A stretch of DNA of 32,200 nucleotides from Romboutsia sp. Lineage in GTDB: Bacteria; Bacillota; Clostridia; Peptostreptococcales; Peptostreptococcaceae. The DNA is taken from positions 1 through 32,200 of the forward strand of contig JAGHEK010000015.1 of the NCBI GenBank assembly GCA_017889265.1, written 5' to 3'. Numbering within the stretch: position 1 is the stretch's first letter; every line of letters starts with the position of its first letter. The translations under genes were made by a program, and so were the position numbers. Below are positions 1 to 32,200 of the stretch, in pieces. The notes under the pieces were generated by a model. The model did not search any database. It was not told where the DNA came from and saw only the letters and a program-made list of their open reading frames with translations.

Positions 1-31
1 AAAAAGACCTAGATTAAATCTAAGCCTTTTT
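1..31 (-). terminator. Rho-independent terminator after dnaJ
   Basis: A 9-bp stem (positions 6-14 with 18-26, two G-T wobbles) and a 3-base loop lie just past the dnaJ stop. On the minus strand the stem runs into five T residues at the window edge, so it should end the hrcA-grpE-dnaK-dnaJ transcript. The A/T runs on both sides would also suit a terminator for a gene coming from the left, which cannot be seen here. Confidence 0.8.
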
Positions 32-33
32 TA

Positions 34-1170
34 TTAAAATTTCTTAAAAAAGTTTTCTAATTTTTGACCAAAACTCTTTTTCTTTTCGTGAACTTCTTCA
101 CCACATTCTTTAGCAAATTCTCTTAGTATATCCTTTTGCTTTTCATTTAACTTTTTAGGTATCTCAACAGTTATCTTTATATACTGATCTCCTCTTGAAT
201 TTCCTCTAAGTCTTGGTATACCTTTATCTCTTAATCTAAATGTAGTTCCACTTTGAGTTCCTTCTGGTATAGTATACTTAACCTTACCATCTATTGTTGG
301 AACTTCTATTTCATCACCTAAAGTAGCTTGAACAAAAGTTATTGGCATTTCAAAATAAACATCAAACCCATCTCTAGTAAATAATGGATGTTCTTTTATA
401 CTAACAACTATATATAAATCTCCTCTAGGTCCACCTTTTTTACCTATTTCACCTTGACCAGAAAGCTTTATCATTTGACCATCATCAATTCCTGCTGGTA
501 TATCAACTTCGATAGTCTTTACCTTTCTAGTATGCCCTTTTCCGTGACACTTAGGACAAGGAGTTTCTATTATTTTACCTTCACCATTACAAGTACTGCA
601 AGTTCTTGAGCTTTGGATATTTCCAAACGGAGTTCTCTGAACAGTTCTTACTTCTCCTGTACCATTACAAGTTGGACAAGTTTTCTTTCCTGTTCCAGCT
701 TTTGCACCACTTCCGTGACACTCGCTACATTCTTCTGTTCTATTTAACTTTATTTCTATTTTTTTACCAAATGCTGCATCTTCAAAACTTATAGTTACTC
801 TTTGTTTTATATCTTGACCACGTTCAGGTCCTCTTCTTCTAGTTCTTTGACCACCGAAAACATCTCCAAATATATCACCAAAGATATCTTCAAATCCACC
901 AAAGCCTCCTCCAAAACCTTGAGAACCTCCACCAAATTGTCCATTTACACCATCGTGTCCAAATTGGTCATATCTTCTTCTTTTTTCTGCATCAGATAAA
1001 ACTTCATAAGCTTCATTTACTTCTTTAAATTTTTCTTCTGCTTCCTTATTGTCAGGATTTCTATCTGGATGATACTTCATAGCTAATTTTCTATAAGCCT
1101 TTTTTAATGCATTATCATCAACGTTTCTATCTACGCCTAAAACTTCGTAATAATCTCTTTTTGTACTCAT
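34..1170 (-). CDS. dnaJ: Chaperone protein DnaJ (Hsp40)
   Basis: Cytoplasmic J-domain co-chaperone that stimulates the DnaK ATPase and hands over unfolded clients. The protein has 378 residues in the usual class-I order: J domain (residues 1-70, HPD at 34-36), Gly/Phe-rich linker, four zinc motifs of the CxxCxGxG type ([32 protein letters not shown]), then the C-terminal substrate-binding domains. The ATG at 1170 is chosen because AGGTGG sits 8 bases upstream. A GTG four codons earlier is in frame but overlaps that ribosome binding site. It is the last gene of the heat-shock operon, 86 bases after dnaK and separated from it by a strong hairpin. Confidence 0.97.
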
Positions 1171-1194
1171 ATTCTTCACCACCTAATACTCAAA

Positions 1195-1225
1195 ATAATA
1201 GCTTGTAGATACTACAAGCTATTAT
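1195..1225 (-). terminator. Hairpin between dnaK and dnaJ (attenuator or processing site)
   Basis: A perfect 14-bp inverted repeat (1195-1208 with 1212-1225) with a 3-base loop fills the dnaK-dnaJ gap. On the minus strand the stem ends in ATTATTTTG, so the T tract is short and broken. The structure is directly visible. Partial termination or 3'-end protection of the upstream dnaK message is inferred. Confidence 0.6.
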
Positions 1226-1256
1226 CATCTAAAAACTAGATATATTTTATATAAAA

Positions 1257-3101
1257 TTATTTATCATCAACTTCAGTAAAATCAGCATCAACTATATCAT
1301 CATTGTTTGATGAAGATTCTTGAGAGAAATCTTGAGCTCCATCAAATCCACCTTCTGGTTGAGCTTGTTGATACATCTTTTGAGATATTTGATGGAATTT
1401 TTGCATTAATTCATCTAAAGCTTTTTTAATTTCTTCTGCTGTTGCATCTTCTTTTTCTTTAACTGATTTTAAGTTTGATATAGCATTTTCTATATCTGAT
1501 TTTTCAGATGCATCTACTTTATCACCTAATTCATTTAAAGTTTTTTCAGTTTGATATATTGTAGAATCTGCTTGATTTATAGCTTCTATCTTATCTTTCT
1601 TTTGCTTATCTGCTTCAGCATTCATTTCAGCTTCTTTTATTTTCTTTTGTATTTCTTCTTCGCTTAAGTTAGTTCCAGAAGTTATAGTTACTTTTTGTTC
1701 TTTTCCTGTTCCTAAATCCTTAGCAGTAACATTAACTATACCGTTAGCATCTATATCAAAAGTAACTTCTATTTGAGGTATTCCTCTTGGAGCTGGTGGT
1801 ATATCAGTTAATTGGAATCTACCTAAAGTAGTATTGTCGTATGACATACTTCTTTCACCTTGTAATACGTGTATATCAACAGCTGGTTGGTTATCTTGAG
1901 CAGTTGAGAATACTTGAGATTTCTTAGTTGGTATAGTAGTATTTCTTTCTATTATTTTAGTCATAACGTTACCCATAGTTTCTATACCAAGTGATAATGG
2001 AGTAACATCAAGAAGTAATAAATCATTAACTTCACCAGTTAAAACACCTGCTTGTATAGCAGCACCTTGTGCAACACACTCATCTGGATTTATACCTTTA
2101 TGAGGTTCTTTTCCTATAAACTTCTTAATAGCTTCTTGAACTGCTGGTATTCTTGTAGAACCACCAACAAGTAAAACATCGTCTATTTCAGATGTTGAAA
2201 GTCCTGCATCATTTAATGCTTGTTTAGTTGGTTCCATAGTTTTTTCAACTAAGTGAGCAGTTAATTCATCAAATTTAGATCTACTTATAGTAACATCTAA
2301 ATGCTTTGGTCCTTCTGCAGTTGCAGTTATAAATGGTAAATTAACGTTAGTTGACATAGTTGAAGATAATTCTTTTTTAGCTTTTTCAGCAGCTTCTTTT
2401 AATCTTTGTAAAGCCATTTTATCATTTCTTAAGTCAACACCTTCAGCTTTTTTGAATTCTTCAGCTAAATAATCTATTAAAACTTGGTCAAAATCGTCTC
2501 CTCCAAGTCTGTTATTTCCTGCTGTTGCTAAAACTTCAAACGTTCCATCTCCTATTTCAAGAATTGATACGTCGAATGTTCCTCCACCTAAATCGAAAAC
2601 TAAAACTTTCTTTTCTTGGTCTAACTTATCCATACCATAAGCAAGAGCTGCTGCAGTTGGTTCGTTTATTATTCTTTTTACATCAAGACCTGCTATTCTA
2701 CCTGCATCTTTAGTAGCTTGTCTTTGAGCATCTGTAAAGTATGCTGGAACTGTTATAACAGCTTCAGTTACAGTTTGACCTAAATAAGCTTCAGCATCTG
2801 CTTTTAACTTTTGTAAAGTTATAGCTGATATTTCTTGTGGAGTATAATCTTTTCCATCTATATTAACTTTGTAATCTGTACCCATATGAGTTTTTATAGA
2901 TATTATAGTTCTATCTGCATTAGTTACAGCTTGTCTTTTTGCAGGTTCTCCAACTATTCTATCTCCTTCTTTAGTAAAAGCAACTACTGATGGAGTAGTT
3001 CTCATACCTTCTGCATTAGTTATAACTTGTGCTTCCCCACCTTCTAAAACTGAAACACAAGAGTTAGTTGTTCCTAAATCTATACCTATTACCTTTGCCA
3101 T
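1257..3101 (-). CDS. dnaK: Chaperone protein DnaK (Hsp70)
   Basis: Main cytoplasmic Hsp70: ATP-driven binding and release of unfolded proteins with DnaJ and GrpE. The 614 residues match a full-length Gram-positive DnaK. They start with the phosphate-1 loop [13 protein letters not shown], followed by [14 protein letters not shown] (phosphate 2), [13 protein letters not shown] (adenosine motif), the [15 protein letters not shown] linker region, the beta substrate-binding domain and the helical lid, ending in the typical acidic tail ([13 protein letters not shown]). GGAGG precedes the ATG. It lies between grpE and dnaJ and should be under HrcA/CIRCE control from the promoter ahead of hrcA. A second, divergent Hsp70 lies at the right end of the window. 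Confidence 0.99.
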
Positions 3102-3126
3102 TTAAGTAACCTCCAATATATTTATA

Positions 3127-3693
3127 TTAATAAGAAACCTTAACCATACTTGGTCTTAGCACTTTCTTACCTAATTTATATCCTTTTTGTAAAACATCTA
3201 CAACGTTATTTGGTTCAACCCCTTCAACACTTTCTTGCATAACTGCTAAATGAAGATTTGGGTCAAATAAACAATTTTGAGCTTCTATTTCTTCTACTCC
3301 AAACTTAGTTATAGTAGATAATAAATTTTTATGAACTAGTTCAACACCTTTATACATATTGCTTTCTTTATCATCAAAAGCTTTAAGTGCCATATCCATA
3401 CTATCAAGTACTGGAATTAACTCATTTAGTATCTTTTCATTTGCAAAAAGTCCTATACTTTCTTTTTCTTCTTGAGTTCTTCTTCTGTAATTTGCATACT
3501 CTGCTTGAAGACGTTGATGTTGATCTTTTAAAGTTTCTAGTTCTTTTTCAAGAAGATTTTCTTCTACTACTTCTTCTATAATTTCTTCTTCAACTATATC
3601 TTCTAAAACTTCAACAGTTTCTTCATTAACTTCTTCATTTAAAGAAGTTTCATCAACTTTTATATCTTCAGCTGTAGTGTCTTTTTCTTGCAT
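3127..3693 (-). CDS. grpE: Nucleotide exchange factor GrpE
   Basis: Exchanges ADP for ATP on DnaK. The protein has 188 residues: a very acidic disordered N-terminus (about 1-50), a long coiled coil (about 50-85, with YANYRRRTQEEKES), then the C-terminal beta domain ending in LRPSMVKVSY, typical of GrpE. The ATG follows AAGGGG, which overlaps the end of hrcA. The gene lies 10 bases after hrcA and 25 bases before dnaK, so it is cotranscribed with both. Confidence 0.98.
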   Translation of the reverse strand: MQEKDTTAEDIKVDETSLNEEVNEETVEVLEDIVEEEIIEEVVEENLLEKELETLKDQHQRLQAEYANYRRRTQEEKESIGLFANEKILNELIPVLDSMDMALKAFDDKESNMYKGVELVHKNLLSTITKFGVEEIEAQNCLFDPNLHLAVMQESVEGVEPNNVVDVLQKGYKLGKKVLRPSMVKVSY

Positions 3694-3703
3694 AATACAC
3701 CCC

Positions 3704-4720
3704 TTATCGTTTCTTATTAAATAGTAAACTCATATAATTTACTATGGCATAGAGCCTTTCGTAGTCCATTCTAGTAGGTCCTATAAAACTTATTTCACCA
3801 ACTAAATCGACTCCTATATTATAAGTGGCAGTAACTACTGCACAATCTTTAGCTAACTCATAATCATTGTCGCTACCGATTATTATTTTTACATTTTCCT
3901 TTTGAATACCTTTTGAACTTACCATCTTATCTATGGCATCTTTTTTTTCTATCATATTTAAAAACGATTTTGCTTTTAATAAATCATTGAATTCTGGATA
4001 GTTAAAAATATTAGTAGCTCCACTTAAAGAAAACATATCTTCTTCTTTATTACAATTAATTGCATCAACAAGAGCATCTATTAAATTCGAATATTCTCCT
4101 ATCTCGTGCTTTATAAATGCTATTAGTCTGTCGTCTAAACGAATTATACTTTTTCCATATAATTTTTTAGTTAAATTATTAGAAATTATATTTAATTTAG
4201 ACTGGTCTAAATAAACATTGGTTGAAATTTGTGCTTTTTTCAAATCACCTTTATCAGTTACAACTATAAGTACTATTTCATCATCTTTTATATTAACTAA
4301 CTGGATATGCTTTATAAAATTATTTTCATTAATATTTTTAACTAAAGCAACAGTAGTATAATTAGTAATTTTAGAAAGTAGCATAGAAGTTTGTTCCATC
4401 AACTCTTTAATATCGTTAACATTTTTATCTATGCAATTTTGTATAAGCCTTTTTTCTTCATCACTTATATCAGCTTCTTTCATTAAAGAATCAACGTATA
4501 ATTTGTAACCTTTTTCAGATGGAACTCTACCTGCTGATGTATGTGGCTGAAGTAAATATCCTAATTCTTCTAAATCAGCCATTTCATTTCTTATGGTAGC
4601 AGCACTAACTCCTAAGTTATGCTTTTTAGATATTGTTCTAGAACCTACAGCTTCTGCAGTTTCTATATAATCTTTGACTATAGCTTTGAGGATTTTTAAT
4701 TTTCTTTCATTTAGTTCCAT
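3704..4720 (-). CDS. hrcA: Heat-inducible transcription repressor HrcA
   Basis: Represses class-I heat-shock genes by binding CIRCE; its folding depends on GroE chaperonin in species where this has been studied. The 338 residues show the N-terminal winged helix (about 1-75, with SRTISKKHNLGVSAATIRN and the helix-turn-helix continuation) and the HrcA core, ending in YERLYAIVNYMSLLFNKKR. A strong AGGAGG is placed before the ATG. First gene of hrcA-grpE-dnaK-dnaJ, directly behind a perfect CIRCE, so the operon is autoregulated. Confidence 0.98.
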   Translation of the reverse strand: MELNERKLKILKAIVKDYIETAEAVGSRTISKKHNLGVSAATIRNEMADLEELGYLLQPHTSAGRVPSEKGYKLYVDSLMKEADISDEEKRLIQNCIDKNVNDIKELMEQTSMLLSKITNYTTVALVKNINENNFIKHIQLVNIKDDEIVLIVVTDKGDLKKAQISTNVYLDQSKLNIISNNLTKKLYGKSIIRLDDRLIAFIKHEIGEYSNLIDALVDAINCNKEEDMFSLSGATNIFNYPEFNDLLKAKSFLNMIEKKDAIDKMVSSKGIQKENVKIIIGSDNDYELAKDCAVVTATYNIGVDLVGEISFIGPTRMDYERLYAIVNYMSLLFNKKR

Positions 4721-4740
4721 CTCAGCCTCCTAGCTTTCTG

Positions 4741-4767
4741 TTAGCACTCTTTTTTTTAGAGTGCTAA
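4741..4767. promoter_or_regulatory. CIRCE operator
   Basis: TTAGCACTC, nine T/A bases, then GAGTGCTAA: an exact match to the 9-9-9 CIRCE consensus bound by HrcA. It lies 20 bases upstream of the hrcA ATG and just downstream of the promoter at 4783-4810, over the expected start of transcription. Confidence 0.97.
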
Positions 4768-4782
4768 AAAGATTATATTTTT

Positions 4783-4810
4783 ATAATATCACTTATTTTT
4801 AATATGTCAA
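4783..4810 (-). promoter_or_regulatory. Housekeeping promoter of the hrcA operon
   Basis: On the minus strand a perfect TTGACA (4805-4810) is separated by 16 bases from TATTAT (4783-4788). The CIRCE begins 15 bases downstream, the normal arrangement for HrcA repression. Confidence 0.8.
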
Positions 4811-4824
4811 TATATTTTTAAAAT

Positions 4825-5958
4825 TTAGTCTAAAAATTCTACTAAAATGCTATTTGATATTTCTCTTCCTTTTTGAGTAAAAAATATATTATTTTTATTT
4901 TTATCGATTAAACCCTTATTTATTAACTTATCTATAACATTTTTATATTTTTTTTCAAAATCAATATTAAACCTTTTATTAAAATCTTCTATATTTATTC
5001 CTTCATTCATTCTAAGCATCATAATTATAGCTTCTTCTATTTCATCTTTTTTAGTTAAACTGCTAAATTCAGATATAGGCTTTTTATTATTTTCTATATC
5101 TTTATTGTATTCATCTAAATTTTCTTTATTTGAATATCTATAATCGTTTATATACCCAGATGCACCTGCTCCAAGACCTAAATAATTTTCACATTTCCAA
5201 TATGTAATATTATGTTTACACTCGTATCCTTTTTTTGAATAATTAGATATCTCATATTGATTATATCCATCTTCTTTTAGCTTATTAATCGTATAATTAT
5301 AAATACTTATATCTAATTCATCATCATTTAATTCAAATTCATTATTATAATACATATCATAAAATCTAGTACCCTCTTCTAAAATTAGAGAATAACAAGA
5401 TATGTGGGTAGGATTTAGTTTAATAACTTTATCTAGACTTTCTTTAAATTCATCAAAACTTTGATTAGGCAAAGAATACATAATATCAATGTTTATATTT
5501 TTAAATCCAACATCTAACGCATCATTATAATTTTTCTCAAATTGTTCATAATTATGTATTCTACCAATAGATTTTAGTAAGTTATTATCAGTAGTTTGAA
5601 GTCCTATACTAAGCCTATTAATCCCAACCTTTTTCATAGTTATTAACTTTTCTTTAGTCAACGTACCAGGATTGCATTCTATAGTTATCTCTGCATTTTC
5701 TGAAATATTATAATTTTTATAAATATTTTCAAATATTATATTAATCTCATCTTCATTCAATATACTAGGAGTTCCACCACCCAAAAATATACTACTAAAT
5801 TTTCTTTCTTTAAAATCTTCTTTATAAAATTCCATTTCTTTTATTAAATTTTTTATATAAATAGATTTTTCATCTTTTCTAGTAATTTCATAAGAATTAA
5901 AATCACAATAAAAACATTTTTTTGCACAAAACGGTATATGTACGTATAATCCTAACAT
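4825..5958 (-). CDS. hemW: Radical SAM heme chaperone HemW
   Basis: Radical SAM protein of the HemN-like family; family members with this signature bind heme and insert it into respiratory proteins rather than oxidising coproporphyrinogen. The 377 residues start MLGLYVHIPFC and carry the 4Fe-4S motif CAKKCFYCDF (CxxxCxxC followed by F, as in HemW, not the extra Cys of true HemN). GGGTPS and the HNITYWKCENYLGLGAGASGY stretch follow, with the C-terminal HemN domain. The ATG at 5958 is chosen because AGAGG lies 9 bases upstream; an upstream in-frame TTG at 6015 has no binding site and falls in the promoter. Older annotation would call it oxygen-independent coproporphyrinogen III oxidase. Confidence 0.93.
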   Translation of the reverse strand: MLGLYVHIPFCAKKCFYCDFNSYEITRKDEKSIYIKNLIKEMEFYKEDFKERKFSSIFLGGGTPSILNEDEINIIFENIYKNYNISENAEITIECNPGTLTKEKLITMKKVGINRLSIGLQTTDNNLLKSIGRIHNYEQFEKNYNDALDVGFKNINIDIMYSLPNQSFDEFKESLDKVIKLNPTHISCYSLILEEGTRFYDMYYNNEFELNDDELDISIYNYTINKLKEDGYNQYEISNYSKKGYECKHNITYWKCENYLGLGAGASGYINDYRYSNKENLDEYNKDIENNKKPISEFSSLTKKDEIEEAIIMMLRMNEGINIEDFNKRFNIDFEKKYKNVIDKLINKGLIDKNKNNIFFTQKGREISNSILVEFLD

Positions 5959-5985
5959 AAACTCAAACCTCTTCTTTTTTATATC

Positions 5986-6015
5986 AATATACCACTTTTG
6001 TATAACAATATTCAA
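5986..6015 (-). promoter_or_regulatory. Likely promoter of hemW
   Basis: On the minus strand TTGAAT (6010-6015), an 18-base spacer, then TATATT (5986-5991). This leaves a short leader with AGAGG before the ATG at 5958. It supports the shorter HemW start. Confidence 0.5.
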
Positions 6016-6089
6016 ATCTTATATAAAAATTGTTTAAATTAAAATTTATTGGCAATAAATATATAATAAATTATATTAGAGAGGTTTTT

Positions 6090-6578
6090 ATGATGAAAGT
6101 TACATTTAATGGTTCACCTTTAACATTAGAAGGAAATACTTTAAAAGTAGGAGATACTGTTCCAAATTTCACAGCTATAGGAAATGATTTAAATCCTGTT
6201 TCTTTAAACGATACTAAAGGAAAAAGAGTTTTCTTATCTGTACCTTCTTTAGATACTTCAGTATGTGATATTGAAGTTAGAAAATTTAATGAAGAAGTTT
6301 CAAAATTATCAAACGTTCACGTATATACTTTATCTATGGATTTACCGTTTGCTCAGGCTAAATGGTGTGGAGCAGCTAACATAAATAACGTTACCACTTT
6401 ATCTGACTATAAAGATAGAGAATTTGGTAAAAATTTTGGAGTTTACATAAAAGAATTAGGACTTTTATCAAGAGCAGTATTCGTTGTAGATGAAAATAAT
6501 AAAATAACTTATATAGAATATTTAGAAGAAATAACTAACGAACCAAATTATGAAAAAGCTTTACAAGCTTTAAAATAA
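6090..6578 (+). CDS. tpx: Thiol peroxidase Tpx (atypical 2-Cys peroxiredoxin)
   Basis: Reduces peroxides using thioredoxin. The 162 residues contain the peroxidatic motif PSLDTSVCD (Cys59) and the resolving Cys93 (KWCGA), the pair that forms the intramolecular disulfide in the Tpx family, then DREFGKNFGVYIKELGLL and SRAVFVVD. Both cysteines are encoded by TGT, so this copy is not a selenoprotein. Two adjacent ATGs (6090 and 6093) follow GAGAGG; the second gives better spacing and starts MKVTFNG as in relatives. An in-frame extension to 6030 has no binding site. It is a single plus-strand gene converging on the next gene. Confidence 0.97.
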   Translation: MMKVTFNGSPLTLEGNTLKVGDTVPNFTAIGNDLNPVSLNDTKGKRVFLSVPSLDTSVCDIEVRKFNEEVSKLSNVHVYTLSMDLPFAQAKWCGAANINNVTTLSDYKDREFGKNFGVYIKELGLLSRAVFVVDENNKITYIEYLEEITNEPNYEKALQALK

Positions 6579-6579
6579 T

Positions 6580-6606
6580 AAAATCCCCATTTTTAGGGGA
6601 TTTTTT
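6580..6606. terminator. Terminator shared by tpx and the convergent surface-protein gene
   Basis: Stem AAAATCCCC (6580-6588) with GGGGATTTT (6596-6604), 7-base loop, then T residues on the plus strand. The A-rich left flank also gives a usable tail on the minus strand for the gene ending at 6608. Confidence 0.88.
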
Positions 6607-6607
6607 A

Positions 6608-7561
6608 TTATCTTATTGGTTTTAATGTATTAGGTATATCTTTTATTAAAGAATTTGGAATTTGACCATTATAATATAAATATAAAGCATATTCTAATCT
6701 ATCATCCCAATCATCACCATAATAATATTCCATATGCCATTCTCCATATTTATACTCTATTGCATCTTCAATCATATCATTCCAATCATCACCAAATCTA
6801 AGTTCCATTCTATCTTCCCATTGAGAAAAACTTAATTTTCCTGTATTGCTTGTTGGTGGCACAACAGGTGTTGTTGGTTGTACTGGAGTTAACGTTGGTG
6901 GTATATCAGTTGGCATACTTGTTGGTATTTTACCTTGATAGTGTTGATATAGAGCATACTCTAATCTATCATCCCAGTCATTTCCGTATTTTATATTTAA
7001 ATTATATTCGCCATACTTAATTTTCAAAGAATTCTCTAATCTATCATCCCAGTTATCTCCGAATTTTAAATCCATTCTATCTTCCCAAACTTCAAAAGTT
7101 AAAGTTTGATTAATTGAAGGAAGTGGAGATGTTGCTGGTTTTCCAACTATAACTTCATTATTTTGCTGATTATAATCAACATTTATCCCAAAAGATTCAG
7201 ATACAAATCTAACTGGAACATAAGTTCTACTATTTATTATTGTTGCAGGAACATCTATATTTTTAGTTACTCCATTAACTGTTGGATTATTCTTATCGAT
7301 TTTTAATTTTATATTAACACCTGGTTTAACAACAGTTACTTCTCTTGTAGCTGAATTATAATCAACTTGAGAACCTAATTCTTCTCCTATAACTCTTATA
7401 GGAACTAAAGTTCTTCCATTTCTTATTACTGGTGTTGTACTTACTCTTTTACCATTTACAGTTAAGAAAGGAAAACTATCTGCATAACTAGTTGATGCAA
7501 TAGATGTAAATACTGTAGATATAGCTAAAAGTGCTAAAATCTTTTTAGATAATTTTTTCAT
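6608..7561 (-). CDS. Secreted copper-amine-oxidase-N-domain protein with a duplicated WEDRM/DDWDDRLE module
   Basis: Predicted secreted or wall-associated protein of 317 residues, function unknown. A signal peptide (about 1-27, ending STSYA) is followed by two units of the copper amine oxidase N-terminal-like domain (about 33-140, with NGRTLVPIRVIGEELG and NSRTYVPVRFVSESFG). This domain is common in clostridial surface proteins and does not by itself mean an oxidase. The C-terminal part is an approximately 55-residue module present twice (159-212 and 248-302), joined by a Pro/Thr-rich linker (213-240). Each module holds two half-repeats with cores FGD-WDDRLE and YGDDWDDRLEYALY, and ends in a Tyr-rich G-IP segment. 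GGAGGG precedes the ATG. It lies alone between lepA and tpx. The module is not one I recognise. Confidence 0.85.
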   Translation of the reverse strand: MKKLSKKILALLAISTVFTSIASTSYADSFPFLTVNGKRVSTTPVIRNGRTLVPIRVIGEELGSQVDYNSATREVTVVKPGVNIKLKIDKNNPTVNGVTKNIDVPATIINSRTYVPVRFVSESFGINVDYNQQNNEVIVGKPATSPLPSINQTLTFEVWEDRMDLKFGDNWDDRLENSLKIKYGEYNLNIKYGNDWDDRLEYALYQHYQGKIPTSMPTDIPPTLTPVQPTTPVVPPTSNTGKLSFSQWEDRMELRFGDDWNDMIEDAIEYKYGEWHMEYYYGDDWDDRLEYALYLYYNGQIPNSLIKDIPNTLKPIR

Positions 7562-7659
7562 AAAAAATTCCCTCCTATATATTAATTTGTAAAATCATTA
7601 TATATTAAGGGAATTTCAATTTCTATATTTATAATTACTTTTTAATCTAATTTTAATAT

Positions 7660-9462
7660 TTACTCATCTAATTTTAGTACAGACATAAATGCTTTTTGAG
7701 GAACTTCAACTGAACCTATTTGTCTCATACGTTTTTTACCTTCTTTTTGTTTTTCAAGAAGTTTCTTTTTACGAGAAATATCTCCGCCATAACATTTAGC
7801 TAGAACGTCTTTTCTAAGTGCACTTATAGTTTCTCTAGCCACCACTTTATTTCCTACTGCAGCTTGTATAGGCACTGCGAATTGATGTCTTGGTATTTCA
7901 GTTTTTAATTTTTCACACATAGCTTTACCTCTAGAATATGCACGAGTTTCGTGAACTATAAAGCTAAGTGCATCTACCTGTTCTTTATTTATTAAAATAT
8001 CTAATTTAACAAGCTTTGAAGGAACATATCCTTTTACTTCATAATCTAGCGAACCGTATCCTCTAGTTCTAGATTTTAATGCATCAAAAAAGTCATAAAC
8101 AACTTCATTTAAAGGCAAATCATAGTGTAACATTACCCTTTTTTCGTCTATATATTCCATATTTATCATAGTTCCACGTCTTTCTTGGCAAAGCTCCATC
8201 ACAGTACCAACATAGTCTTTAGGAACTATTATATCTCCTTTAACGATAGGTTCTTCTATCATTTTTATTTCATTTGGTTCTGGTAAATTAGTTGGATTTT
8301 GTATCATAACTACTTCTCCATCATTTTTAGTTACCCTATAAATAACTGAAGGTGCAGTAGTTACTAAGTTTAAATCGTATTCTCTTTCTAGTCTTTCCTG
8401 GATAATTTCCATATGTAAAAGACCTAAAAATCCACATCTAAAACCAAATCCAAGTGCCGCTGATGTTTCTGCCTCAAATTCTAATGCAGCATCATTTATT
8501 TGCATTTTTTCAAGAGCATCTCTTACATTTTCATATTTTTCACCTTCACCTGGATATATACCACAATAAACCATAGGAGTAGCTTTTTTATATCCTGGCA
8601 TAGGAGAATCCGTTGGATTTTCAAAATCAGTTATAGTGTCCCCTACTTGACAACTTCTTATATCTTTTATACTTGCAGCAATATATCCAACATCTCCAGC
8701 ACTTAACTCATCTAACTCTCTTTGTCCTGGAGCCATTATACCAACTTCTGTTACTTCGAATTTTTTGTTGGTATTCATCATTTTTATAGTCATTCCTTTT
8801 TTAACGCTACCTTCATATATTCTTACGTATGCAACAACTCCTTTGTAAGCATCATAATAAGAATCAAATATTAAAGCCTTAAGAGGTGCATTTTTATCTC
8901 CAGTTGGAGCAGGAACTTTATTTACAATAGTTTCTAAAACATCTTCTATATTAAGTCCACTTTTTGCAGATATTAAAGGAGCTTCACTAGCATCAAGTCC
9001 TATTATATCTTCTATTTCCGTTTTTATCTCATCAGGTCTTGCACTAGGTAAATCTATTTTATTTATAACTGGAAGTATCTCTAAATCTTGGTCAAGCGCT
9101 AAATAAACATTAGCTAAAGTTTGTGCTTCTACACCTTGTGCTGCATCTACTACAAGTAAAGCTCCTTCACAAGCTGCTAAACTTCTAGATACTTCATAAT
9201 TAAAATCAACGTGACCTGGAGTATCTATTAAATTTAGATAATATTCATTACCATCTTTAGCTTTATACACAAGCCTTATATTCTGTAATTTTATAGTTAT
9301 ACCTCTTTCTCTTTCAAGGTCCATATTATCTAACAATTGGTCTTTCATTTCTCTTTCACTAACTAGACCAGTTTTTTGAATTAATCTATCTGCTAAAGTA
9401 GATTTTCCATGGTCTATATGTGCTATTATACTAAAGTTTCTAGTTCTACTTTGTCTATCCAC
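7660..9462 (-). CDS. lepA: Elongation factor 4 (LepA)
   Basis: Ribosome-associated translational GTPase that back-translocates or remodels stalled ribosomes. It has 600 residues, the normal LepA length. The GTPase motifs are AHIDHGKST, the DTPGHVDF G3 motif and NKIDLP. The C-terminal LepA domain ends in [19 protein letters not shown] and the following tail. The start is GTG at 9462, six bases after a perfect AGGAGG, giving a protein beginning with [10 protein letters not shown]. An upstream ATG at 9492 has no binding site and lies inside the promoter -10 region. It has its own promoter and follows spoIIP and a small gene. Confidence 0.98.
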
Positions 9463-9495
9463 TAACTTCCTCCTAATAATTGTTTTAACCATATT

Positions 9496-9524
9496 ATTTT
9501 ATAATATATATTCATTTATGTAAA
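9496..9524 (-). promoter_or_regulatory. Promoter of lepA
   Basis: On the minus strand TTTACA (9519-9524), 17 bases, TAAAAT (9496-9501). The predicted start of transcription falls about 25-30 bases before the GTG, which rules out the ATG at 9492. Confidence 0.7.
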
Positions 9525-9530
9525 TAAGAG

Positions 9531-9557
9531 TATTAACTCAAAAGTTAGTATTTTTTA
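9531..9557 (-). terminator. Possible weak terminator after the small membrane-protein gene
   Basis: An 8-bp stem with one wobble (9531-9538 with 9543-9550) and a CAAA loop spans the TGA stop of the 81-residue gene. A clean T tract follows only on the plus strand, where no gene is seen; the minus-strand tail (CTCTTATTT) is poor. Confidence 0.35.
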
Positions 9558-9783
9558 TAGCATTTATAAATTCTTTTATATTTTTTTGTACTTTTATATA
9601 AGTTTCTTTTATAGAAAAATTTATAGTAGTTTCTTTACCTAAATATTCATCAGCACTTTTTTCCACTAAATAAATACAAATTATTAAGTTTAAAACCATG
9701 ACTAAACTAAAAATTAGTCTAGTCATGGTCTTATATTTTTTTCTTTTTACTTTTTCTTTTGACTTACGCTCAAGCCTACTCAT
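9538..9783 (-). CDS. Small single-pass membrane protein, unknown
   Basis: An 81-residue product that I do not recognise. A very basic N-terminus (residues 1-19, rich in Lys/Arg) is followed by one hydrophobic helix (about 22-41, LIFSLVMVLNLIICIYLV) and a mixed-charge C-terminal tail of about 40 residues. By the positive-inside rule the N-terminus should be cytoplasmic and the tail outside. AAGGTG lies 5 bases before the ATG, 11 bases after spoIIP, so it is probably cotranscribed with gpr and spoIIP. The DNA for the membrane segment forms a strong hairpin (9695-9729). A sporulation link is only inferred from position. Confidence 0.65.
   Translation of the reverse strand: MSRLERKSKEKVKRKKYKTMTRLIFSLVMVLNLIICIYLVEKSADEYLGKETTINFSIKETYIKVQKNIKEFINAIKNTNF
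9695..9729 (-). other. Long intragenic hairpin in the small membrane-protein gene
   Basis: A 10-bp stem (9695-9704 with 9720-9729), one mismatch, then 5 bp more (9706-9710 with 9714-9718), with a 3-base loop. It codes for the start of the membrane helix. On the minus strand it is followed by TTTT, so it could act as an attenuator or RNA processing site between spoIIP and lepA. Confidence 0.6.
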
Positions 9784-9794
9784 TTTTTCACCTT

Positions 9795-10745
9795 TTATTT
9801 ATATTCTATAAAATATTCTTCAAGTATTTCAGACAAATACTTTGCAGTAACTTGTGCTTCTTCAGTTGTAGTTCCGTTACTACCAACCTCAACTAAAAGA
9901 TGATTTTTAGCAACATATTGATTAAACTTACCATATGGTTTTTCTATTACAGGTAAAACTAAATTAGGATACTTTTTCTTTGCAATATTAGTAATATCAT
10001 TAGCAAGTTTTCTTACATGTTCAACATTAGGATTTTCTGGTCCTACTACAAAAAAGAATTTCGCTGCTTTTTCACCGTTTATTTCAGTAGTCATTCTTTC
10101 TCGTTCATCTTTTAGTTGATCTTCACTTTTTAAATCTCTAGCATCTCTATGTAAATCAATAGCTATTTCTATACTATCATGTTTTTTTAATGTATTTTTT
10201 ATAGTTTCCAAACTCCTAGTATATGAACCATTATACTCTGGATAATCATGATAAGTAACATTATGTAAAATAGAAAATCCCTTTTTTTCTAATTCATCTG
10301 TAAGAACTTCACCAACTTTTACAACTGAATGCTCTCTATCTGTGGAATGATAATTCCCTTGTGGAGAATCATTATACGTTTCACAAGAATGTGTATGATA
10401 AATAAGTATTTTAGGCTTTTCATCAGTAAGCCTTATATTTTCCTTATATTCACTATTCACCACTTTATCACTCTCTTCTTCATTAGAAGTTTTTGGTGCA
10501 TTTTCTTTACCTATGTGAACTTTTATATAATCTCCATCTTCTACTTTCATAGTTTCTTTTTCTTCTTTTTCAGGTTCTTTCTTTGATTCATCTTTTTTAG
10601 TAGTATCCTCTTCTTTAGCACTAGCCTCAACTTCTGGATAAGAAGTATTTATTAAGAATCTCAGGAATTCTTCTTTATCAAACCCATAAGAAATTTTAGG
10701 AAAAGCTAGTATTATAGCTAAAAATACAGTTACAATTTTAAACAT
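9795..10745 (-). CDS. spoIIP: Stage II sporulation protein SpoIIP (cell-wall amidase)
   Basis: Peptidoglycan amidase and endopeptidase of the SpoIIDMP machine, which thins septal wall and drives engulfment of the forespore. The protein has 316 residues, shorter than the Bacillus protein. It has an N-terminal hydrophobic segment (about 1-20), a Lys/Glu-rich linker (about 40-70), then the catalytic domain. The domain shows the zinc/catalytic motifs ILIYHTHSCETY (His117, Glu122 region), IDLHRDA (His199) and LVEVGSNG. It sits 11 bases after gpr, as in other Clostridia, so the two form a sporulation pair. Its presence suggests spore formation or recent ancestry of it. Confidence 0.95.
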   Translation of the reverse strand: MFKIVTVFLAIILAFPKISYGFDKEEFLRFLINTSYPEVEASAKEEDTTKKDESKKEPEKEEKETMKVEDGDYIKVHIGKENAPKTSNEEESDKVVNSEYKENIRLTDEKPKILIYHTHSCETYNDSPQGNYHSTDREHSVVKVGEVLTDELEKKGFSILHNVTYHDYPEYNGSYTRSLETIKNTLKKHDSIEIAIDLHRDARDLKSEDQLKDERERMTTEINGEKAAKFFFVVGPENPNVEHVRKLANDITNIAKKKYPNLVLPVIEKPYGKFNQYVAKNHLLVEVGSNGTTTEEAQVTAKYLSEILEEYFIEYK

Positions 10746-10756
10746 ATTTATCCCCC

Positions 10757-11704
10757 TTATTTTTTCCCCGGATGTAAAGATTTATTCAACCCTTCGCTTA
10801 TTATTATCGCCAAATTTTCTATAGTTTCATCTATATCTTTAGGTGTTACTATTAAATTCTTATCGTAAGGCTCTAGTGATTCTTTTATTAAAGAATATTT
10901 TTCTTCTTCTTTAAGATCTTTTAACATATTATAAAATTGTTGCCCTTTTTCAGATTGTTCTATTAAATTATCTATTGCAACATCTAATATATCTATCGTT
11001 AAAGTAGCAGCATCAACAACAGTAGGTACACCTATTGCAATAACATCTACTCCTAAATATTCTTTATTAAGTGCTTTTCTTTTATTTCCTACTCCTGCGC
11101 CTGGAGAAATTCCAGCAGTAGATATTTGTATAGTAGCATTTACTCTTTCTACTTTTCTTGATGCAAGTGCATCTATTACTACCACCCTATCAGGTTTTAT
11201 ATTATCTACTATAGATTTTACAGTTTCACTAGTTTCAATTCCTGTAATCCCCATAACCCCTGGGCTAAGTGCCGAAACTTCAGTAAAATCATCATCATAA
11301 TCTTTATTATAATTTCTAAATATATGTCTAGTAACTAAAGTCTTAGATACAGTCTTAGGACCTAAAGAATCCGAAGTTATATTCCAATTTCCAAGACCTA
11401 TCACTAATGTTTTTTTAGTTTTATCATCTCCAAAAAGTATTGATAATTCTTCTTTTAGATAAGAAATCATTTCATTTCTTGAATCATCATCACTATATTT
11501 CATCAAATCACTTTCAAGAGTTATATATTTTCCAATACCTTTATTCATTATCTTAGCACCTTCATCATCTAGTACATCGACAATGGTAACAATGCAATTT
11601 TCAAGTTCCTTTTTCTCAATTTTAACTCCTTCTAAAAAGCTTCCACTTTCACTCTCATATATTTCCTTAGCCTCAAGCGCCAAATCTGTTCTTCTTGTAA
11701 TCAT
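10757..11704 (-). CDS. gpr: Germination protease GPR
   Basis: Aspartic-type protease that degrades small acid-soluble spore proteins during germination; made as a zymogen in the forespore. The 315 residues begin with the propeptide pattern TRRTDLALEA, cut after maturation in the family. The core holds VIGLGNWNITSDSLGPK and VVVIDALASRK, whose Asp residues correspond to the catalytic aspartates of GPR. SALSPGVMGITGIET and STAGISPGAGVGNKRK also fit. GGAGG precedes the ATG. First gene of the gpr-spoIIP unit and divergent from rpsT. I could not identify a clear forespore sigma-factor promoter. Confidence 0.96.
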   Translation of the reverse strand: MITRRTDLALEAKEIYESESGSFLEGVKIEKKELENCIVTIVDVLDDEGAKIMNKGIGKYITLESDLMKYSDDDSRNEMISYLKEELSILFGDDKTKKTLVIGLGNWNITSDSLGPKTVSKTLVTRHIFRNYNKDYDDDFTEVSALSPGVMGITGIETSETVKSIVDNIKPDRVVVIDALASRKVERVNATIQISTAGISPGAGVGNKRKALNKEYLGVDVIAIGVPTVVDAATLTIDILDVAIDNLIEQSEKGQQFYNMLKDLKEEEKYSLIKESLEPYDKNLIVTPKDIDETIENLAIIISEGLNKSLHPGKK

Positions 11705-11847
11705 ACCAAACCTCCAATTTATAAAATACTATCTATAATCTTTAACAAAAAACAATATTTTAAACCTAAAAATATAATTTTTATCATAATAATTGATGTA
11801 TTTCTTTTCATTGGTGTCATAATTAATAATAAATATAAAAAATATTA

Positions 11848-11876
11848 TTGATTTTTATATTCTTTTCTGTTAGAAT
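11848..11876 (+). promoter_or_regulatory. Promoter of rpsT
   Basis: TTGATT (11848-11853), 17 bases, TAGAAT (11871-11876), leaving a leader of about 45 bases before the rpsT ATG. The rest of the gap 11705-11847 is AT-rich; nothing else is recognised in it. Confidence 0.7.
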
Positions 11877-11927
11877 TAATACGTTGACGATGAATGAAGA
11901 ATAAATATACAAGGGGGTGAAACGCAA

Positions 11928-12194
11928 ATGGCAAACATAAAATCTGCTAAGAAAAGAATAAAAGTTATCGAAAAGAAAACTGCTTTAAATAGAGTTAGAA
12001 AATCTCAAATAAAAACTGCTATAAGAAGATTCGAAGAAGCTGTTGCAACAGGTAACGTAGAAGAGGCAACTGCTAAGTTCAAATATGCTCAAAAGAAAAT
12101 ATCTCAAGTAGCTTCTAAAGGAACTATCCATAAGAATGCTGCATCTAGAAAAGTAGCTAAATTAGCTCAAAAGTTAAACGGAATGAACGCATAA
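11928..12194 (+). CDS. rpsT: 30S ribosomal protein S20
   Basis: Binds 16S rRNA in the small subunit. The 88 residues are of standard length: ANIKSAKKRIKV at the start, a Lys/Arg-rich helical body, and KGTIHKNAASRKVAKLAQ near the end, all diagnostic of S20. A strong AAGGGGGTG is placed upstream of the ATG. It stands alone on the plus strand between gpr and holA, the usual Clostridia position, with its own promoter and a terminator shared with holA. Confidence 0.98.
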   Translation: MANIKSAKKRIKVIEKKTALNRVRKSQIKTAIRRFEEAVATGNVEEATAKFKYAQKKISQVASKGTIHKNAASRKVAKLAQKLNGMNA

Positions 12195-12225
12195 TAAAAA
12201 ACCCTAATGGGTTTTTTATTTTTTT
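12193..12225. terminator. Bidirectional terminator between rpsT and holA
   Basis: Perfect 12-bp stem (12193-12204 with 12209-12220), TAAT loop, then a T tract on the plus strand. The holA stop codon (12216-12218) lies within the stem, and the last bases of rpsT overlap its left edge. Confidence 0.92.
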
Positions 12226-13238
12226 ACGTATTCACTTATAAACATATCTATTGCTATTTCATCCTTCATAATGTTTCGTTTAATTTTATACTCATAATCT
12301 AATATAGAATTTAACATTCTTATAATTTCTTCATACGAAAAATATTTACCTTGTTTAATAGCCTTGGATATAACGAACAACGGCTTGTTCAATTTATCTT
12401 TTATATATTCATTCGATTTTCCTTCTTTTACTAATAACTTTGTTTGTATAATTAGTTTTAAATTATTAGAAATCATAGAAAATACATAAGATACAGATTG
12501 CCCTTCGTCTAATATGTCATTTAAAATCTTAAGTGATTCCTTAGCTTTTTTTTGAGATATAAAATCTATTAATTTAAATATATCATTTTCTACTTTTTTT
12601 ACTAATAGCTTATCTATTATATAGTTACTTACCTTTTTATCCTTGTCTATAAAAGAACCTATTTTGTTTATTTCATTTTCCAAATCATTTAAAGTTTTTT
12701 TACTATACCTATCTAAATATCCTGTTTGTTGTATGAAATAAGCTATCTGTGCATTTTCTATAATAGCTCCATTTAAATCAAATTTTTTTCTAACCCATTT
12801 ATATAAATCTATTTCAGATAGTTTATCACAATCGCAAACTATACCTTCTTTTTTTATCATCTTTAATAATTTGCTATCTTTGTTTATATCAGAATTAATA
12901 AAAACTAAAACACTACTTTCTGGTATACTTTTTATATATTCGATAAACTCATTTTCTTTAGCTTCACTAATACTAGAATTTTTTAATAAATCAAATTCTT
13001 TTACTATAACAACTTTTTTATCATCCATAAACGGAACGGTTTCTACTGAATTTCTTATAGTATCTAAGTTAACTTGAATTTCTAAAATATCTAAATTAAA
13101 ATCTATCATATCTTTATTTAAAATATCTTTAAAAGATTTTATAGCATTATCTATTAGTATGTTTTCTCGCCCATAAAAAAGATATATTTTTTCTAGATTT
13201 TTAGATTTTATGTTCTTTATAATATCCTTGTAAATCAT
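12216..13238 (-). CDS. holA: DNA polymerase III subunit delta
   Basis: Clamp-loader subunit that opens the sliding clamp. The 340 residues show the delta N-terminal AAA-like domain (KIYLFYGRENILIDNAI; VETVPFMDDKKVVIVKEF) and the helical C-terminal collar domain. The ATG at 13238 has GGGGAG 8 bases upstream and lies inside the end of the comEC gene, so the two overlap by 38 bases and are probably translationally coupled. comEC-holA adjacency is the conserved Firmicutes order. Confidence 0.95.
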   Translation of the reverse strand: MIYKDIIKNIKSKNLEKIYLFYGRENILIDNAIKSFKDILNKDMIDFNLDILEIQVNLDTIRNSVETVPFMDDKKVVIVKEFDLLKNSSISEAKENEFIEYIKSIPESSVLVFINSDINKDSKLLKMIKKEGIVCDCDKLSEIDLYKWVRKKFDLNGAIIENAQIAYFIQQTGYLDRYSKKTLNDLENEINKIGSFIDKDKKVSNYIIDKLLVKKVENDIFKLIDFISQKKAKESLKILNDILDEGQSVSYVFSMISNNLKLIIQTKLLVKEGKSNEYIKDKLNKPLFVISKAIKQGKYFSYEEIIRMLNSILDYEYKIKRNIMKDEIAIDMFISEYVKK

Positions 13239-14436
13239 TTTTTTGCTCCCCTAACGTCTTAAATTCTTTATAAATCATATATGTAAATACTCCTATATAA
13301 TAAACTAAAACATAAATAAAGCTAGTATTTTCAAATTCTATGTAAGAAAAAGTTAAATTACTTATTTTATCTAGTAAAAAATAAATAAAATCTATTATAA
13401 CTCTATTTATAAAAACCAAAATTTTATAAAAATAAATATTAAAATTAAACAAAATAATACTAAAAATCGATAAATAAATAATAATTCCTATAAAAGGTAC
13501 TACAACAAGATTTCCAAGTAAAGAAACCGTAGATATCGACTTAAAATTATAATAAACAATCGGCAATGTTAAAATATTAGCAGATATACTGACACTTAAA
13601 AATGAATTTTTTAAATATTTGTTTACATATCTATAAAAATATATTATAGATAAAGTAGCCATAAAAGACAATTGAAAACTAATATTATATATTGTATAGG
13701 AATTGTTTAAAATAAATAAACTAGCCAAAAAACATAAATTAGATATGCCATCATTTTTTCTGTCTATAAAATATGAAGTATAAAATAAAATCATAAAACC
13801 TATTGCTCTTAAAATAGAATATGATACCCCTACCATAACAGTATAAATACCAAGTATTAGTATAACTATAAATAATTTATAAAACGTATTTATTTTAGAT
13901 GTAAAAAATACTATAAACGAACAAATTATACTTATATGAAGTCCAGACAATGCTATTATATGACTTGTTCCTGTGTTTGAAAACATATCTATTTCATCTT
14001 GTGATAATTCACTTTTTAATCCTAAAACTAAAGAATTTATAAAATTAGAGTCATCTTTATATAAATATCTTATATTTTCTTTTATAGTTGAAGATATTTT
14101 TCCAATATTATAATAAAATAAATTCTTATCAACAACTTTATAATCATAGATATCAACTAAAGCATTATACCCACAACTTTTTATATATCTATCTAATTTT
14201 TTAACTTTAGCTTTCGTGTTTAATACTATCCCTACATCAAAATCCAAGCCTTTTGTATAATCTCTAAACAGATAGTTTCCTATTACGTATTCATCATAAT
14301 CATCTTTTTCTTTTTTATGTTTAATAATGCCTTGTATCTGTATATTAGTTTTATTAATAAAATCTTCTTGGTCTTTAATATTTAAAAAAGATATGAAAAA
14401 CACAAAAATAAATATAAAAAACAAAGGTCTTCTCAT
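13201..14436 (-). CDS. comEC: ComEC/Rec2-family competence protein, channel part only
   Basis: Membrane channel for single-stranded DNA uptake. The 411 residues have an N-terminal membrane helix (about 5-20), an extracytoplasmic OB-like domain (about 25-120) and the multi-helix competence domain. The domain has the signature GTSHIIALSGLHISII and the ISFQLSFMATLSIIYFY stretch, then more hydrophobic helices to the end. The C-terminal metallo-beta-lactamase domain of full-length ComEC is absent: the frame ends in YYKEHKI and holA follows directly. A separate protein at 16701-17528 looks like that missing domain. AAGGAG precedes the ATG. No frameshift is visible at the 3' end, since the overlap with holA is natural. 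Confidence 0.9.
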   Translation of the reverse strand: MRRPLFFIFIFVFFISFLNIKDQEDFINKTNIQIQGIIKHKKEKDDYDEYVIGNYLFRDYTKGLDFDVGIVLNTKAKVKKLDRYIKSCGYNALVDIYDYKVVDKNLFYYNIGKISSTIKENIRYLYKDDSNFINSLVLGLKSELSQDEIDMFSNTGTSHIIALSGLHISIICSFIVFFTSKINTFYKLFIVILILGIYTVMVGVSYSILRAIGFMILFYTSYFIDRKNDGISNLCFLASLFILNNSYTIYNISFQLSFMATLSIIYFYRYVNKYLKNSFLSVSISANILTLPIVYYNFKSISTVSLLGNLVVVPFIGIIIYLSIFSIILFNFNIYFYKILVFINRVIIDFIYFLLDKISNLTFSYIEFENTSFIYVLVYYIGVFTYMIYKEFKTLGEQKNDLQGYYKEHKI

Positions 14437-14461
14437 AGTAATCTCCTTATTTTTTTAATTA

Positions 14462-14489
14462 ATTATGTTCATATAAATATCTTTTTAAA
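14462..14489 (-). promoter_or_regulatory. Possible promoter of comEC-holA
   Basis: On the minus strand TTTAAA (14484-14489), 16 bases, CATAAT (14462-14467), between the terminator of the preceding gene and the comEC binding site. The match is weak. Confidence 0.35.
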
Positions 14490-14490
14490 C

Positions 14491-14514
14491 AAAAAAAGCT
14501 CAAAAGAGCTTTTT
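14491..14514 (-). terminator. Terminator after the GNAT gene
   Basis: AAAAAGCTC (14493-14501) pairs perfectly with GAGCTTTTT (14506-14514) around an AAAA loop, and the T run continues on the minus strand. The stop codon of the GNAT gene (14513-14515) overlaps the stem. Confidence 0.88.
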
Positions 14515-15643
14515 ATACGTATTCATTTATGTAGTTAATTTTCTTATTAAAAATAGAATCCAAAAATCTTTTAGCTTCTTCATCTAAACTTAATTTATTC
14601 AAAAATACTAATTCTTCTAAAGAAGAATATGAAAAAGCTATCTGACTAAAACTTTTGATATCTAGTATATTATATCCATTAAAATCAATTCTTTCTACTT
14701 TCATCTTAGAATTTTTTATGCTAATTTTAAAAGTAGAATTGTTTTCTTTTATAAACTCATCTTTTATAGAAAAAGTACAAGATATATCCTCGCTATATTT
14801 TATATCTAAAGTATTTAAAAATTCAAAAACATTTATAACTCTCCCCATCATAAAAGGCTTTATTTTAATATCGCAAGTTTTAGGATTATCCAATACATAT
14901 CTTATACTATCGTTTATAGGAGCCATTATTATAATTTTTTTAGATTGTGTATTATGATTATATAAAAATTTCAACATAGATTTTAAATAATCTATATCTT
15001 CATAATATATTTCTCTAACGAATATCTCATCTTTGTTAATAAAATATACTAAATAACCACCATTTCCATTTGCATAAATATATCCGTTCTCACTTTTTAT
15101 TTCTTTTATCAAATTTTTATAATAGCTTTCGTCTTTTACTATATTACCATTTACATTAAATTCTTTATTTATATAAGATATATTACTTTCATATATCTCA
15201 AAAAAATCATCTTTAATTTTAAAATTCTTTAAATCATCAACATTTATAGTATATTGTATCTGGTCATAACAATTTTCATAACCAAACTTTCTATAAAGTC
15301 TAAAATCTACTGGCATAAGTATAGAAACAAGTTGACCTTTTTTATAAATTTCGTTCAAAGCATACGACATAATATCCTTCATATACCCTTTACCTCTTGC
15401 TTCAGGTAATGTAGAAACTCCAACTATATAAGATGTATCATATACTTTATTATTAAGTTTAATTTTATACTGATTAAGTTGAAGTGAAGATATTATCTTT
15501 TTATCTTTTTCAATGACTATTGTATTTTCATTTTTATATTTAGATCTAAAATAATAGTCAATAAAACTCTCATCATCATCATCAAAACAATAATTCCAAA
15601 GTTTTTTTACATTATCTATATCATCATAAGTAGCATATCTCAT
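14513..15643 (-). CDS. Eis-like GNAT N-acetyltransferase
   Basis: Predicted acetyl-CoA-dependent N-acetyltransferase of 376 residues; substrate unknown. The N-terminal GNAT domain (about 1-140) has the acetyl-CoA loop as GVSTLPEARGKGYM (R-G-x-G) and the LMPVDFRLYRKFGYE segment characteristic of Eis-type enzymes. A second degenerate GNAT-like region and a C-terminal SCP2-like domain fill the rest. GGAG lies 7 bases before the ATG, and the start overlaps the stop of the DUF2156 gene (TAATATG), so the two are cotranslated. The two genes both belong to the GNAT-fold acyltransferase group, which suggests a shared pathway, but no substrate can be named. Confidence 0.85.
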   Translation of the reverse strand: MRYATYDDIDNVKKLWNYCFDDDDESFIDYYFRSKYKNENTIVIEKDKKIISSLQLNQYKIKLNNKVYDTSYIVGVSTLPEARGKGYMKDIMSYALNEIYKKGQLVSILMPVDFRLYRKFGYENCYDQIQYTINVDDLKNFKIKDDFFEIYESNISYINKEFNVNGNIVKDESYYKNLIKEIKSENGYIYANGNGGYLVYFINKDEIFVREIYYEDIDYLKSMLKFLYNHNTQSKKIIIMAPINDSIRYVLDNPKTCDIKIKPFMMGRVINVFEFLNTLDIKYSEDISCTFSIKDEFIKENNSTFKISIKNSKMKVERIDFNGYNILDIKSFSQIAFSYSSLEELVFLNKLSLDEEAKRFLDSIFNKKINYINEYV

Positions 15644-15644
15644 A

Positions 15645-16550
15645 TTACTTCTCCAAAACAGTATATTTTTCTACAAATCTAATAGGGTGATAAGAAAGTT
15701 TTGCTTTTCTTAATCCTTCTATACCTAAGTCTTCTTCTCTATTTACAAATTCAACATCTTTAAATTCATTAAGAATAAATTGTTGATTTATATAAGGATA
15801 AAGACCTCTTATATTTGCATTAGCTTTTTCTATATGAACAAGTGCCATATTAGGATTTAAAAGTTCTCCTATAGTAAAAGCTTCTAATTTATCATCTACA
15901 TATATACCTGATATTTTTAATATATCTTTTAAATTCTCATAGTTATCGAATATTTTTTTTATTCCAACTAATTCATCATCTATTCCTTCATCATAATCAT
16001 TGTTTTCTTCTTTTTTGTCGCTCCACTCATTAAGAAGATTTATGCATTCATCAAAATTACTACTATCTAGTCTTTTATAATAAAATCTATCTTTATATTC
16101 ATTTAAAAAATAGTTTATATGATTTCTTTTCTTCTGATTTTTTCTACCTGCTAAAGTTCTTAAACTTTCTGCATCATATATATAATCAAACAAATCCCTT
16201 TCTTCTATGAAATCAAACTTTTCATCATAGTTACTTTTAATAAACTCAAATATATTTTTAGTTATTCCTCTAAAATAAATTTTTTCATTTTTTTCTTTAA
16301 AATAACTTATTATAAACTCTATCACCTCAGGTAATTTTTCTTTAGCACAAAGAGGTAAAATAGAAAATCTATCTCCTTCATCTTGTGCCATTATAATAGC
16401 AAAATCTTCTCCTATATAATAACAAGTGTTATAAACGTGTTGCCACATATACAAAGTAGTAAAACAATACTCACACCCCTCATAATCAACTAAATCAAAG
16501 TATGGTTGAAGTTCCTTTTTTGAATCTATATTTATTTGTTTGCAATTCAT
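15645..16550 (-). CDS. DUF2156 protein (MprF C-terminal-like aminoacyl/acyltransferase fold)
   Basis: The 301 residues resemble DUF2156, the GNAT-fold domain found at the C-terminus of the lysylphosphatidylglycerol synthase MprF. There it uses aminoacyl-tRNA, but stand-alone copies in Clostridia have no known substrate. Seen here: EGCEYCFTTLYMWQHVYN near the start, GRKNQKKRNHINYFL in the middle, and NREEDLGIEGLRKAKLSYHP near the end. No membrane helices, so it is cytosolic. The ATG at 16550 fits the family start, but its Shine-Dalgarno is 30 bases away with a hairpin between them. It heads a two-gene operon with the GNAT gene. Confidence 0.82.
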   Translation of the reverse strand: MNCKQINIDSKKELQPYFDLVDYEGCEYCFTTLYMWQHVYNTCYYIGEDFAIIMAQDEGDRFSILPLCAKEKLPEVIEFIISYFKEKNEKIYFRGITKNIFEFIKSNYDEKFDFIEERDLFDYIYDAESLRTLAGRKNQKKRNHINYFLNEYKDRFYYKRLDSSNFDECINLLNEWSDKKEENNDYDEGIDDELVGIKKIFDNYENLKDILKISGIYVDDKLEAFTIGELLNPNMALVHIEKANANIRGLYPYINQQFILNEFKDVEFVNREEDLGIEGLRKAKLSYHPIRFVEKYTVLEK

Positions 16551-16558
16551 AATTACTA

Positions 16559-16587
16559 TGTCAAAGACTATTTTGACAATCTCCTTT
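16559..16587 (-). promoter_or_regulatory. Shine-Dalgarno and spacer hairpin ahead of the DUF2156 gene
   Basis: On the minus strand AAAGGAG (16581-16587) is followed by TGTCAAA, a 6-base loop and TTTGACA (16559-16578). The linear gap from GGAG to the ATG is 30 bases; folding out the 20-base hairpin leaves 10, a normal spacing. No better start codon lies near the binding site. Confidence 0.6.
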
Positions 16588-16602
16588 CTTATTTACAAAT
16601 AA

Positions 16603-16631
16603 TTTATATTTAAATATTTTATTTTTGTTAA
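16603..16631 (-). promoter_or_regulatory. Promoter of the DUF2156-GNAT operon
   Basis: On the minus strand TTAACA (16626-16631), 17 bases, TATAAA (16603-16608). Its -35 element overlaps that of the divergent plus-strand promoter. Confidence 0.6.
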
Positions 16632-16653
16632 TAATTAAAATATGTATTAGATT
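16625..16653 (+). promoter_or_regulatory. Promoter of the ComEC-MBL-like lipoprotein gene
   Basis: TTGTTA (16625-16630), 17 bases, TAGATT (16648-16653), about 40 bases before the AGGAGAG binding site. Confidence 0.5.
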
Positions 16654-16700
16654 AATTTTACCCATAACCACACACCAATAACCATAGGAGAGTGTAATTT

Positions 16701-17528
16701 TTGAAAAAACTAAGTATTTTAATAATAATTGTATTTTTAGTAGGTTGCCAAAAAAATGATAATTTATCAGTTCATATAATAGATGTAGGTCAAGGAGATA
16801 GTATACTGATAAAAACTTTAACTAAAAATATACTGATAGATGGTGGAGACGAAAAAAGTGATAAAATAGTATCTAATTACCTAAAGAAAAATAAAGTAAA
16901 AAATATAGACATATTAATAGCATCTCACCTCGATTCAGACCATATAGGTGGACTTGATAATATAATAGATAAGTTTAATGTTTCAAATGTATATGCTCCA
17001 AATCAAAAATTAGATACTTTATCATATGCTAATTTTATAAACTCATGTAATAATAAAAATATAAAAATAAATTTTCTCAAAAAGGATGATTTCTTAGAAA
17101 TTGAAGATAATATAAATTTACAAATATTATCGCCTTCGTTCATAAGTGATGATAATAACAAAAATTCAATAGTGTGTAAATTAAATTTTAAAAATAAGTC
17201 ATTTTTATTTACTGGAGATATAGAAAAAGAAAACGAAATAGATATTATCAATTCATTCGATTTAGATGATATAGATTTTTTAAAAGTAGCTCATCACGGT
17301 AGTTCTTCATCTAGCCATGAAAATTTTATATTAAATACTTCTCCAGATATAGCTGTGATATCCTGCGGATATAAAAATAAGTATAATCACCCTCATAAAT
17401 CAACATTAGATACTTTAAATAAGCATAATGTACTCACTTATAGAACTGATTTAATGGGTGATATAGTATTTTATAGTGATGGAGATAAAATTTATACTAA
17501 AAAAGATTATCAAAAAGCAGTAGAATAA
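16701..17528 (+). CDS. Lipoprotein with ComEC C-terminal-type metallo-beta-lactamase domain
   Basis: Predicted exported metal-dependent hydrolase, probably a nuclease, of 275 residues. A lipobox (LVGC, Cys16) predicts a lipid anchor on the outer face of the membrane. The MBL core resembles the C-terminal domain of ComEC/Rec2: VHIIDVGQGDSILI, ILIDGG, SHLDSDHIGG (metal-binding HxDxDH), LFTGDIE, VAHHGSSSSS and PHKSTLDTL. In ComEC this domain is thought to degrade the non-transported DNA strand. Here it is encoded separately, 2.3 kb from a ComEC that lacks it. The start is TTG, with AGGAGAG 8 bases upstream, and it has its own promoter. It could instead be an independent hydrolase of the same family. 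Confidence 0.85.
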   Translation: MKKLSILIIIVFLVGCQKNDNLSVHIIDVGQGDSILIKTLTKNILIDGGDEKSDKIVSNYLKKNKVKNIDILIASHLDSDHIGGLDNIIDKFNVSNVYAPNQKLDTLSYANFINSCNNKNIKINFLKKDDFLEIEDNINLQILSPSFISDDNNKNSIVCKLNFKNKSFLFTGDIEKENEIDIINSFDLDDIDFLKVAHHGSSSSSHENFILNTSPDIAVISCGYKNKYNHPHKSTLDTLNKHNVLTYRTDLMGDIVFYSDGDKIYTKKDYQKAVE

Positions 17529-17545
17529 TCCTACTGCTCACATTT
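17516..17545. terminator. Bidirectional terminator holding two stop codons
   Basis: AGCAGTAG (17516-17523) pairs with CTACTGCT (17531-17538). The minus strand ends in TTTTTG and the plus strand in a T run at 17542-17547. The plus-strand stop (17526-17528) is in the loop and the minus-strand stop (17531-17533) in the stem. Confidence 0.85.
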
Positions 17546-18400
17546 TTTCATTTCATATTTAACTTTATAAAGTTTTTTATCTGCTTTTTTGATAACACTG
17601 TTTATATCAACATTTTCAGTAAATATTTCATATCCTTGAGATACACTCATTTTATAATCCTTATAATACTTATTAGAAAAAGCATCTTCTACATTTTTTA
17701 TATAGTCTTCACATTTAGATGAATCATTTAGTATGGTTATAAACTCATCTCCACCCCATCTAATTAAAATACCATCTCTTCCAAGCACACTTTCAATAAC
17801 ATTAGATATACTTTTTATAAAAATATCTCCATCTAAATGACCTAGATTATCATTAACCTTCTTTAAACCATTTATATCTGCTATTACTATTCCATAATTA
17901 AAAGTTTCATTATTTTTTATTTCTTCTATTTTATCTATAAAATAAGTTCTATTGTAAAGACCAGTTAAATTATCTCTATAACTTAGTTCTCTAAATTTCT
18001 TTTCAATAAGCTTTTGTTCAGTTATATCTCTAACAGAACCAACTAAACCTATTAACTCACCTTTATTATTTAACAGTGGAGTTTTTATAGTATGAAAAAT
18101 TCTAAATTCATCAGTACCTTCTTCTCCAAATACCTCTTCTATATAAAGTGGCTTTTTAGTTTCTAATACTATTTTATCATGCTTTACACAAGTACTAGCA
18201 TATTCTGGATCAAATTCAAAATCTGTTTTGCCCAAAACATCATATATTCCCCTGCTAGCATAAAATTCTTCACATTGTTTATTTATGAGAACATATCTTA
18301 AATTGTTATCTTTAAAAAATATTATTTCAGGTATACTGTCTATCAGATTTTTGAAATTTAAATCAACTAACATATTGTCAGCAAATATTTTACCTAACAC
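17531..18400 (-). CDS. PAS-GGDEF diguanylate cyclase
   Basis: Predicted cytosolic enzyme making cyclic di-GMP from two GTP, controlled by a PAS sensor. The 289 residues comprise a PAS domain (about 12-130; IIFFKDNNLRYVLINKQ and the closing VGSVRDITEQ linker) and a GGDEF domain (about 138-285; DNLTGLYNRTYF, DINGLKKVNDNLGHLDGD, and an intact GGDEF active site in RWGGDEF). The RxxD inhibitory site usually found five residues before GGDEF is not present at the expected spacing. No membrane helix. It lies 20 bases after tcdA with AGAGG before the ATG, so it is probably cotranscribed with it. Confidence 0.93.
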   Translation of the reverse strand: MLGKIFADNMLVDLNFKNLIDSIPEIIFFKDNNLRYVLINKQCEEFYASRGIYDVLGKTDFEFDPEYASTCVKHDKIVLETKKPLYIEEVFGEEGTDEFRIFHTIKTPLLNNKGELIGLVGSVRDITEQKLIEKKFRELSYRDNLTGLYNRTYFIDKIEEIKNNETFNYGIVIADINGLKKVNDNLGHLDGDIFIKSISNVIESVLGRDGILIRWGGDEFITILNDSSKCEDYIKNVEDAFSNKYYKDYKMSVSQGYEIFTENVDINSVIKKADKKLYKVKYEMKKCEQ

Positions 18401-18420
18401 ATTAAAATCCTCTTTCTGCT

Positions 18421-19125
18421 TTAATCTAATAATTCATTAACAACTAAAGATGCAATAGTTAATCCAGCTACAGAAGGAACAAAAGATATACTTCCTGGAG
18501 TAACTTTATTTTTATTCATTATTTTCTTACTAAGTGGTCTTGGATTTTCAGTTGAGTAAACAACTTTAAGTTTTTTTATTCTTCTATCCTTTAATTCTTT
18601 TCTAATAACTCTAGCAAGCGGACATACGCTAGTTTTATGTATATCATCTACTTTTATCTTTGTTGGATCTAATTTATTCCCCATTCCCATAGAACTTATT
18701 ATAGGTATATTTTTTTCTTTACAAGTTTGTATAAGATGTATCTTAGATGAAACCATATCTATCGCATCTACTACATAATCATATTTTTTATTTAAAATTT
18801 CTTCACTAGTTTCTTCATTGTATAATTTTTTTATAGCAACTATATTTATACTTGGATTTATATCAAGTATTCTATCTTTCATAACATCAACTTTATATTT
18901 TCCAACAGTAGAATGAAGTGCAGGAAGTTGTCTGTTTATATTAGTTACATCAACATCATCAAAATCAACTATAGTTAAATTTCCTACTCCAGCTCTTGCT
19001 AATGCCTCTGCCGCAAAACTTCCTACTCCGCCTACACCAAAAACTATAACACTTGAATTTTTTAATTTTTCTACACCACTATCACCGACTATTAAACTAG
19101 TCCTAGTTGTAAAATCTTTATCCAT
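18421..19125 (-). CDS. tcdA: tRNA threonylcarbamoyladenosine dehydratase TcdA
   Basis: ThiF/E1-like enzyme that cyclises t6A37 of ANN-decoding tRNAs to ct6A using ATP. The 234 residues start with TTRTSLIVGDSGVEKL, then the ATP-binding loop VFGVGGVGSFAAEALARAG and DFDDVDVTNINRQ. The VVDAIDMVSSKIHLI stretch and the C-terminal SICPLAR-like motif (SVCPLARVIRKELK) are those of TcdA (formerly YgdL/CsdL). AGGAG precedes the ATG. It follows selC but is separated from it by a terminator. Confidence 0.93.
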   Translation of the reverse strand: MDKDFTTRTSLIVGDSGVEKLKNSSVIVFGVGGVGSFAAEALARAGVGNLTIVDFDDVDVTNINRQLPALHSTVGKYKVDVMKDRILDINPSINIVAIKKLYNEETSEEILNKKYDYVVDAIDMVSSKIHLIQTCKEKNIPIISSMGMGNKLDPTKIKVDDIHKTSVCPLARVIRKELKDRRIKKLKVVYSTENPRPLSKKIMNKNKVTPGSISFVPSVAGLTIASLVVNELLD

Positions 19126-19144
19126 CTTTAATATCTCCTATATT

Positions 19145-19172
19145 TAAAAAAAGAACTATAAATTAGCTCTTT
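19145..19172 (-). terminator. Terminator after selC
   Basis: AAGAGCTA pairs with TAGTTCTT on the minus strand (19151-19158 with 19164-19171), followed by seven T residues. It starts 5 bases after the CCA end of the tRNA. Confidence 0.85.
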
Positions 19173-19176
19173 GAAT

Positions 19177-19273
19177 TGGCGGGAATGCGTGGGAATCGAA
19201 CCCACCCAAGGAGCTATTAACCCCTCATACTAGTTTTGAAGACTAGAGGGCACACCAGAACCCATCCACTCCC
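19177..19273 (-). tRNA. selC: tRNA-Sec (anticodon TCA)
   Basis: 97 bases including an encoded CCA. The anticodon arm is CTAGT-CTTCAAA-ACTAG with anticodon TCA, which reads UGA. The T arm is GTGGG-TTCGATT-CCCAC. A long variable arm of 6 bp follows the anticodon arm (GAGGGG with CTCCTT). An 8+5 acceptor/T-arm layout, as in other bacterial tRNA-Sec, can be drawn, with discriminator G and GGGAGTG pairing with CATTCCC. The eighth acceptor pair would be a G-G mismatch and the D stem has only four clear pairs. It is charged with serine and converted by SelA using selenophosphate from SelD, then delivered by SelB. Confidence 0.96.
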
Positions 19274-19294
19274 ATATAAATTTTTCTATATAAC

Positions 19295-19323
19295 ATTATA
19301 TTATTTAGGATAAATTTTTTCAA
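19295..19323 (-). promoter_or_regulatory. Promoter of selC
   Basis: On the minus strand TTGAAA (19318-19323), 17 bases, perfect TATAAT (19295-19300). Transcription would start about 15-20 bases before the tRNA. Confidence 0.8.
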
Positions 19324-19333
19324 GTATTTTTAA

Positions 19334-19364
19334 TTAAAATAAAGAGTAAGCCTCTTTATTTTAA
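19334..19364 (-). terminator. Terminator hairpin at the end of the YabE-like gene
   Basis: Perfect 13-bp stem (19334-19346 with 19352-19364) with a 5-base loop; the stop codon (19356-19358) is inside it. The 3' half of the stem is T-rich, but there is no extra T tract after it on the minus strand. Confidence 0.65.
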
Positions 19365-20240
19365 TATATATATATCTATATTTCTTCTACCCCAATTTAT
19401 AGCATCATCTGAATTTTCCATAAATATATCAATTTTATTTCCTTTTATAGCCCCTCCTGTATCTTCTGCTATGAAAACTTTATCAAACTGAGGTATATAA
19501 ACTTTTGTTCCAAACGGTATAACATTAGGGTCTACTGCTATAACTCCCCATCTAGCTTGAGTTCCCGTAGCAGTAACACTTCCTTGACAGTAACTAGTTG
19601 ATTCAACCACCATATGGGTTCCTAAATTGGATACTTCACTACTTTCTGATGTTTCTTTTACTTGTTCAACTTCTTTAGTAGTTTCTTCTTTGACAGGCTC
19701 TTCAATAATTTTAGGCTCTTCTTCTTTTTTAACCTCTTTAACCTCTTCTACTTTAATTTCTTCTTTCGTTCCTTCTTTAACAACTTTATTTACAGGATTA
19801 GTTATTACATTTTCCTCTATAAATTTTTTTCCTACTTGCTTACCATTATGATAGGTAACTTCATATACTAATTCATTTTCTCCATTTTTACCCTCAACCG
19901 ATACTAAAGTAGTCCCTTTTTTCATCTCACTATCCTTAACTATCTCAGTTTCAAAATCTACAACCTTACTTTCCTTTTCAATTTTAACCATAATATCCGT
20001 AACTTCTACATTCATTCCATCTGTTAATTTAGTATCTAAAGGAAGATTTATTATATCATTAGTATCATATTTCACTTCTTGTTCTATCAAAAGCTCTTCT
20101 ACATTACCAGTAAAAGTAGATATTTCTTTTTTCTTACCATCTACAACTAAAGTTATATCTTTTTTAAAATGATTATACCCTAAACTCCCACCACTTATAA
20201 GTGACGTGGCAAGTAAAGATGATATTATTATGTTTCTCAT
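19356..20240 (-). CDS. YabE-like cell-wall protein (DUF348, G5 and 3D domains)
   Basis: Predicted secreted murein-active protein of the YabE/resuscitation-factor type, 294 residues. A hydrophobic N-terminus (about 1-22) is followed by a DUF348 ubiquitin-like domain (about 28-82), a G5 domain (about 84-158) and a Lys/Glu/Val-rich linker (about 160-203). The C-terminal 3D domain (about 205-294) has its aspartates in AVDPNVIPFGTKVYIP, AEDTGGAIKG and KIDIF. In homologs the 3D domain resembles lytic transglycosylase MltA. AGGAG precedes the ATG. The gene is monocistronic, with a consensus promoter covered by a long palindrome, so it is likely tightly regulated. Confidence 0.9.
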   Translation of the reverse strand: MRNIIISSLLATSLISGGSLGYNHFKKDITLVVDGKKKEISTFTGNVEELLIEQEVKYDTNDIINLPLDTKLTDGMNVEVTDIMVKIEKESKVVDFETEIVKDSEMKKGTTLVSVEGKNGENELVYEVTYHNGKQVGKKFIEENVITNPVNKVVKEGTKEEIKVEEVKEVKKEEEPKIIEEPVKEETTKEVEQVKETSESSEVSNLGTHMVVESTSYCQGSVTATGTQARWGVIAVDPNVIPFGTKVYIPQFDKVFIAEDTGGAIKGNKIDIFMENSDDAINWGRRNIDIYILK

Positions 20241-20284
20241 ATTTAAGTCTCCTTTTTATTTATATTATAAAAGTAGATGATAAA

Positions 20285-20313
20285 ATTGTAACTTTTTTGA
20301 TATTTTTTGTCAA
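20285..20313 (-). promoter_or_regulatory. Consensus promoter of the YabE-like gene
   Basis: On the minus strand a perfect TTGACA (20308-20313), 17 bases, TACAAT (20285-20290), followed by a 40-base leader and AAGGAG. Confidence 0.82.
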
Positions 20314-20332
20314 CTTGACAATAATATCAAAA
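20295..20332. promoter_or_regulatory. Candidate operator palindrome over the YabE-like promoter
   Basis: A 38-base near-perfect palindrome: arms TTTTGATATT and AATATCAAAA on the outside, TTGTCAA and TTGACAA around a central G on the inside, with a one-base length difference. Its right inner arm is the -35 element. A 12-base repeat AAAAAGTTACAA also occurs at the -10 (20286-20297) and again at 20375-20386. The regulator is not known. Confidence 0.5.
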
Positions 20333-20410
20333 TATGCTTATGTTTATTTTTCAACCTTTATTAAAGATTTGCACTTGTAACTTTTTGTTACTCTTTTTAC
20401 AAAATATTTA

Positions 20411-20442
20411 CAAAAAAATAAAACCAAATTTCTTTGGTTTTA
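20411..20442 (-). terminator. Terminator after ung
   Basis: TAAAACCAAA (20419-20428) pairs perfectly with TTTGGTTTTA (20433-20442) around a TTTC loop, followed by seven T residues on the minus strand. The ung stop codon (20440-20442) forms the base of the stem. Confidence 0.93.
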
Positions 20443-21114
20443 TATATTACTAATTTGCCAATTTATAGTTTGTTTATTTAAATTAGATAAAATTTCATTG
20501 GTTTTTGAAAAGTGTGAACATCCAAAAAAACCTCTGCTAGCAGATAATGGACTTGGATGAGGGGCTTCAAGTATATAATGCTTATTATTATCTATAAGAT
20601 TTTTCTTGCTTCTTGCATTATTTCCCCAAAGCAAAAATATAACTTCATCTTCTTTTTCATTTAAAAGTTCTATAATCTTGTCAGTTAATATCTCCCACCC
20701 CATATTTTTATGAGAATTAGGTTCTCCTTCTCTTACAGTTAAAACGGTATTAAGTAAAAGTACTCCTTGATTTGCCCAACTAGTTAAATCTCCGTTATTT
20801 GGTATATATAAATTCAAATCATACTGTAATTCTTTATAAATATTAAGAAGAGACGGTGGAGTTTTAATTCCTTTTTTTACGGAAAAAGCAAGTCCATGAG
20901 CTTGATTTTCTCCATGATAAGGGTCTTGTCCAAGTATAACTACTTTAGTATCTTTATATGATGTAAGCTTTAATGCATTAAAAATATCGTACATATCAGG
21001 ATATATTTTTTTAGTTTGATATTCTATTTTTAAAAAATTTCTTAATTTGATATAATAATCTTTTTCAAACTCTTCTTTTAATAAATTATCCCAGTCATTG
21101 CCTATAAAAACCAT
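20440..21114 (-). CDS. ung: Uracil-DNA glycosylase
   Basis: Removes uracil from DNA in base-excision repair. The 224 residues include [12 protein letters not shown] (catalytic Asp), [20 protein letters not shown] and [15 protein letters not shown], which are the family-1 UDG motifs. GGAGGAG precedes the ATG. It follows selB by 12 bases and ends the comEA-sel operon with a strong terminator. Confidence 0.98.
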
Positions 21115-21126
21115 ATAACTCCTCCA

Positions 21127-23004
21127 TTAATTTTCGTTTAAAACCCGTATATTTTCTATTCTTTTGGTTATATTATTTCTATCTAAGTTCTCAAGGATTA
21201 TAACACAATTTTTTCTACTTGCCCCAGTTAGATCTCTTAAATTAGCCAATGTTATTTCTTTATTTTCTTTTAAGTAATTTATAATTTTATTTTTAGTTTC
21301 CTCATAAGTTTCTTTATCTATTATATATAAATCATCCAGTTTTATTAAAGTTTTACCTATCATATATTCAACTACTTCTTTATAGTAATTATTTTCATTT
21401 AGTTCATTTATGCTAGGTATATTCTTTATACCAGATTCTCTAACTTTACTTAATACTATATTCTCTATTTCCTTTTGTTTTTGATTTAAAATCACATCAA
21501 AATCGTATAAAGCCACCATTTTATCGATTATTTTTATAACTTTTTGATTAGCTAGTATATCAATTAATATATCAAATTCTTTATTATTGAAATCTTTCAG
21601 CTTAGATTTTAGTTCTTCTTTTTTGATACCTAATTTTAATCTATTTTTTTTATGATAGTCATAAAGTATTTTTTTAATATCATCTTTTAAATTCTCAAAA
21701 GATATTTTGTGGATATAACTACTATTTAGTTTGACTATTCTATTTTGATTTATAAGATTTTCTATTTCCAAAAGTATATTTTCTTTAGTTTCTCCCGTAT
21801 ATTTTAAAATATCTTCAATGCTAGAATTAGAATTTTTCAAAATAAATTCATCTATAATTATTTTTAAATCTCCGTTTTCTTTTCTTTTTAATTCATCTAT
21901 TATATTTTTATCAAATCTTTTATGCTTTTTATAAGATACATCGATTATAACACCTCCACCTATGGTAAACATAGGCGAATATGTTCTTATTACAAAAGGA
22001 TCTTTATTTTTGACTACTATACTTTCTTCAAGCCTTAATTGTGCAAAACAATTTTCTCCACTTTTTAAGACTTCTTTTTCTAAAAGAACTACTCTGCATA
22101 AAATTTCTCTAGTTCCGTGGTATAATTTAAGTCTGTCCCAACTTTTAAGTTCTTTTTTTAGATTATCAACTAAAGAAAGTTTTACATCAAGCATCATAGC
22201 TTCTTTCACAGAATTATTTTTAGCTAAAACATCTCCTCTTTTTATATCATCAACTTTTAAATTCGATATATTTATGGCAGTTCTTTGACCTGCATAAGCA
22301 CAATTTACATTCTCTCCGTGCACTTGAATATTTCTAATCTTCGCTAATTTATTACTCGGATACAAAAACAGTTCATCATCAATTTCTATTTTACCTTCAA
22401 GTAAAGTGCCTGTTACTATAGTTCCAAAACCTTTAAGTGAAAAAACTCTGTCCACATTTAATCTAGCAGGTAAATTTTCATCTTTAGATGTAGTATTTTC
22501 AGTTAAAAAATCTATCTTTGAAACTAAAGTATCAATTCCTTTTTTAGTTATAGAATCAACTTCAATTATCTCACAATTTTTTATAAAAGAATTTTTAAGT
22601 CTTTTATTTATATCATCTTTTACCATTTCTTTAAATTCAAAATCAACACTATCACATTTAGTTAAAACTATTAGTGAATTTTTTACATTCAAGAAAGATA
22701 AAATATCCATATGTTCAGTAGTCTGAGGCATAATCCCTTCTGTTGCAGATATAACTAAAAGTAAAATATCTATGCTAGATGCACCAGCTAACATATTTTT
22801 AATAAACTTCTCGTGTCCTGGAACATCTACTATACCTGCTCTTTTTCCACTTGGTAAATCAAAATAAGTAAAACCTAAATCTATTGAAATACCTCTTTTT
22901 TTCTCTTCTTTTAAAGTGTCTGTATCTCTACCAGTCAAAGCCTTTATAAGAGTTGTTTTTCCGTGGTCTATATGACCTGCTGTTCCTATTATTATATTTT
23001 TCAA
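21127..23004 (-). CDS. selB: Selenocysteine-specific elongation factor SelB
   Basis: Translational GTPase that carries Sec-tRNA to the ribosome at UGA codons marked by a SECIS hairpin. The 625 residues have EF-Tu-like GTPase motifs [29 protein letters not shown] and LTKCDSVD, beta-barrel domains, and C-terminal winged-helix repeats that bind SECIS RNA. The start is TTG at 23004: AGAGG lies 8 bases upstream, and TTG overlaps the selA stop as TTGA. An in-frame GTG at 23013 overlaps the binding site and is rejected. It is translationally coupled to selA. Confidence 0.96.
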
Positions 23005-24389
23005 GATAGACACCTCTTTAATTCTTCATATATTAAATCAAATTCATCTTCAAATATAGTTCTAACGTCTAATATATATTTTTCATCTTTTATTCTTCCT
23101 ATTATATGAGACTTAGAAAGTCTTAATTTTTTTTCTAAACTAGAAACACTAATTTTTTTAGGTATTATCTCTATAACTTTAGAATCTATAAACTCAAGAG
23201 GCATAGACCCTCCACCAACTTGAGATTTTGAATCACTTATTTTTATATCAAAATCTTTTAAATCTTTTATTTTATCGTATAAGCCAACAGCTTTTTTTTC
23301 TAATTCTTGAATACTATAAGTAAGCATTCTTAATGTTGGTATATTTTTTATAGCATTTTCTTCGTATAGATACATTCTCAAAGTAGCTTCTAGTGCACAA
23401 ATAGTTAACTTATCCACTCTTAAAGCTCTGGTTAACTGATTTTTTTTCATTTTTTGTATGTACTCTTTTTTACCTACTATTATACCTGCCTGAACTCCAC
23501 CAAGCAGTTTATCCCCACTAAAAGTAACTATATCTACTCCGTTTTTTAATGAATCAAGTACAGTTGGTTCATAAGATAGCCCATATTTAGATAAATCAAT
23601 AAATACACCACTTCCTAAGTCCTCAATAAGTGGTACATTATACTTTTTAGAAAGATTACTTAATTTATCTACCTCAACACTTTCGGTAAAACCTAGTATT
23701 TTGTAGTTACTAGTATGAACCTTCATAATAGCCCCTGTATTTTCGTTTATACTTTCCTCATAATCCTTTAAATGAGTTTTATTAGTAGAACCTACTTCAT
23801 TTAATTTAGCACCACTAAGCTCCATTATACTTGGAATTCTAAAAGAACCCCCAACCTCAACAAGTTCTCCACGAGATACTATAACTTCTTTTTCTTTAGC
23901 TAAAGTATTTAAAGAAAGTAAAACTGCACTTGCATTGTTATTTACTACTAAAACATCTTCTGCACCAGTTAATCTTTTTATAATATCTGTTAAATGAGTA
24001 TATCTAGAACCCCTCTCACCATTTTCTATATCATATTCTAAATTTGAATATCTAGTTGCAATAGAAAATAGATCGTCTTTTATTTGTTCACTAACTAAAG
24101 ACCTTCCTAAATTAGTATGAATTACTATCCCAGTTCCATTTATAACTTTCTTAAGAGACAAACTGTACTTTAACTTAACTTTATATATCACATCATTTAC
24201 TATACTTTCTATATTTATATCCAAGTATTTATTAGAATTTATTATTTTTCTTCTATTTAACTCTATAACTTCTCGAATAGTTTCTAAAACTATACTTCTT
24301 GGATAAAAATTCAATGTATTTTTTATCTCATCTTTAGATAAAACCTCATCAACAGAAGGTAATTTCCTAAAAAGTTCTTTTTTATCCAC
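23001..24389 (-). CDS. selA: L-seryl-tRNA(Sec) selenium transferase SelA
   Basis: PLP enzyme that converts Ser-tRNA-Sec to Sec-tRNA-Sec with selenophosphate. The 462 residues are full length. Seen: [26 protein letters not shown] and the PLP lysine in [10 protein letters not shown] (Lys294, equal to Lys295 of the E. coli enzyme). The start is GTG at 24389, with AAAGGAG six bases upstream. It lies 11 bases after selD and overlaps selB. Confidence 0.97.
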
Positions 24390-24400
24390 TATAAGCTCCT

Positions 24401-25429
24401 TTACAATACTTCTATATATTTTTCTTTTTTACTAACTACACTTCCTATTATCTTAGCTTCAATAGAACCATTTTCTTTCATAGATTTTACTAAAGAATCT
24501 GCTAAGTCACTACTTACAGAAACCAATAATCCACCTGAAGTTTGTGGGTCATATAATATATCCTCTATTTCAGATTTTATATTGTTTATCTTTACATCTT
24601 TTGATATATACTCTCTATTTTTATACATACCTGCAGGTATGATACCCATACTAGCCATCTGTATAGCTCCTTCTAAAATAGGAACATCTTTTGAATTTAT
24701 CTTAATAGATACATCAGAGGCTTTTGCCATTTCAAGAGCATGTCCTAAAAGTCCAAATCCAGTTATATCTGTTACTGAATTTACACTTATTGTTTCAAAA
24801 CTTTTAGCAGCATACTTATTAAGATGAACCATACATTCTATAACTTTATCTTTTATATCATCTGAAACTAAATCTTCTTTCATAGCGGTATTTAATATTC
24901 CAACTCCAATTGGTTTAGTTAAAACTAGCTTATCTCCAACTTTAGCATTTGCATTAGATAAAACTTTATTTGGATTAACAAACCCAGAAACAGATAAGCC
25001 ATATTTAGGTTCCTTGTCATCAATAGTATGACCACCTACTAACATAGCTCCACTTTCTTTTACCTTATCAAATCCACCTCTTAATATTTCTCCCAAAACG
25101 TTCATATCATAGCAAGATGGAAAACAAACTATATTCATTGCTAAAGTAGGATTCCCTCCCATAGCATAAACATCTGATAAAGCATTAGATGCAGATATTT
25201 GACCAAAAATATAAGGATCATCTACCATAGGAGTAAAAAAATCTAATGTTTGAATAAGTGCTATATCTTCATTTATTTTATAAACAGCAGCATCATCTGA
25301 TGTTTCAAGCCCAACTAATAAATTATTGTTTTCTATATTTTTAGGAAGTTTTGATAAAACATCTGCCAGAACCTCTGGACCAATTTTAGATGCTCAGCCT
25401 CCTGATGTAGTCATATGTGTTAACTTCAT
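24401..25429 (-). CDS. selD: Selenide, water dikinase SelD, a selenoprotein with in-frame UGA
   Basis: Makes selenophosphate from selenide and ATP, the selenium donor for SelA. Read from ATG 25429 (AAGGAG 7 bases upstream), the protein is 342 residues: [11 protein letters not shown], then UGA at codon 12 (25394-25396), then [13 protein letters not shown]. This is the SelD active-site position normally Cys or Sec, so UGA is Sec. The reading frame continues without break through [39 protein letters not shown] and [15 protein letters not shown] to [12 protein letters not shown]. Calling the gene from the first Met after the UGA (25228) would remove the catalytic loop. It heads selD-selA-selB. 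Confidence 0.97.
25360..25396 (-). promoter_or_regulatory. Bacterial SECIS element in selD
   Basis: Directly after the UGA, the mRNA folds into a lower stem CAUCU with AGAUG, and an upper stem CCAGA with UCUGG closing on a GGU loop (25366-25378). A GG-containing apical loop about 20 bases from the UGA is what SelB recognises in known bacterial SECIS hairpins. Confidence 0.85.
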
Positions 25430-25462
25430 AATATCACTCCTTTTTAAATATAATAACACAAT

Positions 25463-26026
25463 TTATACATCTATATGATTTTTTATTTCATCGTATTTTT
25501 TCTCTCCTATACCATTTACATTTTGAATTTCTTCAATAGATAAAAATTCTCCATTTTCTTCTCTATGACTTATAATTTTATTTGCAGTTGACTCTCCTAC
25601 CCCAGGTAAAGAATCCAATTCCTCAACACTTGCAGTGTTTATATTTATTTTATCGTTATTTTCATCTTTTTTTGTTTCTTGATTTTGTATATTTTCACCT
25701 ACTTTAGGAATAACATAATGCTTTTCATCTTCTAATTTAATTGCAAGATTAATATTATTTAAATCTGCATCTGCAGTAGTTCCTCCAACTAAATTTACTG
25801 CATCCCAAAGCCTTTTATCACTATCTAAAGTAACTACACCTGGATTTAATACTTCGCCACTAATAAAAATTGTAACAGTTTTTTTATTATCTAATGTATC
25901 ATTAGTAGTTATAACGACTTCATTTACATTTTCTTCTTCGCTAACAATATACATATCATCATTATTTTCAAAAAATTTATATCCTCCTATAGACAATAAT
26001 ATCATCAAAAAGATAATTATTTTCAT
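25463..26026 (-). CDS. comEA: ComEA-like DNA-binding competence protein
   Basis: Membrane-anchored receptor for double-stranded DNA in uptake. The 187 residues include an N-terminal membrane anchor (about 1-17), a SLBB domain (about 48-110; VTIFISGEVLNPGVVTLDSD, LWDAVNLVGG), a polar linker, and a C-terminal helix-hairpin-helix pair (about 125-187; KININTASVEELDSLPGVG, IQNVNGIGEKKYDEIKNHI). GGAGG precedes the ATG. selD follows 33 bases later, so the gene may be cotranscribed with the selenium genes. Divergent from the carboxypeptidase gene across 72 bases. Confidence 0.93.
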   Translation of the reverse strand: MKIIIFLMILLSIGGYKFFENNDDMYIVSEEENVNEVVITTNDTLDNKKTVTIFISGEVLNPGVVTLDSDKRLWDAVNLVGGTTADADLNNINLAIKLEDEKHYVIPKVGENIQNQETKKDENNDKININTASVEELDSLPGVGESTANKIISHREENGEFLSIEEIQNVNGIGEKKYDEIKNHIDV

Positions 26027-26098
26027 TTTATACCTCCTTTATTTTAATTATTAACAAAAATATGTTATACTAAAATATAACTTTTTAAGGAGGTTAGT

Positions 26099-27460
26099 AT
26101 GATGAAAAAAGTGTTATCTATTTTTCTTATAATAGTAAGTGCTATATCTATTTTTATAGGCAATATAACATATTCATTTGCAGACAATCTACCTACAATA
26201 TCGGCACCTTATGCAGTTTTAATGGATTATGAAACTGGTCAAGTATTATACGAAAAAAACGGAGATCAAAGAGTATATCCAGCATCTACAACCAAAATGT
26301 GGACGGCATATGTAGTACTTAAGCACGTAGATGATTTAAGTCAAAGAATTCGTATAGAAAACTTAGAACCTATAGATGGAACTAGTATGTATCTTCAAAA
26401 CGGAGAATCTTTTACAGTAAAAGAACTTTTACAGGGTCTTATGATAACTTCTGCTAATGATGCAGCAGTAGTTCTTGCAAGATTTGTTAGTGGAAATGAA
26501 CAAGAATTTGCTAATCTTATGAACGAAGAAGCAAAAAAAATCGGAGCAAAAAATACTCACTTTAATAATCCAAATGGTCTTCCAGATGAAAACCATTATA
26601 CTACTGCTTACGATATGGCACTAATGTCAAGAGAGGCTATGAGTAATGAAACATTTAGAGAAATAGTAAGCCAAGAAAGAGTATTTTTTAAACAAGATGA
26701 AACTACATTTGTTGCTAGAGATTTTGTAAATACTAATAAGTTTATATCTGGTACATCAAACGAAAAAATGATGTATAATAATCAACTTATAGATATAAAA
26801 TATCCCATAGTAGACGGTATAAAAACAGGATTTACTAATGATGCGGGTAAATGCCTTTTAAGTAGTGCTCTTAAAAACGATATGAGACTTATAAGTGCAG
26901 TTTTTAAAACCACAGGAAATACTAATATGTATATAGATTCTAGAACTTTACTAGATTACGGTTTTAATAATTTTAAATCGACTACCATAGTACAAAAAGA
27001 AGAATATTCAAATAGTAAAAAAGTATTTTTTTCTAAGCAAAAAACTCTAAACTATGAGCCAAAAAGTGGATACAAACTAGTTTTACCTAAAGATGAGAAA
27101 GTAGAACAATACTCAGTAAAAGAAATTTTAAAAGATATAAATCTTCCAATAAAAAAAGGTGACGTCGTAGGTTCTTTGGAAGTATATAAAAACAACGAAT
27201 TGGAAAGTACAATAGATTTAATAGCAACTAATGATGTAGAAAGTATATTGCCATTTTTTAATAAAAATGTACTATTAAGCATAGTAAAAATACTTTTAGT
27301 ATTAATACTACTAATACCTATTAGTCTTATATTATTAAAAAAATATTTAAATCGATATAGAAAAAATAAAAGAAATAGATTCTATCGAAATAATAAAAAC
27401 ATATATATAAATAAAAAAAGTAAAAATATAAACTTTAAAAATAACAGAAGGTATAAGTAA
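26099..27460 (+). CDS. D-alanyl-D-alanine carboxypeptidase (DacF-like, S11 family)
   Basis: Trims the terminal D-Ala from peptidoglycan stem peptides outside the cell. The 453 residues have a signal peptide (about 1-28), the serine active site PASTTKMW (Ser63, Lys66), SAN at 118-120 and KTG at 242-244. These three motifs are the penicillin-binding-protein set. The PBP5-type C-terminal beta domain is followed by a membrane helix (about 408-430) and a very basic tail rich in Lys, Arg, Asn and Tyr. AAGGAGG precedes two adjacent ATGs (26099, 26102). It is monocistronic and convergent with the MBL gene. Confidence 0.94.
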   Translation: MMKKVLSIFLIIVSAISIFIGNITYSFADNLPTISAPYAVLMDYETGQVLYEKNGDQRVYPASTTKMWTAYVVLKHVDDLSQRIRIENLEPIDGTSMYLQNGESFTVKELLQGLMITSANDAAVVLARFVSGNEQEFANLMNEEAKKIGAKNTHFNNPNGLPDENHYTTAYDMALMSREAMSNETFREIVSQERVFFKQDETTFVARDFVNTNKFISGTSNEKMMYNNQLIDIKYPIVDGIKTGFTNDAGKCLLSSALKNDMRLISAVFKTTGNTNMYIDSRTLLDYGFNNFKSTTIVQKEEYSNSKKVFFSKQKTLNYEPKSGYKLVLPKDEKVEQYSVKEILKDINLPIKKGDVVGSLEVYKNNELESTIDLIATNDVESILPFFNKNVLLSIVKILLVLILLIPISLILLKKYLNRYRKNKRNRFYRNNKNIYINKKSKNINFKNNRRYK

Positions 27461-27462
27461 AA

Positions 27463-27487
27463 GGTGCTCATTAGCACCATTTTTTTA
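27463..27487. terminator. Bidirectional terminator between the carboxypeptidase and MBL genes
   Basis: GGTGCT (27463-27468) pairs with AGCACC (27473-27478) around CATT, followed by seven T residues on the plus strand and TTTT on the minus strand. The stop of the minus-strand gene (27471-27473) falls in the loop. Confidence 0.85.
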
Positions 27488-29345
27488 TACCTTCTCCATG
27501 AATAAATATTAAATTTTTAGGTTTTATTATATCTATAACTTTATTAAGTTCTAAGTAATTTGCATGAAATGGTATGCTTATATTTATAAAATTTATTTTA
27601 ATAGTGTCAAATGGCTTTATTTTATTTTCATAAGTTTCCTTATCTAAAAATCCACTAATTATAACTGTGACCATTTTTTTGTCTTTTAATGACAAATCGT
27701 AATACTTTTCAGAGATACTACCATCATTTAAAGAACCGCCACTAGCTATTATAATATTATTTTTACAATATTTTTCGTACAAACTATATTCAATATCATC
27801 ACTTTTATCTAATAAATTATAGTATATAGATATATTTTTGGCTATCCCGTCTACTAAAATATCTCCTTTTATTGTACTATTTCTTATTAAGTTATGAGTT
27901 TCTTGAGCCTTTCCTATTGCAGATGAAGGCAAGAGTACTTTTATATTATTTTTTATAGACAAATCTATAAAATAAGTAATTAATTTTTTCTTATATTCAA
28001 ATGGAATTTCTATATTCTTATTTCCATAAGTAGACTCCATAATTAAATAATCGATAGCCTTATACTTTTTAAAAAAATTTTCATTTATATATGTGCTAGT
28101 AATATTTTTATTAAAAGAAAAATCGCTAGTATGAAGTAACTTTTTGCCGTTAAACTTTATAAAAACCCCTACTGATCCCTTTATATGATTACTTGGAAAA
28201 AACTCTATATTTATTTTCCCTATATTAAAACTATCATTTTCTTTTTTTAATATTATTTTATTACTATCTGTTATATAATCTTTATTTATTATATTTATAA
28301 TTTCATAAGTATCTTTAGTCATAAATATTTTGTTAGCATAAGGGGTTATAACGTCCATACTACCGTAATGGTCTAAATGAGCATGAGTTATTATAAGACA
28401 TTTTATACTGTTTATATCTAAATTATTTCTTATAAAAAAATCAACTACGTCTATCTTAGACTTATCCTTTGATAAAACCTTACAACCACAGTCAATAACT
28501 ATTATATCTTCATCTATTTTTATTATATGCATACTAACCATAGATTTAGATTTATAACTTATAATTTCTATATGCTCATCACAAAAATCATATTTACAAA
28601 CACTTTCTGGCATATAGTAATTTTTAGTTTTAAAATCAATTATATCAATAAGCGCTTTACCTATATGATGATTTATATTATCACAAGGTAACATATAAGT
28701 ATAATCCTCATCATTTTCTAATTTCATTTTATATATATTATGTATTTGATATAAATCCAATTGTTTTAATATGTCCAAAACATCTTCTATATAATTTTTA
28801 AAATCATCGTTATTTTTTATTGACTTCTTTCTTTCTAATATTATACCTATCAATATATAAATATATTTAAGTTTTAAATCTTTTATATTTTCTATAATAT
28901 TAAAGTCATCAATCAATACCATTGGTATCTTAAAATAAATAAGTATATCTATAAAATCATTTATATCAACTTTATTTGAATTTATAATTTCTATTATTTT
29001 TTCTTTATTATTTTCATACAAAAATTCTGCTTTTTCATACAACCTAAGATTAAGTAAAGATAATATGGCATATACTATTCCTACACTATTTTTATTTAAT
29101 AAAAAACATTCTTTACCATAATAATACGAAAGTAAATACTCTTTTTTTCTATATTTAGTATAAGACAATAATTCAAAAAATATCTTTTTCCCAAGTTGTA
29201 TATAAGAAACATTTTCTATAAAACAATCAATTTTATCAATTTCTTGAAAATCATATTTTTTTATATCTTCTATATGTAGCAAAATATCTTCTTCTATATT
29301 TTCTATCTCTTTTTTAGTGAACAAATTATCATTATACTTATACAT
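27471..29345 (-). CDS. MBL-fold/beta-CASP nuclease-like protein with helical N-terminal domain
   Basis: Predicted metal-dependent nuclease of 624 residues. Residues 1 to about 245 are alpha-helical with TPR-like character and match nothing I recognise. The rest carries every MBL motif: VIDCG (Asp285), THAHLDH (320-326), SNH (His387) and HTSDF (Asp408). The beta-CASP motifs are MESTYG (Glu437), IPFHANYLEL (His594) and FIHGE (His615). This set is that of RNase J/CPSF-73-type enzymes, so RNA or DNA cleavage is plausible. No export signal. The ATG is 1 base after the stop of the solenoid gene (TAATATG) with no good binding site, so translation likely depends on that gene. Third gene of the Hsp70 operon. 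Confidence 0.85.
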   Translation of the reverse strand: MYKYNDNLFTKKEIENIEEDILLHIEDIKKYDFQEIDKIDCFIENVSYIQLGKKIFFELLSYTKYRKKEYLLSYYYGKECFLLNKNSVGIVYAILSLLNLRLYEKAEFLYENNKEKIIEIINSNKVDINDFIDILIYFKIPMVLIDDFNIIENIKDLKLKYIYILIGIILERKKSIKNNDDFKNYIEDVLDILKQLDLYQIHNIYKMKLENDEDYTYMLPCDNINHHIGKALIDIIDFKTKNYYMPESVCKYDFCDEHIEIISYKSKSMVSMHIIKIDEDIIVIDCGCKVLSKDKSKIDVVDFFIRNNLDINSIKCLIITHAHLDHYGSMDVITPYANKIFMTKDTYEIINIINKDYITDSNKIILKKENDSFNIGKINIEFFPSNHIKGSVGVFIKFNGKKLLHTSDFSFNKNITSTYINENFFKKYKAIDYLIMESTYGNKNIEIPFEYKKKLITYFIDLSIKNNIKVLLPSSAIGKAQETHNLIRNSTIKGDILVDGIAKNISIYYNLLDKSDDIEYSLYEKYCKNNIIIASGGSLNDGSISEKYYDLSLKDKKMVTVIISGFLDKETYENKIKPFDTIKINFINISIPFHANYLELNKVIDIIKPKNLIFIHGEGIKKWC

Positions 29346-29346
29346 A

Positions 29347-30936
29347 TTACTTTGGAGGGTCTACCTTTAGTCTTTTTAATATCATAGTAGACTTCGATTT
29401 TAATTCTTTTTTGCAGAACTTACTTTCAATAATAAAAAATAATATATCTATAAACTCATCTTTATTTTTATCATCTAAAAGTCTATCCACTAAATTTAAA
29501 ACTGCTAAATAAACATGCTCACTACATTTTGCTTTATTATTATCATAAATACCAAGTAAATTTTTTATCTTAGGTATTATTATATCCCTAAAATTAAACT
29601 TCGGTTGATTACACATTTCATACGAACTATTTATAGCCTTTATAATCTTTTCATCATCAAAACTAGTTAAATACTCATTATAAACTATATTTACTGATTT
29701 TTTTAATAGTTTGCTACTTTTATATGAACAATCTCTTATTATAGAAAATATTTTTCTGTGATTATAACATCTTTGTTCTATATATTCTCTTATAAGTTGT
29801 TTAGTTTCTTCTTCTTTTCCTATACTACACATAGATGCATAACAATATATTTTTTTATCATCATCATATTTATATCTATCTATAATATTGTAAAATTTTT
29901 CACTTATTCCTATACGACTTCCCCATTGAGCTAAAGTTATCAGAGCCGTTCCTATTTCTATTGAATTACACTCGTACTTATCAATAGCATTTATAAGCAT
30001 TTCTTCAACATAAGGATAATTCGAATATCTTATCGCTAAAAATGCATCTTTTCTAGTATCAAAATTATCAATCCAAAGATTAAAACATTCCTCAAAATCT
30101 TCTTCATATCTCCAATTCTTAGCTTTTTTTATCATAGTATTTAATGTAGTTTTTTCCACCTTAGAAACATTAGGTAATGCCCTACTTATTACTTTTTTTG
30201 CTTGATAATTTATATTTTCTTTTTGTAGATATTCTTCTAGTTTTATAATTCCTAAATCACCAAAGCTATTTATATAATTATTTATAAAAAATTTACCCAT
30301 TTCAACTTCCATACTATCTTGTTCTTTGATAGTTGAAATAAGCGATAAAGTGTACTCTATACATACTTCATTTTTTACACTCATAAAAGATTTTAAAGCA
30401 TATATTTTATTATCATTTTTTGTATGATAATCATTTATTACTTTTAATAAATCTAAATCTTTTATTTTTGAACAAGCATTTATAATTATCATTATTTGAT
30501 TACTAAAAGTCCATTCTCTAAGAATAAACTCTATAGTTTCTTTATATTCTAAAGGTTTTTTCATATATATTTCATATATTATATTCGATATTTTTTTTGT
30601 TATTATATTTTCCGTACAAATTAAATTATTTATAATTTTTGATGCATAAAGTATAGCTTCTATTGGACAAGTATCCCTATTTATCATACTATTTGATATA
30701 AGATTTACTTCTCTTTCAAATTTATTTAAATCATATTTTTCTGACTCAAAATTTTCGCTAAAGCATCTACATAAACTTTTTATATCTTTTGATAAAAACT
30801 TCCAATAAAAAAGTCTATTATTATATACACTATTACTTTCTCCCCCGACTTCACTTACTTCATCTATATTATTAATTTTATAATTAGTTATGCTGTCTTT
30901 ATATAATTCTAAATCCTCTAAACTTCTTAACTTCAA
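29347..30936 (-). CDS. Alpha-solenoid (HEAT-like) protein, unknown
   Basis: A 529-residue product that I do not recognise. It appears all-helical, with repeated helix pairs of about 30-40 residues through most of its length, as in HEAT or Armadillo solenoids. No catalytic motif, signal peptide or membrane helix is seen. The start is TTG at 30936, with AGGGGTGG just upstream, 10 bases after the Hsp70 stop. It is sandwiched between an Hsp70 and a nuclease-like protein, so a scaffold role linking the two is inferred. Confidence 0.75.
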   Translation of the reverse strand: MKLRSLEDLELYKDSITNYKINNIDEVSEVGGESNSVYNNRLFYWKFLSKDIKSLCRCFSENFESEKYDLNKFEREVNLISNSMINRDTCPIEAILYASKIINNLICTENIITKKISNIIYEIYMKKPLEYKETIEFILREWTFSNQIMIIINACSKIKDLDLLKVINDYHTKNDNKIYALKSFMSVKNEVCIEYTLSLISTIKEQDSMEVEMGKFFINNYINSFGDLGIIKLEEYLQKENINYQAKKVISRALPNVSKVEKTTLNTMIKKAKNWRYEEDFEECFNLWIDNFDTRKDAFLAIRYSNYPYVEEMLINAIDKYECNSIEIGTALITLAQWGSRIGISEKFYNIIDRYKYDDDKKIYCYASMCSIGKEEETKQLIREYIEQRCYNHRKIFSIIRDCSYKSSKLLKKSVNIVYNEYLTSFDDEKIIKAINSSYEMCNQPKFNFRDIIIPKIKNLLGIYDNNKAKCSEHVYLAVLNLVDRLLDDKNKDEFIDILFFIIESKFCKKELKSKSTMILKRLKVDPPK

Positions 30937-30946
30937 AATACCACCC

Positions 30947-32200
30947 CTAAAAACTTTCTTTTAGCATAACTTCTTGTCTTAGTTCTATCTTTTCCCCGTC
31001 AACATCAACAAAAAGCTTTAAATATTTATCTTTATCTATTGAAAAATCTATATCAATTAAAGTTCCTGGCTTTTTAGGTTTTGAAAAATATGCTTTATAT
31101 TTTCTTTGTATCCTCATTTTTGAATCAAACTCATCTATTCCTGCATATAAATTTAATTCAACACCTGAAGGGCTAGTAGTTTTTAATATCCCCTTTAATT
31201 TACCTTCACAAGGTACTTTTTGATTAGAACTTATTATAGTAATTGGTAATCCTTCTTTTACATCTATCATTATAGCTTCTGCTAAAACTTTAGTTAGATG
31301 AAAACTTTTTTTAGTATCAACTTTATTTAAAGTAGTTTCATAATAATCATATATAGCAGCCCCTTTTGCAACAGAACTTAGTGGGTCTTGAGAAGTTATT
31401 ATATTTTCCTTATCTATATCTAATATATAACTTATCTCATCAACTATTTTTTTATATTTAGTCATACCTCCAGTTAAAAATAAATAATCTATACTATTTT
31501 TATCTATATTGTAATCATTTAAAATATTCATTATGGGGTCAACGATATTTTTATTTAATTTTTCATCAAGTACCCTATTAGTCTTTTCACTTCCTACGAA
31601 AAAACTGCTTATTATTTCATCATACTCATCTTTATTTATCGAAAACATATATGGCTTATTATCATAAAAATCCATTATATAATGGTCAAAACTTTCACCA
31701 AAATAACAATTCATTTCTATATCTGATGATATTCTTTCCTTTGCTTTTTCTGCAAAAATCCTAAGATGTCTAATCATATTTTCTCTAGTTTCTTTATCTA
31801 TTGTGTTGTAGTCTAGATTATTTTTTTGCAAAAACTCATTTAACTTGTATAATGCTACTTTATTATCAAAATCTATTCCACCAAGCTCATCGTATCTTCC
31901 TATTGCTATTTCTGTAAACTCTAGTTTTCTATCTTTTTGTAATACATCAACTATCGCTATATCACAAGTTCCTCCACCTAAATCAAATACCATTATTCTA
32001 GTATTTTCACTAAAATCAACACTTCTTTGATATTCAATTAAATTCGCCTGTTCATTTATAAAATCAATAAGTGCCGAAGTTGGTTCTGGAATTAAATTAA
32101 CATTTTTGAAACCGATTTCCATTGCTGCATCTTTGGTATCCTTTATTTGGTCGGTATTAAAAGATGCTGGAACTGTTATAGTTACATTTTCAACTTCTTT
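30947..32200 (-). CDS. Divergent Hsp70 protein without lid, 5' end beyond the window
   Basis: 417 residues are visible; the frame is open to the window edge, so the first part of the ATPase domain (including the phosphate-1 loop) is outside. The visible part begins KEVENVTITVPASFNTDQ, the Hsp70 VPAYF region. It continues with [28 protein letters not shown] (phosphate 2) and LFLTGGMTKYKKIVDEI (adenosine motif), then a beta domain of about 120 residues ending in RQEVMLKESF. The helical lid and acidic tail of DnaK are missing. The first Met in view (32122) is internal and not a start. It is first in view of a three-gene operon with the solenoid and MBL genes, separate from the true dnaK. Confidence 0.9.
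   Translation of the reverse strand, partial: KEVENVTITVPASFNTDQIKDTKDAAMEIGFKNVNLIPEPTSALIDFINEQANLIEYQRSVDFSENTRIMVFDLGGGTCDIAIVDVLQKDRKLEFTEIAIGRYDELGGIDFDNKVALYKLNEFLQKNNLDYNTIDKETRENMIRHLRIFAEKAKERISSDIEMNCYFGESFDHYIMDFYDNKPYMFSINKDEYDEIISSFFVGSEKTNRVLDEKLNKNIVDPIMNILNDYNIDKNSIDYLFLTGGMTKYKKIVDEISYILDIDKENIITSQDPLSSVAKGAAIYDYYETTLNKVDTKKSFHLTKVLAEAIMIDVKEGLPITIISSNQKVPCEGKLKGILKTTSPSGVELNLYAGIDEFDSKMRIQRKYKAYFSKPKKPGTLIDIDFSIDKDKYLKLFVDVDGEKIELRQEVMLKESF

Follow-up and report, generated by a model that had tools for sequence, protein, structure and literature searches.

Hsp70-containing conflict systems

Hsp70 chaperones have been predicted in a few conflict systems. In type III CoCoNuTs, CnuD joins an Hsp70 NBD and SBD to HEAT-like repeats, in a setting of coiled coils and predicted RNA targeting (PMC11090510). 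CoCoNuTs also comprise the McrB GTPase (CnuB) together with McrC (CnuC), as well as HEPN RNases, and their Hsp70 bears a degenerate Walker A-like motif (PMC11090510). The GAP1-N2 conflict systems, centred on GTPases accompanied by FNIII, DnaJ and TPR proteins, carry an HSP70 and GrpE, with the chaperone viewed as a threshold switch (PMC7159879).

The operon analysed here lies at one end of a 32,200-nucleotide stretch of DNA from Romboutsia sp. (the window), which is one entire contig (C122) of a 1.45-Mb genome in 128 contigs. It consists of four genes, for a GrpE-like protein, a lidless Hsp70, a HEAT-type solenoid and a CPSF73-type MBL/beta-CASP nuclease. The set resembles type III CoCoNuTs in its Hsp70 NBD and SBD, its HEAT-like repeats and coiled coils, its predicted RNA nuclease and its association with restriction systems; unlike them, it has intact ATPase residues, an MBL/beta-CASP nuclease and a GrpE-like protein, and the CoCoNuT hallmark, an NxD McrB GTPase (CnuB) with a McrC homologue, is absent from the operon. 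With the GAP1-N2 systems it shares an Hsp70, a probable exchange factor of GrpE type, the character of a predicted conflict operon and the proposed role of the chaperone as a switch, and no GTPase, the hallmark of those systems, occurs among the module genes. The lack of McrB/McrC and of a GTPase thus sets the module apart from both groups.

Two further comparisons concern individual components. The ATPase core, the SBD-beta and the adjoining, probably GrpE-like exchange factor recall the DnaK-GrpE machine, from which the module differs by the absence of a lid, of DnaJ and of CIRCE control, by a diverged linker, and by a dedicated nuclease and solenoid. The nuclease has the same catalytic core and motifs as CPSF73, aCPSF1 (FttA), INTS11 and Cas14, but an N-terminal helical extension replaces their KH domains or Cas7 partners, and its operon partners are chaperone components. 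Type VII CRISPR pairs Cas14 with Cas5 and Cas7; the window’s operon holds no cas genes, and the Cas14 model (NF045584) is matched at 73 bits, below its cut-off of 800.

The initial annotation had proposed an undescribed system, and this holds: PADLOC 2.0.0 has no model that recognizes the window’s MBL protein, solenoid or truncated Hsp70, the Priestia homologues give weak partial matches only, and the four-gene set was not found described in a literature search whose reach stopped short of most subscription papers and of bioRxiv-only preprints. We know of no conflict system whose operon encodes a CPSF73-type nuclease together with an ATPase-intact Hsp70 and a dedicated exchange factor. We rate the module as an addition to the Hsp70-containing conflict systems, with a biological role that is predicted from sequence.

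Operon organization

ORF calling placed three minus-strand genes, with intergenic gaps of 1 and 10 bases, across positions 27471-32200 of the window: the MBL/beta-CASP nuclease-like protein (624 aa; 27471-29345), the HEAT-type solenoid (529 aa; 29347-30936) and the lidless Hsp70, composed of an NBD and an SBD-beta (30947-32200), whose 5' part is cut by the window end and whose ORF is open there. The window’s last 127 bases recur, identical, at the start of contig C35, which supplies Hsp70 residues 1-122 in 366 further bases (L009:2-493, minus strand) and completes a protein of 539 aa. After a gap of 4 bases comes a fourth gene on the same strand (L009:498-1553, minus), encoding 351 aa with a coiled coil and a GrpE-like C-terminal domain; ridA and leuS precede it. 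The join is supported by relatives in which the four genes are consecutive within single contigs. The operon, first described as having three genes, therefore gains a fourth, and extension past position 32200 did recover the Hsp70 start.

Downstream, in the space separating the operon from the convergent dacB, a hairpin resembling a bidirectional terminator (GGTGCTCATTAGCACC; 27463-27478) has a G+C-rich stem of 6 base pairs and a T-rich tail on each strand, and shuffled sequences contain a mean of 0.0 such sites. A terminator had been called here and is borne out, although a stem of 6 bp makes ‘strong’ a generous word. Positions 23000-32200 gave no Rfam match. No CIRCE box was found within 5 mismatches at the operon start, nor at the starts of relatives’ operons; a perfect one stands at 4741-4767 of the same window, upstream of hrcA.

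A lidless Hsp70 with an intact ATPase

The window Hsp70 matches PF00012 (1.4e-30), as expected of the Hsp70-type ATPase first proposed, and its actin-like ATPase core contains the equivalents of the catalytic residues K70, E171, D194 and T199. In an alignment of 21 module Hsp70s, the equivalents of D8, T11, T12, K70, E171, D194 and T199 are invariant in all of them. The Hsp70 profile aligns with DnaK to about residue 511 only, where the protein itself stops, just after SBD-beta, and the protein is for this reason lidless, as the initial annotation had stated. The interdomain linker of DnaK, LLLLDVTP, is diverged in the 21 homologues, in a region where the alignment is less certain. Both features of a canonical foldase, the alpha-helical lid and the conserved interdomain linker, are thus lacking. 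With an intact ATPase but neither lid nor standard linker, the module Hsp70 is unlikely to act as a general foldase; the dedicated exchange factor and the presence of a solenoid suggest instead a switch that would bind a particular partner.

A phylogenetic tree separates the module Hsp70s from DnaK and other Hsp70s: all 21 that were tested group together, with support 1.0 for their clade, which argues for a common origin of the module. A broader Hsp70 profile search at 1e-50 added DnaK background only.

A HEAT-type solenoid

The 529-residue protein had been described as a helical repeat protein with no known motif. The window copy indeed has no match in Pfam, NCBIfam or PADLOC, and structure prediction yields a confident, all-helical model of 27 helices (pLDDT 81.7); its homologues, however, match HEAT_2 (8e-13 and 2e-17), so that the absence of a recognizable family applies to the window protein and not to its relatives. 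The nearest structures found with Foldseek are ARM/HEAT proteins, at weak similarity. The homologues’ HEAT_2 matches and the helical model together identify the protein as a predicted HEAT-repeat solenoid.

A CPSF73-type MBL/beta-CASP protein

Enzymes of the branch containing CPSF73, INTS11, FttA and Cas14 usually cut RNA within a complex that gates cutting. All MBL and beta-CASP metal motifs had been read from the window sequence, and they proved to be conserved far beyond it: D285, H321, H323, D325, H326, H387, D408, E437, H594 and H616, which cover MBL motifs 1-4 and beta-CASP motifs A-C, are invariant in nine of nine distant homologues, from Peptostreptococcaceae to the remotest ones. Together with the invariant ATPase residues, this shows that the motifs of both putative enzymes are intact. 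An N-terminal extension, first put at 245 residues, is also real, since the MBL family match begins only at residue 270 and leaves approximately 250 helical residues before it.

A profile search against the PDB placed CPSF73 (2.4e-46), the Cas14 of type VII CRISPR (2.9e-46), INTS11 and aCPSF1/FttA closest. The original comparison with RNase J is not upheld: its match is 1.3e-20 at best against 2.4e-46 for CPSF73, and CPSF73, Cas14 and INTS11 are far closer. A separate, weaker match (1.0e-19) lies on contig C84 of the same genome, and its score and length suggest that it is likely this genome’s RNase J. The NCBIfam scores of the module protein are far under the cut-offs (83 against 580 and 73 against 800), and an RMMBL match is present in its relatives. 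A class-wide scan with the MBL profile returned the window’s copy and one stand-alone CPSF-type protein, and nothing else. By sequence, the protein belongs to the CPSF73 branch of MBL/beta-CASP proteins and is a predicted nuclease.

The fourth gene product is probably GrpE-like

The fourth protein has no family match, Pfam included. A GrpE consists of a coiled coil, a four-helix head and, at the C terminus, a beta domain. Over its last 125 residues the fourth protein can be aligned with 23 GrpE sequences, the alignment running from where the coiled coil ends to the final beta strand, and the global profile score of 20.5 exceeds the maxima of 9.3 for 200 column shuffles and 7.6 for 66 decoy segments. 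The local comparison is weak (p 0.05, with 4 of 200 shuffles reaching the score); tests with one or two sequences were not significant, and a signal appeared only when the profile comprised 23 GrpE sequences and the alignment was global. The AlphaFold model is poor (pLDDT 53), which makes its Foldseek result meaningless. Given the weak local comparison and the poor model, the GrpE-like assignment is likely but not proven. The gene is missing from one congener and was not found in four genomes of family f155; it is therefore not obligatory for the module.

Distribution and gene order

Among 71 Peptostreptococcaceae genomes, the solenoid occurs in nine, the Hsp70 in the same nine, and neither in the other 62. 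Carriers, which belong to four of the 23 genera, include Romboutsia sedimentorum, R. lituseburensis, Clostridium sp. CCUG 7971, Faecalimicrobium dakarense and Peptostreptococcaceae VA2; they are related genomes, so the nine do not stand for nine independent events. Their gene order is constant (GrpE-like, Hsp70, HEAT, MBL), with the exception of the congener without the first gene. Across the phylum (Bacillota), a search of 398 genomes with an Hsp70 profile found nine further carriers. All four genes in the same order occur in two genomes of one other genus (G638 and G776, of genus g375) and in G624. In family f155 the order is MBL, Hsp70, HEAT, followed by two other conserved genes, and several of these genomes have split module ORFs (draft errors possible), which suggests dispensability or gene decay.

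A third order (MBL, GrpE-like, Hsp70, HEAT) was found by tblastn on plasmids, in Priestia megaterium pNCT2_2 and in a record that bears the name Klebsiella grimontii. All along the stretch from this second record GC stays at 30-37%, so its DNA may come from Bacillaceae. These plasmid operons were found with the Hsp70 and MBL queries from G624; the window’s solenoid query gave nothing on plasmids. Viral contigs held no relative by the solenoid or Priestia MBL queries, phage records held nothing by the solenoid query, and E. coli genomes gave no match in a DNA search. Phage matches to the Priestia Hsp70 query (27-36%) are at the level of ordinary Hsp70/DnaK. Two other candidates were set aside: the f155 coiled-coil gene X321 and a Priestia gene of 281 aa share coiled-coil-level similarity only, and a TPR-DnaJ-GrpE-Hsp70 cluster on a Nostoc plasmid is a different Hsp70 operon, without an MBL gene.

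The initial annotation had made adjacency in relatives the test of its proposal. The genes stay together in distant genomes as a conserved, undescribed unit of common origin.

Genomic neighbourhoods

In Peptostreptococcaceae the module occupies a single fixed site, between ilvA/ridA/sda and dacB-comEA-selDAB, and its site is constant in the f155 genomes examined too. These sites have core or metabolic neighbours and are not defence islands. The patchy or plasmid copies, few as they are, each lie beside defence genes. In G638 the neighbours are a ‘type III coevolved’ HerA, a kinase, Csx1/Csm6, type III-A csm genes with cas10, and CRISPR arrays; in G776 the module sits between CRISPR arrays, adjoining type I-B cas genes. 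The outer flanks of these two loci match in repeats and short elements only. Immediately upstream in G624, a genome with no other PF10923 genes, are two BrxD-like ATPases. On the Priestia plasmid, a HAD/phosphoribosyltransferase gene and a DprA-like ShosA gene (5.2e-73) follow immediately downstream, a pair that we read as a putative Shosta system, and GmrSD and Mrr are nearby. The record labelled Klebsiella grimontii has HNH, McrB-like AAA and McrC genes near the module, with McrBC several kb off. The association with defence is strong in kind and small in number, and in g375 arrays of the CRISPR type may be common in general.

A proposed chaperone-gated nuclease module and its possible roles

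Because it is shared by distant bacteria, frequently on plasmids or next to known genes for defence against viruses, and has no description that we could find, the set is a good candidate for a novel device of antiviral defence or RNA control. With moderate confidence, we explain it as a four-component module in which a GrpE-like exchange factor, a lidless Hsp70 and a HEAT solenoid would gate a CPSF73-type nuclease, in a presumed antiviral role. For this module we infer a physical complex, a direction of control, an RNA substrate and an antiviral role. In the simplest model, the Hsp70, HEAT and GrpE-like proteins would hold or license the nuclease, and either an invader or defective RNA or protein would shift the balance. 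The Hsp70, with its HEAT adaptor and GrpE-like exchange factor, would bind a nascent complex or a ligand that is foreign or aberrant; by switching between ATP and ADP, it would either keep the beta-CASP nuclease inactive within an assembly or free it; and the nuclease would then cut RNA (DNA being less likely), limiting the invader or shutting down the cell. The more specific proposal of a new immune system, in which a dedicated Hsp70 machine would detect a product of the invader and thereupon activate the CPSF73-type RNA nuclease, is put forward tentatively. If the module works as modelled, it would directly connect the machinery of protein folding with the destruction of RNA, and would offer a simple genetic system in which to study chaperone sensing of infection or of faulty RNA; the module is available in cultured Romboutsia and on the Priestia plasmid.

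A housekeeping function in RNA quality control or stress adaptation, in which the Hsp70, GrpE-like and HEAT proteins would supply the beta-CASP RNase with defective ribonucleoprotein or with transcripts that have stalled, is the strongest alternative, though on balance an unlikely one. It is favoured by the sites fixed in two lineages: a chromosomal site kept in most or all members of Peptostreptococcaceae carriers (from ridA/sda/ilvA to dacB/selDAB) and of f155 suits a resident function. The lack of matches in viral contigs and E. coli genomes, and of the solenoid in phage records, likewise weighs against the antiviral module, as do the weak local GrpE fit, a first gene that is not obligatory and the small number of loci with defence neighbours. 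Within the former, the ORFs are intact, mean Hsp70 identity is 75% and every sampled genome of the four genera carries the module, so the original caveat that the role might be housekeeping was a fair one for this lineage. The defence neighbours could also be seen differently, since plasmids and islands carry many accessory genes. Against these points, 19 of the 23 genera of the family are without the module, carriers number only two of 12 genomes in g375 and one of 63 class genomes in the case of G624, and plasmid copies exist. Defence is more likely than housekeeping because of this patchiness, the plasmids, the neighbours, the probable gene decay in f155 and the lack of a CIRCE box. A defence-type context is supported for the patchy and plasmid copies, and the control of the nuclease by the Hsp70 and the stress or invader trigger, both first suggested in the initial annotation, are hypotheses.

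The preferred RNA-directed module also has to be weighed against a DNA-directed nuclease, which would act, in the manner of SNM1/Artemis or of the ligase-associated exonuclease, on damaged DNA or that of an invader, loaded by the Hsp70 and HEAT proteins. The weak DRMBL (0.034) and Xnuc_lig_assoc (2.8e-12) matches of the MBL protein and the DNA restriction genes near the plasmid copies speak for it, but the histidines of motifs B and C fit the RNA-acting CPSF73 branch, as does the relatives’ RMMBL match, and PDB profile E-values of about 1e-46 for CPSF73 and Cas14 contrast with those for DCLRE1A (7e-12) and Artemis (5e-9), which makes this reading improbable. That the genes are chance neighbours with unrelated roles, as the membership of each in a broad superfamily might allow, is scarcely credible given that the set is adjacent, and re-ordered, in several separate lineages, with exact co-occurrence across the 71 genomes and a single Hsp70 clade.

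Chaperone and BrxC/BrxD-like clusters beyond the module

A plasmid of Nostoc sp. UHCC 0302 carries an Hsp70 operon (locus L128, 3218-9220) with the gene order TPR - DnaJ - GrpE - Hsp70 - TPR, which, in contrast to the module, lacks a nuclease gene; it is another uncharacterised chaperone cluster, different from the module. BrxC/BrxD-like ATPase pairs or triples (loci L120-L124 and their genomes) are present in 11 of the 63 genomes from the class of G624, the genome with a BrxD-like pair directly upstream of its module, and mostly occur without the Hsp70 module.

Irregular loci

In several genomes of f155, the Bacillota family with the re-ordered module (L111, L112, L114, L116), single module genes, namely the Hsp70, HEAT or coiled-coil gene, are each broken into two ORFs. 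Such splits are also seen in single-contig genomes, and reflect either gene decay or sequencing errors. The module-bearing locus L104 (CP079755.1, 162826-192486), a 30-kb stretch of plasmid pNY3A, which is recorded as Klebsiella grimontii, has a GC content of 30-37% and Bacillus-like genes; contamination or mislabelling is possible, as is a recent cross-phylum transfer.

Other genes of the window

The hrcA-grpE-dnaK-dnaJ operon is preceded by a perfect CIRCE heat-shock operator (4741-4767, 0 mismatches) located just upstream, which served as a positive control for the lack of CIRCE at the module. The window also contains selA, selB, a tRNA-Sec gene (19177-19273) and selD (24401-25459, minus strand), which also encodes a selenoprotein: its frame becomes longer when TGA is translated as Sec, the only in-frame TGA looks to lie at the SelD active-site position, and the plain ORF call begins too late. 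Among the competence genes, ComEC seems to be divided between two distinct genes (13201-14436 and 16701-17528), one for a membrane competence domain and the other for an MBL domain on its own, and positions 25463-26026 hold an HHH/SLBB gene resembling comEA.
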